64,000 bases of DNA from Gammaproteobacteria bacterium (GTDB lineage: Bacteria; Pseudomonadota; Gammaproteobacteria; Enterobacterales; Aeromonadaceae): contig JAAEZO010000001.1 of NCBI GenBank assembly GCA_018222825.1, positions 1 through 64,000 of the forward strand, in the 5' to 3' direction. The position numbers and the translations under genes were made by a program. Shown one piece after another: positions 1 through 64,000 of the stretch (position 1 is its first letter; every line of letters starts with the position of its first letter). A model generated the notes under the pieces. That model was not told the origin of the DNA and searched no databases. It saw nothing but the letters and a program-made list of their open reading frames with translations.

Positions 1-463
1 GTTGCGCCAATCTGGCGGTAACGGCGACGCCCAGTTCAAATATCTGGCCGACCTGGCCCTGCTCTGGGTGCCGCAGCGGAAAGCGGCTCAAGGTCAGACC
101 CGGGCGATAACGACCGGCACACTGTGGCTGTACATCACCATTGGGCCAGATATCGGCACGCAGCGTCAGGAGCAGCTGGCCCTGTGAACGCCGCTCATCA
201 AGGATGATGTAGTCCATCAATTCACCCTGGGCGGCAATATCCAGTTGTTGACCGGACAAGGCCCCGTTGGTGACCGACTGCACCGTGGTCAGCGAAGCGC
301 CGGCTTGCAACAGGGCATCGGTCAACGCTTGCTCCAGTGCCTGCTGACGGGCGCTTTCTGCACCCAGGCTGAGCGGCGCCGAGCCTTCGGCCTGATACCA
401 GTCAGCGTGAACACTCAGTGGCAGCAGCAGAAATAATGAGGGTAAAAAGGCTTTTATCGACAC
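1..463 (-). CDS. flgT: FlgT-like flagellar assembly protein, N-terminal part (C-terminus beyond window)
   Basis: Not in the ORF track because it runs off the edge. Minus-strand GTG at 463 gives VSIKAFLPSLFLLLPLSVHADWYQAEGSAPLS, a signal peptide followed by an FlgT-like start. Divergent from flgO as in Vibrio-type loci. Confidence 0.75.
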   Translation of the reverse strand, partial: MSIKAFLPSLFLLLPLSVHADWYQAEGSAPLSLGAESARQQALEQALTDALLQAGASLTTVQSVTNGALSGQQLDIAAQGELMDYIILDERRSQGQLLLTLRADIWPNGDVQPQCAGRYRPGLTLSRFPLRHPEQGQVGQIFELGVAVTARLAQ

Positions 464-530
464 TGGGTATCCTGTGTAACAGCGGCAGCCAGATAAAATC
501 ACGGCGGCGGTCAATTATTGGCAAGAATTA

Positions 531-546
531 TGCAAAAACCTTGCCT
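531..546 (-). promoter_or_regulatory. sigma-54 promoter candidate for flgT
   Basis: Minus strand AGGCAAGGTTTTTGCA; GG and GC separated by 10 bp, TTGCA -12 box intact; about 70 bp upstream of the flgT start. Confidence 0.55.
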
Positions 547-624
547 GACACGCTGGCAACACCGTTAAATGAGTAATAGAAGCGTTCATCATTTTCTCTG
601 GTGTGTCATTTACTGCTGGCCAGG

Positions 625-651
625 TAAAGTCTGCCGGTGTCTGGCCGATAA
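625..651 (+). promoter_or_regulatory. sigma-28 (FliA) promoter for flgO-flgP
   Basis: TAAAGTCT-N11-GCCGATAA, one mismatch to TAAAGTTT-N11-GCCGATAA. Confidence 0.85.
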
Positions 652-691
652 CCTATCGAGTTTCATTTAATTAATTTAGCGGGAGTCTGGC

Positions 692-1438
692 ATGAGTAGA
701 CCTTTATTCCTTGTTGCCGTGCTGGGCCTGACGGCCTGTTCGGGAGCGGGGAAGTCGCAGTTTGATGACCAACATCATTACCTGCCCCACGATCATGCAT
801 CCCACTACATCAACCGCAAACCACTGGGCTCCCTGGCGCAACCGCAGGCATCTCCTCGGCATAGTCAGGATGGCATTCCCATGCGGATGAGTGCCGGCAC
901 TCGCAGTGCCTATCTACCTGCTGCCGGAGCCTCTCTGGTGGGCGGGCAAACTCAATTACAGCAGCATATGTCGGCACTGGCTTACCATCTGGTATCGAGC
1001 GCGCATCATCTGGATAGTCAATCGGGCATTGCCGTCAGTGGCTTTGTCGATCAGCAGGACTATCGCAGTCAGGACGATTTTTCCCGTTTGTTGTCGGAAA
1101 CCATGATGTTTCAGCTCAACCAATACGGGCTGCGTGTGGTCGACTTCAAGACTTTGCCTTTTATTCGTATCACTCCGGAAGGAGATGTCAGCACCAGCCG
1201 GGACTATCGTCAGCTCAGTTCTCGTATCGGCGCCCGTTACCTGTTGCATGGTACCGTCAGTGAAACCACGGGCGGACGTTTGATTAATGCGCGTTTAGTA
1301 TCGATGGGTGATAACAGCCTGGTGGCCAGTGCCCAGCAGTTTATCCCCGAATATCTGGTTGCCGGTATGCTCAAGGCACAGGGACCACAATCCCGGAGTG
1401 TGATGACCCCGGAGCAAAGGAGCCGTTATGCGAAATAA
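692..1438 (+). CDS. flgO: FlgO family outer-membrane lipoprotein
   Basis: Lipobox VLGLTACSG; position before flgP; FlgO-like domain (SDDFSRLLSETMMFQLNQYGLRVVDFK-type). Confidence 0.85.
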   Translation: MSRPLFLVAVLGLTACSGAGKSQFDDQHHYLPHDHASHYINRKPLGSLAQPQASPRHSQDGIPMRMSAGTRSAYLPAAGASLVGGQTQLQQHMSALAYHLVSSAHHLDSQSGIAVSGFVDQQDYRSQDDFSRLLSETMMFQLNQYGLRVVDFKTLPFIRITPEGDVSTSRDYRQLSSRIGARYLLHGTVSETTGGRLINARLVSMGDNSLVASAQQFIPEYLVAGMLKAQGPQSRSVMTPEQRSRYAK

Positions 1439-1826
1439 TCTGTGCTGCCTGCTGTTGTTGATGCTGGCTGGTTGTAGTGTGCAACAGGGTGATGTGAGGC
1501 CTGCCAAAAACCATCTTTATGCGGTGGGGTATGCTCCTATCAGCCTGCAGCAGCCAGCCAATCATCAGCAGAAATTGCTGCATGCGATGCGGGCGTCAAA
1601 GATGGATGCCTATCGCGAATTGACCGAGCAGCTGGGTGGCGTCATGACCAGTAGCTCCAGCCGAATGAGCAGTCATGTGCTGCAGGATGGTACCGTCAGT
1701 AACAGCAGTCGTGGGGTGGTAAGGGGCGCGCGGGTGGTGAACAGTTACCCTGATGGCGACATCTACATCACCGAGCTGGAACTGGATCTGAATACCTATA
1801 AAAAATTACGGCGTGGCGCTTTGTAA
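1428..1826 (+). CDS. flgP: FlgP / LPP20 family lipoprotein
   Basis: Lipobox LLLMLAGCS, overlaps the flgO stop, LPP20-like C-terminus. Confidence 0.85.
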   Translation: MRNNLCCLLLLMLAGCSVQQGDVRPAKNHLYAVGYAPISLQQPANHQQKLLHAMRASKMDAYRELTEQLGGVMTSSSSRMSSHVLQDGTVSNSSRGVVRGARVVNSYPDGDIYITELELDLNTYKKLRRGAL

Positions 1827-1933
1827 AAGAGGAATAGTGCGCACCGCTGCTCTGCAGGCATAACCTTTGCTGAAGGCCGTGCTAGGTCAACTAGGCAGAG
1901 AACAGGGCTGTGCATTGCTAGTCGGAAGACCTG

Positions 1934-1959
1934 ACTAGCCTCGTTTTAACGAGGCTAGT
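1934..1959. terminator. Hairpin between convergent flgP and flgN (possible bidirectional terminator)
   Basis: ACTAGCCTCG-TTTTAA-CGAGGCTAGT, perfect 10-bp stem; no strong U tract. Confidence 0.5.
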
Positions 1960-1979
1960 ATAGAGGACTTGGGGAAAGA

Positions 1980-2393
1980 CTAAACCTTGAAACCAACGCC
2001 TTTGTTAATGCCTTTGGTATGACCTTTTTGATCATAGGTCATGCTTTGGCGTTCATGCAGCCGGCTCAGAATATTGGTTAGCTGGCGAATACCGTTGAGA
2101 GATTGTTCCAGTAGTTGCCCGGCCACCTGGTTCTGGTCCTGGCATTGTTGCAACAGCGCCCGTAGCTCCGCTACCTGCTCATGGTAATCGTCGTTCAGAC
2201 GCTCCCGCTCGGGATGACTGGCAAGCTGGCTATCGGTATTCTGAATCTCGAGCAGCAATGTCTGTTTGCGCTCGGTCAGAGGGGGAAGTTCAAGCGCCTT
2301 GCGTTTAACAATCAACTCGAGCTCTTGATGGGTAATCTCCAGCAATAGTTCGAGTTGTGATTTTTGATGGTTCAGCAGCACATCAAGGGGCAT
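1980..2393 (-). CDS. flgN: FlgN flagellar export chaperone
   Basis: 137 aa helical protein immediately downstream of flgM, FlgN-like. Confidence 0.8.
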   Translation of the reverse strand: MPLDVLLNHQKSQLELLLEITHQELELIVKRKALELPPLTERKQTLLLEIQNTDSQLASHPERERLNDDYHEQVAELRALLQQCQDQNQVAGQLLEQSLNGIRQLTNILSRLHERQSMTYDQKGHTKGINKGVGFKV

Positions 2394-2394
2394 G

Positions 2395-2712
2395 TCAGAG
2401 GCCTTCTAAATCCTGTTCAAAGCGAGAAATATTAGCTGCCAGTCGATCACTGTCTACCTGGTAGCTGCCTTCGTTGATGGCTTTTTTCAGCGCATCCAGC
2501 CGGGCACTGTTATCGGGTGCGGGAGCCGTTGCCAACGATTGCTGCATCTGACTGAGGCGTCTGGCCTGAGGTGTCAGGGTGACCTCATCCTGCCTGATCG
2601 AGGCAGAGTTGCCATTAGGCTGTGAGCCTGCGGTGGTCGATGCCTTGTACTTTTGATTGTTCGCCAGAGGCGTAGTGCTGCCGAGGCCGGGAGGTAATTT
2701 GTCGATAGCCAT
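2395..2712 (-). CDS. flgM: FlgM anti-sigma-28 factor
   Basis: MAIDKLPPG start and C-terminal ARLDALKKAINEGSYQVDSDRLAANISRFEQDL typical of FlgM. The ORF track starts at 2721. Confidence 0.92.
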   Translation of the reverse strand: MAIDKLPPGLGSTTPLANNQKYKASTTAGSQPNGNSASIRQDEVTLTPQARRLSQMQQSLATAPAPDNSARLDALKKAINEGSYQVDSDRLAANISRFEQDLEGL

Positions 2713-2749
2713 GATATTCAAGTCCTGATGTTACTGCTGCGTAAATGGA

Positions 2750-2776
2750 GTATCGGCTGCTGTAGCCGTAACTTTA
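2750..2776 (-). promoter_or_regulatory. sigma-28 promoter for flgMN
   Basis: Minus strand TAAAGTTA-N11-GCCGATAC between flgA and flgM. Confidence 0.75.
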
Positions 2777-2783
2777 GCAGAAT

Positions 2784-3524
2784 TTACAGTTTGACCTGCA
2801 CCCGACCGGCGGCCATGACCCGGGCGGTAATTTCTCGGCCGGAGTTGATATTACGCACACGAATGCTGTCATTAAAGCCGCCGTCTTCCTGAGCCATACC
2901 GTCGGTTTTCAGCATCAAGCCCCCGGTTTGCGCGAAAATACCGACCTTGTCTCCCTTGCATACCACACACAGCTGGCTGCTGCGAATAGGCTGTCCGGGG
3001 CGTAAGTCCCGCTTGCTGCGCGAACCGACAAGCTCTTGTGGCGAGCTGAATACATCACCGCGCAGTAACACTTCATCCTGATAATCCACAGTCAAATGCT
3101 GCGCCTGCAACAATGTGTTGCGGGCAACGGGGTCTGCGGCGGTGACGACCGGCTTGAGTATTTTCACCCGCACTGGCACAAACAAGTCCCAGCCCGGCTG
3201 CTCATGGCATTGCAGATAAACGTGGGTATTGCGGCGTACCTCGCCCGCGCCGCGAATATCTGCGGTCAGCTTGCCCAGGCATTCGGTGAGCGATAATCGG
3301 GTATCGATGCTGGCGGCGTCGATTTGCAGCCTATCCCCCGGTTGCAACGGCACCAAATCTCGCACATAGTCTTCGGCATAATGGCGAATATCGTCATGCA
3401 CCGACGTTTGAGCCACGGCCGGCCATAGCGAAGCGGCAAGCAACAAGCAGAGCAGTTGGCCGACTTTTACCCGTGGCGATGTACGAACGAATACCTTAAA
3501 AAGCGGAAAATTTCTCTTAAGCAT
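2784..3524 (-). CDS. flgA: FlgA, P-ring assembly chaperone
   Basis: Signal peptide plus SAF-like C-terminal region (DLRPGQPIRSSQL, GREITARVMAAGRVQV). Confidence 0.9.
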   Translation of the reverse strand: MLKRNFPLFKVFVRTSPRVKVGQLLCLLLAASLWPAVAQTSVHDDIRHYAEDYVRDLVPLQPGDRLQIDAASIDTRLSLTECLGKLTADIRGAGEVRRNTHVYLQCHEQPGWDLFVPVRVKILKPVVTAADPVARNTLLQAQHLTVDYQDEVLLRGDVFSSPQELVGSRSKRDLRPGQPIRSSQLCVVCKGDKVGIFAQTGGLMLKTDGMAQEDGGFNDSIRVRNINSGREITARVMAAGRVQVKL

Positions 3525-3544
3525 TACTACCTCATGGCCGATAA
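3518..3544 (+). promoter_or_regulatory. Possible sigma-28 promoter toward cheV
   Basis: TAAGCATT-N11-GCCGATAA; perfect -10 and spacing, weak -35. Confidence 0.4.
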
Positions 3545-3620
3545 AACACGTTAGGCTGGCTTCAGTTGGTGTCTGCCTTGGGCGGGTGTTAAGCTGGCGT
3601 CGTATAACTCAAGAATCATA

Positions 3621-3636
3621 AGCATAAATTATGCCA
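3621..3636 (-). promoter_or_regulatory. sigma-54 promoter candidate for flgA
   Basis: Minus strand TGGCATAATTTATGCT; GG/GC spacing correct. Confidence 0.55.
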
Positions 3637-3658
3637 TGGTGCAGATGGAGACAAGGTA

Positions 3659-4573
3659 ATGGCGGGGATACTCGACTCGGTAAACCAAAGAACACAACTT
3701 GTCGGTCAGAACAGGCTGGAATTGCTGCTGTTCAAGCTGAACGGACGTCAAAGATTTGGCATTAACGTGTTCAAGGTGAAAGAAGTTTTGCAGTGTCCCA
3801 GGCTGACCGCCTTGCCACAGCGTAATACCATGATTAAAGGGGTGGCCAATATTCGTGGTAAAACCATTTCCATTATCGATTTGAGCAAGTCCATGGGCGG
3901 CAGACCCATAGAGCAGACTGAAAACAGCTTCGTGATTATCTCCGAATATAACCGTTCGGTGCAGGGCTTTCTGGTGAACTCGGTTGAGCGCATTATCAAC
4001 GTCAACTGGGAGTCGATATTGCCGCCACCGAAAGGCGCGGGTCGTCTCAACTATATGACCGCAGTGACCGAGATCGACGGTGAGCTGGTAGAAATTCTGG
4101 ATGTGGAAAAGATTCTCGACGAGATCTCGCCGGTCAACACCACGGTGAACGCCGATATTGTCGAGCAGGTTGCGCATTTAAGTACCGCGCAGCAAAAACC
4201 GATATTGATTGCAGATGACTCCTCTGTGGCTCGGCGTCAAATTCAGAAAACCATGGCAACACTGGGACTGGAGTGCATCGTTGCCGAAAATGGCAAGCTT
4301 GCGCTGAACAAGCTCAGAGAAATGGCCACTGCCGGCCCTATTACCGAGCAATTGTCGATGGTGATCTCCGATGTGGAAATGCCGGAAATGGATGGCTATA
4401 CCCTGACGGCAGAAATCCGTAATGATCCGGCACTGAAAGACCTGTATGTGATCCTGCATACTTCTCTGAGCGGTGTATTCAACAAAGCGCTGGTGGAAAA
4501 GGTGGGGGCGAATAACTTTATTGCCAAATTCCACCCGGATGAGCTGGCATCGGCGGTGAAACAAGCGCTGTGA
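3659..4573 (+). CDS. cheV: Chemotaxis protein CheV (CheW domain + receiver)
   Basis: N-terminal CheW-like domain and C-terminal receiver (ILIADDSSVARRQI, VISDVEMPEMDGYTL). Confidence 0.95.
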   Translation: MAGILDSVNQRTQLVGQNRLELLLFKLNGRQRFGINVFKVKEVLQCPRLTALPQRNTMIKGVANIRGKTISIIDLSKSMGGRPIEQTENSFVIISEYNRSVQGFLVNSVERIINVNWESILPPPKGAGRLNYMTAVTEIDGELVEILDVEKILDEISPVNTTVNADIVEQVAHLSTAQQKPILIADDSSVARRQIQKTMATLGLECIVAENGKLALNKLREMATAGPITEQLSMVISDVEMPEMDGYTLTAEIRNDPALKDLYVILHTSLSGVFNKALVEKVGANNFIAKFHPDELASAVKQAL

Positions 4574-4593
4574 TAAAGGTGTAAACAAGACGG

Positions 4594-5415
4594 ATGAAGA
4601 ACTTTACCGACGAGCAGTACCGGGTATTTTGCCAGTTTCTTGAAGCGGGCACCGGCATAGTACTGGGCGATAACAAGCAGTACCTGGTAAAAAGTCGGCT
4701 GTCTCCGCTGCTGACTCGTTTTCAGATAAACTCACTCGACGAGTTGATAACCAAAGCCATGTCGGTACGCGAGCGGGAGCTGAAAACGGCAGTCATCGAC
4801 GCCATGACCACCAACGAAACCCTGTGGTTTCGAGACGGCTACCCCTTTACTCTGTTAACGGAGAAACTGTTTCCGGAACTGGCGAAACCAGGCAAGTCAT
4901 TGAAAGTATGGTCTGCTGCCAGCTCTTCCGGTCAGGAGCCTTATTCCATAGCCATGACGGCACTTGAATATCAGGCCCGGCGGCCGGGTGGTTTGCCGGG
5001 GCTGCAAATTGTTGCCACCGACATTTCCACCAGCATGCTGGAACAATGTAAAAGCGGTATTTACGACAGTCTGTCCTTGGCTCGCGGTCTGTCACCCGAG
5101 CGCCGCAAACAGTTTTTTACCCCGCTGACAGATGGCAAGATGCAATTGCAGGCCAAGGTAAGAAACATGGTCAGCTTTCGCCCCTTCAACCTGCTGGACA
5201 ACTACAATCTGCTCGGCAAGTTTGATCTTATCTTCTGCCGCAATGTGCTGATTTATTTCTCTCCCGAGAATAAGTCCAAGATCCTCAACCAGTTTGCCAA
5301 CAGCCTGAACCCAGGTGGTTACTTGCTGCTGGGGGCCTCTGAATCCCTGACCGGCCTGTCCGACAAGTTCGAGATGATCCGTTGCAGCCCCGGTATTATC
5401 TATCGTCTGAAGTAA
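4594..5415 (+). CDS. cheR: CheR protein-glutamate O-methyltransferase
   Basis: SAASSSGQEPYSIAM, FDLIFCRNVLIYF motifs. Confidence 0.96.
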   Translation: MKNFTDEQYRVFCQFLEAGTGIVLGDNKQYLVKSRLSPLLTRFQINSLDELITKAMSVRERELKTAVIDAMTTNETLWFRDGYPFTLLTEKLFPELAKPGKSLKVWSAASSSGQEPYSIAMTALEYQARRPGGLPGLQIVATDISTSMLEQCKSGIYDSLSLARGLSPERRKQFFTPLTDGKMQLQAKVRNMVSFRPFNLLDNYNLLGKFDLIFCRNVLIYFSPENKSKILNQFANSLNPGGYLLLGASESLTGLSDKFEMIRCSPGIIYRLK

Positions 5416-5419
5416 TATT

Positions 5420-5435
5420 TGGCATAACTCTTGCT
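5420..5435 (+). promoter_or_regulatory. sigma-54 promoter for flgB operon
   Basis: TGGCAT-AACTC-TTGCT. Confidence 0.85.
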
Positions 5436-5507
5436 TTGTTTTAGGCATAAAATCGTGGCGTTCGTTTAAGCCACGATATGGTGTCAACATAACGCAAGAG
5501 GTGCCAG

Positions 5508-5909
5508 GTGACGATTTCCTTCGACAAAGCCTTTGGTATTCATCAACACGCCCTGGTGGCCCGTTCCGATCGGGCCGAATTGCTGGCCGGTAACCTGGCC
5601 AATGCAGACACCCCCGGCTACAAAGCCAAAGACATGGACTTTCAGTCTGCCCTGAGTCAGGCGCAGAGCAATCAGGGCTTTTCGCTGAGCCGCACCAGTC
5701 AACAACACTTCGCCGTTGAGCTTGCTCCCCCCGGTACGGTGCAGTTTCGCGTACCCAATCAGCCGGATACCGGTGACGGCAATACCGTAGATATACAGAC
5801 CGAGCGTAACAACTACATGGAAAACGCCCTGCAGTATCAGGCCTCGCTGGAATTTCTCAACGGCAAGATCAACGGCCTGATGAAGGCAATCAAAGGAGAT
5901 TCAATGTGA
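5508..5909 (+). CDS. flgB: FlgB proximal rod protein
   Basis: GTG start; [21 protein letters not shown] motif. Confidence 0.95.
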
Positions 5910-6325
5910 GCCTATTTAAGGTGTTTGATATTTCCGGTAGCGCCATGAGCGCCCAGTCTGTGCGGCTCAATACCACCGCCAGTAACCTGGCCAACGCCGA
6001 CAGTGTCAGCTCCAGCATCAACGAAACCTACCGTGCCCGCAAACCGGTGTTTGCCGCCGATCTGGATCAGGCGTTGTCTGACCGTCAGGAAAGCGTCGGC
6101 GTCAAGGTCATGGGCATAGTGGAAACTGACAAGCCGCTGTTGAAGGAATTTCGACCCGATCATCCGATGGCAGATAAAGACGGCTTTATCTACAAGCCCA
6201 ATGTCAACGTTGTGGAAGAGATGACCGACATGCTCAGCGCCTCACGTAATTATCAGACCAACGTACAGGTTGCCGATGCCGCCAAGCAAATGCTGCAGCA
6301 GACTCTGCGTCTGGGTAAGGGGTAA
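5906..6325 (+). CDS. flgC: FlgC rod protein
   Basis: [14 protein letters not shown]-terminal [23 protein letters not shown]. Confidence 0.96.
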
Positions 6326-6331
6326 TAACGC

Positions 6332-7030
6332 ATGCAAGTAAATAACGATTATCTTAACGGCCTGCAATGGCCCGGTGAGCAAAGCCCGGCCGAAAAAGCT
6401 CAGGATCCCAGCCGGGCCCAGTTGGGGCAGGAAGACTTTTTCGCCCTCATGACCCAGCAACTGGCCTATCAGGATCCGTTCAAACCGGCAGATAACTCTC
6501 AGATGATTGCCCAGATGACGTCTTTCACTACCGCAGACGGCATTAATCAGATGAGTGAAAAGCTGTCGAGCCTGAGTGACGTCATGACCTCCAGCCAGGC
6601 GCTGCAGGCTTCCAGTCTGGTCGGGCAAAAAGTCTTGCTGCCCAGTAACCTGGCCTATTGGGATCAGTCTGAACCGGTAGACGGCATCGCCGTGACCGGC
6701 GAGGGGGCTGATAACGTATTGATCAGAATAGAAAATGAAAAGGGCGAGCTGGTGCGAACCATGTCACTGGACGGTCCGCAAAAAGGCAATGTGCCTTTTA
6801 CCTGGGACGGCCTGAATGATAATGGCGAGCCGGCACCCGAGGGGCGTTACAAAATCAAGGTCAGCGGTCTGATTGATAATCAACGGGAAGATCTAAATGC
6901 CCTGGCTTTTGGCCGGGTCGACAGTGTGACGTTAGGCAGTGCCACCAGTCCGACTCTGGTGAACCTTGCTGGTCTTGGGGGCATTCCCCTGAGTCAGGTA
7001 CTCGAAATAGCCGGCCGTAAAGCGGCGTAA
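6332..7030 (+). CDS. flgD: FlgD hook-capping protein
   Basis: LGQEDFFALMTQQLAYQDPFKPADNSQMIAQMTSF. Confidence 0.96.
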   Translation: MQVNNDYLNGLQWPGEQSPAEKAQDPSRAQLGQEDFFALMTQQLAYQDPFKPADNSQMIAQMTSFTTADGINQMSEKLSSLSDVMTSSQALQASSLVGQKVLLPSNLAYWDQSEPVDGIAVTGEGADNVLIRIENEKGELVRTMSLDGPQKGNVPFTWDGLNDNGEPAPEGRYKIKVSGLIDNQREDLNALAFGRVDSVTLGSATSPTLVNLAGLGGIPLSQVLEIAGRKAA

Positions 7031-7041
7031 GGAGAACATTA

Positions 7042-8328
7042 ATGTCTTTTAATATTGCCCTGAGCGGTGTGAACGCGGCCCAGAAAGATCTGGACGTAAC
7101 TGCCAACAATATCGCCAACGTGAATACCCTTGGTTTTAAAGAGTCACGTGCCGAGTTTGCCGACGTATACGCCAACTCCATTTTTTCCAACGCCAAGACC
7201 AATACCGGCAGCGGCGTACAGACAGCTTCCGTGTCCCAGCAATTCCATCAGGGCGCGTTGCAGTTCACCAATAACTCGCTGGACATGGCCATCAACGGCA
7301 GCGGCTTTTTCGTTATGTCCAACGAGCAAGGCTCTTTGGATCGCACCTTTACCCGGGCCGGTGCCTTTCGACTCAATGATCAAGGATTTATCACCAACTC
7401 CCAGGGCCACTATCTGCAGACTTATCAGGCCAATGCCGACGGTACTCCTGCCGGTCTGGGTCTGAACAGCACCCAGGCGCTAAAAATCCCCGACAAGGCC
7501 GGTGAGCCTAAAGCGACAGAAAATGTGGATATTGGTGTTAACTTACCTGCTAAAGCGGATGCTCTGACGGTAGCCGACTTCGATCCTACCAACTCTGCAA
7601 CGTACACATCGTCGACTTCGATGACCATTTATGATTCATTGGGTGGTACCCACACCATGACCCAGTATTTCGTGAAAGACGATACGGCTGTCGCCCCTGC
7701 TAATGAATGGAAAATGTTTGTGTTTGTAGACGGGCAGGACGCCTTTCAGCCGAGAGTCGTTCCTCCGGCTGTTCAAGGAGCTTGGGTTGGGCAAGATATT
7801 TCGTTTGATACTAGTGGCAATTTGACATCGGCGGTTACCGACTTTGATACCGAGGAGCTGGGCTTCACAAATGGTTCTGATGGTACTCAAAAAATTCAAG
7901 TCACTATCACCGATGCCAGCCTTAACTCGGGCCCCTTCGAGGTGACCTCCAATAGTCAGGACGGCACTACCGTTGGTCGACTGACCAAGGTGGACGTAGG
8001 CCCCGATGGTCTGATACAGGCCACTTACAGTAACGGCACCTCCGAGAATCTGGGTATTGTGGCCATGGCCCGCTTCCCCAACGATCAGGGCCTGACTCAG
8101 GTTGGCGACACCCAATGGCGAGAATCCTTGCTGTCGGGCGACGCGGTAACCGGTCAGCCCAATACCGGCGTATTTGGTAAGGTCAGCGTGGCGGCACTGG
8201 AGCAGTCCAACACCAACCTGACCAGCGAGTTGGTGGACTTGATCACCGCCCAGCGTAACTTCCAGGCCAACTCGCGGGCGCTGGAAGTGAACAGCACCCT
8301 GCAGCAGACCATTTTGCAGATCCGGTAA
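7042..8328 (+). CDS. flgE: FlgE hook protein
   Basis: MSFNIALSGVNAAQKDLDVTANNIANVNTLGFKESRAEFADVY and C-terminal LITAQRNFQANSRALE. Confidence 0.96.
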   Translation: MSFNIALSGVNAAQKDLDVTANNIANVNTLGFKESRAEFADVYANSIFSNAKTNTGSGVQTASVSQQFHQGALQFTNNSLDMAINGSGFFVMSNEQGSLDRTFTRAGAFRLNDQGFITNSQGHYLQTYQANADGTPAGLGLNSTQALKIPDKAGEPKATENVDIGVNLPAKADALTVADFDPTNSATYTSSTSMTIYDSLGGTHTMTQYFVKDDTAVAPANEWKMFVFVDGQDAFQPRVVPPAVQGAWVGQDISFDTSGNLTSAVTDFDTEELGFTNGSDGTQKIQVTITDASLNSGPFEVTSNSQDGTTVGRLTKVDVGPDGLIQATYSNGTSENLGIVAMARFPNDQGLTQVGDTQWRESLLSGDAVTGQPNTGVFGKVSVAALEQSNTNLTSELVDLITAQRNFQANSRALEVNSTLQQTILQIR

Positions 8329-8336
8329 CCTAAATC

Positions 8337-8523
8337 GTGAGGGGTAAGGCGTGAAGAGGGAGGCAGACAAAGAAAAGTCTGACTCCCCTATGTGGCCTGT
8401 GGCTTTTGGACCACAGATAGTCGGTAAATTCTGTTCTGATAAAAACAATCGGTGTTGGGTTGTTTAACACCGATTGTTGAGCTTTTGTCTCAATCCCCTC
8501 ACGCCTCTCGCTTTACCCCTCAC
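8337..8523. repeat. Intergenic inverted-repeat element between flgE and flgF
   Basis: Outer arms GTGAGGGGTAA (8337-8347) and TTACCCCTCAC (8513-8523); internal perfect 13-bp stem AACAATCGGTGTT/AACACCGATTGTT (8444-8478). Confidence 0.65.
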
Positions 8524-8532
8524 TATGTTTAA

Positions 8533-8548
8533 TGGCACTAATTTTGCA
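8533..8548 (+). promoter_or_regulatory. sigma-54 promoter for flgF operon
   Basis: TGGCAC-TAATT-TTGCA, exact consensus. Confidence 0.92.
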
Positions 8549-8632
8549 TTTAAATTTGTAATGTAGTTGGTGCAATAGCTGACGTTCAGCATCAATCAGT
8601 ACTTATTCGGCAACATAGTCGACGGAGCTGAA

Positions 8633-9376
8633 ATGGATCATTTGCTTTATATCGCCATGTCTGGCGCCAAAGAAAACATGAACAGTGTGGCCTTGCGTGC
8701 CAACAACCTTGCCAACGCCAATACCACCGGCTTCAAGGCCGATATGGAGCAGGCCCGTGCCATGCAGGCGTTTGGCGAAGGCCTACCCAGCCGCGTGTTT
8801 GCCATGACCGAGCGCCCGGGGCAAAGTTTTGCCTCCGGTCCCATTCAGACCACAGGTCGGGATCTTGACGTTGCCGTAGCCGGCGACGGCTGGTTGGCGG
8901 TGGAGTCCAAAGACGGATCCGAGGCTTACACCCGCTTCGGCAGTTTGCAGGTGACTCCCGAGGGCATGTTGCAAACCAGCAATGGTCTTAACGTGCTGGA
9001 CGATAACGGCGGGCCTATTTTTCTGCCGCTGCCGCTGGAAAAAATGGAAATCAACAAAGACGGCACCATCTTTGCGCGGCTGGAAGGCGAACCGACCGAT
9101 GGCGGTGCCGAGCTGCAACGCATCAAGACGGTGTTGCCCGATAACGGCGACATCGAAAAAGGACTGGATGGTCTCTTCCGTCGTAAAGACGGTCAGGCCG
9201 AGGCACCTTCGGCTCAGGTGCAGCTGATTGCCGGTGCGCTGGAAGGCAGCAATGTCAATCCGGTGGCCGAAATGACCCACCTGATCGACCTGCAGCGGCG
9301 TTTCGAAACCCAGCTGAAGATGATGAGTCACGCCGAAGAAAATGATAAAGCCCACGCACAGTTGCTGCGCATCTAA
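8633..9376 (+). CDS. flgF: FlgF rod protein
   Basis: MDHLLYIAMSGAKENMNSVALRANNLANANTTGFKAD. Confidence 0.95.
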   Translation: MDHLLYIAMSGAKENMNSVALRANNLANANTTGFKADMEQARAMQAFGEGLPSRVFAMTERPGQSFASGPIQTTGRDLDVAVAGDGWLAVESKDGSEAYTRFGSLQVTPEGMLQTSNGLNVLDDNGGPIFLPLPLEKMEINKDGTIFARLEGEPTDGGAELQRIKTVLPDNGDIEKGLDGLFRRKDGQAEAPSAQVQLIAGALEGSNVNPVAEMTHLIDLQRRFETQLKMMSHAEENDKAHAQLLRI

Positions 9377-9387
9377 AGGAGATTGCG

Positions 9388-10176
9388 ATGAACCCCGCAT
9401 TATGGATTAGCAAAACCGGCCTCGATGCCCAGCAGACCAATATTTCGGTTACCTCCAACAACCTGGCCAACGCCAGCACCGTTGGTTTCAAGAAAGGCCG
9501 GGCCATTTTTGAAGACCTGCTGTATCAAAACGTGCACCAGCCGGGGGGGCGCGCCACCGCCGATACCAATTTGCCTTCGGGCCTGATGCTGGGGGCGGGC
9601 AGCAAGGTGGTGGCTACTCAGAAAACCTTTACCCAGGGCAGCGTACAAACTACCGATAACGCCCTTGATGTGATGATTGATGGCCGGGGTTTCTTCGAAG
9701 TCATGCTGCCCGACGGCACCACCGGCTATACCCGCAATGGTCAGTTTGCGCTTAACGATGAAGGCATTATCGTGACTCCCGGCAACGGCTATCCGTTGCA
9801 GCCGGAAATGCAGATTCCCGGCAATGCTCAGAGCATCAGCGTGGGTACCAACGGTGAGGTGTCGGTACAGCTGGCCGGCCAGGCCGACGCCCAGGTTATT
9901 GGCCAGCTGACGCTGACCGACTTCGCCAACCCAGCCGGACTGCAACCCAAGGGGGAAAACCTCTATCTGGCAACCCAGTCCAGCGGTGCGCCACTGCAGG
10001 GCATTGCCGGCGCCGATGGTTACGGCACCATCAAGCAGGGCATGCTGGAAACCTCCAACGTTAACGTGACCGAAGAGCTGGTCAACCTGATCCAGGCGCA
10101 GCGGGTGTACGAGATGAACTCCAAGGTGATCTCGTCGGTCGATGAAATGATGGCTTACGTTAACCAGCAGCTGTAA
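9388..10176 (+). CDS. flgG: FlgG distal rod protein
   Basis: MNPALWISKTGLDAQQTNISVTSNNLANASTVGFKKGRAIFEDLLYQ. Confidence 0.97.
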   Translation: MNPALWISKTGLDAQQTNISVTSNNLANASTVGFKKGRAIFEDLLYQNVHQPGGRATADTNLPSGLMLGAGSKVVATQKTFTQGSVQTTDNALDVMIDGRGFFEVMLPDGTTGYTRNGQFALNDEGIIVTPGNGYPLQPEMQIPGNAQSISVGTNGEVSVQLAGQADAQVIGQLTLTDFANPAGLQPKGENLYLATQSSGAPLQGIAGADGYGTIKQGMLETSNVNVTEELVNLIQAQRVYEMNSKVISSVDEMMAYVNQQL

Positions 10177-10182
10177 ACGGGC

Positions 10183-10893
10183 ATGTTAAACAGGAATAAC
10201 GTCATGCGTAGCATAATGGCAAGGTTCGGCCTGCTGGCCTTGTGTATTGGAGGGCTGTCGGCCTGCACCAGCACTCCCTATACCCCCAAACCTGATGATC
10301 CCGCCTTTGCGCCGGTTATCCCCAGCCTCAGTGAGCAGCAGCTGGAGCCGAACGGCGGTATTTACCGAGATAACTACGCCAACAGCCTGTATTCCGACAT
10401 AAAGGCGCACCGGGTGGGCGATATTATTACCGTCGACCTGGCCGAGTCTACCCGTGCCCAGAAGCGTGCTACCACCCAGCAGGGCAAAGACTCCAGTGTG
10501 AACATCAATCCGCTCAGCCTCGGTGGTGCGCCGGTCAATATCGGCGGTTATCCGCTGCAGGCGTCCATGTCTAGCAGCAACGAATTCGACGGTCAGGCCA
10601 ATACCAACCAAAGCAACAGCCTGCAGGGCAGCATCACCGTAAGCGTGGCTCAGGTGCTGGATAACGGTAATCTGCTGGTGCAGGGCGAAAAGTGGATCAT
10701 GCTCAATACCGGTGAAGAATACGTACGCATCAGCGGCATGATACGGCCGCAGGACATTGGTGCCGACAACCGGGTGGAGTCGACCCGGGTGGGCAACGCC
10801 CGCATCTATTACGGCGGCACCGGCGACTTTGCCAATACCCAGAGTCGCGGCTGGCTGGCCAAATTCTTCAACAGCCCCTGGTTGCCGTTTTAA
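10183..10893 (+). CDS. flgH: FlgH L-ring lipoprotein
   Basis: Lipobox GGLSACTS; GSITVSVAQVLDNGNLLVQGEKWIMLN. Confidence 0.96.
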   Translation: MLNRNNVMRSIMARFGLLALCIGGLSACTSTPYTPKPDDPAFAPVIPSLSEQQLEPNGGIYRDNYANSLYSDIKAHRVGDIITVDLAESTRAQKRATTQQGKDSSVNINPLSLGGAPVNIGGYPLQASMSSSNEFDGQANTNQSNSLQGSITVSVAQVLDNGNLLVQGEKWIMLNTGEEYVRISGMIRPQDIGADNRVESTRVGNARIYYGGTGDFANTQSRGWLAKFFNSPWLPF

Positions 10894-10940
10894 TGTCGCT
10901 GTTTGCAGGGTCGAATCTATTCGGCCAAAGGAGTTAATAA

Positions 10941-12044
10941 ATGAAACGGTTCACCTGCCTGTTATTGAGCATGGTTTTATTACCCGCTTTCACCATACCC
11001 GCCCAGGCGGCCCGCATCAAAGACATCAGCTCGGTGGCCGGCGTGCGCGCCAACCAGCTGGTGGGTTATGGTCTGGTGGTGGGCCTACCCGGTACCGGCG
11101 AACGGAACAACGCCTTTGCCGCCCAGACCTTTCGCACCATGCTTAACAACTTCGGCATTACCGTACCCGACAACCTTCGGCCCAAGATGAACGACGTGGC
11201 GCCGGTGGCGGTTCACGCCGAGTTGCCGGCGTTTGCCAAGCCGGGCCAGACCATCGATATTACCGTTTCTGCCATTGGCGAGGCCAAGAGCCTGCGTGGC
11301 GGCACCCTGCTGCAAACCTTTCTCAAAGGGGTGGATGGCCGGGTTTACGCCCTGGCACAGGGTAGCCTGGTGGTGGGTGGTCTGGGTGCCGAAGGCGCCG
11401 ATGGCTCTTCCATCATGATCAATATTCCCACCGTTGGCCGCATTCCCGGCGGTGCCATGGTGGAGCGCGAAGTGCAAAACTCGTTTGGTCGTGGCGACAC
11501 CATTACCTTTAACCTGCACCGCTCCGACTTTACTACCGCTAAACGGATGGCCGAGGTGATCAACGATCTGGTCGGCCCCAACAACGCCCAGGCGCTGGAT
11601 GCCACCTCGGTACAGGTGTATGCGCCGCGTGATCCGGGGCAGCGGGTCAGTTATCTGTCTACGCTGGAAAACCTGACCGTAGACGTGGCCGACGAAGCCG
11701 CCAAAATCATCGTCAATTCGCGCACCGGTACCGTGGTGATTGGCCAGTCGGTACAGCTGAAACCGGCGGCCATTACCCACGGCGGCCTGACCATTACCAT
11801 TTCTGAAAATCCTCAGGTATCTCAGCCCAATGCGCTGGCCGGTGGCGAAACCGTGGTGGTGCCCAACAGTAACATCAATGTAGAACAGCAAGACGGCCGT
11901 ATGTTCAAGCTGGACACCGGCACTACCCTGGATGACCTGGTGCGGGCGATTAATCAGGTCGGCGTGGCGCCCGGTGACCTGGTCGCCATCCTCGAAGCCC
12001 TGCGTCAGGCCGGCGCCATTCAGGGCGAGCTGGTGATTATTTAA
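10941..12044 (+). CDS. flgI: FlgI P-ring protein
   Basis: [31 protein letters not shown]. Confidence 0.97.
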
Positions 12045-12050
12045 TTGAAC

Positions 12051-12142
12051 GTGAAGAGTAAGGGGAGGGGGCGCCGGAGCGAATGCATGCGACCGTCTGG
12101 CTTGGTGTTTTCCCCTCACGCCTCATCTATTTACGCCTCACG
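12051..12142. repeat. Second member of GTGA[AG]G...TCACGCC intergenic repeat family (flgI-flgJ)
   Basis: GTGAAGAGTAAGGGGA (12051-12066) facing TCCCCTCACGCC (12111-12122) plus TTTACGCCTCAC up to 12142. Confidence 0.5.
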
Positions 12143-12159
12143 ATGAAAGGAGTGACGGC

Positions 12160-13161
12160 ATGAAACCCACCGACTCATTCAACAACAGCCTGCTGGTCAA
12201 CGACATTCAGGGGCTGGACAAATTGCGCCAGCAGGGCTTTGAGCAAGATCGCGGCAAGGCGCTGGACGAAGCCGCGCGCCAGTTCGAGAGCCTGTTCACC
12301 CAGCAGCTGTTCAAGTCGATGCGTGCCGCCAACAAGGTGTTCGAGTCCAACAGCCCCATGAACAGCCGTTACACCCAGCATTATCAGGACATGCACGATC
12401 AGCAGATGTCCGCCGAGCTCAGCCGGCAGGGCAGCCTGGGGCTGGCAGACCTGGTCGCCCGCCAGCTGGGTGGTGAGCAAAACAAGGTGGAACCACCGGC
12501 CAAACACTTTGAACTGGCCGAGGTGCGTCGAGTGTCCGGCAAGGTGGTTCGGCCGCTTGAGCAGAGCTCGGGCGAGACACCCGAGGCAAAAGCGGATTCG
12601 AAACCGGGCGCAGAACCAGCTCGCCCCCCATTGCAGGCGGCGGCGACCTCCGGTAAAGAGTCGGTTACCTATAACGCCAGCGAGCCGTTTCGCTCACCCA
12701 AAGACTTTGTGCGTCGCCTGTTACCCGCGGCGACCGAAGCGGGCAAGCGGCTCGGTCTGCCGCCCGAGGCCATGCTGGCGCAGGCCGCGCTGGAAACCGG
12801 CTGGGGTAAAAAGATCATCGGCCAAAAAAATGGTGACTCCAGCCATAATCTTTTCGGCATCAAGGCCGATAACAGCTGGAAGCAAACAAAAACCTGGGTC
12901 AGCACTCTGGAATATGAGCAGGGAATCGCGGTAAAGGTACAGGCACCGTTTCGTGCTTATGGCTCTTTCAACGACAGCTTTAACGACTACGTGAATTTTT
13001 TGCACGACAATCCGCGTTACGGCGAGGCATTGCAGCAAACCGACTCGCCCCGGCAGTATTTCAATGCATTGCAAGAGGCCGGTTATGCCACCGACCCGAA
13101 GTATGCCGACAAACTGAGTTCCATTTTCAATACCGTAACCCGACTGGTATCACAAGCATAA
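12160..13161 (+). CDS. flgJ: FlgJ rod-capping protein / peptidoglycan hydrolase
   Basis: N-terminal rod-binding domain; C-terminal glucosaminidase AMLAQAALETGWGKKII...NLFGIKA. Confidence 0.96.
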   Translation: MKPTDSFNNSLLVNDIQGLDKLRQQGFEQDRGKALDEAARQFESLFTQQLFKSMRAANKVFESNSPMNSRYTQHYQDMHDQQMSAELSRQGSLGLADLVARQLGGEQNKVEPPAKHFELAEVRRVSGKVVRPLEQSSGETPEAKADSKPGAEPARPPLQAAATSGKESVTYNASEPFRSPKDFVRRLLPAATEAGKRLGLPPEAMLAQAALETGWGKKIIGQKNGDSSHNLFGIKADNSWKQTKTWVSTLEYEQGIAVKVQAPFRAYGSFNDSFNDYVNFLHDNPRYGEALQQTDSPRQYFNALQEAGYATDPKYADKLSSIFNTVTRLVSQA

Positions 13162-13170
13162 GGACACATC

Positions 13171-15132
13171 ATGGCTGTTGATATGTATCAAACCGGTGTC
13201 AGTGGTTTGCTGGCGGCTCAGGCCCAGCTGGCTACTACCGGCCATAACATCGCCAACGTTAATACCGAAGGCTTCAGTCGCCAGCGGGTAGAGCAAATGA
13301 CCACGCTGCAGATGTATTCGGGGGGCCAGTTTTACGGCACCGGCACTCGGGTAACCGACGTGACCCGCATGTATCAGGAATACGCCTTTAAAGACGTGCT
13401 CATCAATAATACCGAGAAGGCGGGCGCAGAAGCCTTGTATAACCACTTGAGCTTTCTCGATAAAGGACTGACCAGCACCAATCAGGGCATCGCCGCCAGT
13501 CTGGATGACTTGTATGGCGCCATTAACGCCGTAGCAGATAACCCCGGCAACCTAGGTAACCGGGAGCTGATGCTGGCCAATGCCAACGACATCGCCAATC
13601 ATTTCAACGAGTATTACAGCGCGCTAGAGCAGGAAATGACCATCAAGAATCGGGATCTCGAATCCCGAGCCGAGCACGTCACTTCTATCACCGCCGGTAT
13701 TGCCGAGCTTAATCAGCAAATCTTTAATTCCGGCCTTAACGGCACGCCCAACGACTTGCTCGACCAGCGCGACCGACTGATCCAGGAACTGGGGCAGGAA
13801 GTACAAATTACCACCATCAAAGACAAAAACGGCATGATCTCGGTGATGCTGGGCGGGCGCGAACCCTTGGTCAGTGGTAACCAGGCCTACGGCATGGAAG
13901 TGAGACCCGGCTCGCCGGATCCGCAACAAACCGAGCTGTATTTGACCAGCCCCAATAATCCGGATCAGGCCACCCGCATCAAGGGCAGTCAGGCTCTGGG
14001 TGGAGAAATGGGCGCCCTGTTTCATTACCGCGATCAGGTATTAGGCCCCAACCTGAGCGACATGGGTAAAACCGCTATCGCCATTGCCGACGCCTTTAAC
14101 CAGGTGCAGGCGCAGGGGGTGGATCTGAATGGCATTGCGGGCGAAAACTTCTTTAACGACATCAACGATCCCGATGCCCAGGCCCGTCGTTTCATAGGTA
14201 ACAACCCGGCCATCAGCGGCGCGGTTGAAATTACCGATACCGGTAAACTCACCGGCGGCGAATACACGCTTACATATCAAACCAATGGTGATTACCTGTT
14301 AACCGATGTCACCACCGGTGAGTCGTTCGGCATTAATGCGGCAGATGTAGATAACTCATCGCCTCCTGCACAAACCATTAATATGCCGGATTTGGGCTTC
14401 AGCTTTACCTTGAGCGACGTGCCCAATACCGGTGATGAAATGCAGTTAAGGCCCACCCGTCAGGGCGGCAATGATCTGGAAGTGAATCTGAACACCGGTG
14501 ACCAGATTGCAGCATCCGGTTCGGTGATGGTCAGTGCCAACAAAGACAATACAGGCACTGCCAAGGTAGACATCAAGTTGAATGAAGTCGCGCCACCGGC
14601 CACGGCTGTTCCCGAAGCTGATTACCCTCTGAGCCTGAAGGTGGAGGATGACGGAGCAGGTGGGCTGGTTTATAACGTACTCGATAAAAATGGCACCAGC
14701 CTGTTCAGTGGTGTGCCCGATGCCAATGGCAATATCGTCTTCAATGATGTGGAGCTGACTGTCAAAGGCGATGCCAAAGAGTTTGATCAGTTTGAGATTA
14801 AACAGGCGGGCGGCTCGGGCAACAACACCAATGCGCTGGCATTTGCCGAGTTGCAAAACAAGAAGTGGCTTAATAACGGCAAGTCGACCGTGACTGACAG
14901 CCTCAATAAAACCGCGGTAGAAATGGGCGGGCTCACCAAAAACCAGATGGTGAAAGCGATGGCCGCCGAAGCGGCCTACAACCAGTCTTACGACCGCATG
15001 CTGTCTACCTCCGGGGTTAATCTGGATGAAGAAGCCGCCAATCTGCTGCGTTTTCAGCAGTCTTACATGGCTTCGGCCCGAGTGGTGACAGTGGCCTCCG
15101 AGACCATGAACACGCTTCTGCAGATACGCTAA
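13171..15132 (+). CDS. flgK: FlgK hook-associated protein 1
   Basis: GVSGLLAAQAQLATTGHNIANVNTEGFSRQRVEQ; C-terminal NLLRFQQSYMASARVVTVASETMNTLLQIR. Confidence 0.96.
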   Translation: MAVDMYQTGVSGLLAAQAQLATTGHNIANVNTEGFSRQRVEQMTTLQMYSGGQFYGTGTRVTDVTRMYQEYAFKDVLINNTEKAGAEALYNHLSFLDKGLTSTNQGIAASLDDLYGAINAVADNPGNLGNRELMLANANDIANHFNEYYSALEQEMTIKNRDLESRAEHVTSITAGIAELNQQIFNSGLNGTPNDLLDQRDRLIQELGQEVQITTIKDKNGMISVMLGGREPLVSGNQAYGMEVRPGSPDPQQTELYLTSPNNPDQATRIKGSQALGGEMGALFHYRDQVLGPNLSDMGKTAIAIADAFNQVQAQGVDLNGIAGENFFNDINDPDAQARRFIGNNPAISGAVEITDTGKLTGGEYTLTYQTNGDYLLTDVTTGESFGINAADVDNSSPPAQTINMPDLGFSFTLSDVPNTGDEMQLRPTRQGGNDLEVNLNTGDQIAASGSVMVSANKDNTGTAKVDIKLNEVAPPATAVPEADYPLSLKVEDDGAGGLVYNVLDKNGTSLFSGVPDANGNIVFNDVELTVKGDAKEFDQFEIKQAGGSGNNTNALAFAELQNKKWLNNGKSTVTDSLNKTAVEMGGLTKNQMVKAMAAEAAYNQSYDRMLSTSGVNLDEEAANLLRFQQSYMASARVVTVASETMNTLLQIR

Positions 15133-15141
15133 GGAATCACG

Positions 15142-16404
15142 ATGCGCATAGCCAGTTTTCAATTTATTCAGCGTAACCTGGACAATATCAGTGCCCGTTC
15201 TTCCGAGGCCAACCGGCAGTTGGGTCAAATGTCGTCCGGCAAGCGGGTAGAATACGCCAGTGACGACCCGGTGGCAGCCAATGGCATTCTTAACTACAAG
15301 CAGGAACTGCGTAAGCTCGAACAATACCAGAACAACATCAACCTGGCCGAGAACCGGCTGCGCCGGGAAGAAACGGGGCTGACCAGCGGTGAAAATATTA
15401 CCCAGCAAATCAAAGAGATTATGCTGGGTGCTAACAACCCGGCGATAACTCAAAATGAACGCGATGCCTACAAATCCCAGTTACAGAGTCATATTGATGA
15501 AATGCTGGATATTGCCAACAGCAAAGACGAATTTGGTCAGGCTATTTTCGGCGGTTTTCAGACCGATAATGACCCCTTTACCCGCCAGCCAGACGGTAGC
15601 GTGAGCTACTCCGGCGATAGCGGCCAGCGGGAGATGATGGTGGGCGACAGCGTCAAAGTGGCTATTAACCACGATGGTGACCTGGTGTTTGGTGGTGTGC
15701 CCAACCCGCGCGGCGACTTTACTGCAAGTTATGACCTGGTTGCGGATCATCGGGAAGACCAGGTACGAGTAGAAAGCGCTAACATTGCAGACCGTGCTAA
15801 TTTTAGTGACCAAGAGCGCTATACCGTCGAGTTTGTTGGCGTGATACCTGCAGATCCAGAGTCGGAAGAAGTGTTTTATCAGATTAAAGATGAGAGCGGC
15901 AATGTCATGCTGCCTGCTGCTGCCGATCCGCAGTTGCCTTATAAACCCGGCGATAAGATAGAAGTAGACGGCCTGGAAATAGTAGTAAAAGGCGAAGCCA
16001 AAACAGGCGATAAAATCGAGCTTAACTCCACGGTTCAAGACGGTACCGGTCAGGATGATCGCGGCGTATTCGACATTTTAAACCGGGCCAAAGAGTGGCT
16101 CGAGAGCGATGGCCACACTCCCAGCGGCCAGAGTGAAATGATCGAAATTCTCGACGAACTCGATGCCATGGGGGGCCACTTTACTCAGGTTCGAGCCGAT
16201 ACCGGTAACCGTATGCGGCGACTGGACAACCAGAAAGAAACTCACGGCGACATGACGCTGACGCTGGAAAAACTGCGCAGCGGCATGGAAGACCTTGACT
16301 ACGCCAAGGCTACCGGCGAATTCAGTCAGACCATGGTTGCCCTGCAAGCCACCCAGACCATGTTTGGCAAGGTACAGAACATGAGTTTGTTTAATTACAT
16401 TTAA
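15142..16404 (+). CDS. flgL: FlgL hook-associated protein 3 (large central insert)
   Basis: N-term NISARSSEANRQLGQMSSGKRVEYASDDPVAANGIL; C-term LDYAKATGEFSQTMVALQATQTMFGKVQNMSLFNYI. Confidence 0.95.
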   Translation: MRIASFQFIQRNLDNISARSSEANRQLGQMSSGKRVEYASDDPVAANGILNYKQELRKLEQYQNNINLAENRLRREETGLTSGENITQQIKEIMLGANNPAITQNERDAYKSQLQSHIDEMLDIANSKDEFGQAIFGGFQTDNDPFTRQPDGSVSYSGDSGQREMMVGDSVKVAINHDGDLVFGGVPNPRGDFTASYDLVADHREDQVRVESANIADRANFSDQERYTVEFVGVIPADPESEEVFYQIKDESGNVMLPAAADPQLPYKPGDKIEVDGLEIVVKGEAKTGDKIELNSTVQDGTGQDDRGVFDILNRAKEWLESDGHTPSGQSEMIEILDELDAMGGHFTQVRADTGNRMRRLDNQKETHGDMTLTLEKLRSGMEDLDYAKATGEFSQTMVALQATQTMFGKVQNMSLFNYI

Positions 16405-16431
16405 TATGGTGAAAGGGAAGGCGTTAGCTGT

Positions 16432-16453
16432 AGGGTCGAATTTATTCGACCCT
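16432..16453. repeat. Perfect palindromic hairpin downstream of flgL
   Basis: AGGGTCGAA-TTTA-TTCGACCCT; related degenerate copy at 10907-10926. Confidence 0.6.
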
Positions 16454-16475
16454 GATGATGGGGTTCCATTATCGT

Positions 16476-16536
16476 TCACGCCTCACGCCTCACGCCTCAC
16501 GCCTCACGCCTCACGCCTCACGCCTCACGCCTCACG
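16476..16536 (+). repeat. Heptanucleotide tandem repeat (TCACGCC)x8 plus partial unit
   Basis: Eight perfect TCACGCC units 16476-16531 followed by TCACG. Confidence 0.98.
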
Positions 16537-16631
16537 GCCCATAATTTCTCCTAAAGCTTCCCTTCGCCATGCCGATACTCATATGTAACCAGGCAAGAAA
16601 ATATTCCGACAATTTAGCGCGTAAAAAACTT

Positions 16632-16658
16632 TAAAGTCGTTACTTTCCTTGCCGATAA
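16632..16658 (+). promoter_or_regulatory. sigma-28 promoter for flagellin
   Basis: TAAAGTCG-N11-GCCGATAA. Confidence 0.9.
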
Positions 16659-16718
16659 CCTAATCAAGAACGCAACACCGGCATGGCGCCGGAAAGAACC
16701 TCAACGGAGAGTTTAATT

Positions 16719-18209
16719 ATGGCGATTACAGTCAACACCAACGTTACCGGCATGACCGCACAGCGTAACCTGAACCAGTCAAGCAGCGCTCTGGCCACCT
16801 CCATGGAGCGACTCGCCACCGGTAGCCGCATCAACTCCGCCAAAGACGATGCCGCCGGTCTGCAAATTTCCAACCGTCTGAACTCTCAGGTACGTGGTTT
16901 GGGTGTGGCGATGAAGAACGCCAGCGACGGTATCTCTATCGCACAAACCGCAGAAGGCGCGATGAACGAGTCCACCAACATACTGCAACGTATGCGTGAC
17001 CTGGCTCTGCAGTCATCTAACGGTACTAACTCATCTGATGACCGCAAGGCTATCCAGAAAGAAGTAAGCGCCCTGCAAAGCGAACTGACTCGTATTGCCG
17101 AGACTACCTCCTTCGGTGGCCAGAACCTGATCGACGGTAGCTTCGGCAGCCGCACCCTGCAGGTGGGCGCCAATGCGAATGAAACTATCGATTTGTCTTT
17201 GAAAAGTGTAGCCGCCAATGCTATTGGCTCGCATCGTACAACGCTTGCAGCGGGAACAGCAGCAACTGCAGGTCTTGGTGGAGGTACGGCCGCATCTGCA
17301 GCTTTGCCTGCCGATAATGGTATCACCGCGGATACGATTACTATCAATGGTAACAAAACGGCAGATGTTACAGTTAATGCCGGTGATAGCGCTAAAGATA
17401 TCGCTTCGGCTATTAACGCCGAAAGTGCAGATACCGGCGTCACTGCCGAAGCCAGAACTGAAGCCGTTTTATCCGGCTTGACTGCTAGTGGACAGATTAG
17501 CTTTGAGTTAAATGGCACCGCCGTGTCTGCAAATGTCGCGGATGCCAATGATCTGTCTACCCTGGCTGATGCGGTAAATGCTAAATCGTCAGAGACCGGT
17601 GTTAAGGCATCGGTAGATGGCGGTTCTCTCACCTTTGTGAACGATAAGGGTGAAGACATTGATATTGCGGAGTTTACTGGTGCTGGCGCCTCCTTGCAGG
17701 GCAAGGATATTGATGGAAATGATGCCGGCGCTGCGGTTGCTATCGTAGCCAGTGATGGTGCAGCGGGCACAACTACCGACTCAACGACTGTGGCGGGTTC
17801 AGTGCGTTTGAATTCCACGGAATCATTTGCTGCTACGGCTGGTACTGTGAATGCCACGATTGATCTTGGTACGACCGCTGAATTCTCTAAGCTTAAAGCG
17901 GTTTCTACACTGGATTTGTCTAGTCAGTCAGGTGCACAGTCTGCCATTGCAGTTCTCGATGGTGCCATCGGTATGATCGATGACCAGCGTTCCGATCTGG
18001 GTGCGATGCAGAATCGTCTGAACAGCACCATCAACAACCTGGCCAACACTCGTGAAAATGCCGCTGCCGGTATGTCTCGCATCAAGGATGTGGATTTTGC
18101 CCAGGAAACCGTAAACCTGACCAAGCAGCAGATTCTGCAGCAGGCTGGTACTTCCATCCTGGCGCAAGCCAAGCAAATTCCGCAGGCGGCACTGTCACTG
18201 CTCGGTTAA
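16719..18209 (+). CDS. Flagellin
   Basis: [54 protein letters not shown] and C-term [40 protein letters not shown]. The ORF-track start (16683) is likely 36 nt too early. Confidence 0.97.
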
Positions 18210-18224
18210 TTGCTTAAAGTTGTT

Positions 18225-18249
18225 ACCGGGGGCCTTGCCCCCGGTTTTT
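18225..18249 (+). terminator. Rho-independent terminator after flagellin
   Basis: ACCGGGGGC-CTT-GCCCCCGGT followed by TTTT. Confidence 0.92.
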
Positions 18250-18316
18250 CGCTGTTTAGCTTAGTTTTCTGATTATCAAGCCCTCCTCAAAACTCAGGCT
18301 GTTAAGCTAAACAGCG
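18250..18316. repeat. 14-bp perfect inverted repeat between flagellin and flaG
   Basis: CGCTGTTTAGCTTA (18250-18263) and TAAGCTAAACAGCG (18303-18316); AGTTTT/AAAACT pairing inside. Confidence 0.8.
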
Positions 18317-18360
18317 GTTTCATCAAGGTAAATGTGTACTGGCCGCAAAGGCCCAAGGAC

Positions 18361-18741
18361 ATGACGATGGATACTCTTCCCTTAACGCAAAAATCACCTG
18401 TGCTGACGTCGGATGCCGGTCAAAAGCTTCAAGCCGTTACTCAGCCAGCAGGCAGTGAAACCACGCAAACTACCCAGGCGGTGCAGGCAGCAGACAAGCC
18501 CGTTGCCTCAGAGCTTTCTACCGAGCAACTGGAAGAAATGGCCGGTCAGATGGAGTCATTTATCGGCAGTTTCAACCGGGGCCTCAAGTTCAGAGTAGAT
18601 GAAGACTCGGGGCGTAGTGTGGTGACGGTGGTAGATAATCACAGTGGTGATATCATTCGCCAGATCCCGTCCGAAGAACTGCTGGATGTGATCACCCGTC
18701 TGGCAGAAGCCTCCGGCGGTTTAATCGACACCAAGGCATAG
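18361..18741 (+). CDS. flaG: FlaG family protein
   Basis: LKFRVDEDSGRSVVTVVDNHSGDIIRQIPSEELLDVITRLAE. Confidence 0.93.
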   Translation: MTMDTLPLTQKSPVLTSDAGQKLQAVTQPAGSETTQTTQAVQAADKPVASELSTEQLEEMAGQMESFIGSFNRGLKFRVDEDSGRSVVTVVDNHSGDIIRQIPSEELLDVITRLAEASGGLIDTKA

Positions 18742-18751
18742 GAGTTACACA

Positions 18752-20152
18752 GTGGCCGGTATCAAATTACCCGGGGTAGGCTCGGGCTTTCCGATTCAGA
18801 GCTTTGTGGATGCGACCGTTGCCGCCGAGCGGGCACCCAAGGAAAATATGCTAGCCCGCCAGGCCAGTAAGATTAACGTGCAGCTGTCTTCTTATGGCTC
18901 ACTCAAAGGGGTGCTCAGCGAGTTTCAAGACTCACTTAAAAAGTTGGGCGAAGAAGAGGCCTTTCAAAAGCGCTCTACCAGTTTCAATAACAGTGGTTTC
19001 GTCAGCGCTACCGCCGACAAAACCGCGGTAGCCGGTAGTTATACCCTAGTGGTGAAAGAGTTGGCAGAGGCCCACAAACTGGGCACTGCAGCCATTCCCA
19101 AGGCGGACGCAGAAAAAAAACTGGGTTCAGGCAGCCTGACCCTGGGAGTCGGCGACGAGTCGTTTACGGTAGCGATCGATAAAGAGAAAAGTACTTTGGC
19201 CGAGGTGGCCGAGGCAGTCAACAATGCCGAAGATAACAAGGGCGTGCGAGCCACTGTGGTCACCGACGATACCGGCTCTCGGCTGGTGTTTTTTGCCGAT
19301 AAAACCGGTACTGAAAGCCAGATTACCGTGTCGGCGATCGGTAATGCAGACGGTGAGGGTGGAGCCGATCTCGGTACCTTAGACGACGCCTTGACCACGG
19401 TGCAGGCCGCCAAAGATGCGGTAGTGACCATAGATGGTGCCACCGTTACCAGTCAGACCAATGAAATAAAAAATGCCATTCAGGGCGTGACCCTTGATCT
19501 GAAAAAAATCAACGATGCGGCAGACGGCGAAAAACCGAATACCAAGTTGACTATCGGTTACGACAAGAAAACGGTCGAGACCAACCTCAAGGATTTTGTG
19601 ACGGCCTTCAACAAGGTCATGAGTACCATCAACCAACTGACATCTTATGATGCCGAAACCGAGCGTGCCGGCCCACTGAATGGCGATAGCAGTACTCGTA
19701 GTTTAACTTCGCAAATTCGTAACATGCTGAGCGAATCGGTAGAAGGAGCTGTCGCCCCGGTCAAAAACCTGACTGATCTGGGTATTACCAGTAAAAAAGA
19801 CGGCACCATAGAGCTGGATGAAGATATTCTGAAAAAGCAGGTAGAAGACAACTTCGAGCGCATTGGCCAGTTGTTTGCGTCTGAAAAAGGGGTGTCCAAC
19901 AAGCTGGACGAAATGCTGGAAAGCTTCGTCGGTAAAGAAGGTATTTTAACCGAGCGCGATAAGTCGCTAAACGAGAAAATGGCAAAGCTTGATAAAGAAG
20001 CCGTCGACTTCAAACTTTACATGGAAAAATTTGAAGAGCGGACCTACAAGCAATTTACCAGCATGGACATCATGGTCGCGCAGCTGAACCAGCAGTTGAC
20101 CTCGGTGGTTTCCGCCTTCGAAAGCATGCCCGACTTCAGCGGTGGTAAGTAA
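18752..20152 (+). CDS. fliD: FliD filament cap protein
   Basis: GTG start; LPGVGSGFPIQSFVDATVAAERAPKE; large coiled C-terminus. Confidence 0.93.
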   Translation: MAGIKLPGVGSGFPIQSFVDATVAAERAPKENMLARQASKINVQLSSYGSLKGVLSEFQDSLKKLGEEEAFQKRSTSFNNSGFVSATADKTAVAGSYTLVVKELAEAHKLGTAAIPKADAEKKLGSGSLTLGVGDESFTVAIDKEKSTLAEVAEAVNNAEDNKGVRATVVTDDTGSRLVFFADKTGTESQITVSAIGNADGEGGADLGTLDDALTTVQAAKDAVVTIDGATVTSQTNEIKNAIQGVTLDLKKINDAADGEKPNTKLTIGYDKKTVETNLKDFVTAFNKVMSTINQLTSYDAETERAGPLNGDSSTRSLTSQIRNMLSESVEGAVAPVKNLTDLGITSKKDGTIELDEDILKKQVEDNFERIGQLFASEKGVSNKLDEMLESFVGKEGILTERDKSLNEKMAKLDKEAVDFKLYMEKFEERTYKQFTSMDIMVAQLNQQLTSVVSAFESMPDFSGGK

Positions 20153-20448
20153 TGAGCTCACTGGTGCAGTTAACCGAGCTGGATACTAGTTTGTTTGCCG
20201 AGCTGGCCAAGAAAGCCGAGTTTGACCAGGATTATTTTGCGCGTCAGTTAGCGATAAGGGCAGACTTGCTGCAGCAAGTGATTAGCGAAGGTAGTATAAG
20301 CGCTACCGAGTCGAGCGAGTTGATTGCTCGTTCGCGTCAATTGAAAGAAGCCGCCGAGCAGCTACAGAAGCAACTCGGCGAGCAGCTTAAAAAAATGAAT
20401 AAAGCCCGTCGCTCTGTGCAGGCTTATCAAACCGTTAAACGTAATTAG
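20152..20448 (+). CDS. FliT/FlaI-like small flagellar chaperone
   Basis: 98 aa, helical, between fliD and fliS as in Vibrio/Shewanella loci. Confidence 0.6.
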   Translation: MSSLVQLTELDTSLFAELAKKAEFDQDYFARQLAIRADLLQQVISEGSISATESSELIARSRQLKEAAEQLQKQLGEQLKKMNKARRSVQAYQTVKRN

Positions 20449-20468
20449 GTGTAACTTAGGAGTAACTC

Positions 20469-20864
20469 ATGCGCGGCTCAATGAAAGCCTATAAATCGGT
20501 GGCTCTGGACAGCCAGAAAACCGTAGCCAGCCCCTATAAAGTGGTGAAAATGCTGCTGGCTGGTGCCCTGGAGCGACTGGCCAAGGCACGTGTAGCCATA
20601 GAGCAGGAAAAACCGGCTCAGCGTGGCGAACTGCTGGGCGGCACCATGATGATTGTTGCCGAGCTGCGTATGGCACTGGATCATGACACCGGTGGTGATA
20701 TAGCGGCCAATCTCGATAACCTCTATGAGTTCATCATGGCCGAGCTGGTACTGGCCAATACCGAAAACAGTATTGACAAGCTGGAAGCCATCAGTGGTTT
20801 GCTGCGTGATATCAAAGAAAGTTGGGATGCTATTCCTACCGACCAGCAGCAGGTTCCTGCGTAA
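20469..20864 (+). CDS. fliS: FliS flagellin export chaperone
   Basis: ASPYKVVKMLLAGALERLAKARVAIEQ; NLDNLYEFIMAELVLANTENS. Confidence 0.95.
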   Translation: MRGSMKAYKSVALDSQKTVASPYKVVKMLLAGALERLAKARVAIEQEKPAQRGELLGGTMMIVAELRMALDHDTGGDIAANLDNLYEFIMAELVLANTENSIDKLEAISGLLRDIKESWDAIPTDQQQVPA

Positions 20865-21129
20865 GCAAACACTGCATAAGCGGCGCCGGTGTTCGGTGCC
20901 GTTAGCTCTAAACTCTCTGTTACCAAAAGCTGCCTTTCGTCTTACCCTCTGTTCCCGCCAATAATATCTTCATTGACCACCTTCTTGTTATTGTGAGCAT
21001 TAATCCCAAGTCGTTTCTTTAGTTCGGTATGAATACGGTCGTTATTAAGCGGTCAGTGTCATAAATCTGCCAGTTCCTTCGATAATTAATGCAGAATTGG
21101 TTTAAAAATAATCAGTCCGTACTGCTTAA

Positions 21130-21143
21130 TTGATCCAGATCAA
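21130..21143. promoter_or_regulatory. FNR/Anr-type palindrome upstream of flrA
   Basis: TTGATCCAGATCAA, exact TTGAT-N4-ATCAA, 174 bp upstream of the flrA ATG. Confidence 0.6.
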
Positions 21144-21316
21144 CGATCAAGTCTCCTATGCGACCTTATCTGTCGAGTTATTTTGACGCATGTGTCAGAA
21201 TTACGACTAATAGGTTCATATTGGCTCCATCATGGTGCTATGCTATGGCCGAATTCGGGATAATAATCGAGTAAATACTCAGAATAACCAATTGAAATAG
21301 AAAGGATATTTACCCC

Positions 21317-22792
21317 ATGGGCTTTAACGGCTTCGTCTTGATTATGGATCACAACCAGGAACGACGGTCAAGGCTTGAAGCCATCCTTTCCTTCATGCAG
21401 GTGAAGTGGCGCAGCGGCAGCCGGGCGGAAGATCACAGCTGGCTGCAGAGTCAGCCGCAGAATCTGACGGTACTGGTAGGTGAAACCGACGTTGCTCTGC
21501 CTCGGCTGCTGGACACTTTTCCTCATCATGCATTTATCAGCCTGCAAAATATCGACGGTCAGCTTAATCATCACCATCACGGCAACTTGTTGGGTGCGCT
21601 CAACGAGCTGACCTATGGTGAGCTGACGGCACTGCTGACTCAGGCTCAACAATGGCAGCCGGTGCGGCCGTCCAACGAGCAGGATGCCAGGCTGCAACAA
21701 TTGCTGATCGGCGACAGCGCCCCCATGCAAGAAGTGAAGAACCTGATCCGTCAGGTGGCGGGCAAGCCTGCCAATGTGCTGTTGCTGGGCGAGTCGGGCA
21801 CCGGCAAGGAAGTGATTGCGCGGGCCATTCATTTGTTGTCGTTGCAGGCAGAAGGGCCGTTCGTGCCCATCAACTGTGGTGCCATTCCGGCCGAGTTGCT
21901 CGAAAGCGAGCTGTTCGGGCACGAAAAAGGCGCCTTTACCGGTGCGGTGTCGGCGCGCAAGGGCCGCTTCGAGCTGGCCGAAGGTGGCACTCTGTTTCTG
22001 GATGAAATCGGCGACATGCCATTGCCGATGCAGGTGAAGCTGTTGCGGGTGTTACAGGAACGCACCTTTGAGCGGGTGGGGGGCACTCGCCCCATCAAAG
22101 CCAAAGTTCGGGTGATTGCCGCGACCCACCGCGACCTGGAGCAGATGATCCATGAACAGCGCTTTCGGGAAGATCTCTATTACCGCCTGAATGTGTTTCC
22201 GATAGAGGCGCCGGCCTTGCGCCAGCGGCGAGACGATATTCCCCTGTTGCTGAATGAACTTATTGGTCGTCACCGGCTTACTCATGGTGCCGAGCTGTCT
22301 TTTTCGCCGAATGCCATCGTCTCGCTGCAGTCCTGGCACTGGCCGGGCAATGTACGCGAGCTGTCCAACCTGGTAGAACGAATGTTTATTCTGTGCCCCA
22401 ACCAGCTGGTGCAGCCGGAAGATTTGCCGGCAAAGTACCGCTGCTTGAACGATGAGCAACTGGTTGCGCGGCCTTTTGACGAACTGGACGAACGAGATGC
22501 ACTGTCGTCGATATTTCAGTCCGGTAATGACCCTATCGAAGACGAAGCCGCCTTTTTCGATTTTCAGGCCACCGACGGTATAGAAGCGGAAGAGCCGGAA
22601 GTAATGCTTCCTTCACTGTCGCCTGAAGGCGTTAATCTTAAGGAAATGCTGGCCAATATCGAGATGGACATGATTGGCCAGGCACTGGAAGTCAACGAAG
22701 GCATAGTGGCACGAGCCGCCGAACATCTGGGTATGCGCCGCACTACTCTGGTCGAAAAAATGAAGAAATACGGTATTAATCGTGGGCTGTGA
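21317..22792 (+). CDS. flrA: FlrA/FleQ sigma-54-dependent flagellar master regulator
   Basis: GESGTGKEVIARAIH, ESELFGHEKGAFTGA, C-terminal HTH; upstream of flrBC. Confidence 0.95.
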   Translation: MGFNGFVLIMDHNQERRSRLEAILSFMQVKWRSGSRAEDHSWLQSQPQNLTVLVGETDVALPRLLDTFPHHAFISLQNIDGQLNHHHHGNLLGALNELTYGELTALLTQAQQWQPVRPSNEQDARLQQLLIGDSAPMQEVKNLIRQVAGKPANVLLLGESGTGKEVIARAIHLLSLQAEGPFVPINCGAIPAELLESELFGHEKGAFTGAVSARKGRFELAEGGTLFLDEIGDMPLPMQVKLLRVLQERTFERVGGTRPIKAKVRVIAATHRDLEQMIHEQRFREDLYYRLNVFPIEAPALRQRRDDIPLLLNELIGRHRLTHGAELSFSPNAIVSLQSWHWPGNVRELSNLVERMFILCPNQLVQPEDLPAKYRCLNDEQLVARPFDELDERDALSSIFQSGNDPIEDEAAFFDFQATDGIEAEEPEVMLPSLSPEGVNLKEMLANIEMDMIGQALEVNEGIVARAAEHLGMRRTTLVEKMKKYGINRGL

Positions 22793-22869
22793 AGGGTAAA
22801 AGCTTCACGCCTTCGCTCTGGCATGGTTATTGAATAATCAGCTTAATACCTCCTCAACCTTTGTCTGTT

Positions 22870-23931
22870 ATGTTCCGCGATCTCGCCCTGGTGCAACAAG
22901 CGTCGTCTGATACGCCCTTGAGTATGGAGTCACTGCTGAGCGCCATGCCCAGCGGTGTGGTCTGGCTGGACGGCCGGGGGCGGGTGCGGCTTGCCAACCC
23001 GGCGGCCCGGACCATATTGGGTGAACCCTTGCAGGGAGTGGCCTGGCCCGAGGTCATTGAGCGGGTGTTTGCGCCCCAGCCGGACGATGGCCTGCAGATA
23101 TCGCTTAAGGATGGTCGGCGCATACAGCTGGCCATCGCACATATAGAAGGCCAGCCCGGGCAGTTGATTCAGCTGACCGACATGACGCCTACCCGCACCT
23201 GGGTGGAGCAGCAAAGCCACGCCCAGCGGCTGGCGGCACTGGGACAAATTGCGGCGACGCTGGCCCATCAGATTCGCACCCCCCTGTCTGCGGCCATGTT
23301 ATATGGCGCCAATTTATCTGCGGCCAGCTTGAACGACGAACAACGGACGCAGTTTCAGCAGCGGCTGATGGCGCGGCTGAATGACATAGAGCGTCAAATA
23401 AGCGACATTTTGTTGTTTGCCCGATCCGATCAGCATTCCATCGCCGAGCAGTTGGAGCTGAGCGCGCTGGTCAGCGAATGCGCCGAGGCGGTTATGCCCC
23501 TGCTGGCGGCCGGACGCGCGACTCTTGATGCCTCTTCGACACAGCCGGTTCGAGTGCTCGGTAATGCGCATGCCCTCAAAGGCATCATTTTGAATCTGTT
23601 GGAGAATGCCACAGAAGCCGGGGCGACCCGGATCGCTCTGACGGTGGAGCCGGCACCCAATAATGAAGCCGAAATACGGGTGCAGGATAACGGCAAGGGC
23701 ATGGACACCAGCCTGCTCAATCGGATTTTTACCCCGTTTTTTACCACTCGCAGCCAGGGCACCGGTCTGGGACTGGCGGCGGTTACGGCGGTGATACGCG
23801 CCCATCAGGGCCGGGTTACGGTGCAATCGATGCCGGAGCAGGGCAGCTGTTTCAGTCTGTGGCTGCCCTTGGCTGCGGATAATAGTGCCATCGACGACAA
23901 CAGTGATAAGGAGCCTCATCATGAGTCATGA
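22870..23931 (+). CDS. flrB: FlrB sensor histidine kinase
   Basis: PAS-like domain, LAHQIRTPLSAAMLY H-box, DNGKGM, GTGLGLAAV. Confidence 0.93.
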   Translation: MFRDLALVQQASSDTPLSMESLLSAMPSGVVWLDGRGRVRLANPAARTILGEPLQGVAWPEVIERVFAPQPDDGLQISLKDGRRIQLAIAHIEGQPGQLIQLTDMTPTRTWVEQQSHAQRLAALGQIAATLAHQIRTPLSAAMLYGANLSAASLNDEQRTQFQQRLMARLNDIERQISDILLFARSDQHSIAEQLELSALVSECAEAVMPLLAAGRATLDASSTQPVRVLGNAHALKGIILNLLENATEAGATRIALTVEPAPNNEAEIRVQDNGKGMDTSLLNRIFTPFFTTRSQGTGLGLAAVTAVIRAHQGRVTVQSMPEQGSCFSLWLPLAADNSAIDDNSDKEPHHES

Positions 23932-25312
23932 CCTTCAGCCGAACCTGGTGGACATACTAATAGTGGAAGACGATGCGGGTTTGCAGCAGGCGCTGCAGGA
24001 TACCCTGCTGCTGGCGGGATTTTCTTGTGCCGTGGTCAACAGTGCCGAGGCCGCCATCGTCTGGCTGCAAGAGCGGGCGGCACGGCTGGTAATCACCGAT
24101 GTACAGATGGCCGGCATGGACGGCCTGGGGTTGCTGGACTGGATCAACCGCCGCATTCCCGGCCTGCCGGTGCTGGTGATCACCGCCTACGCTCAGGTGG
24201 CGGGGGCGGTAGCCGCCATGCGTGCGGGTGCTGTGGACTACCTGGCCAAGCCGTTTACGCCCGATGCCCTGCTGGTGGTGGTGTCGCGCCATGTGTCGCA
24301 AGCTACTGAAGAGAGCGGCGATCCTGTGGTGGGGGATGCCGGCAGCATACAGCTGCTGCAACTGGCCACCCGGGTGGCCGAGTCGGGCGCCAGCGTGATG
24401 ATCAGCGGCCCCAGCGGCACCGGCAAAGAGGTGCTGGCGCGTTTTATTCATCGTCGCTCCGAGCGGGCCGAGGGCGCCTTTGTGGCCATCAACTGTGCCG
24501 CCATTCCCGATAACATGCTGGAAGCCACTCTGTTCGGTTACGAAAAGGGTGCCTTTACCGGGGCGGTGCAGGCCAGTCCCGGCAAGTTTGAACAGGCCAA
24601 CGGCGGCACCCTGCTGCTGGATGAAATTACCGAAATGGATCTCAACCTGCAGGCCAAGTTGCTGCGGGTGTTGCAAGAGCGGGAAGTGGAGCGACTGGGC
24701 GGTCGAAAGACCATTCGGCTTGATGTGCGGGTGCTGGCCACCAGTAACCGGGATCTGCGCCAGGCGGTAGCAGAAGGCCGTTTTCGGGAAGATCTCTATT
24801 ACCGGCTTAACGTGTTTCCGTTGCACTGGCCGGCACTGATTGAGCGTCCCGGCGACATTGTTCCGCTGGCGGAATATCTGCTGCAGCGCCATGCGCGCGA
24901 GCTGGGGCGCGGCGGTCTGGTGTTGAGTGACGCGGCCAAAGCGCGACTGCAGGCCTGGCACTGGCCCGGCAATGTGCGCGAGCTGGGCAACGTGATACAG
25001 CGGGCGCTGATTCTGGCGCATGGCGAGGTCATTGAAGCGGCCGATATTCTGCTGGATGCCTCATCACCCGTATCACCCACTGTCACTCCAGCCACTATCA
25101 CGTCAGCCAGGGCTGCCTTCGGGCATGATGACGAGCCGGACAGAGATCTGGGCAAGGAGCTGGCTACCCAGGAACACCAGCTTATTCTGCAGGCCTTGCA
25201 AACCTGTGCCGGCAGCCGTCAGCAGGTGGCGGAAAAACTGGGCATCAGCCCCCGCACCCTGCGCTATAAACTGGCGCGCATGCGCGATGCCGGCATTTGC
25301 GTACCGGTGTGA
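23921..25312 (+). CDS. flrC: FlrC/FleR sigma-54 response regulator
   Basis: Receiver domain (LIVEDDAGLQQAL, ITDVQMAGMDGL), GPSGTGKEVLARFIH, LFGYEKGAFTGA, HTH. Confidence 0.95.
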   Translation: MSHDLQPNLVDILIVEDDAGLQQALQDTLLLAGFSCAVVNSAEAAIVWLQERAARLVITDVQMAGMDGLGLLDWINRRIPGLPVLVITAYAQVAGAVAAMRAGAVDYLAKPFTPDALLVVVSRHVSQATEESGDPVVGDAGSIQLLQLATRVAESGASVMISGPSGTGKEVLARFIHRRSERAEGAFVAINCAAIPDNMLEATLFGYEKGAFTGAVQASPGKFEQANGGTLLLDEITEMDLNLQAKLLRVLQEREVERLGGRKTIRLDVRVLATSNRDLRQAVAEGRFREDLYYRLNVFPLHWPALIERPGDIVPLAEYLLQRHARELGRGGLVLSDAAKARLQAWHWPGNVRELGNVIQRALILAHGEVIEAADILLDASSPVSPTVTPATITSARAAFGHDDEPDRDLGKELATQEHQLILQALQTCAGSRQQVAEKLGISPRTLRYKLARMRDAGICVPV

Positions 25313-25431
25313 CGATGTTTTTTTGGTAGAGTTTAATTTATTCGATCAAAGGGTTACGTCATTGCCCAGAAGATCCAATAAATCGGACTCTGAATGAGCA
25401 GATAGCAGCCGGCGAGCAGATAAAGATAGAC

Positions 25432-25447
25432 TGGCCCGTCGTTTGCA
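25432..25447 (+). promoter_or_regulatory. sigma-54 promoter for fliE operon
   Basis: TGGCCC-GTCGT-TTGCA. Confidence 0.8.
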
Positions 25448-25480
25448 TTATGATCTTCACGCTATTTATTTTGACAGAGG

Positions 25481-25804
25481 ATGACTGGGATGGACATTGG
25501 CGCAGCCGCACTATTAACCGACATGCAGGCCATCAAGAGCGAACTGCAACCGCTGACGCCGCCCAATAGCGTAGCCCCGCAACAGGATTTTTCTGCCCTG
25601 CTGACCCAGGCGGTCAACAACGTCAATGGTCTGCAGCAAAGCACCGGCGATCTGCGTAATCGCTTCGAGCTCGGCGACGAATCGGTCAGCCTGGAGCAGG
25701 TGATGATTTCGGCGCAAAAGTCGAGTATCGCCTTTGAAGCCACCGTTCAGGTGCGCAACAAGGTGGTCGACGCCTACAAAACCATTATGAACATGCCGGT
25801 ATGA
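25481..25804 (+). CDS. fliE: FliE hook-basal body protein
   Basis: DFSALLTQAVNNVNGLQQSTGDLRNRFELGDESVSLEQVMISAQKSSIAFEATVQVRNKVVDAYKTIMNMPV. Confidence 0.96.
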   Translation: MTGMDIGAAALLTDMQAIKSELQPLTPPNSVAPQQDFSALLTQAVNNVNGLQQSTGDLRNRFELGDESVSLEQVMISAQKSSIAFEATVQVRNKVVDAYKTIMNMPV

Positions 25805-25812
25805 GGACTTGA

Positions 25813-27522
25813 TTGGTGGCTGATAATCCGTTGGTGAATACCGACAAATCTGCACTTGCCACCGGCGAGGATAACTCACTGGAAGCTCAAGAGCAGAAAA
25901 GCACGCCTTTCGCTCTGCTGGGCAATACCGACATTCTACGTCAGATCATTATTGTGCTGGCGTTGGCGATTTGTCTGGCGTTGGCGGTGTTTATTCTGTT
26001 GTGGGGCAAAGAGCCACAAATGCGTCCGTTGGGCGTTTACAGCAATCAGGAATTGATTGAAACCCTCGACTTTCTCGATGCTCAGAAAATCGAATACACC
26101 ATCGATGGCAGTACCGTACTGGTGCGGGCCGATCAATTTTCCGACATTCAGCTTAATCTGCGCCGTTCCGGTCTGGATCAGAGTCCGCCTCAGGGTGATT
26201 CGATTCTGCTGTCCGACCCCGGCTTCGGCATTAGTCAGCGTCTGGAACGTGAACGGCTCAACCTGAGTCGCGAACGACAGCTGGCGCGAGTCATAGAGCA
26301 ATATAACAGTGTGGCCCAGGCCCAGGTGCTGCTGGCCATTCCGCGCGAAAACGTGTTTGTACGCGACAAGCGTCAGCCCAGTGCCACCGTGGTGTTGAAC
26401 CTGCGCCGGGGCGGTACATTGCGGCAGGAAGAAGTGGATGCCATCGTGGACACGGTGGCTTCGGCGGTATCGGACATGACCCCGGATCGGGTCACGGTGA
26501 CCGATCAAAACGGTCGCTTGCTCAACTCCGGCTCGCAAGATCCGCTGTCGGCGCGAACCCGTCGCGAATTCGAACTGCAGCAAAAGCAGGAAGCGGAATA
26601 TCGCCAGAAAATTGACGCCATTCTGAGTCCGGTATTGGGGTTGGGCAATTACACCGCAGAAGTGGATGTACGGCTCGACTTCACCCGCAAAGAGCAGACC
26701 GTCAAGTCGTTCAACCCGGACCTGCCGGCGGTACGCTCGGAAATGGTGATGGAAGACAACACCTCCGGCATGGGAGCCATTGGCATTCCGGGCGCACTGA
26801 CCAATCAGCCACCGGCCGAGTCGGATATTCCCGAACAGGCCGGGACTGCCCAGGAAAAACAGAGCAACGAGCGCTCCCGTCGTGAAGCCACTCGCAATTT
26901 CGAGCTGGACACCACCATCAGTCACACCCAGAGTGCGACCGGTGATGTGCGCCGGTTAACGGTGTCGGTAGCGGTAGATCACAAGACCATCAGCAAGGAG
27001 GATGGCACTCAGGAGCGGGTCGCACTGACGCCGGAAGAACTGACCCGAATTGATCGGCTGCTGCGTGGTGGCCTGGGCTTCGATGTGAGCCGAGGCGACG
27101 CCATCGAAGTGGTGTCGGTGGCGTTCAACCGGCCCCAGCTGGACGATATTGTCGGCGTGCCTTTCTACGAAACAACCTGGTTCCTGCATCTGGCCCGTAT
27201 TCTCGGCGCCGTGATTGTGCTGATAGTGCTGTTGCTGACGCTGGTGCGGCCCATGGTCAGACGCCTGCTGGGCAGCGATGAGAAAATGCCGGAAGACATG
27301 GATCTGGACGGCCAGAATGCGCTGCTGGGCAATGATAGCCTGTCGTTGCTGGCGCAGCAGGCCGAACAGGATGAAGGCATGTTTGGTCTTCGCGAAGGCC
27401 GTTTGCAACTGCCCGACCTGAACAAGGATGAAGACGTGCTGTCGGCCATTCGGGCCCTGGTGGCCAACGAGCCGGATCTGGCGGCGCAGGTAGTGAGAAA
27501 TTGGGTGAAAGCCGATGACTGA
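25813..27522 (+). CDS. fliF: FliF MS-ring protein
   Basis: Two TM segments; YSNQELIETLDFLDAQKIEYTIDG; VLLAIPRENVFVRDKRQPSATVVLNLRRG. Start may be GTG at 25816. Confidence 0.97.
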   Translation: MVADNPLVNTDKSALATGEDNSLEAQEQKSTPFALLGNTDILRQIIIVLALAICLALAVFILLWGKEPQMRPLGVYSNQELIETLDFLDAQKIEYTIDGSTVLVRADQFSDIQLNLRRSGLDQSPPQGDSILLSDPGFGISQRLERERLNLSRERQLARVIEQYNSVAQAQVLLAIPRENVFVRDKRQPSATVVLNLRRGGTLRQEEVDAIVDTVASAVSDMTPDRVTVTDQNGRLLNSGSQDPLSARTRREFELQQKQEAEYRQKIDAILSPVLGLGNYTAEVDVRLDFTRKEQTVKSFNPDLPAVRSEMVMEDNTSGMGAIGIPGALTNQPPAESDIPEQAGTAQEKQSNERSRREATRNFELDTTISHTQSATGDVRRLTVSVAVDHKTISKEDGTQERVALTPEELTRIDRLLRGGLGFDVSRGDAIEVVSVAFNRPQLDDIVGVPFYETTWFLHLARILGAVIVLIVLLLTLVRPMVRRLLGSDEKMPEDMDLDGQNALLGNDSLSLLAQQAEQDEGMFGLREGRLQLPDLNKDEDVLSAIRALVANEPDLAAQVVRNWVKADD

Positions 27523-28561
27523 TACGCAGCAACTGATGATTACCGATGAGCAGCGTCAGCTGCTCGACAATATGACCGGCACCGAAAAAGCCGCCCTGCT
27601 GATGCTGAGTTTGCGCGAAGAAGACGCGGCGCAGATATTTCGCCATCTCGATCCCAAGCAGGTACAGCGCCTGGGCATGAAAATGGCCTCGGTCGGTGAC
27701 TTCGGTCCCGAGCGGGTGGGGGCGGTGCATCGTCTCTTTATCGAGGATATTCAGCGCTTCACCAAAATCGGTGTGGGCAGTCAGGACTTTGTGCGCAACG
27801 CCCTGGTGTCTGCGCTGGGTGAAGACAAGGCCGGACGCCTGGTGGAGCAGATTTCGGTGGGTGCCGGCTCGCGCGGCCTGGACTCGCTTAAATGGATGGA
27901 TGCCCGCCAGGTGGCCAGCATCATTCATAACGAACACCCGCAAATTCAAACCATAGTGTTGTCCTATCTCGAACCGGAGCAGGCCGCCGAAATTCTGCAG
28001 CTGTTTGCCGAGCCGGTACGGCTGGATCTGGTGATGCGCATCGCCGAGCTGGAAGAGGTGCAACCGGCGGCGTTGCAAGAGCTGAACGATATCATGGAAA
28101 AACAGTTCGCCGGTCAGAGCGGCGCCAAGGCCGCCAAGATGGGTGGTCTCAAGGCGGCGGCCAACATCATGAACTATCTGGATACTTCTATCGAAGGCAC
28201 CCTGATGGACTCGATTCGCGATCAGGACGAAGAGATGAGCATGAAGATCCAGGATCTGATGTTCGTGTTCGAAAACCTGATCGATGTCGACGATCGCGGC
28301 ATACAGATGCTGCTGCGCGAGGTGAACGGCGAGCTGCTGCAGCGGGCATTGAAAGGGGCAGACGATCAGCTCAAGGACAAGTTCCTGGGCAACATGTCCA
28401 AGCGGGCCGCCGAAATGCTGCAGGACGATCTGGACGCCATGGGCCCGGTGCGGGTGAGCGATGTCGAGGTCGCCCAGAAGGAAATTCTGGCCATTGCCCG
28501 TCGTCTGGCCGACAGCGGGGAATTGATGCTGGCCAAGGGTGGCGGAGATGACTTCGTATGA
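27515..28561 (+). CDS. fliG: FliG motor switch protein
   Basis: GTEKAALLMLSLREEDAAQIFRHLDPKQVQRLG; EHPQIQTIVLSYLEPEQAAEIL. Confidence 0.97.
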   Translation: MTDTQQLMITDEQRQLLDNMTGTEKAALLMLSLREEDAAQIFRHLDPKQVQRLGMKMASVGDFGPERVGAVHRLFIEDIQRFTKIGVGSQDFVRNALVSALGEDKAGRLVEQISVGAGSRGLDSLKWMDARQVASIIHNEHPQIQTIVLSYLEPEQAAEILQLFAEPVRLDLVMRIAELEEVQPAALQELNDIMEKQFAGQSGAKAAKMGGLKAAANIMNYLDTSIEGTLMDSIRDQDEEMSMKIQDLMFVFENLIDVDDRGIQMLLREVNGELLQRALKGADDQLKDKFLGNMSKRAAEMLQDDLDAMGPVRVSDVEVAQKEILAIARRLADSGELMLAKGGGDDFV

Positions 28562-29367
28562 GTCGTCATCCTTATGCCTCGGATCACGACCGGGTACCCC
28601 GGGATAAATTCGCGGATGCCGAGCACTGGCCCTGGCCAGACATGACATCGCCTCGGCCGGAGCCAAGAGAACAGCAGGCGCTGAATATCAAGCGCCGGGT
28701 CGAGGTGGCCGAACCCGAGCCGATGACGGAGCCGGAGCCCGAACCGCTGACCGCCGAGGCGCTGGAAGCCATTCGCCAGGCTGCCTACGAAGAAGGTTTT
28801 GAACAGGGCAAGCAGGAAGGCCTGGTCGCCGGGCAGGAAGAAGGTCGCCTTACCGGGCTGCAGCAGGGCCACGAGGCCGGTCTCAAGCAAGGACTGGAGC
28901 AGGGGCTGGCTGAAGGGCAACAGCAAATCGAGCAGCAGCATCAACAATGGCAGCAACTGCTGGAACAGTTGCAGGCACCGTTGGCGCAGATAGACCAGGT
29001 GGTAGAGCAAAGTCTGGTTACCCTGGCGCAGGAGCTGGCTCGTAATCTGCTTAAAACCGAAGCCACTACCTCGCCGCAGTTATTGCTGGCCACGGTGCGT
29101 GAAGCGGTGGCGGCCTTGCCGGGGCATGAGGGAGACGTTACCTTGTTTCTGCACCCGGATGACATGGCCATTATCGAACAGCATTTCGATGAAAAAAGCC
29201 GACGCCAGCGGCGTTGGGAGCTGGTGAGCGAGCCGGATCTGGCCCGGGGTGATCTGCGGGTAAAAACCGCCATGTCCGAACTGGATGTGAGCCTGGCACT
29301 GCGCATCGACGAATTGATGGCCAACTTCATCAAGGCCAACTGGAATCGTTTCCATGACACTCTCTGA
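28558..29367 (+). CDS. fliH: FliH export ATPase regulator
   Basis: GxxxG repeat region [45 protein letters not shown]. Confidence 0.93.
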
Positions 29368-30685
29368 ACGGCTGGCGGCTTATCAGGCCAGGGGCTTGAT
29401 GCCGGCCATGGCGGCCAGCGGCAAGCTGACCCGGGTGGTCGGCCTTACCCTGGAGGCGGTGGGCTGTACCGCCGCCGTCGGCAGCCAGTGCAAGATCCAG
29501 ACGATGTTTGGTGAAATGGACGCCGAAGTGGTCGGTTTTGCCGACGACCGGCTGTTTTTAATGCCCAGCGAATCGCTCAAGGGGGTGATTCCCGGTGCCC
29601 GGGTGACGCCGGTGGGGCAGGGCGCCGGGGTGCCGGTGGGCATGGAGCTGCTGGGACGGGTGATCGACGGCATCGGCCAGCCGCTGGACGGTCTGGGCCC
29701 CATCGTCACCAGCAATACCGCCGATTTTACCGCCCAACGGCTTAACCCGATGGCGCGAAAGCCCATCGAAGCGCCGATGGATGTGGGTGTGCGCGCCATC
29801 AATGCCCTGCTGACCGTGGGGCAGGGTCAGCGCATGGGGCTGTTTGCCGGCTCCGGGGTCGGCAAGAGTGTGCTGCTGGGCATGATGACCCGCGGCGCCA
29901 AGGCCGATGTGGTGATAGTGGGGCTGATTGGTGAACGGGGCCGGGAGGTCAAAGAGTTCATCGATGTGATTCTCGGCGAAGAAGGCCGCGCCCGATCCGT
30001 GGTGGTGGCGGCCCCGGCCGATGCCTCGCCGCTGATGCGACTCAAGGGCTGTGAAACCTCGCTGACGCTGGCGGAGTATTTTCGCGATCAGGGGCTCAAC
30101 GTGCTGCTGCTGATGGACTCGCTGACCCGCTATGCCCAGGCCCAGCGCGAAATCGCGCTGGCGGTCGGCGAGCCCCCGGCCAGCAAGGGCTATCCGCCCT
30201 CGGTGTTTGCCCGCCTGCCGGCGCTGGTGGAGCGAGCGGGTAACGGTGCCGAAGGCCAGGGCAGCATCACCGCCTTCTTCACCGTACTGACCGAAGGGGA
30301 TGACCTGCAGGATCCCATTGCCGATGCGGCCCGCGCCATTCTCGATGGTCACATCGTGCTGTCGCGTCAATTGGCCGACAGCGGCCATTATCCGGCCATC
30401 GATATCGAAAAATCGATCAGCCGGGTGATGACGGCGGTGACCACCGATGCCCATCAGCAGCAGGCGCGTGCGGTCAAGCAGGCCTATGCCCTCTATCAGC
30501 AGAATCACGACTTGATCAACCTCGGCGCCTATCAGTCCGGCGCCGATCCCCGTCTCGACATGGCCATTCATATTCGGCCCCGGCTGGATCACTTTTTGAC
30601 CCAGAGCATGAAAGACGTGGTGGAGTTTCCCATGTGCCTGACCGATCTTGAAACCATCAGCAAACCGCTGTTGAGAGCCGGCTGA
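29354..30685 (+). CDS. fliI: FliI flagellum-specific ATPase
   Basis: Walker [34 protein letters not shown]. Confidence 0.98.
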
Positions 30686-31122
30686 TGAGTCGGGCCCTGC
30701 GGTTGCTGCTGGATCAGCTCGACGGTCAGGAACGCAAGGCGGCGGCGGAACTGGGCTCGGCCCAGTTGCAGTTGCAACAGCTGGAACAGCAGCAGCAGAC
30801 CCTGAGCCAGTATCAGCGGCATTACAGTCAGGAATTTCAAAACCGTGGCCAGCAAGGTCTCAGTGCCCACCAGTTCGGCCACTTTCAGGGTTTTATCGAC
30901 AAGCTGGAATTGTCTCAGCAGCAGCAGCAGCAGGGTTTGCAGCAGGCTCGACAGCAATTGGAGCAAAGCCGTAGTGCCTGGATGGCGATACGCACCCGCA
31001 AGCAGGCGATTGACAAGCTGATGGAGCGGGATGCCGAGCGACAGCGGCTAGAAGGCGCTCGTCAGGAGCAAAAAATGCTCGATAACCTGGCTATCTACCG
31101 GTTCCACAAAAAGAGTCTGTAG
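30685..31122 (+). CDS. fliJ: FliJ export chaperone
   Basis: 145 aa Gln-rich coiled coil downstream of fliI. Confidence 0.9.
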   Translation: MSRALRLLLDQLDGQERKAAAELGSAQLQLQQLEQQQQTLSQYQRHYSQEFQNRGQQGLSAHQFGHFQGFIDKLELSQQQQQQGLQQARQQLEQSRSAWMAIRTRKQAIDKLMERDAERQRLEGARQEQKMLDNLAIYRFHKKSL

Positions 31123-31180
31123 GCTTGACTCGGGTACTCAAACCCGGCCATTTATTTTATTAGTGTGAACTTTGTCTCGA

Positions 31181-31196
31181 TGGTGCAATTTTTGCA
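31181..31196 (+). promoter_or_regulatory. sigma-54 promoter candidate for fliK operon
   Basis: TGGTGC-AATTT-TTGCA; GG/GC spacing correct. Confidence 0.7.
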
Positions 31197-31270
31197 TAAG
31201 TCACCACAAGCTATGAAGCCGGTTTAATGACAGACGGCGCTGTCGCAGGATTTACGGGGATCACTTCATC

Positions 31271-33196
31271 ATGACCATGAACATCATGTCTATGCGGGTT
31301 CAGACCGGCACAGAAACGGGCGGCAGAATCGGCGAGGGCGATAGCGCCGGAGAGCACGGCCGCTTTGCCGACGTGCTGACGCAACAGACCGGCTCCGGAA
31401 AAAGTGCCTCGCAGACGAAGGCCGACCACAGCCGGCAGACCGCGGCGGTCAAGCCCGATGATGCTGATATCGCGGCTTCCGGAACTGCTGTTCAGGATGA
31501 AAAAACGGCGACGAGCACAACGTCACCATTGGACGAGACGGCGGATAATCGCGACGCGGAACCGGCGAATACCACCGGGCCTGAACCCTCGCTTTCCTCT
31601 TTATCGACGACAACACCGAACTCCACGCCGACCACTGTGGCAGCCGAGTCAGTTCAGGCCGGAGAGAGCTCTGCTGACGACACAGCCAGTGATGTCTCGG
31701 CACCTGCGGCATCGGCTACGAAAGCCGATACAGAAGACGAAGCCGCAGGCAGTGACTCGATAAAGGGTGCGGCGACTGACGCCGCCGACGATGCCTGGCG
31801 CGGTTCTGGCACCGAATCGTTAACCCTCGCGGGTCGCTCGGCAATAACGGCAGAGCCTGGCCTGTCTTCCCGGCAGGAAGGCGGCAGTCAATTGCCACCA
31901 ACCATGGCGACCAAAGCCGAGCAGCAAGTAGCGGAACAGCAAGCATCCGGCAAACAACCTGCCGACTCGCCTTCGGCAGAGCAGATCCGCAAGGCAGACT
32001 CTGCCATCTTCGAAGGGGCATCAGGCCAGGCAACCGCACCGGCTAAAGGCGCTCGGGAGCCGGCAGTGCCTGCTCCTCAAGCTGCCGCTAATCCCGACTT
32101 TGCTGGGTTTGATGAAGCCGAAGGCCGTGCGGAACAGAAACAGGCCGAGCGGATACCACAGGAGATGACGGCAATGCCGCTGGCCGTCTCGCAGGCTGGT
32201 GCAGGCCAGCAGAGCAAAACGACGTCAGCGGAAGGTCGACCAAAGGTCACGGCGGAGGCTGCCCCGCTTGATACGCGCAGAGACACGGCAGACTCCCAGA
32301 CAGCCGACTCGCTGGCGAATAAAGATACCATCGTGGTGCGACAGCAAGAGGCGATATCGGTTCGTACCCCCGAATGGCTGGCGCAAATAGAGCATGGTCG
32401 CCGTTGGTCACAACCCGACTTGCGGGCCGGTTCACCAGTGAATAACGACGAAAACGGCAAAGCCTTGCCGTCGGTTACCCTGGCCGAGGGGGAAGGTGAG
32501 CAGCAAAACCAGGCGGAGCCGGTTAGCACCTCCTCGGGCGCGTTTGAACCGACATCGGCCTCCTTGCTGCCGGGCCAGTCCGGTGGCGAAGGTGCAGCGG
32601 CGATGAATCAAGCTCCCGTTGTTCAGGATGCCGGCATGATGGTGATGAACCGGGATGGTATTCAGACCGGATCTACCTCGGAGCGGCCAGCGCTACTGGA
32701 GCGGGTGGTAACACTGCAGCAGGGCGCACCGGAACAAAGCGCAAAACAGCTGTCGCAACAGGTGCAGGTGATGGTGAACCAGAATCTGCAGGAGGCGGAA
32801 ATCCGTCTTGATCCGTCGAACCTGGGCGGCCTTCGAATTCAGGTGAAAATGGAGCAGGGGGAAGTACAGGTTCAGTTTCTGGCCAGTCATCCTCAGGCCC
32901 GGGAATTGCTCGACCAGGCCTTGCCGCGGCTGAGAGACATGCTGAGTCAGCAGGGGCTGAACCTGAGTCAGAACCCGGGCCAGTCAGGCAGTCAGCAGGG
33001 TGGTTTTAACCAGGCCGCGCAACAGGATGCCCAGCAGCAGTCGCAACAAGATGCACAACAACGGGGCGATGGGCGCAGCAATGGCCCTCGCGGCTATGGC
33101 TCTCTGGCCGGCAATGAGGCTCAGGCGTCTTCGGTTGACGAGGCGCGATTGTCGAGTCGCACCGATGACGCCGGTAGAATTGATTTTTTTGCATGA
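31271..33196 (+). CDS. fliK: FliK hook-length control protein
   Basis: Long low-complexity N-terminus; C-terminal EAEIRLDPSNLGGLRIQVKMEQGEVQVQFLASHPQARELLDQALPRLRDMLSQQGL. Confidence 0.95.
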   Translation: MTMNIMSMRVQTGTETGGRIGEGDSAGEHGRFADVLTQQTGSGKSASQTKADHSRQTAAVKPDDADIAASGTAVQDEKTATSTTSPLDETADNRDAEPANTTGPEPSLSSLSTTTPNSTPTTVAAESVQAGESSADDTASDVSAPAASATKADTEDEAAGSDSIKGAATDAADDAWRGSGTESLTLAGRSAITAEPGLSSRQEGGSQLPPTMATKAEQQVAEQQASGKQPADSPSAEQIRKADSAIFEGASGQATAPAKGAREPAVPAPQAAANPDFAGFDEAEGRAEQKQAERIPQEMTAMPLAVSQAGAGQQSKTTSAEGRPKVTAEAAPLDTRRDTADSQTADSLANKDTIVVRQQEAISVRTPEWLAQIEHGRRWSQPDLRAGSPVNNDENGKALPSVTLAEGEGEQQNQAEPVSTSSGAFEPTSASLLPGQSGGEGAAAMNQAPVVQDAGMMVMNRDGIQTGSTSERPALLERVVTLQQGAPEQSAKQLSQQVQVMVNQNLQEAEIRLDPSNLGGLRIQVKMEQGEVQVQFLASHPQARELLDQALPRLRDMLSQQGLNLSQNPGQSGSQQGGFNQAAQQDAQQQSQQDAQQRGDGRSNGPRGYGSLAGNEAQASSVDEARLSSRTDDAGRIDFFA

Positions 33197-33242
33197 TTCA
33201 AATGGGTAAACTACGCGTTTGCCGCAAGGATAAGGGTACAGC

Positions 33243-33713
33243 ATGGCCGATGATCTGATCATGCCCAAAGTGGCATGGTACAAACGTAAACTTGTCTGGG
33301 TAATGGTATTACTGCTGCTGAGCGCCGGCGGCGGTGCAGCCTGGTGGCTGATGCCCGCTTCACAGAGTGTCGAGGCGGAACCGGTGGTAGACAATCAGGC
33401 GCTGTATGTTGGCCTGGATCGTCCCTTTATCTTCTCGGTACCGGCCGGCCGGCGGGAGCGACTGGTGCAGGTCGAACTGCAATTGATGGTACGAGGAGCG
33501 GCCGGGGAAACCAAGGCCAAGCAGCATCTGCCGTTGCTGGAAAGTGTGCTGCTGACGGTGCTGAGCCGCCAGAGTGCCGATAATTACCTGTCTGCCGACG
33601 GCAAGCGGGGAGTGCGTCAGGAAGCGCTGAGCGAGTTAAACAGGGTGTTGACGGAAGAGCTGGGAGCACCGCTGATAGAAAAAGTGCTCTTTACCGGTAT
33701 CGTAATGCAATAG
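33243..33713 (+). CDS. fliL: FliL
   Basis: N-terminal TM; FIFSVPAGRRERLVQVELQLMVR; between fliK and fliM. Confidence 0.92.
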   Translation: MADDLIMPKVAWYKRKLVWVMVLLLLSAGGGAAWWLMPASQSVEAEPVVDNQALYVGLDRPFIFSVPAGRRERLVQVELQLMVRGAAGETKAKQHLPLLESVLLTVLSRQSADNYLSADGKRGVRQEALSELNRVLTEELGAPLIEKVLFTGIVMQ

Positions 33714-33720
33714 GTGAATC

Positions 33721-34779
33721 GTGAGCGATCTGTTATCTCAGGATGAAATTGATGCCCTGCTACACGGGGTGGACGATGTAAAGGAAGAGACGGGCAATGA
33801 GGGTAACGGCGTTGCCATGTTCGACTTTTCTTCCCAGGATCGCATCGTTCGTGGACGCATGCCGACACTGGAAATGGTTAACGAGCGCTTTGCCCGGCAT
33901 ATGCGTATCAGCCTGTTCAACATGATGCGTCGCACCGCTGAAGTGTCGGTCAACGGTGTTCAAATGCTCAAGTTCGGCGAATACGTGCATTCGCTGTTTT
34001 TGCCTACCAGCCTCAACATGGTGCGTTTTCGTCCGCTCAAGGGCATAGGGCTGGTTACCATGGAAGCACGACTGGTGTTTATTCTGGTAGACAATTTCTT
34101 TGGTGGTGACGGTCGTCATGCCAAGATTGAAGGTCGTGAATTTACCCCGACCGAGCGCCGGGTAATACAACTGCTGCTGAAGCTGGTGTTTGAAGATTAC
34201 AAGGAGTCCTGGGCGCCGGTGATGGACGTGGAATTCGAGTATCTGGACTCGGAGGTCAACCCCACCATGGCCAATATCGTCAGCCCGACCGAGGTGGTGG
34301 TGGTCAGCTCCTTTCATATCGAACTGGATGGCGGAGGCGGGGATTTTCACGTCACCCTGCCTTACGGCATGCTGGAGCCGATTCGCGAGCTGCTGGATGC
34401 CGGTGTGCAAAGCGACAAGGGCGAAAATGATTTGCGTTGGGGCAAGGCGCTGCGCGATGAAATCCTCGATGTGGGGGTGGATATGTCGGTAAGGCTGCTG
34501 GAAAAAGAGCTGAGCCTGCGCGCCATCATGGAATTGCAGGCCGGTGATATTATTCCGGTGGACATGCCCGAGCATTTGCTGGTGTCGGTAGAAGAGTTAC
34601 CCAGTTTCCGTGCCCAGCTGGGGCGTGCCGGAGAAAAAATGGCCGTGCGAATCAGCGAAAAAATCAAGAAGCCGGAAACGGTCAAGACCGAACTGAGTCA
34701 CGTCACCCGCCGTGGCGTCCGTATCGACGGCGAGGCCGAGCTGGAAGAACTGGAAAGAACCATTGAGGATGCATCATGA
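33721..34779 (+). CDS. fliM: FliM motor switch protein
   Basis: MSDLLSQDEIDALLHGVDD. Confidence 0.98.
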   Translation: MSDLLSQDEIDALLHGVDDVKEETGNEGNGVAMFDFSSQDRIVRGRMPTLEMVNERFARHMRISLFNMMRRTAEVSVNGVQMLKFGEYVHSLFLPTSLNMVRFRPLKGIGLVTMEARLVFILVDNFFGGDGRHAKIEGREFTPTERRVIQLLLKLVFEDYKESWAPVMDVEFEYLDSEVNPTMANIVSPTEVVVVSSFHIELDGGGGDFHVTLPYGMLEPIRELLDAGVQSDKGENDLRWGKALRDEILDVGVDMSVRLLEKELSLRAIMELQAGDIIPVDMPEHLLVSVEELPSFRAQLGRAGEKMAVRISEKIKKPETVKTELSHVTRRGVRIDGEAELEELERTIEDAS

Positions 34780-35189
34780 GTGATGAACAGAATGAGCTGG
34801 ATGATGTCTGGGGCGAGGCGCTGGCCGAGCAGACATCGCAGAGTGAAGAAAAAGAGCAGGACTCGGTCAAGCGGGTCGAGCTGAATGACTTCAATGACAC
34901 CACCGGAGATCCCCTGTCCGGTGACGAGCGTCGAAAACTTGACGCCATTCTGGATATTCCGGTCACCATTTCGATGGAAGTGGGCCGCACCCGCATCAGC
35001 ATCCGCAATCTGCTGCAGCTGAATCAGGGCTCGGTGGTCGAGTTGGACCGGCTGGCCGGTGAACCGCTGGATGTAATGGTAAACGGCACCCTGATCGCCC
35101 ATGGCGAAGTGGTGGTGGTAAATGACAAGTTCGGTATTCGGCTGACCGATGTGATCAGCCAGACCGAACGCATCAAAAAGCTCAAATAA
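34776..35189 (+). CDS. fliN: FliN motor switch protein
   Basis: ILDIPVTISMEVGRTRISIRNLLQLNQGSVVELDRLAGEPLDVMVNG. Confidence 0.97.
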   Translation: MSDEQNELDDVWGEALAEQTSQSEEKEQDSVKRVELNDFNDTTGDPLSGDERRKLDAILDIPVTISMEVGRTRISIRNLLQLNQGSVVELDRLAGEPLDVMVNGTLIAHGEVVVVNDKFGIRLTDVISQTERIKKLK

Positions 35190-35560
35190 TGCGCCTGTTA
35201 TCGATATTACTGCTGCTGCCGGCCACGGCGCTGGCTCAGGGGCCGGAAGTCCGCTGGGATTCATGGGCGCTGTCGTCGGTGCTGGTGATTGGGGTGATCC
35301 TGGTCTTGGGCTGGTTGCTGCGCCGCCTGCGCGGCGCCTCTCTGCTGGGCGGCAGTCGTCAGCTCAACATCGTGGCCTCGCTGGCGCTGGGCCAACGCGA
35401 ACGCTTGCTGGTGGTACAGGTAGGTAAAGAGCAGTGGCTGCTCGGCGTCACCGCCCAGCAGATTTCGGGTCTTGGCAAGCTGGAACAACCGCTGGCGCCG
35501 GAGCAGGCGACTTCTTTACTGGCGAGGCGGACTGACAGGAGCGGCCATGAGCCGTCTTAG
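35189..35560 (+). CDS. fliO: FliO export apparatus protein
   Basis: Signal/TM segment; [27 protein letters not shown]. Confidence 0.93.
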
Positions 35561-36293
35561 TCTCTATCTGCCCCTGTTGTTGCTGCTGGCCGGGCCGGCG
35601 ATGGCGCAGCAGGGCATGTCGGCGGTAACGGTCACCACCAATGCGGACGGTACTCAGGAATACAGCCTGACGCTGCAGGTGCTGGCGCTGATGACGGCGC
35701 TGTCTTTCTTGCCGGCCATGGTCATCATGATGACCTCGTTCACCCGCATCATCATAGTGCTGTCGATTCTGCGCCAGGCCTTGGGCCTGCAGCAAAGCCC
35801 CAATAATCAGGTGCTGATCGGCATCAGCCTGTTCTTGTCCTTCTTCATCATGTCGCCGGTGCTGGATCGGGTTAATGCGGATGCGCTGCAGCCCTATCTG
35901 GCGGAAGAAATCGGCTCCCGGGAAGCGCTGGCCCGGGCCGAGCTGCCGATTCGTGACTTCATGCTGGCCCAGACCCGGGTCAAGGATCTGGATACCTTTC
36001 TCGACATCGCCGACATCAAGGTCGACAGCGAAGCCGAGGTGCCGCTGCGGGTGCTGATACCGGCCTTCGTCACCAGTGAGCTGAAAACCGCCTTTCAGAT
36101 TGGCTTCATGCTGTTTCTGCCCTTTCTGGTGATTGATTTGGTGGTGGCCAGCATTCTGATGGCGATGGGTATGATGATGCTGTCACCGATGCTGATTTCG
36201 CTGCCGTTCAAGCTGATGCTGTTCGTGCTGGTGGACGGCTGGAATCTGATCATGGGTACCTTGGCCAACAGCTTTGGCCTGGGAGCGGGATAG
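35547..36293 (+). CDS. fliP: FliP export apparatus protein
   Basis: [35 protein letters not shown]; true start MSRLSLYL at 35547. Confidence 0.97.
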
Positions 36294-36562
36294 TGAGCCC
36301 GGAAACCTTCGTCGACATCTTTCGCAGTGCGCTCTGGCTGGTCACGGTGCTGGTATCGGCGGTGATTTTGCCGAGTCTGGCCATCGGTCTGGTGGTGGCG
36401 GTATTTCAGGCGGCCACCTCCATCAACGAGCAGACGCTGAGCTTCCTGCCCCGTTTGCTGGTGACCCTGGGCGCCCTGGCGGTGGGCGCCCACTGGGGCT
36501 TCGATATGCTGATGGATTTCTTTTACGAGATGATTTACCAGATCCCGCAGGTCGTTGGCTGA
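36293..36562 (+). CDS. fliQ: FliQ export apparatus protein
   Basis: 89 aa, two TM; FQAATSINEQTLSFLPRLL. Confidence 0.97.
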   Translation: MSPETFVDIFRSALWLVTVLVSAVILPSLAIGLVVAVFQAATSINEQTLSFLPRLLVTLGALAVGAHWGFDMLMDFFYEMIYQIPQVVG

Positions 36563-36604
36563 CACCAGGTTATACGGCCCTGGTCTTGTTTTCGGAGACG
36601 ATGT

Positions 36605-37393
36605 TTGAACTACAGCACCGAACAGATCCTGATGTGGCTGGCCGGTTACCTCTGGCCCCTGTGCCGCATTGCCGGAATGATGATGACCATGGTGATGTTT
36701 GGTGCCCAGCTGACGCCGGTTTATAACCGCGTGCTGCTGGCGCTCGCCACCACCCTGGCGGTGGCGCCGGTGCTGCCTCCTATGCCCGATGTGGCGCTGT
36801 TTTCGGTCGGCGGCTTTCTGATCACCGGCCAGCAGGTATTGATTGGCGCCGTGATCGGCCTGCTGTCCCAGTTTCTGCTGCAAACCTTCGTCACCGCCGG
36901 TCAGATCATCGCCATGCAGACCAGTCTGGGCTTTGCCTCCATGGTCGATCCGCTCAACGGTCAGTCGACTCCGGTGGTGGGGCAGCTATATCTGATGCTG
37001 GGTACCCTGCTGTTTCTGGCATTGAACGGTCACCTAGTGATGATTGAAGCCATAGTACTGAGCTTTGACACCCTGCCGGTGGCGATGAATGGTCTGTCGG
37101 TGACCAGTTGGGGAAATCTGGCCGGGTTGTTGAGCCTGCTGTTTCAGGCAGCGGTGGCGATGTCGTTGTCGGCCATCGTCGCCATGTTGTTGATTAACCT
37201 GACCTTCGGGGTGCTGACCCGGGCCGCTCCCCAGCTGAACATTTTCAGCGTCGGTTTTGCGGTGAGCATGGTGTGCGGCCTGTTTATTCTGTGGCTGACC
37301 CTGGGCGGATTTCTGGGGCATTTCCAGAATCAGTGGTTACGGTTGCAGACGGTGATGTGTGACACCCTGCTACTGACCTGCGAGGGAGGCTGA
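36605..37393 (+). CDS. fliR: FliR export apparatus protein
   Basis: Polytopic; MQTSLGFASMVDPLNGQSTPVVGQLY. Confidence 0.97.
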   Translation: MNYSTEQILMWLAGYLWPLCRIAGMMMTMVMFGAQLTPVYNRVLLALATTLAVAPVLPPMPDVALFSVGGFLITGQQVLIGAVIGLLSQFLLQTFVTAGQIIAMQTSLGFASMVDPLNGQSTPVVGQLYLMLGTLLFLALNGHLVMIEAIVLSFDTLPVAMNGLSVTSWGNLAGLLSLLFQAAVAMSLSAIVAMLLINLTFGVLTRAAPQLNIFSVGFAVSMVCGLFILWLTLGGFLGHFQNQWLRLQTVMCDTLLLTCEGG

Positions 37394-38527
37394 ATGGCGG
37401 AGTCGGACGGTCAGGAAAAAACAGAACAGCCTACGGAACAACGCCTTCGCCAGGCACGAGAAAAAGGCCAAATCCCCCGTTCCAAAGAGTTGGGCACCGC
37501 CGCCGTACTGTTGAGTGCCGCGCTGGGACTGATGATGGTTGGCGACTCGTTGGGCCTAGCCATGGCACAGCTGTTTGAACGTAATTTTCAGGTCGACCGG
37601 GCCGCGTTGTTCGATCCCGAAGCCATGATGCCGGCGCTGCGTGACTCGCTGATGGGGCTGTTGTGGCCCCTGCTTGGTTTCTTTGCCATCGTGCTGGTGG
37701 CAGCGCTGGTGGGCAACAGTCTGCTCGGCGGCGTTAACTTCAGCAGCCAGGCGATGCTGCCCAAGCTGGATCGCATGAGCCCTATGAAGGGATTCAAGCG
37801 TATGTTTGGCATGCAGGCGCTGGTGGAGCTGCTCAAGTCCATCGCCAAGGTGGTGTTTATCGCCACCCTGGCCATCTGGCTGCTGTGGGGCCAGTTTGAC
37901 AATATTCTGCGCCTGAGCGACGAAACCCTGCCCGCCGCCATGGTCGGTTCGGTAGAACTGTTGCTGCACATGGGCCTGCTGCTGTGCATGGCCTTGCTGC
38001 CCATCGTGGCCATCGATGTGCCGTTTCAGATCTGGAATCACACCCGCCAGCTGAAGATGACGCTGCAGGAGATCAAGGACGAATACAAGAACACCGAGGG
38101 CAAGCCGGAGGTGAAAGGTCGTATTCGTCGTTTGCAGCAGGAAATGGCCAACCGCCGCATGATGGGCGAAGTGCCCACCGCCGACGTGGTGGTGGTCAAC
38201 CCGACCCATTACTCGGTGGCCTTGCGTTATGACAAGGACAAGCCCGGTGCCGCCCCCATGGTGGTGGCCAAGGGACTGGACGAAATTGCACTCAAGATTC
38301 GGGAAATTGCTCGGGAATACGAGGTGCCGGTGATTTCGTCTCCGGCGCTGGCGCGGGCCGTATATCACTCCACCAAGCTTGACCGTGAAATTCCCGATGG
38401 CCTCTTCGTGGCCGTGGCCCAGGTACTGGCGTATGTATTCCAGCTGAACGCCTGGCGCAAGGGGCAGGGCAACCGGCCGGTGCCGCTGAAAGACGAGCTA
38501 CCGATACCGGATGAATATCGGGCTTGA
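37394..38527 (+). CDS. flhB: FlhB export switch protein
   Basis: EKTEQPTEQRLRQAREKGQIPRSKEL; autocleavage motif NPTH. Confidence 0.98.
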   Translation: MAESDGQEKTEQPTEQRLRQAREKGQIPRSKELGTAAVLLSAALGLMMVGDSLGLAMAQLFERNFQVDRAALFDPEAMMPALRDSLMGLLWPLLGFFAIVLVAALVGNSLLGGVNFSSQAMLPKLDRMSPMKGFKRMFGMQALVELLKSIAKVVFIATLAIWLLWGQFDNILRLSDETLPAAMVGSVELLLHMGLLLCMALLPIVAIDVPFQIWNHTRQLKMTLQEIKDEYKNTEGKPEVKGRIRRLQQEMANRRMMGEVPTADVVVVNPTHYSVALRYDKDKPGAAPMVVAKGLDEIALKIREIAREYEVPVISSPALARAVYHSTKLDREIPDGLFVAVAQVLAYVFQLNAWRKGQGNRPVPLKDELPIPDEYRA

Positions 38528-38659
38528 TCGAGCAGCCTTATAGCCGCCGCGACCGCCGGCGGCTCAGACCACACCAAATAATCAGGTGTAATTTGTTCCT
38601 GTAGACGATAAATGGTCTGCGGGGTTGCGCCGCATAAATGGGCTCTTATGGTTTTTCAT

Positions 38660-38675
38660 TGGCCTGTTTATTGCA
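38660..38675 (+). promoter_or_regulatory. sigma-54 promoter for flhA operon
   Basis: TGGCCT-GTTTA-TTGCA. Confidence 0.82.
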
Positions 38676-38708
38676 TATTAAGCCGCATCAATTCTCGTCT
38701 ACACAGCA

Positions 38709-40811
38709 GTGGCAATGGCATTCAAGGATACGCTTTCACAGATAGGGCCCTGGTCCACGTGGTTCAATAAAGGGCTGGGGACGCCCTTGCTGGTACTGGC
38801 GGCACTGGGCATGGTGGTGTTGCCCGTTCCCGCCCTGCTGCTCGATATTCTGTTCTCGTTCAATATTTCCCTGGCGCTGGTGATCCTGCTGGTGGCGGTA
38901 TACAGCCAGCGGCCGCTGGACTTTGCCGCCTTTCCCACCGTGCTGCTGGTGGCGACCCTGTTGCGGCTGGCGCTGAACGTGGCCTCGACCCGGGTGGTGC
39001 TGCTGGAAGGGCACGAGGGCGGTAACGCGGCCGGTAACGTGATCGAGGCCTTCGGCTCCGTGGTCATCGGCGGCAACTATGCGGTCGGCCTTATCGTGTT
39101 TCTGATCCTGATGATCATCAACTTTGCGGTGGTCACCAAGGGGGCCGGGCGTATTTCGGAAGTGAGTGCCCGTTTTACCCTGGACGCCATGCCCGGCAAG
39201 CAGATGGCCATCGATGCGGATTTGAATGCGGGCCTGATCAATCAGGACGAGGCACGGCTGCGCCGGGACGAAGTGACCCGGGAAGCCGACTTTTACGGCT
39301 CCATGGACGGTGCGTCCAAGTTCGTCAAGGGCGATGCCATCGCCGGCATCATGATCCTGTTTATCAATATCATCGGTGGTTTCATCATCGGCATGGCCCA
39401 GCATGGGCTGCCGTTTGGTGAGGCGGCCGAGATCTACACCCTGCTGACCATAGGTGACGGCCTGGTGGCGCAGATTCCCTCGCTGCTGCTGTCGATTGCC
39501 GCCGCCATTATCGTGACGCGTCAGAACACCCGGGAAGACATGGGGCAGGCGATGCTGGGGCAGCTGTTCGACAATCCCAAGTCGCTGGCCATTGCCGCCG
39601 GTATCCTAATCACCATGGGTCTGGTGCCGGGCATGCCCCATTTTGCCTTTCTGCTGTTGGGCGGGCTGGCGGCCTTTGCGGCCTGGTGGACCATTAAACG
39701 CAATGCGCGTAATACGCAGCAAGCGGAGGAGCAAGAGTTGTCACCGGCGGTGCAGAGTACCGAGGTGAAGGAATTGAGCTGGGACGATGTGGCGCAGGTC
39801 GACACTATCGGTCTGGAAGTGGGGTACCGGCTGATAAGCCTGGTCGATCAGGCCCAGGGTGGTGAGTTGTTGAGCCGCATCAAGGGGGTGCGTAAAAAGC
39901 TCTCTCAGGAACTGGGCTTTCTGATCCCCGCCGTACATATTCGCGACAACCTGGAGCTGGGCCCCAATCAGTATCAGATCACCCTGATGGGGGTGAGCTC
40001 GGGGGCGGCAGACATTTATCCGGATCGGGAGCTGGCCATCAACCCGGGTCAGGTATTCGGGCCGGTGCAGGGCATCGACACCCGCGATCCCGCCTTCGAC
40101 CTGGAGGCCACCTGGATTGCCAAAGACCAGATTGAACAGGCCCAGAGCCTGGGTTACACGGTGGTGGATGCCTCTACCGTGGTGGCGACGCATCTCAGTC
40201 AGCTGCTGACCAACCATGCCGCCGTGTTGCTGGGCCATGAAGAAGTGCAGAACCTGGTTGATCAAATCGGCCGCAGTCAGCCCAAGCTGGTGGAAGGGCT
40301 GGTACCCAACACCATGAGCCTGGCGCTGGTGACCAAGGTGCTGCAGAGCCTGCTGCATGAAGGCGTGACCATCCGTGACATGCGCACCATTCTGCAGACC
40401 CTGACCGAGTACTCCACCAAGAGCCAGGATCCGGAAGTACTCACCGCCGCCTGTCGTATCGCCCTGCGCCGTTTCATGGTGCAGGAGATAGCGGGCACCG
40501 AGCGCGAGCTGCCGGTCATCACCTTGGCACCAGAACTGGAACAGATATTGCAGAACTCTTTGCAGGCCGGCGGCGCTCAGGGCAGCGGCATCGAGCCCGG
40601 CCTGGCCGAGCGCATGCAGCAATCGCTGGCGCAGGCGGCGGCCAATCAGGAAATGGAAGGGCAGGCGGCTATTTTGCTGACCTCCGGCATGTTGCGCACC
40701 ACCTTGGCGCGCTTTGTAAAACACACGATTCCCAGTCTGCGGGTCTTGTCCTATCAGGAAGTACCTGATGACCGTCAAATCCGCATTGTGGCGTCTGTTG
40801 GCCAGCAGTAG
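38709..40811 (+). CDS. flhA: FlhA export gate protein
   Basis: FHIPEP family; FTLDAMPGKQMAIDADLNAGLINQDEARLRR. Start may be ATG 38715. Confidence 0.98.
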   Translation: MAMAFKDTLSQIGPWSTWFNKGLGTPLLVLAALGMVVLPVPALLLDILFSFNISLALVILLVAVYSQRPLDFAAFPTVLLVATLLRLALNVASTRVVLLEGHEGGNAAGNVIEAFGSVVIGGNYAVGLIVFLILMIINFAVVTKGAGRISEVSARFTLDAMPGKQMAIDADLNAGLINQDEARLRRDEVTREADFYGSMDGASKFVKGDAIAGIMILFINIIGGFIIGMAQHGLPFGEAAEIYTLLTIGDGLVAQIPSLLLSIAAAIIVTRQNTREDMGQAMLGQLFDNPKSLAIAAGILITMGLVPGMPHFAFLLLGGLAAFAAWWTIKRNARNTQQAEEQELSPAVQSTEVKELSWDDVAQVDTIGLEVGYRLISLVDQAQGGELLSRIKGVRKKLSQELGFLIPAVHIRDNLELGPNQYQITLMGVSSGAADIYPDRELAINPGQVFGPVQGIDTRDPAFDLEATWIAKDQIEQAQSLGYTVVDASTVVATHLSQLLTNHAAVLLGHEEVQNLVDQIGRSQPKLVEGLVPNTMSLALVTKVLQSLLHEGVTIRDMRTILQTLTEYSTKSQDPEVLTAACRIALRRFMVQEIAGTERELPVITLAPELEQILQNSLQAGGAQGSGIEPGLAERMQQSLAQAAANQEMEGQAAILLTSGMLRTTLARFVKHTIPSLRVLSYQEVPDDRQIRIVASVGQQ

Positions 40812-40827
40812 CAGGGTGGTAGTTTAG

Positions 40828-42204
40828 ATGAAGATAAAACGATTTTTTGCCAAGGACATGAGAGCCGCCCTGGCCGAGGTGAAGGAAGTGCTCGGTGCGG
40901 ACGCGGTGATCATGTCCAATAAAAAAGTGTCGGGCGGCATCGAAATAGTGGCGGCGGTGGACGACGACGAAACGCCGGTCACGCCGGTGCAACGGCCGCT
41001 GCGAGATGATAATGTCAGAATTTCGTCGCAGGCCCGTCAATTTATTACTCCGCTGGATGAAAAACAGCAGTCCGAAACCCTGCAGTCGCTGTTGATGCGC
41101 GGCCGCAGCGAAGCCTCTCCCCACACCTTGGCCGAACAGTCCAACTGGAAGGAACCAGCGCTGGACCGGGATGCGCGCCAAGAGCCCAGTATGGGAACGA
41201 GAGAGCCGCTGGCTCCGCCCCAGTTGCACGACAGCCGCGAGCACAAGCGTAAGGAAGGGGCCAAGGACAAGGAGCTGAATGCCATGCGCCAGGAAATTGC
41301 CAGTATTCGGCGCCTGCTCGAGCATCAGGTATCGGGATTGATGTGGCAAGAAGTGGAACGTCGCGAGCCGGTACGGGCCATGCTCATCAAGCACCTTAAC
41401 GGGCTGGGCTTCAGCGACGGTTTTGCCGACCAGCTGGCGATGATGGTGCATGACACCGCGGCACCACATGAAGCCTGGAACCAGATTGAAACAGCGCTGT
41501 GCCAGCAGTTGATGACCGGTGAAGATGACATTCTGCGCCAGGGCGGCGCCGTCGCCCTGCTGGGCCCCACCGGGGTCGGAAAAACCACCACCATCGCCAA
41601 GCTGGCTGCACGCTTTGCGTCCCGCTACGGCGCCGACCAAATCGCGCTGATCACCACCGACCACTATCGGATTGGCGCTCATGAACAACTGCAGACCTAC
41701 GGCCGCATCATGGGCGTGGTGGTCAAGCAGGCGCGTACCTATCAGGAACTGGCTCAGGCCCTCTACCAGCTGCGTCATCGACGACTGGTGTTGATTGACA
41801 CCGCCGGCATGGGCCAGCGGGATCTGCGACTGAACGAGCAGCTCGATACCCTGGTGGGTGATAAACAAATAAAGATTCGTAATTATCTGGTACTGCCGGC
41901 CACGGCCCAGCGCCGGGTATTGCAGGAAGCGGTGGATCATTTTCGTCGCATTCCGCTGGCCGGCTGCATTCTCACCAAGCTGGACGAAAGCCTGTCGCTG
42001 GGGGATGTGCTGGACATCAGTATTCAGAACAGCCTGCCCATCAGCTATATCACCGACGGGCAGCGGGTGCCGGAAGACCTGCGGCTGGCGGATGCCCTCG
42101 AGCTGGTCAAGCAGGCGTTGGGAACCATAGAGCAGCGTCGGGAAGAGCCTCACTACTGGGAGTCCTCCGAGTTTGACGATGAGGATACGCGTTCTTATGA
42201 ATAA
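40828..42204 (+). CDS. flhF: FlhF SRP-like GTPase
   Basis: ALLGPTGVGKTTTIAKLAARFA; LIDTAGMGQRD. Confidence 0.97.
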   Translation: MKIKRFFAKDMRAALAEVKEVLGADAVIMSNKKVSGGIEIVAAVDDDETPVTPVQRPLRDDNVRISSQARQFITPLDEKQQSETLQSLLMRGRSEASPHTLAEQSNWKEPALDRDARQEPSMGTREPLAPPQLHDSREHKRKEGAKDKELNAMRQEIASIRRLLEHQVSGLMWQEVERREPVRAMLIKHLNGLGFSDGFADQLAMMVHDTAAPHEAWNQIETALCQQLMTGEDDILRQGGAVALLGPTGVGKTTTIAKLAARFASRYGADQIALITTDHYRIGAHEQLQTYGRIMGVVVKQARTYQELAQALYQLRHRRLVLIDTAGMGQRDLRLNEQLDTLVGDKQIKIRNYLVLPATAQRRVLQEAVDHFRRIPLAGCILTKLDESLSLGDVLDISIQNSLPISYITDGQRVPEDLRLADALELVKQALGTIEQRREEPHYWESSEFDDEDTRSYE

Positions 42205-43081
42205 TTTGTTTCAGGACCAGGCTAGTGGGCTGCGGCTTATGCAAAAAACAAGCAGAGTACAGGTTATTTCGGTTACCGGCGGCAAGGGAGGAGTAGGCAA
42301 AACCAACATTTCCCTCAACATGGCGTCGGCCATGGCGGCACAGGGCAAGAGAGTGATGGTGCTGGATGCGGATCTGGGCCTGGCCAATGTCGATGTCTTG
42401 CTGGGCATTCGGGTCACGCGCAATCTGTCCCATGTATTGCGCGGAGAGTGCACCCTGGATGAAGTGCTGGTGGACGGGCCGCAGGGGGTCAAGATCATAC
42501 CGGCCACTTCCGGCAACCAGTCGATGACCGAATTGTCGCCGCTGGAGCACGTGAGTCTGATCCGCGCCTTCAGCGAAATGCAGACCCCGATTGATATTCT
42601 GCTGGTGGATACCGCCGCCGGCATCTCCGACATGGTGCTTAGTTTCTCCCGCGCCGCGCAAGAGGTGATAGTGGTGGTGTGCGACGAACCCACCTCGATC
42701 ACCGATGCCTATGCGCTGATCAAGATTTTGTCCCGGGATTACGGCGTGTTCCGCTTTAAAATCGTGGCCAACATGGTGCGCAGTCAGCGCGAAGGCGAGG
42801 AGCTGTTCACCAAGCTGACCCGGGTGACCGATCGCTTTCTCGATGCGGCGCTGGAGCTGGTGGCCTGTGTGCCATTTGACGGTAACCTGCGGCTGGCGGT
42901 ACGTCGCCAGACCCTGGTGGTCAATCAATATCCCAACTCACCTTCGGCCATGGCGATCAAGCAACTGGCCGGCAAGGCCCTGAGCTGGCCGGCCCCGCAA
43001 CGGGCCGGTGGTCACCTGCAGTTCTTTATCGAAAAACTGTTGAACCGGCCGGTGGAAGAGTCTGATGTCCGGGGCGAGTAA
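42197..43081 (+). CDS. flhG: FlhG/FleN MinD-like ATPase
   Basis: DQASGLRLMQ; SVTGGKGGVGKTNISLNMA. Confidence 0.97.
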   Translation: MNNLFQDQASGLRLMQKTSRVQVISVTGGKGGVGKTNISLNMASAMAAQGKRVMVLDADLGLANVDVLLGIRVTRNLSHVLRGECTLDEVLVDGPQGVKIIPATSGNQSMTELSPLEHVSLIRAFSEMQTPIDILLVDTAAGISDMVLSFSRAAQEVIVVVCDEPTSITDAYALIKILSRDYGVFRFKIVANMVRSQREGEELFTKLTRVTDRFLDAALELVACVPFDGNLRLAVRRQTLVVNQYPNSPSAMAIKQLAGKALSWPAPQRAGGHLQFFIEKLLNRPVEESDVRGE

Positions 43082-43787
43082 GGCACTGGTGTATGCCAGG
43101 CAGCAGGGCAACCAGCTGATAGAGCGTCATGCCGGGCTGGTGCGTCGCATCGCCCATCACCTGCTGGCGCGATTGCCGGACAGCGTGCTGCTGGACGATC
43201 TTGTTCAGTCGGGCATGGTGGGGTTGCTGGAAGCTTCGCGTAACTTCGATGCCAGCAAGGGCGCCAGTTTCGAGACCTTTGCCGGTATTCGCATCCGCGG
43301 CGCCATGCTGGATGAAATTCGCCGTGGTGACTGGGTGCCGCGCTCGGTACACAAACACAGCCGTCAGATAGCCGACGCCGTCGCCTCGATACAGCGTCGT
43401 GAAGGACGCAATGCCAACGATCGGGAAGTGGCCGAAGAGCTGGGCGTGAGCCTGGACAGCTATTACGCCATGCTGCGCGATACCAGTAACGGCAAGATCC
43501 TCGAAATGGACGAATTTGAAACCGGTGTCGACCATCATGCGGAGGAAGGCACCCATGTGGCGAGCCCGTTTGAAGACATGGCCAAACAACGTTTTCTGGG
43601 CGCCCTGTCGAGCCACATCAAGACATTGCCCGAGCGTGAGGCCCTGGTGCTGTCTTTGTATTACGACGAGGAGCTGAACCTGAAAGAAATCGGTCAGATA
43701 CTCGAGGTGAGCGAATCACGGATCAGTCAAATTCACAGCCAGGCCATGCATCGCTTGCGCGCCAGGCTGAAAGAATGGAAAGAGTGA
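43065..43787 (+). CDS. fliA: FliA sigma-28
   Basis: LLDDLVQSGMVGLLEASRNFDASKGASFETFAGIRIRGAMLDEIRRGDWVPRSV. Confidence 0.98.
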   Translation: MSGASKALVYARQQGNQLIERHAGLVRRIAHHLLARLPDSVLLDDLVQSGMVGLLEASRNFDASKGASFETFAGIRIRGAMLDEIRRGDWVPRSVHKHSRQIADAVASIQRREGRNANDREVAEELGVSLDSYYAMLRDTSNGKILEMDEFETGVDHHAEEGTHVASPFEDMAKQRFLGALSSHIKTLPEREALVLSLYYDEELNLKEIGQILEVSESRISQIHSQAMHRLRARLKEWKE

Positions 43788-43986
43788 AATAAAGCAGCAA
43801 AGCATCCGTTTTAAGCGATAGCTGAAATAGCTGTGATTATACAATTCCAGTGGCGGCTGACGAGTAATGAGCAGGCAGAACAGGGTAAACCAAATCAACG
43901 CGCAGCCCGGATTATTGCTAAACGCTTATCAATGACAGTGTGGCTGTGTTTATTAAACAATCGAAATCAAGGCTTCGGCATATTTT

Positions 43987-44007
43987 TATTGCGCCAATAG
44001 CGCAATA
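43987..44007. repeat. Perfect 8-bp palindrome upstream of cheY
   Basis: TATTGCGC-CAATA-GCGCAATA. Confidence 0.6.
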
Positions 44008-44014
44008 TACGATT

Positions 44015-44041
44015 TAAGTTAAGGTATGCCGGGTCGATATA
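44015..44041 (+). promoter_or_regulatory. Possible sigma-28-like promoter for cheY operon
   Basis: TAAGTTAA-N11-TCGATATA; degenerate but correct spacing. Confidence 0.35.
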
Positions 44042-44096
44042 GTTAAGATACTTGTCGTATTCAGCGGCCGCAGGCTCGGCTGATAGGAGGAAATGC

Positions 44097-44480
44097 TTGG
44101 ACAAGAACATGAAAATCCTCATCGTGGATGATTTTTCCACCATGCGCAGAATTATTAAAAACCTGCTTCGGGATCTCGGATTTAATAATACCCACGAAGC
44201 TGACGACGGCAATACCGCCTTACCCATGCTCAAGGGAGGAGACTTCGAGTTTGTAGTCACCGACTGGAACATGCCCGGTATGCAGGGAATCGATTTGTTA
44301 CGCGCCATTCGTGCCGACGACAAACTCAAGCACCTGCCGGTATTGATGGTCACGGCGGAAGCCAAGCGCGAGCAGATTATCACCGCCGCCCAGGCAGGCG
44401 TGAATGGCTACGTGGTCAAACCTTTTACCGCCGGCACCCTCAAGGAAAAACTCGAGAAGGTTTTCGAGCGAATCGGATAA
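44097..44480 (+). CDS. cheY: CheY response regulator
   Basis: TTG start ([19 protein letters not shown]) preceded by [21 protein letters not shown]. Confidence 0.96.
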
Positions 44481-44492
44481 AAAGGCATCGCA

Positions 44493-45242
44493 ATGGCATT
44501 ACAGAAAGGAACGATCAATCTGGAACAGGCTCGCATACTGGTGGCCATGCTGGAGCGTGGTGATCAGGACGGCGCCGACCGTTATCTTACCGACGTATGC
44601 ATGCCGCAGGCGAAAGATCTGGTCGAGCAGGTCGGGCAGCTGACCCGCCAGCTGCATGATTCGCTGCAGGAGTTTCGCAACGACCCCCGTTTGCCGGAGC
44701 TGGCCGAGAATGAAATTCCCGATGCCAAAGAGCGCCTGAGTTACGTCATCGACATGACCGACAAGGCGGCCAACCGCACCATGGATGCGGTGGAAGCCAG
44801 CCTGCCCATTGCCGACCGACTCAGCGATCGTATCCAGCAGATGCTGCCGGGTTGGCGTGAGTTGATGCAACGCCAACTGGAATTGAATAAATTCAAGGAT
44901 CTGTGTTATCAGCTCGACGATTTTCTGTTGAGCTCCGAGCAGGATTCCAATCAGTTAAGGCAGTTGCTGACCGAAATACTGATGGCGCAGGATTATCAGG
45001 ATTTAACCGGGCAGATGATTCGCCGGGTGATCAACCTGGTACAGGAAGTGGAAGCCAAACTGGTGGCTATTCTGTCGGTCTTTGGTCGTTTACCGGGTAT
45101 GGAAGATGCCAAGCCCAAGCCGGCAAGCGTGCCGGTCTCGGGCATTGAAGCCGAAGGCCCGATCATCAATAAAGAACATCGTAATGATGTGGTCTCGGAT
45201 CAGGATGGCGTCGACGATTTGCTGTCCAGTCTGGGATTCTAA
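44493..45242 (+). CDS. cheZ: CheZ phosphatase
   Basis: LMAQDYQDLTGQMIRRVINLVQEVE; C-terminal DDLLSSLGF. Confidence 0.96.
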   Translation: MALQKGTINLEQARILVAMLERGDQDGADRYLTDVCMPQAKDLVEQVGQLTRQLHDSLQEFRNDPRLPELAENEIPDAKERLSYVIDMTDKAANRTMDAVEASLPIADRLSDRIQQMLPGWRELMQRQLELNKFKDLCYQLDDFLLSSEQDSNQLRQLLTEILMAQDYQDLTGQMIRRVINLVQEVEAKLVAILSVFGRLPGMEDAKPKPASVPVSGIEAEGPIINKEHRNDVVSDQDGVDDLLSSLGF

Positions 45243-45251
45243 GGAGAGAGC

Positions 45252-47336
45252 ATGGGCTTTGAGGTAGATGAGGATATTCTGCAGGACTTTCTGGTCGAAG
45301 CATCGGAAATCCTGGAGCAATTGTCAGAGCAGTTGGTGACACTGGAGCGCCAACCCGATGATAAAGACTTGCTGAATGCGATTTTTCGCGGTTTTCATAC
45401 CGTCAAGGGTGGTGCCGGTTTTCTATCGTTGACTGCACTGGTAGACACCTGCCACAAAGCCGAAAACGTGTTCGATATTTTGCGTACCGGTCAGCGCAAA
45501 GTCACCTCCGAACTGATGGATGTGATACTGCGGGCGCTGGATACGGTAAATAACATGTTTGCCGAAATCCAGAACCGGGAGGATCCGACCCCGGCCGAGC
45601 CGCAATTGCTTGAGGAACTCAAGCGCTATTGCCGGCCTGCCAGTGAAGACGAGGCGGTGGCCGCTCCGGTTGCACCGGTGGCGGACACCACCATTTCGGA
45701 CCTCGGTGAAACCGAGTATCAGCAGATGCTGGATGAGCTGGCGCCCGATGCGCCGGTCGACCGCATGCCTGAATCGGCGTCAGCGGGTACTGCCGAACAG
45801 ACGGCCAGTGACGGCGACGACATCAGCGACGATGAATTCGAAGCGTTGCTGGATCAGTTGCATGGCGCCGGCAAGCATAGCGGCATTCCCGCATCCGCGG
45901 CCTCTGAGCCATCGGCCAGCCTGAGCACGGATGACAGCGGTGACGAGATAGGCGACCTCGAATTCGAGGCGCTGCTGGATCAGCTGCACGGATCGGGCAA
46001 GGGCCCGTCGATTACGGCTGACGCTACCGTGAGTGCCCCGACGCAGGCTTCACCGGCTCAGGCTGCTCCGGTTCGGCAAACACCGGCTGCCGTGACCGCA
46101 GCGGCACCCGCGACACCGACCGCCGACAAGGCGGCTGCCAAGGCGCCGGCCCATCATAATGCGCCACCGGATACCACGGTGCGGGTTGATACCAAGATTC
46201 TCGATAAGATCATGAACATGGTGGGCGAGCTGGTCTTGGTGCGTAACCGCCTGATCAGCCTCGATGCCAATCACGACAATGAAGACATTTCCAAGACGGT
46301 CGCCAATCTGGATGCGGTGACCGGTGATCTGCAAGGCGCGGTGATGAAAACCCGAATGCAGCCGATCAAGAAAGTCTTCGGCCGCTTCCCGCGGGTGGTG
46401 CGTGACATGGCGCGCAACATGAACAAGGAAATCAACCTGGAAATGGTCGGTGAAGAAACCGATCTCGATAAAAACCTGGTTGAGGCGCTGGCCGATCCCC
46501 TTGTTCACTTGGTGCGCAACTCCTGTGACCACGGCATAGAAATGCCGGCAGAGCGGGAAGCAGCCGGTAAACCGAGAGCCGGTGTTATTCGGCTGACGGC
46601 CTCGCAGGAAGGGGATCATATTCTGCTCGGCATCGAAGATGACGGTGCCGGCATGGATCCGGAAAAGCTCAAGAGTATCGCCATCAAGCGGGGTATTCTC
46701 GATGCGGATGGCGCCGCCCGCATGACCGACAACGAAGCCTATAACCTGATCTTTGCCCCCGGTTTTTCCACCAAACAGGAAATTACCGATGTGTCCGGTC
46801 GTGGCGTGGGCATGGATGTGGTCAAGACCGGTATCAACTCGGTCAATGGCTCCATCGTGATCGACTCCGAAAAAGGCAAGGGCACCCGGCTGCAGATCAA
46901 GGTGCCGCTGACGCTGGCGATACTGCCGACCCTGATGGTACTGGTGGGCAAGCAGACCTTTGCGTTGCCGCTGACCAACGTCAACGAAATTTTCCACCTC
47001 GATCTGACCCGCACCAGCACGGTGGATGGCCAGCTGACCATAGTGGTGCGCAATCACGCTATTCCGCTGTTCTACCTGCAGGACTGGTTGCTCAAAGGCG
47101 AACGCCAGGCCCGTAAAGCGCAGGGGCACGTGGTAATAGTGGTGGTGGGTAACCAGCAGGTCGGCTTTGTGGTCGATGGCCTTATCGGCCAGGAAGAAGT
47201 GGTGATCAAGCCGCTCGATCAGCTGTTGCACGGCACGCCCGGCATGGCCGGCGCCACCATTACCAGTGATGGCGGCATTGCATTGATCCTGGATCTGGCT
47301 GGTTTGATCAAGGCCTATGCCCGGCGTTACGCCTAA
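45252..47336 (+). CDS. cheA: CheA histidine kinase
   Basis: FRGFHTVKGGAGFLSL H-box; LVHLVRNSCDHGIE; CheW-like C-terminus. Confidence 0.98.
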   Translation: MGFEVDEDILQDFLVEASEILEQLSEQLVTLERQPDDKDLLNAIFRGFHTVKGGAGFLSLTALVDTCHKAENVFDILRTGQRKVTSELMDVILRALDTVNNMFAEIQNREDPTPAEPQLLEELKRYCRPASEDEAVAAPVAPVADTTISDLGETEYQQMLDELAPDAPVDRMPESASAGTAEQTASDGDDISDDEFEALLDQLHGAGKHSGIPASAASEPSASLSTDDSGDEIGDLEFEALLDQLHGSGKGPSITADATVSAPTQASPAQAAPVRQTPAAVTAAAPATPTADKAAAKAPAHHNAPPDTTVRVDTKILDKIMNMVGELVLVRNRLISLDANHDNEDISKTVANLDAVTGDLQGAVMKTRMQPIKKVFGRFPRVVRDMARNMNKEINLEMVGEETDLDKNLVEALADPLVHLVRNSCDHGIEMPAEREAAGKPRAGVIRLTASQEGDHILLGIEDDGAGMDPEKLKSIAIKRGILDADGAARMTDNEAYNLIFAPGFSTKQEITDVSGRGVGMDVVKTGINSVNGSIVIDSEKGKGTRLQIKVPLTLAILPTLMVLVGKQTFALPLTNVNEIFHLDLTRTSTVDGQLTIVVRNHAIPLFYLQDWLLKGERQARKAQGHVVIVVVGNQQVGFVVDGLIGQEEVVIKPLDQLLHGTPGMAGATITSDGGIALILDLAGLIKAYARRYA

Positions 47337-47364
47337 CAAATAAGAAGGGAAGTCGAGGATAATT

Positions 47365-48507
47365 ATGGCTATTCGGGTGTTAGTGGTTGATGATTCTAGT
47401 TTTTTTCGGCGTCGCGTCAGCGAAATCCTGGATCAGGATCCGCTGTTGACCGTGGTGGATACCGCCGCCAATGGTCAGGAAGCGGTTGAAAAAGCCCGCT
47501 TGCTGCGGCCTGATGTGATCACCATGGACATCGAAATGCCGGTGATGGATGGTATTTCCGCGGTGCGCGCCATCATGAAGGCGACGCCCACGCCGGTGCT
47601 GATGTTTTCTTCACTGACCCACGATGGTGCCCGGGCCACACTGGATGCGCTGGACGCCGGCGCCATGGACTTTCTGCCCAAGCGTTTCGAAGACATCGCC
47701 CGCAGCAAAGAAGAAGCGATTCTGCTGCTGCAGCAGAGGGTCAAGGCCATCTCCCGTCGTCGCGCCGTTGCTGCGCCTGTGTCTCGGCCCTCGACGATCG
47801 GGGCTGCCGGTGCGGCGGCGCGGGTTCGACCTACGCTTGCCAGCACCCCTGCCGGCCGCGGTTTTGCCGCCGCCACTCCGGTGGTGGCCGAGCCGGTTGT
47901 CGAGCGCCGCAGCCTGCCTCGGCGCAGTGGCAAGCATTATCAACTGCTGGCCATCGGTACCTCCACCGGTGGCCCGGTTGCCCTGCAGAAGGTGTTGACC
48001 AAGCTTCCGGCCAACTTTCCTCACCCCATTGTGTTGATCCAGCATATGCCGGGTACCTTTACCAGCGCCTTTGCTGCCCGGCTCGATGGCCTGTGCCAGA
48101 TTCGGGTCAAGGAGGCGGCGGACGGCGATCAGCTGCGTCCGGGTCATGCCTATCTGGCTCCCGGCGGCAAGCAGATGCTGTTTGAAGGGCGAGCCGGCAA
48201 TGCCCGGCTTCGCGTTATCGACGGCAATGACAAGGTCAACTACAAACCCTGTGTCGACATCACCTTCGCCTCGGCCGCCAAAACCTATGGCGGCAATGTG
48301 CTGGCGGTGGTGCTGACCGGCATGGGAGCAGACGGTCGCGAAGGCGCCCGGCTGCTGAAAGAGCAGGGAGCCAACATCTGGGCTCAGGACGAAGAAAGTT
48401 GCGTGGTCTATGGCATGCCGCAGGCGGTGGCCAAGGCCGGTATTGCCACCGAATCCTTGCCCTTGCCACTGATCGGCGATGCCATCAATAACGAGATGAG
48501 CAGCTAA
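47365..48507 (+). CDS. cheB: CheB methylesterase
   Basis: Receiver plus [42 protein letters not shown]. Confidence 0.97.
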
Positions 48508-48508
48508 T

Positions 48509-49252
48509 ATGGCGCTGGCCGGGCTATTACTGGCACTGGTTTGTATTACCCTGGCCCAGTGGTGGCATGGGGGAAGTCTGTGGGGGCTGCTGGACGGCCC
48601 GGCCTTGCTGATCGTCTGCGGCGGCACCCTGGGGGCGGTGATGCTGCAAACGCCCTGGCCTCAATGTCTGTCGGCACTCAAGGCGCTGAAGGCATTGTTC
48701 GGTCGCCAGTCCTGGCCTTTTCATGAGCAGGCCTCGCGGTTGCTGCACTGGTCGCACGAAGCCCGGCACGGCGGCTTTCTGGCCCTTGAGTCCAAAACCG
48801 AGTCGCATGAACTGGACCGCTTTACCCGCCAGGGATTGCAGTGGCTGGTGGATGGCACCGAGCCGGCGGCGCTGGAACGGCTGCTGGATAACGAGTTGGA
48901 CCGGCTGGAAGAACAGAAAGAACTGGAAGCCCGGGTGTTTGAAGCCATGGGCGGCTACAGCCCGACCATCGGCATTATTGGTGCCGTGCTGGGGCTGATC
49001 CAGGCGATGTCGAACCTGGATGACCCGGGTGAGCTGGGTCAAGGCATCGCGGTGGCCTTCGTGGCCACCCTCTATGGTGTGGGGCTGGCCAACCTGCTGC
49101 TGTTGCCGCTGGCCAATCGCTTGAGGGCCATCTACCGGCTGGAATTACGCTACCGGGAGCTGACCGCCATCGGCCTGCTGGCCATCGCCCGTGGCGACGG
49201 CAGTCTGTCGGTCAGCCGACAACTGGCCCAGTATCAGGGACAGCGTCAATGA
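48509..49252 (+). CDS. motC: MotA/MotC-type stator protein
   Basis: MotA/TolQ/ExbB-type; ATLYGVGLANLLLLPLANRLR; downstream of cheB. Confidence 0.88.
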   Translation: MALAGLLLALVCITLAQWWHGGSLWGLLDGPALLIVCGGTLGAVMLQTPWPQCLSALKALKALFGRQSWPFHEQASRLLHWSHEARHGGFLALESKTESHELDRFTRQGLQWLVDGTEPAALERLLDNELDRLEEQKELEARVFEAMGGYSPTIGIIGAVLGLIQAMSNLDDPGELGQGIAVAFVATLYGVGLANLLLLPLANRLRAIYRLELRYRELTAIGLLAIARGDGSLSVSRQLAQYQGQRQ

Positions 49253-50106
49253 GGCGCCGTTCTCTGGTATCGGGACCCGACAGCGCCGGACTGGATCGCT
49301 GGCTGGTGTCCTATGCGGATTACATGACGCTGGTGTTTGCGTTGTTTGTGGTGCTGTATGCCATTCATGCCAGCAAGACCGAGCTGCAGCAACCCATGCT
49401 GGATGGCATGCAGCAGGCGCTGGTGCGCCTGAACGGCGAGGCTCTACCCGCTCAGGCGGCGGTCACTCATATAGCGGTTGCTGCCGAGTCTGCCGCCGTC
49501 GGAACCGGCGTCCAGCCTCCGTCGCAGGCGACCAGCCTGGCCCGGCTGCAAGCCGAACTGGAGCTGCAGCTGGCGCCGTTGCTGGAACAACAGCTGGTCG
49601 AACTGGAAAACGACGGCGACTGGCTGACCCTGAGTTTTGACGGCAAGCTGCTGTTCGCCAGCGGCAGTGCCTTGCTGGGAGGCAATGGCGAGCCGGTACT
49701 GAGCACCCTGATCCCGGTGCTGGCCCCGGTTGATCATTTTATTCGGGTTCGTGGCTATGCCGACAACCTGCCGGTCAGCAACGAATTATATGCCTCCAAC
49801 TGGCAGCTCTCTGCCGAACGGGCGCGGGTGGTACTGGAATGGTTGCTGCATCGTGGCATCGAGGCCCCACGACTGGCACTGGAAGCATTCGGCGAATTCC
49901 ATCCTCGGGAGCAGCAACTGGGCGAGCGGGGGCGGGCACCTAACCGGCGGGTCGAAATTGCCATTTCGGCACAGCGCTGGCAACCCAGACCGGCCTTGCC
50001 GTCACGGCCGCTGAACACGGAGCAGAGCCAGGCGTTGCGGGTCTATGAGCTGCCCGGTGGTGGCATACGAATCGGCACATCAACACAAGACGGGGCGAAC
50101 CAGTGA
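49249..50106 (+). CDS. motD: MotB/MotD-type OmpA-domain stator protein
   Basis: WLVSYADYMTLVFALFVVLYA with the ion-binding Asp; OmpA-like C-terminus VRGYADNLPVSNELYASNWQLSAERARVVLEWLL. Confidence 0.88.
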   Translation: MRRRSLVSGPDSAGLDRWLVSYADYMTLVFALFVVLYAIHASKTELQQPMLDGMQQALVRLNGEALPAQAAVTHIAVAAESAAVGTGVQPPSQATSLARLQAELELQLAPLLEQQLVELENDGDWLTLSFDGKLLFASGSALLGGNGEPVLSTLIPVLAPVDHFIRVRGYADNLPVSNELYASNWQLSAERARVVLEWLLHRGIEAPRLALEAFGEFHPREQQLGERGRAPNRRVEIAISAQRWQPRPALPSRPLNTEQSQALRVYELPGGGIRIGTSTQDGANQ

Positions 50107-50888
50107 TTGTCTGGACAGTAGCAAATCAGAAAGGCGGGGTCGGTAAAACCACCACAGTCGTGGCGCTCGCCGGTTTGCTGGCCCAGCGCAACAAGCGGGT
50201 GCTGCTGATCGACACCGATCCTCATGGCTCCCTGACCTCCTATTTCAATTATGATATGGACACCTTGCCGCACACCTTGTTCGATCTGTTTCAGGCCGAA
50301 CGACCGACCCGAGCACTGTTCGAGCAGGTGGCACTGAAAACCGGCTTCGATGGCCTGACGCTGCTGCCGGCGTCAATCTCGCTGGCGACGCTGGAACGTA
50401 CCTCCAGCAGTCGCGAAGGCATGGGGCTGGTGCTGAAGCGTCTGCTGGCCGAGTTGCAGCATGACTTTGACGTGGTGATTATCGACTGCCCACCGGTGCT
50501 GGGGGTGATGATGGTCAATGCGCTGGCCGCCTGTGATCGCATTCTGGTCCCGGTGCAGACCGAGTTTCTGGCCATCAAGGGGCTGGAGCGGATGGTCAGC
50601 ACCTTTAAACTGATGCACAGGGCCAGAAAAGACGGCTTCAACTATACGGTGGTGCCCACCATGTACGATCAGCGCACCCGGGCCTCGGTACAGAGCCTGG
50701 ACAGCCTGAAACAACAGTACGGCGAGCGGCTCTGGCCGGCGGTGATTCCGGTAGACACCAAGTTTCGCGATGCCAGCCTGCGGCACGAACCGCCCTCTTA
50801 TTTCGCCAAGGGCAGCCGGGGCGTCTTTGCCTACCAGACGCTGTTGCGTTACCTGTGGCAGCTTGATGGCGTGGAGACGGCATTATGA
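50103..50888 (+). CDS. ParA/Soj-family ATPase (ParC-like chemotaxis localisation protein)
   Basis: GTG start; TVANQKGGVGKTTTVVALAGLL; between stator genes and CheW-like genes. Confidence 0.88.
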   Translation: MIVWTVANQKGGVGKTTTVVALAGLLAQRNKRVLLIDTDPHGSLTSYFNYDMDTLPHTLFDLFQAERPTRALFEQVALKTGFDGLTLLPASISLATLERTSSSREGMGLVLKRLLAELQHDFDVVIIDCPPVLGVMMVNALAACDRILVPVQTEFLAIKGLERMVSTFKLMHRARKDGFNYTVVPTMYDQRTRASVQSLDSLKQQYGERLWPAVIPVDTKFRDASLRHEPPSYFAKGSRGVFAYQTLLRYLWQLDGVETAL

Positions 50889-51733
50889 ATCAACGACACA
50901 CAGACGCGCTCGACGATTATTTCGGTGCCCTGCTGGAAGAACCTTCTTCGGCATCCTTGCCAACGCCGGTTGCCCCGACGGCGATCTTTGTCGATCCGGC
51001 CGAAGAGGAGCGACGCCAGGGGCTGGAAACCTTGCTGGCTCGGGTTGCCGAGCTGAAGGAAGAAGAAAGTCTGCCGCCGGTCGAACTTATGGCGCCCGAA
51101 CCAGCGCTGAAAGTGACACCCAAGCCGGCACCGGCGATTGAAACCAGAATAGAGCCGACCCCGGTGGCCATTCCCGAACCGGTCATTCCTGAACCGAGCA
51201 TGGTTGAACCGACTCCGGTGGCAACCGTTGAACCCGAGCCGACGCCCGTGGCTGCCGAGACACCGGCCGCCGTTGAATGGCGCAACATGGACACCGAAAA
51301 CAGCTTTCAGGCGTTGTTTTTCGAGGTGGCGGGTATGACCTTTGCGGTACCGCTGACTCACCTGGGGGGCATTTATCAGATGACCAAACTGACCAGTCTG
51401 TTCGGCAAGCCAGACTGGTTTTCCGGTGTGCTGACAGAGCGTGAACGCCAGCTGTATGTGGTGGATACCGCGCGCTGGGCCATGCCCGGCCACCAGGCAC
51501 AAGAACAATACCAGTACCTGGTAACCCTGGGTGAAAGCAACTGGGGGCTGGGTTGCCATCAGTTGAAAGGCACGGCCCTGCTGACGCGGGATCAGGTGAA
51601 ATGGCGTGCCACGCCGGGCGCGCGGCCCTGGCTGGCGGGCATGGTAAAAGAAAAAATGTGCGCTCTGCTCCATGTGGATGCCTTGATTGGGCTGCTGGAG
51701 CAGGGTAAGAATATCGACGGACAACAAGTCTGA
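50885..51733 (+). CDS. CheW-domain protein with Pro/Glu-rich N-terminus (ParP-like)
   Basis: Acidic/proline linker then CheW-like domain (FQALFFEVAGMTFAVPLTHLGGIYQMTKLTSLFGKPDWFSGVLTERERQLYVVDTARW). Confidence 0.82.
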   Translation: MNQRHTDALDDYFGALLEEPSSASLPTPVAPTAIFVDPAEEERRQGLETLLARVAELKEEESLPPVELMAPEPALKVTPKPAPAIETRIEPTPVAIPEPVIPEPSMVEPTPVATVEPEPTPVAAETPAAVEWRNMDTENSFQALFFEVAGMTFAVPLTHLGGIYQMTKLTSLFGKPDWFSGVLTERERQLYVVDTARWAMPGHQAQEQYQYLVTLGESNWGLGCHQLKGTALLTRDQVKWRATPGARPWLAGMVKEKMCALLHVDALIGLLEQGKNIDGQQV

Positions 51734-51752
51734 GCAGGCATAAGGGTAATCT

Positions 51753-52241
51753 ATGAACAGTCATCGCAATGTAGTTGAAAATCTGGCCGAAGGTGAGGTG
51801 TTGCAGTGGGTCACTTTCCGCCTTGATAACGAGACCTACGGCATCAATGTCATGCAGGTGCAGGAAGTGCTGCGCTATAGCGACATTGCGCCGGTACCGG
51901 GTGCGCCGAATTATGTACTGGGCATCGTGAACCTGCGCGGTAATGTGGTGACGGTACTCGATACCCGCCTGCGATTTGGTCTGCCCTCGGCGGAGCTTAC
52001 CGACAACAGCCGTATCGTGATCATCGAGGCGGAAAAGCAGGTTATCGGCATTCTGGTCGACAGCGTGGCCGAGGTGGTGTATCTCAAGTCGTCCGAGATC
52101 GAAACCGCCCCCAATGTCGGCACCAGCGAAAGCGCCAAGTTTATTCAGGGTGTGTGCAACCGGGAGGAAGAGCTGTTGATTCTGGTGGATCTGGACAAGC
52201 TGCTGTCCGAAGACGAATGGGACGAGTTGGGCCAGCTGTAA
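51753..52241 (+). CDS. cheW: CheW adaptor
   Basis: WVTFRLDNETYGINVMQVQEVLRYSDIAPVPGAPNYVLGIVNLRGNVVTVLD. Confidence 0.97.
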   Translation: MNSHRNVVENLAEGEVLQWVTFRLDNETYGINVMQVQEVLRYSDIAPVPGAPNYVLGIVNLRGNVVTVLDTRLRFGLPSAELTDNSRIVIIEAEKQVIGILVDSVAEVVYLKSSEIETAPNVGTSESAKFIQGVCNREEELLILVDLDKLLSEDEWDELGQL

Positions 52242-52645
52242 TGTGGTTACAGCCCGCCTTTATTCTGGCGCTGCTGGCGCTGATGCTGGCCATGATCGCC
52301 CTGCTGGTGTCCTGGTCGATGTGGCGTCAGAGTCAGCGCAAGCTGGAGGCCATGAGCCGCTTGATGCGTGAACTGACTCGTACCCGCGACAGCTATCGCA
52401 AGCAGATAGACGAGCTGCAGGCGGCCAATATCGGTCTCGGCAACAAGGTGACCGAGTTGCACCGTCAGCTGGGGCAGCTAAGCGAACAACAGCAGGAGCT
52501 GGCGCTGAAGGATCCGCAGGGCAAGCTATACAGCCGGGCCACCCGCATGGTGCAACTGGGCGCGGATATCGACGAGATCATGGCCGAGTGCGACATGCCG
52601 AGGGCCGAAGCCGAGCTGCTGCTTTCCCTGCACCGCAAACAGTAA
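52241..52645 (+). CDS. DUF2802 membrane protein (FipA-like polar flagellum localisation factor)
   Basis: N-terminal TM MWLQPAFILALLALMLAMIALLVSW, coiled coil, C-terminal MVQLGADIDEIMAECDMPRAEAELLLSLHRK; directly follows cheW. Confidence 0.75.
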   Translation: MWLQPAFILALLALMLAMIALLVSWSMWRQSQRKLEAMSRLMRELTRTRDSYRKQIDELQAANIGLGNKVTELHRQLGQLSEQQQELALKDPQGKLYSRATRMVQLGADIDEIMAECDMPRAEAELLLSLHRKQ

Positions 52646-52777
52646 CGCTGCTCGCCGTTTCGTCTGTAGCCACCTTGCTTCAGCGCAATAAATCATGAGA
52701 TTTTGCCCTTCACCGGGTGAAACTGAGGCCATTATGGGTGCCATGTGCTAGACTGGCGCCCATTTTAATGGTCTGAA

Positions 52778-53422
52778 TTGTCAACTATTATGCTTGAAGC
52801 CAGAGCCTTGACCTGTGTCCGTGAAGAACGAACCTTGTTCAGTGAGTTATCGCTGAAGGTGGCGCCCGGCGAGCTGGTGCAGGTGGCCGGCCCCAACGGG
52901 GTCGGTAAAACCAGTCTGCTGCGCTTGCTGGCCGGCCTGTCGCGGCCTTACGGCGGCGAGGTGCACTGGCAGGGCGAGAACATAGAGCAGCACAGAGACG
53001 ATTATCATCAGGATCTGCTCTATCTCGGCCATCAGGCCGGTATCAAACACGAACTGACCGCCTTCGAGAATCTGGCTTTCTTCCGCCGTATGCACCATGC
53101 CGACAGTAACGCCAATCTGTGGGACGTACTGGCGATGGTGGGACTGGCGGGGCTTGAAGATCAAACGGCCGGTCAACTCTCTGCCGGCCAGAAACGGCGG
53201 GTGGCACTGGCCCGGCTGTGGCTAGGGGGGCCTCGGCTGTGGATCCTCGATGAGCCTTTCACCGCCATCGACAAGCACGGCGTCAAAGTGCTGGAACAGC
53301 TGCTGCTGGATCATACCGATGCCGGCGGCATGGCATTGATCACCACCCATCAGGATTTATCCCTCTGTGCCGACCGGGCACGCATTCTGCAGCTAACCCC
53401 TTATCAGGAGGAGCTGACATGA
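52778..53422 (+). CDS. ccmA: CcmA heme exporter ATPase
   Basis: GPNGVGKTSLLRLLAGL; LSAGQKRRVALARL. Start TTG 52778 or ATG 52790. Confidence 0.96.
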   Translation: MSTIMLEARALTCVREERTLFSELSLKVAPGELVQVAGPNGVGKTSLLRLLAGLSRPYGGEVHWQGENIEQHRDDYHQDLLYLGHQAGIKHELTAFENLAFFRRMHHADSNANLWDVLAMVGLAGLEDQTAGQLSAGQKRRVALARLWLGGPRLWILDEPFTAIDKHGVKVLEQLLLDHTDAGGMALITTHQDLSLCADRARILQLTPYQEELT

Positions 53423-54087
53423 TCTCCATGTTTACCGGAGTACTGCGCCGCGAGCTGGTGTCGGCCCTGCGTCGGCGCGCCGATATTCTCAACCCGCTGT
53501 GGTTTTTCGTTATCGTCATTACCCTGTTTCCGTTGGGCATAGGCCCTGAACCGACCCTGCTGGCGCGTATCGCCCCCGGTATCGTGTGGGTGGCGGCGCT
53601 GTTGTCGTCATTGCTGGCACTGGAGCGATTGTTCAGAGACGATTTTATCGACGGCACCCTGGAACAATTAATGCTGATGCCCTGTCCTTTAGGGGTACTG
53701 GTATTGGCCAAGGTGTTGGCGCACTGGTTGCTGACCGGCCTGCCGCTGCTGCTGTTGTCACCGCTGGTGGCGGTATTGCTCAGCCTGGACATGGTGGGCT
53801 TTCAGGCCGTGTTCCTGACCCTGTTGCTGGGCACGCCGATCCTGAGTCTGCTCGGCGCCATCGGCGTGGCACTCACCGTGGGCATCGGCAAGGGGGGCGT
53901 GCTGTTGAGTCTGCTGACGCTGCCGCTGTATATTCCGGTGCTGATTTTTGCCACCTCGGCCATCGAGGCGGCGAGTCTGGGAGTCGCCTATGATGGTCAG
54001 CTGGCGATTCTGGCGGCCATGCTGGTGGGCAGCATTACCCTGGCACCTTTTGCCATCGCTTCTGCGCTGAGAGTGAGTGTTAACTGA
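53419..54087 (+). CDS. ccmB: CcmB heme exporter permease
   Basis: Polytopic 222 aa; FRDDFIDGTLEQLMLMPCPLGVLVLAKVLAHWL. Confidence 0.97.
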   Translation: MISMFTGVLRRELVSALRRRADILNPLWFFVIVITLFPLGIGPEPTLLARIAPGIVWVAALLSSLLALERLFRDDFIDGTLEQLMLMPCPLGVLVLAKVLAHWLLTGLPLLLLSPLVAVLLSLDMVGFQAVFLTLLLGTPILSLLGAIGVALTVGIGKGGVLLSLLTLPLYIPVLIFATSAIEAASLGVAYDGQLAILAAMLVGSITLAPFAIASALRVSVN

Positions 54088-54215
54088 TGGACGTCAAGTT
54101 GTTTTGAATGACGAATTTGGGATATCTTATGCCCCTGTACATCCGTTTTTTTGTGAACAATTTGTGACGTTTTTACAACGTTTCCTATAACAACGCGTAA
54201 TACAAAAAAAGGTCT

Positions 54216-54971
54216 GTGAGCAACATGTGGAAATGGTTACATCCCTATGCCAAGCCAGAGCAAGCCTATCGGCTCGCCGGTCTCTGGCTCCCCTGGTTTG
54301 CCGTGTTCAGCGTGGTGTCCTTTGTCATCGGTCTGGTCTGGGGACTGGCCTTTGCACCGGCGGATTATCAGCAAGGCGACTCCTTCCGTATCATCTACAT
54401 TCATGTGCCCGCCGCCATTCTCTCCATGGGCGCCTATTCCTCGATGGCGATTGCCGCCTTCATCGGCCTGGTGTGGCAGATCAAGACCGCCGACATGGCG
54501 GTGGCTGCCATCGCACCGGTGGGCGCCGTATTCACCGCCATCGCACTCTTTACCGGCGCCGCCTGGGGCAAGCCGATGTGGGGCGCCTGGTGGGTATGGG
54601 ATGCTCGCCTGACCTCCGAACTGATTCTGCTGTTCCTCTATCTGGGCGTGATCGCGCTCTATAACGCCATTTCCGACAAGGTGCTGGCCGGCCGTGCCGC
54701 CGGTATTCTGGCGCTGGTGGGGGTGATCAACCTGCCCATCATTCATTATTCGGTAGAGTGGTGGAATACCCTGCATCAGGGGGCCAGCATCACCAAATTC
54801 GACCGGCCGTCCATTTCCAACGACATGCTCTGGCCGCTGTTGATCATGATACTGGCCTTCAGCTGTTTTCTGGGCGCGCTGACCCTGATGCGGCTGCGCA
54901 ACGAATTGATCCGGCGCGAGTCCCATCGTCCCTGGGTACTGAAGCTGGCGGAGGAACAGGATGAAATTTGA
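54216..54971 (+). CDS. ccmC: CcmC heme transporter
   Basis: WWD-like motif WGAWWVWDARLTSELIL. Confidence 0.97.
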   Translation: MSNMWKWLHPYAKPEQAYRLAGLWLPWFAVFSVVSFVIGLVWGLAFAPADYQQGDSFRIIYIHVPAAILSMGAYSSMAIAAFIGLVWQIKTADMAVAAIAPVGAVFTAIALFTGAAWGKPMWGAWWVWDARLTSELILLFLYLGVIALYNAISDKVLAGRAAGILALVGVINLPIIHYSVEWWNTLHQGASITKFDRPSISNDMLWPLLIMILAFSCFLGALTLMRLRNELIRRESHRPWVLKLAEEQDEI

Positions 54972-55167
54972 TAGCTGGTCCGCATTCTGGGCCATGGGCG
55001 GTTACGGCTTTTATGTGTGGCTGTCTTTTGGTCTGACCATTTTTGTATTGGTGGCGCTGCTGGTCTCGACCATCAGCGCCAAAAAAAGCCTGCTGCGTGC
55101 AGTCAAACAGAAACAGGCCCGGGCGGCCCGTCGTAAAGCCGCCCAGAAGTTGGAGAATACCTTATGA
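54961..55167 (+). CDS. ccmD: CcmD
   Basis: 68 aa single-TM protein between ccmC and ccmE. Confidence 0.9.
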
Positions 55168-55658
55168 ACCCTAGGCGTAAAAAGCGCATGGCCCTGCTGC
55201 TGGTGGTGGTGGTCGGGCTGTCGGTAATGACCGGGCTGGTACTCTATGCCCTTCAGCAGAACATCGATCTTTTCTATACCCCTACCGAGCTGGTGCAGGG
55301 TAAGGGTGAAGATAAAATCAAGCCGGAAGTGGGCCAGCGCCTGCGTATCGGCGGCATGGTGGTGCCGGGTTCGGTGAGCCGTGACCAACAAAGCCTCAAG
55401 GTCAGCTTCGATCTGGTGGATGCGGGCGGTGAAGTCATCACCGTTGTTTTCGACGGCATACTGCCGGATCTGTTCCGGGAAGGGCAGGGTATCGTTGCCC
55501 AGGGCCACCTGGACGATGCCCGCACCATCACCGCCTTCGAGGTACTGGCCAAACACGATGAAGAATACATGCCACCGGAAGTGGCTGAAGCGCTCAAGGG
55601 AATCGAGCACGTCAAACCCGAATATTCCCAGGAGCAGCTGAAAGGAAGCCGGTCATGA
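55164..55658 (+). CDS. ccmE: CcmE heme chaperone
   Basis: [13 protein letters not shown] heme-binding motif. Confidence 0.97.
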
Positions 55659-57610
55659 TCCCTGAAATAGGGCAGTTTGCCCTGATCCTCGCCCTGGCGG
55701 CGAGTTTGATACTCAGTATTTATCCCTTGCTCGGGGCCGTTCGCGGCAACGTCAATATGATGTTGCTGGCGCGGCCACTTTCCTACGCCATGTTGGGTTT
55801 TCTGCTGGTGTCGTTCGGCTGCCTGACCTGGGCCTTTATCGACCACGACTTTACCGTGCGCTATGTGGCCTCCAACTCCAACAGCCTGTTGCCGCTGGAA
55901 TATCGCATCTCCGCGGTGTGGGGCGCCCATGAAGGGTCGCTTTTGCTGTGGGTGCTGACCCTGGCAGGCTGGACTGCGGCCGTGGCCCGTTTCAGCCGGG
56001 CCTTGCCGCTGGATGCGGTGGCGCGGGTACTGAGCGTGATGGGCATGATTGGCGTCGGTTTTCTGCTGTTCGTCATCGTGACCTCCAACCCCTTTGAGCG
56101 TACGCTGCCGTTCTTTCCGGTCGATGGCCGGGATCTGAACCCGCTGCTGCAGGATCCGGGGCTGATTTTCCACCCGCCCATGCTCTACATGGGCTACGTG
56201 GGCTTTTCGGTCGCCTTTGCCTTTGCCATCGCCTCGCTGATGACCGGCAAGCTGGATGCGGCCTGGGCGCGCTGGTCGCGCCCCTGGACCATGGCGGCCT
56301 GGATTTTTCTGACCCTGGGTATCGCATTGGGCTCCTGGTGGGCTTATTACGAACTGGGCTGGGGCGGCTGGTGGTTCTGGGATCCGGTGGAAAATGCCTC
56401 CTTCATGCCCTGGTTGGCCGGTACCGCGCTTATTCACTCGTTGGCGGTGACCGAAAAGCGGGCCACCTTCAAGGCCTGGACGGTACTGCTGGCGATCATG
56501 GCATTTTCCCTGAGCCTGCTGGGTACCTTTCTGGTGCGCTCCGGGGTGCTGGTGTCGGTGCATGCCTTCGCCTCTGATCCGACCCGCGGGCTCTTTATTC
56601 TGGTGTTCCTGATGCTGGTGGTCGGCTGCTCGCTGCTGCTCTATGCCATCAAGGGAGCCGAGGTAAAAAGCCACGGCAAGCACGAACTCGCCAGCCGCGA
56701 AAGCATGTTGCTCGGCAATAACATCATTCTGATGGCCGGACTGATCGTGGTGCTGATTGGTACCTTGCTGCCGCTGGTTCACAAAGAACTGGGTCTGGGT
56801 AGCATTTCGATCGGTGCGCCCTTCTTCAATAGCCTCTATGCCTGGTTGATCATTCCCTTTGCCCTGCTGCTGGGCGCGGGTCCGCTGTTCCGCTGGCGTC
56901 GCCAGAGCATGAAGGAAATCAACGGCAAGCTGCTGTTTGCGGTGGTGGCCAGCGTGGCTATCGGCGCCTTCCTGCCCTGGTATTTTGCCGACAACTTTGA
57001 AGTCTGGGCGGCGGTTGGTCTGGGTCTGGGTGCCTTTATCGTGATCACCAGCCTGCAGGAAACCTGGGTTCGTGCCACCCATCGTCACTCATTCGGGACA
57101 GGGGTACGCAAGCTGGGTAACAGCCACTGGGCCATGTTCCTCGGTCATATCGGCCTGGCGGTGACCATCATCGGCATCAGCTGCACCCAGCTCTACAGCA
57201 TAGAGCGGGATGTGCGTATGGCCGCCGGCGACAGCGTGACCTTTTCCGGTTACACCTTTACCTTCGAGGGCACACAGCAGGCCGACGGCCCCAACTACGA
57301 AGGCTTCAAGGGGGTGATTGGCGTGAGCAAGGACGGCCGCGTGCTGCCGAGTCTCAAGGCGGAAAAGCGGCTCTATCTGGTACAGCGCATGCCGATGACC
57401 GAAGCGGCCATCAGTGCCGGCTTTACCCGGGATCTGTATGCCGCTCTGGGCGAAGAGCTGGATGACGGCGCCTGGGCGGTACGACTCTATTACAAACCCT
57501 TTATTCGCTGGGTCTGGTTCGGAGCCGTGCTGATGGCGATTGCCGGTGTTGTTTCCATGGTCGACAAACGCTACCGCTTCGGTGGTAAAGCCACGCAGGA
57601 GGCCGCATGA
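55655..57610 (+). CDS. ccmF: CcmF heme lyase
   Basis: [29 protein letters not shown]. Confidence 0.98.
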
Positions 57611-58140
57611 ATCGCCGCGTCCTGATCCTGTCCATCCCCCTGCTGATTTTTCTGGGGGGCTGCATTTTCCTGTACAAGGGGCTGTTTTCCGACCCGCGCA
57701 AGCTGGAATCGGTGCTGCTGGATCAGCCGGTGCCGGAATTTGCCCTGACCTCGTTGCAGAATCCGGAGCAGCAGTTCAACCGGGATATCTTTACCGGCCA
57801 GCCCATGCTGCTCAATGTCTGGGCTACCTGGTGCCCGACCTGTTATGCCGAACATGAATACCTCAACGAGCTGAAGGCCAAAGAGGGTATCTACATCGTC
57901 GGCATGAACTACAAGGACGAACGGGAAAAGGCGCTGCGCTGGTTGAAGAACCTGGGCAACCCCTATGCCATCGACCTGTATGACCCTCGTGGCATGCTGG
58001 GACTGGATCTGGGCGTTTACGGTGCACCCGAAACCTTTCTCATCGACAGCCAGGGGGTGATTCGTTACCGCCATGTGGGCGATGTGAACGAGCAGGTATG
58101 GCAGCAAACCCTGAAACCGATTTTTGAGCGAATGGAGTAA
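57607..58140 (+). CDS. ccmG: CcmG/DsbE thiol:disulfide oxidoreductase
   Basis: NVWATWCPTCYAEH thioredoxin motif. Confidence 0.95.
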   Translation: MNRRVLILSIPLLIFLGGCIFLYKGLFSDPRKLESVLLDQPVPEFALTSLQNPEQQFNRDIFTGQPMLLNVWATWCPTCYAEHEYLNELKAKEGIYIVGMNYKDEREKALRWLKNLGNPYAIDLYDPRGMLGLDLGVYGAPETFLIDSQGVIRYRHVGDVNEQVWQQTLKPIFERME

Positions 58141-58144
58141 AGCG

Positions 58145-58621
58145 ATGCGTTTATGCTCTGTGCTGATATTGCTGGCGGGGCTTTGGCTGCCGCCGGCCAT
58201 GGCCGCCATTGATGTTTACGAGTTCGACTCTCCCCAGCAGGAAGAGACCTTCCGCGAGCTGACCCGGGAGTTGCGCTGCCCCAAATGCCAGAACCAGGAT
58301 ATTGCCGACTCCAACGCCGAGCTGGCCAAGGATCTGCGCGAAAAGACCTACACCATGTTGCGCGAGGGCAGCAGCAAGAAAGAAATCATCGATTTCATGG
58401 TGGCTCGCTACGGCAACTTTATTCTCTACAAGCCGCCGGTAATGGCATCGACCCTGATCCTGTGGCTCGGCCCCGTGCTGGTGATGCTGCTGGGACTGGT
58501 GATCGTGCTGGTACGAACGCGAAAAAAATCGCGAAATAGCCCGAATGGTGCCGATAGCGCCTTGAGTGAGCAAGAACAACGGCGCCTGGCCGAACTGCTG
58601 AACAAAGACAAAGAGAGCTGA
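58145..58621 (+). CDS. ccmH: CcmH
   Basis: ELRCPKCQNQDIADSNAELAKDLR. Start MRLCSV at 58145 preferred over the ORF-track start. Confidence 0.95.
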   Translation: MRLCSVLILLAGLWLPPAMAAIDVYEFDSPQQEETFRELTRELRCPKCQNQDIADSNAELAKDLREKTYTMLREGSSKKEIIDFMVARYGNFILYKPPVMASTLILWLGPVLVMLLGLVIVLVRTRKKSRNSPNGADSALSEQEQRRLAELLNKDKES

Positions 58622-58622
58622 T

Positions 58623-59834
58623 ATGACCTTATTCTGGATCGCCAGCGGCCTGCTGACGCTGCTGCTGGCACTGGTAATAATATTGCCCCTGACCCGAGGC
58701 CGGGCCGAGTCCAGCCATAGCCGTAATCAACTCAACACCCAGCTGTATCGGCAACGGCTGCAGGAGCTGGAGCAGGACCGGGATCAGGGCCTGCTGGACG
58801 AGGGCGAGTCGGCGGCACAGGAACTGCAGAAAAGCCTGCTGGACGATGTGATCACCGAAACGCCGCAACAGTATCGTCATGGTATCTGGTTATGGCTGCC
58901 GGCGGTATTGATCGTGGTGGCCGTGGCTTATGCCGGCTACTGGCAGCTTGGGGCGTATCGTCATGTGGTGCAGTGGCAGGATAACGCCGACCGTCTGGGT
59001 GAGTTGTCGCGCCAGGTCTTGATTGAGCCGGACGGCGAGGTGACCGAGCAGGACATGAAGGATCTGATTCAGTCTCTGCGTACCAAGCTGCACCAGAACG
59101 GCGATGATTTTCGTGGCTGGTTGTTGCTGGGGCGTCTGACCCTGGAAATGGGCGACGGCGAAACGGCCCGCGATGCACTGGAAAAGGCGCTCAAGCTGAC
59201 CGATACCCCGGATGCGGTAATGGTTCCTTACGCCGAAGCCCTGGCCATGACCGGTGAAGCGCTGCGTGCCGAAAACATGATCAAGCAGGTGCTGGCAAAG
59301 GATCCGGACAACCTGGAGGCCTGGTCGGTGTTTGCCTTCATGGCCGTGCAGCAGGATAACCTGACCGCCGCCATCGCCCGTTGGCAGCAGATTCTGCAAC
59401 GAATGTCGCCGGATAACCCTCGTTATGCCATGATTGAGCGCTCGGTGGCCTTTGCCGAACGACGCCTGGCAGAAACCGATAATGCACCGGTGACCGGTCC
59501 GCGCTTCGAGGTGGAAGTGAATGCGGCCAGCGCCGTGCCGTATCATCCGGGTGCCGTGCTCTTCGTGTACGCGGTCGATGGCCAGGGCGGCGAAATGCCG
59601 CTGGTAGCCCGTCGTATCGAGCGACCGTCGTTTCCGCTGACCATTACCCTGTCCAATGCGGATGCGATGGTGGCCAGCAACAACCTGAGTGGACGGGATT
59701 CGGTCGTGATCAAGGCGCGAATAGCCCCCAGCGGCAACGTGACCGACACCACCGAGGCCTGGGAAGGTCGTAGTGGCGTGCTGAGCACCGGTGAAGACAG
59801 CCAGTTGTCCATCTTCATCGATACGCCGTTGTAA
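58623..59834 (+). CDS. ccmI: CcmI apocytochrome c chaperone
   Basis: Two TM, TPR region; last gene of the ccm operon. Confidence 0.93.
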   Translation: MTLFWIASGLLTLLLALVIILPLTRGRAESSHSRNQLNTQLYRQRLQELEQDRDQGLLDEGESAAQELQKSLLDDVITETPQQYRHGIWLWLPAVLIVVAVAYAGYWQLGAYRHVVQWQDNADRLGELSRQVLIEPDGEVTEQDMKDLIQSLRTKLHQNGDDFRGWLLLGRLTLEMGDGETARDALEKALKLTDTPDAVMVPYAEALAMTGEALRAENMIKQVLAKDPDNLEAWSVFAFMAVQQDNLTAAIARWQQILQRMSPDNPRYAMIERSVAFAERRLAETDNAPVTGPRFEVEVNAASAVPYHPGAVLFVYAVDGQGGEMPLVARRIERPSFPLTITLSNADAMVASNNLSGRDSVVIKARIAPSGNVTDTTEAWEGRSGVLSTGEDSQLSIFIDTPL

Positions 59835-59905
59835 ATGGGATAAAAGCGGCCGAGCCGGCCGTTACTGAGCGATAATAAAATAACAAAAACGATAAGGCCT
59901 AGACT

Positions 59906-60694
59906 ATGTGGCGAATATTGACTGTGACGGCGAGCATGACCCTGGCAGGTTGTGCCGCCCACGAGGGCGTGGATGTGCCACGCACCCATGATCCTTTTTC
60001 ACCGGCTATTCCGGCGGATTATGCCAAGGCAACGGCCAATGATGCCCGTGACCCTTTCGAGCCGGTCAACCGGGGCGCCTGGGTCATCAACTACGATGTG
60101 CTGGATCCTTACGTGGTCCGTCCGGCGGCCCATGCCTATGCGGATTATGTCGCCAAACCGGTCAGAGACGGGCTGCAGAACGTGGTGCTCAACCTGGAAG
60201 AACCGGCCAGCTTCGTCAACCATCTGGTGACCGGCGACTTTCCCGGCGCCGGTACCAACCTGGTTCGTTTCGGGGTGAACAGTACCGTGGGGGTGCTGGG
60301 TTACTTCGATGTGGCGGAAAAAATGACGCTGTCGCGTCGTTCCAAGGATTTCAGTCAGGTACTGAGCCAGATGGGCGTGGGCGATGGTCCTTTTCTGATG
60401 TTACCGGTACTGGGGCCGACCACGCTGCGTCAGCTTTCCGGCGACATGGTCGACAGCCTTTATTTTCCTTACGACGTGATGAGCTTTGCACTGCGTACCG
60501 GTAAATGGGCGCTTGACGGCCTCTATCAGCGCAGCGAGCTGATCGAGCGTGAACCCATTATCGACAATTCCCTCGATCCTTATGGCCTGACCAAGGATCT
60601 CTATCTGCAGTATCAGGACACCAAGGCAGGCAAGGAATTCGAGCCCGCTTCGGACGAAGAACTGGAAGCCTTCATGGAAGAAATAGACGGCTGA
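59906..60694 (+). CDS. mlaA: MlaA/VacJ outer-membrane lipoprotein
   Basis: Lipobox TLAGCAA; DPFEPVNRGAWVINYDVLDPYVVRPAAHAYADYVAKPVRDGLQNVVLNLEEPASFVN. Confidence 0.95.
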   Translation: MWRILTVTASMTLAGCAAHEGVDVPRTHDPFSPAIPADYAKATANDARDPFEPVNRGAWVINYDVLDPYVVRPAAHAYADYVAKPVRDGLQNVVLNLEEPASFVNHLVTGDFPGAGTNLVRFGVNSTVGVLGYFDVAEKMTLSRRSKDFSQVLSQMGVGDGPFLMLPVLGPTTLRQLSGDMVDSLYFPYDVMSFALRTGKWALDGLYQRSELIEREPIIDNSLDPYGLTKDLYLQYQDTKAGKEFEPASDEELEAFMEEIDG

Positions 60695-60706
60695 TGTCTG
60701 TGCAAA

Positions 60707-60750
60707 GTGAGGTGACAAGCGTCAGGCGTAACGTCATGCGGTCACCTCAC
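60707..60750. repeat. GTGAGGTGAC...GTCACCTCAC inverted repeat after mlaA
   Basis: Perfect 10-bp arms 60707-60716 / 60741-60750, followed by GCC. Confidence 0.7.
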
Positions 60751-60757
60751 GCCTTGT

Positions 60758-61354
60758 TCAGGGCTTTCCGGTAATGCCGCCGCTGACGATAAAGGTGCTT
60801 ACCTTGCTGGCCGCCACCTCCAACAGCTGAATATTGTCCTTGTCCACCAGGATGAGATTACCGGCAAAATTATAGGACTGGGGCAGGTAGACGGCGACCT
60901 TGCCCTGTAGCCCAAACTCCGTCATGTCTTCCCGGGTGATAAAGCCCAGCAGCTGTATCTCTCCCCCCATCAGGCTGACCGCCACCGGTTTGTTGAACTT
61001 TTTATTATCCCCGATCAGCGCATTGAACAAGTCGCTTAGCGAGTTGTAGAGCAGTTTAACCAGCGGGATCCGGGACAGCACACTGTGGAACAGAGACAGA
61101 AAAAAACGCCCGAGATAAAAAGAGGCAAACATGCCGGTCAGAATGATCACCGCCAGGGTCAGCAGGCCACCGGCCAAATCGGCAACCCAGCCTGCTTCCA
61201 ATGCCGGTACCACCAATTGCAGCACCGAGCCCAGCACCGAAAACAGGGTTTCGTTCAGCAGATTGAAAATCAGATAAACCAGATACACCGTCAATACGAA
61301 CGGCAGCAGGATCAACAGACCCTGAAAGAAAAAACGAAGCAGTCGTTGCATCAC
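60758..61354 (-). CDS. DUF502 membrane protein
   Basis: Two TM; RIPLVKLLYNSLSDLFNALIG, GFITREDM motifs typical of DUF502. Confidence 0.88.
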   Translation of the reverse strand: MMQRLLRFFFQGLLILLPFVLTVYLVYLIFNLLNETLFSVLGSVLQLVVPALEAGWVADLAGGLLTLAVIILTGMFASFYLGRFFLSLFHSVLSRIPLVKLLYNSLSDLFNALIGDNKKFNKPVAVSLMGGEIQLLGFITREDMTEFGLQGKVAVYLPQSYNFAGNLILVDKDNIQLLEVAASKVSTFIVSGGITGKP

Positions 61355-61453
61355 CAGGCTCCGATAAAAGGGACCGCATCATGGCAGATACCAAGCGCAA
61401 TAACAGCTGAAATCAATGGTGCTGTGTCAGGTAAAGTCGTGCGGTTTCAAGGG

Positions 61454-61747
61454 TTAGCGACCGGCATTGAAGCGCTGAAAGAAGCACAGCCACTTTCGAT
61501 ACCAGGGCGGGCGAAACCGGCGGCTTTGTTCGGCGGCAAACAGCGCCTTGTGCAGCAGCATGGCACTGGGCCGGTAGCCATAATGTCGCTCCCAGCTCTG
61601 GCCGACTTCATCGATAATCAGCCGGCACTGGTGATCGTAGAGGGTGTCGTGGTTATAGGAGGGCGGACTCTGCCGATAATCCACCGCGTAGTGATCCAGA
61701 ATGCGGCGAAAGCTGACCACCAATTGCTGATATTGATGTTTATCCAT
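61454..61747 (-). CDS. Small uncharacterised protein (about 97 aa)
   Basis: ATG at 61747 (MDKHQYQQLVVSFRRILDHYAVDYRQ...) preceded by GGAGA 6 nt upstream; no family recognised. Confidence 0.65.
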   Translation of the reverse strand: MDKHQYQQLVVSFRRILDHYAVDYRQSPPSYNHDTLYDHQCRLIIDEVGQSWERHYGYRPSAMLLHKALFAAEQSRRFRPPWYRKWLCFFQRFNAGR

Positions 61748-61957
61748 GAAATGTCTCCATTTGCCTGAGTATAGCCACCCCGGCGGCTGCGGCTTTCTGG
61801 CTTTTTTATAGCCACTTGCCGCTGACAGCATAAAATAACCGATTTTTGCGCACTATCAGGCTTTGCAAGGCGGCCCGGCCTTGGTAAGGTGAAAGTGGTT
61901 GCGTAAGAAAGAAATAACATGATGTCAAATATGGCGCTGTTTTTCTTTTTATTTGGT

Positions 61958-61975
61958 TGTAATGAATTGTTTACA
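61958..61975. promoter_or_regulatory. TyrR box upstream of aroF
   Basis: TGTAAT-GAATTG-TTTACA, one mismatch to TGTAAA-N6-TTTACA. Confidence 0.8.
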
Positions 61976-61990
61976 AGTGAGGATGTCATC

Positions 61991-63061
61991 ATGCAGAAAG
62001 ACACACTGAATAATATCCATATTCGATCCGAGAAGGTCATGATTACCCCGGCAGAGCTGAAAGCCAAGTTGCCTATCTCCGAGCAGGCGCTGTCGTACAT
62101 CGGCCAGGCCCGGCACACCATTTCCGATATTATTCAGCGCAAGGATCACCGCCTGCTGGTGATCTGCGGTCCCTGTTCCATTCACGATATCGACGCAGCC
62201 AAAGAGTACGCAACCCGCCTCAAAAAACTGCATGATGAATACAGTGACAGCCTTTATATCGTGATGCGCGTCTATTTCGAGAAGCCGCGCACCACCGTCG
62301 GTTGGAAAGGCTTTATCAACGATCCTCACCTGGACGGCACTTTCGATATAGAGCAGGGACTGCACAAGGCCCGCGAGCTGCTGTGCTGGCTGGCCGAGCT
62401 GGAACTGCCGCTGGCCACCGAAGCGCTGGATCCGATCAGCCCCCAGTATCTGGCCGAGCTGTTTTCCTGGTCGGCCATCGGTGCCCGTACCACCGAATCC
62501 CAGACACACAGAGAGATGGCTTCCGGCCTGTCGATGCCGGTCGGCTTCAAGAACGGTACCGACGGTAACCTGGGCACCGCCATCAATGCGCTGAAGGCGG
62601 CGGCAGAGTCCCATGCCTTCATGGGCATCAATCAGGAAGGGCAGGTCGCTCTGCTGGTCACTCAGGGTAACCCGGACGGCCATGTGATACTGCGTGGCGG
62701 CAAGCACCCGAACTATGACTCGGTCAATGTCTCGCTGGCCGAAAAGGCGATGGTGACGGCCGGCCTGTCGCCCAGCCTGGTGGTGGACTGTAGTCATGGC
62801 AACTCCAACAAGGATTACAGCCTGCAGCCATTGGTGACCGAGAACGTGGTACATCAGATTCAGGAAGGCAACCAGTCCATTCTCGGTATCATGCTGGAGT
62901 CGCATCTGCATGAAGGTAACCAGTCCAGTGAACAGCCGCGCAGCGAGATGCGCTACGGGGTATCGATTACCGATGCCTGTATCGACTGGGACACCACCGC
63001 CGAGCTGCTCAAACGTTGTCACCAGCAGTTGGCCGCGCCCTTGAAGGCCCGACTGGGCTGA
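61991..63061 (+). CDS. aroF: 3-deoxy-7-phosphoheptulonate (DAHP) synthase, AroF-type
   Basis: LLVICGPCSIHDIDAAKEYA; VVDCSHGNSNKDY; upstream of tyrA. Start 61991 (MQKDTLNN). Confidence 0.95.
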   Translation: MQKDTLNNIHIRSEKVMITPAELKAKLPISEQALSYIGQARHTISDIIQRKDHRLLVICGPCSIHDIDAAKEYATRLKKLHDEYSDSLYIVMRVYFEKPRTTVGWKGFINDPHLDGTFDIEQGLHKARELLCWLAELELPLATEALDPISPQYLAELFSWSAIGARTTESQTHREMASGLSMPVGFKNGTDGNLGTAINALKAAAESHAFMGINQEGQVALLVTQGNPDGHVILRGGKHPNYDSVNVSLAEKAMVTAGLSPSLVVDCSHGNSNKDYSLQPLVTENVVHQIQEGNQSILGIMLESHLHEGNQSSEQPRSEMRYGVSITDACIDWDTTAELLKRCHQQLAAPLKARLG

Positions 63062-63074
63062 GGGTAGGACCTTT

Positions 63075-63140
63075 GCGGCTACTCTCTATATTGAATAGAG
63101 CCGCCTGACGCTGCGGGGCGACTGTCCCCGCCGGCGGTTC
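63075..63140 (+). promoter_or_regulatory. Overlapping alternative hairpins in aroF-tyrA intergenic region
   Basis: GCGGCT(63075-80)/AGCCGC(63099-104) competes with GAGCCGCC(63098-105)/GGCGGTTC(63133-140), which encloses GCGGGG/CCCCGC (63113-118/63126-131). Confidence 0.6.
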
Positions 63141-63153
63141 ACAGGCATAATAG

Positions 63154-63184
63154 AGCACCGAGTCCGGGAAGGGCCGGTGCTTTT
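63154..63184 (+). terminator. Terminator-like hairpin upstream of tyrA (possible attenuator)
   Basis: AGCACCG...CGGTGCT followed by TTT G. Confidence 0.55.
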
Positions 63185-63202
63185 GTAATTGGGATGGGAC
63201 CA

Positions 63203-64000
63203 ATGGTAGATGAATTAGCTGTCCTGCGGGATCAGATAGACGAAGTTGACCAGCAACTGGTTGAACTGTTTGCCCGCCGCCTGAAACTGGTGGCGGGTGT
63301 AGGGGAAGTCAAGAGCCGCCAGGGGGTGCCGATTTATGCCCCCGACCGTGAAGCAGCCATGTTGGCCCGCCGCCGGGCCGAAGCCGAGGCGCGGGGCGTG
63401 CCGCCAGACTTGATTGAAGACGTGTTGCGCCGCGCCATGCGCGAGTCGTATGCCAGCGAAAAAGACACCGGCTTCAAGTGCATGAACCCCAGCCTGGGCA
63501 AGGCGGTGGTGATCGGCGGTGCCGGTCAGCTGGGTGGCCTGTTTGCACATCTGCTGACCCTGTCCGGTTACCCGGTCGAGATCCTGGAAAAAGACGACTG
63601 GAATAGGGCCGACCAGCTGCTGGCCGGCGCGGGCCTGGTGGTGGTGGCGGTACCCATCGATCAGACAGTCGCGGTGATCGAGCAACTGCCTCGCCTGGCC
63701 GACGACTGCCTGCTGGTCGACTTGACCAGTATCAAGGCCGAGCCGCTGGCCGCCATGTTGCAGGTGCACACCGGTCCCGTACTGGGGCTGCACCCCATGT
63801 TCGGGCCCGATGTCTCCAGCCTGGCCAAGCAGGTGATTATTTACAGCGAAGGCCGTGGCGCCGAGCAGTATGAATGGCTGCTGGCCCAGATGCGTATCTG
63901 GGGCGCACGTCTGCAGGCGGTGAGTGCCGACGAGCACGACAAGGCCATGAGCTTGGTCCAGGCCCTGCGCCACTTCACCAGCTTTGCCTACGGTGCTCAC
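63203..64000 (+). CDS. tyrA: TyrA chorismate mutase/prephenate dehydrogenase, partial (runs off window)
   Basis: [78 protein letters not shown]. Not in the ORF track because no stop lies in the window. Confidence 0.96.

Follow-up and report, generated by a model that had tools for sequence, protein, structure and literature searches.

A predicted internal tyrA promoter overlapping a conserved hairpin in the aroF-tyrA spacer of an Oceanisphaera-like bacterium

We analysed the 141-nt spacer between aroF and tyrA in the window (the whole stretch of 64,000 nt studied here) and find in it a probable internal sigma70 promoter of tyrA, laid over a conserved hairpin, rather than a metabolite switch. 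The aroF-tyrA spacer is a real, conserved regulatory spacer, and its element is of an ordinary kind. Conservation supports the promoter step well, and it is from conservation that we infer promoter activity and the start site. The role of the hairpin is likewise a prediction and may differ by lineage.

The source genome is that of an Oceanisphaera-like marine bacterium of the Aeromonadaceae, and the same genus group includes Oceanisphaera arctica (AroF identity 96%), Zobellella endophytica and Oceanimonas species. Our genus sample comprised 22 members; Tolumonas, a third genus and Aeromonas served as further genera. The three closest relatives (L002-L004) have an AroF identity of 96-97%. The genes and signals that frame the spacer are the following:

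61958..61975, + strand: TyrR-like box TGTAATGAATTGTTTACA upstream of aroF (operon promoter control), from its match to TGTAAAN6TTTACA
61991..63061, + strand: aroF, DAHP synthase (tyrosine-type), an open reading frame matching Pfam DAHP_synth_1 (E 3.3e-93)
63191..63194, + strand: probable tyrA Shine-Dalgarno sequence GGGA, 8 nt before the ATG, from sequence inspection; the distance is kept in most genus members
63203..64000, + strand, continuing past the window end: tyrA, chorismate mutase/prephenate dehydrogenase (Pfam CM_2 and PDH_N), start by comparison of relatives

The start of tyrA is most likely 63203 (ATGGTAGATGAA, MVDELA) rather than 63194: in L003 and L008 the upstream ATG is either missing or in another frame. 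The TyrR-like box is the sole match to its consensus with a single mismatch within the 64-kb window. Eight relatives also have such a box 32-33 nt before the aroF start, and it was not found in three other relatives with a readable aroF start. None of the 30 aroF-tyrA spacers that we checked contained a TyrR box. We also observed an open frame at 61919-61990 that enters aroF in frame (MMSNMALFFFLFGCNELFTSEDVI), is Phe-rich and overlaps the TyrR box; it is probably not translated and could mislead start calling. Just past the window pheA lies on the minus strand (L187:527-2407, 626 aa), convergent with tyrA, and its product carries a long C-terminal stretch after the chorismate mutase and prephenate dehydratase domains for which there was no Pfam match.

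The predicted sigma70-type promoter in the spacer reads CTGTCC-N18-CATAAT and spans 63122-63151:

63122..63127, + strand: -35 hexamer CTGTCC of the predicted internal tyrA promoter (TTGTCA in several relatives), from conservation of the TGTC columns and the 18-bp spacing
63146..63151, + strand: -10 hexamer CATAAT of the predicted internal tyrA promoter; CATAAT in 21 of 22 genus members and CATAAA in one, and also present in two further genera

When the 22 genus spacers are anchored on CATAAT, TGTC occurs at -23 to -20 and GG directly before CATAAT, and the sequence between and upstream of these conserved columns has diverged. On a species tree built from the aroF+tyrA coding sequence the columns of TGTC and GGCATAAT underwent 0-2 changes, compared to a background median of 8. 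The hexamers can be written as YTGTCN-N18-CATAAT; their distance falls within the 16-18 bp usual for sigma70 and they are conserved above background. The spacing itself is equally distinctive: across the genus the sequence at 18 bp has 3.64 of 6 matches to TTGACA, compared to 0.3-2.3 at other spacings. With a weight matrix used for ranking only, the promoter position was the top-scoring one of the spacer in 19 of the 22 genus members. Several relatives show TTGTCA-N18-CATAAT with 10 of 12 consensus bases. The copy in the window is weak (8 of 12 consensus bases), ranked third in its own spacer and was not listed by a consensus scan for promoters; matches to both hexamers are poor in L008 and L048. 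Similarity among close species is in part due to shared descent.

The same spacing recurs in Tolumonas, the third genus and some Aeromonas, where the -35 hexamer (TCGACT or TCGACG) mostly lies within the last aroF codons. In these other genera we counted 3.25 of 6 matches to TTGACA at 18 bp and 0.4-2.9 elsewhere (the next best spacing reached 2.9, most were below 2). For Tolumonas and the third genus the hexamer counts for little by itself, since it coincides with conserved aroF codons. The aroF stop is found 5, 8 or 14 nt before the -10 hexamer while N18 stays constant, and a constant N18 with a shifting stop is what a promoter would predict and what coding constraint alone would not. In L010 there is one unit at the aroF end and a second one downstream, that is two promoter and hairpin units with different hairpins, and the unit seems to have been duplicated there. 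A separate observation concerns L022, whose spacer contains three tandem copies of the promoter region.

The first-pass annotation had overlooked this promoter and had pointed to a terminator-like hairpin just before tyrA. The hairpin proved to be real, strong and maintained in evolution:

63153..63182, + strand: conserved hairpin with arms 63153-63160/63175-63182 and inner stem 63162-63165/63171-63174; z about -4, pairing kept across clades
63181..63184, + strand: short U-run after the hairpin (weak terminator signature), TTTTG in the window and U5-U7 in some relatives

By itself the hairpin (AGCACCG at 63154-63160 pairing with CGGTGCT at 63175-63181, followed by TTTT) folds well beyond chance, with a z of about -4, and each of the three closest relatives retains 7 of its 7 pairs. 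Its sequence varies between clades and the pairing is maintained; we took the pairs from each sequence's own fold, so the pairing count is descriptive. Across the 34 sequences that we folded, drawn from four genera, the 5' arm invariably starts 1-6 nt after the -10 hexamer, and in the window the expected start site, near 63156-63159, falls within the hairpin. The assembly (~85% complete) contains one copy of the hairpin unit, on which ground we rejected a mobile or repeated element. Within the otherwise highly conserved hairpin of the window type, the bulged base 63161 has changed ~10 times on the tree, far above its neighbours.

The U-tract has a patchy distribution. It is present in the window type, Tolumonas, the third genus, L010, L021 and L022, and is missing in seven genus members (L005, L007, L012, L014, L015, L018 and L019) and in the Aeromonas spacers examined. 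The combination of a GC-rich hairpin and a U-tract is found in the window with a weak U4 and in strong form in Tolumonas, where the tract reaches U7 as it does in L037 and L010. Since part of the family lacks the U-tract, termination would not be universal. These patterns bear on a simpler explanation, in which the hairpin acts solely as a partial intrinsic terminator, keeping tyrA below aroF, and CATAAT is not a working promoter. The hairpin with its U-run in the window and the U7 tracts fit such a terminator, but it leaves unexplained the genus members and Aeromonas spacers that keep the hairpin without a U-tract. Furthermore, the -35 and -10 columns are under more constraint on the species tree than the hairpin, and the spacing of exactly 18 bp extends across genera. 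We consider this explanation unlikely.

An internal transcript would retain part of the hairpin, and we compared folds before and after cutting at the expected start site. The window fold drops from -20.8 to -9.7 kcal/mol when cut at +7 after the -10 hexamer, and in the third genus a fold of about -18 kcal/mol is reduced to about -4 to -5 kcal/mol. In the clade without the U-tract -9 to -24 kcal/mol are left for starts at +6/+7. An internal promoter could be combined with a hairpin that is solely a stabiliser of the mRNA 5' end and has no termination role, similar to the 5'-terminal stabilising stem-loops of ompA and papA (PMC3997798). In favour of such a stabiliser, the hairpin borders on the expected start site in every species, the clade lacking the U-tract would have most of it within the transcript, and it is known that a hairpin at the 5' end can hinder RppH and stabilise the mRNA (PMC3997798). 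As in ompA and papA, the hairpin is located at the predicted mRNA 5' end upstream of the Shine-Dalgarno sequence, and its position relative to the -10 hexamer fits. However, the outer arm would be located upstream of the start in the window type, in Tolumonas and in the third genus, and a U-tract follows there; unlike the stem-loops of ompA and papA, some tyrA hairpins thus bear a terminator-like U-tract, and the start site is a predicted one. A purely stabilising role is quite improbable in our judgement.

The most likely reading is an internal promoter overlapping a hairpin whose role may change with the lineage. The aroF-tyrA operon would also be transcribed from the aroF promoter, which bears the TyrR box, and the internal promoter would give basal tyrA mRNA independent of tyrosine and TyrR because it has no TyrR box. 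Part of the 5' arm is upstream of the expected start site, so that only RNA reading through from aroF would form the complete hairpin. On this RNA it could act as a weak terminator, a pause or a 3'-end barrier that uncouples tyrA from aroF, and it could protect the aroF 3' end. Internally initiated RNA would begin inside the hairpin and keep a shorter 5' hairpin, which may be protective. In the clade without the U-tract more of the hairpin would stay in the internal transcript and would form a 5' cap. A bolder version is that the promoter laid over the 5' arm of the terminator constitutes a one-way insulator kept across several Aeromonadaceae genera, with the terminator acting on read-through RNA only and tyrA escaping control by TyrR and aroF; this is conceivable, though we hold it doubtful.

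A similar layout is known from E. coli ampC, which has its promoter in frdD, followed by an attenuator (PMC11796351). In both cases the downstream gene has its promoter at or within the upstream gene's end, and a hairpin follows at once, before the start codon; the likeness refers to the layout alone. The ampC attenuator doubles as the frd terminator. Unlike ampC and frd, aroF and tyrA share one pathway and are presumably co-transcribed. The tyrA hairpin is also nearer to the -10 box and in part of the family lacks a U-tract, and its termination role is predicted. The E. coli aroF-tyrA operon (PMC11878033, PMC5343134) has the same gene order and a TyrR-controlled aroF promoter, and these two descriptions mention no internal tyrA promoter or spacer hairpin. 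Searches of E. coli genomes gave distant matches only (~70% identity). In more distant relatives outside the family the spacers are often ~10-45 nt long and contain no such hairpin.

The first-pass annotation had placed the hairpin in a switch built from alternative pairings. All four pairings that it listed are present in the window: GCGGCT (63075-63080) with AGCCGC (63099-63104), referred to as helix 1, GAGCCGCC (63098-63105) with GGCGGTTC (63133-63140), the GC stem GCGGGG (63113-63118) with CCCCGC (63126-63131), and the last hairpin described above. As a whole, the 141-nt spacer folds only weakly beyond chance (-57.9 kcal/mol, z -1.69; 13 of 200 shuffles fold equally well). In the three closest relatives helix 1 retains 3, 5 and 4 of its 6 pairs and the GC stem 3, 5 and 5 of 6; the GAGCCGCC/GGCGGTTC helix retains 7, 8 and 7 of 8, with no compensating changes. 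Eight genus members have spacers of only ~78-90 nt, in which the upstream half is entirely missing. The predicted start site lies downstream of all of helix 1, and the -35 hexamer falls in the loop and 3' arm of the GC stem, so both helices would be missing from a transcript of the internal promoter.

A riboswitch-like attenuator that senses a ligand or factor through mutually exclusive pairings is thus very improbable: overlapping complementary segments do occur in the window and the GAGCCGCC/GGCGGTTC helix is largely kept in L002-L004, but sister species have lost pairs of helix 1 and of the GC stem with no compensating changes, the region is absent from the short-spacer species, the Rfam search of the spacer matched no described RNA family, and the expected start site is too close to the hairpin to leave space for an aptamer. 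We rejected the switch after comparing the window with L002-L004 and the other genus members, a comparison in which no conserved, covarying and mutually exclusive helices emerged. Covariation had been named beforehand as a test, and none was found for the switch helices. The conservation expected of the spacer does not extend to the switch part either, and what stands of the earlier proposal is the conserved hairpin together with the absence of a leader peptide, which we could confirm. Attenuation has been hypothesised for E. coli aroF (Camakaris 1980, cited in PMC8632094 and PMC2659441); in the form in which these papers cite it, the hypothesis concerns the region upstream of aroF and not the aroF-tyrA spacer.

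An internal tyrA promoter with a hairpin is ordinary in kind and apparently undescribed at this place; our literature search for an internal tyrA promoter returned nothing specific. If the reading is true, tyrA in this family is partly released from the tyrosine repression of the aroF promoter, and therefore the first and the branch-point steps of tyrosine synthesis could be set separately. It would also represent a compact means of laying a promoter over a terminator arm. For the reading of genomes, the case illustrates how a GC-rich spacer with overlapping complementary segments can mimic a switch where the conserved feature is a promoter. The finding is a modest regulatory detail and it is testable.

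Two further observations were made in Aeromonas. In 31 spacers of this genus (the loci are among L023-L030, L032, L033 and L071-L096) the aroF stop is followed by a near-invariant TAAGCCGTGGTATCTTGTC, which resembles an extended -10 element and may be another promoter. Many Aeromonas spacers of the same set of loci carry two successive hairpins.
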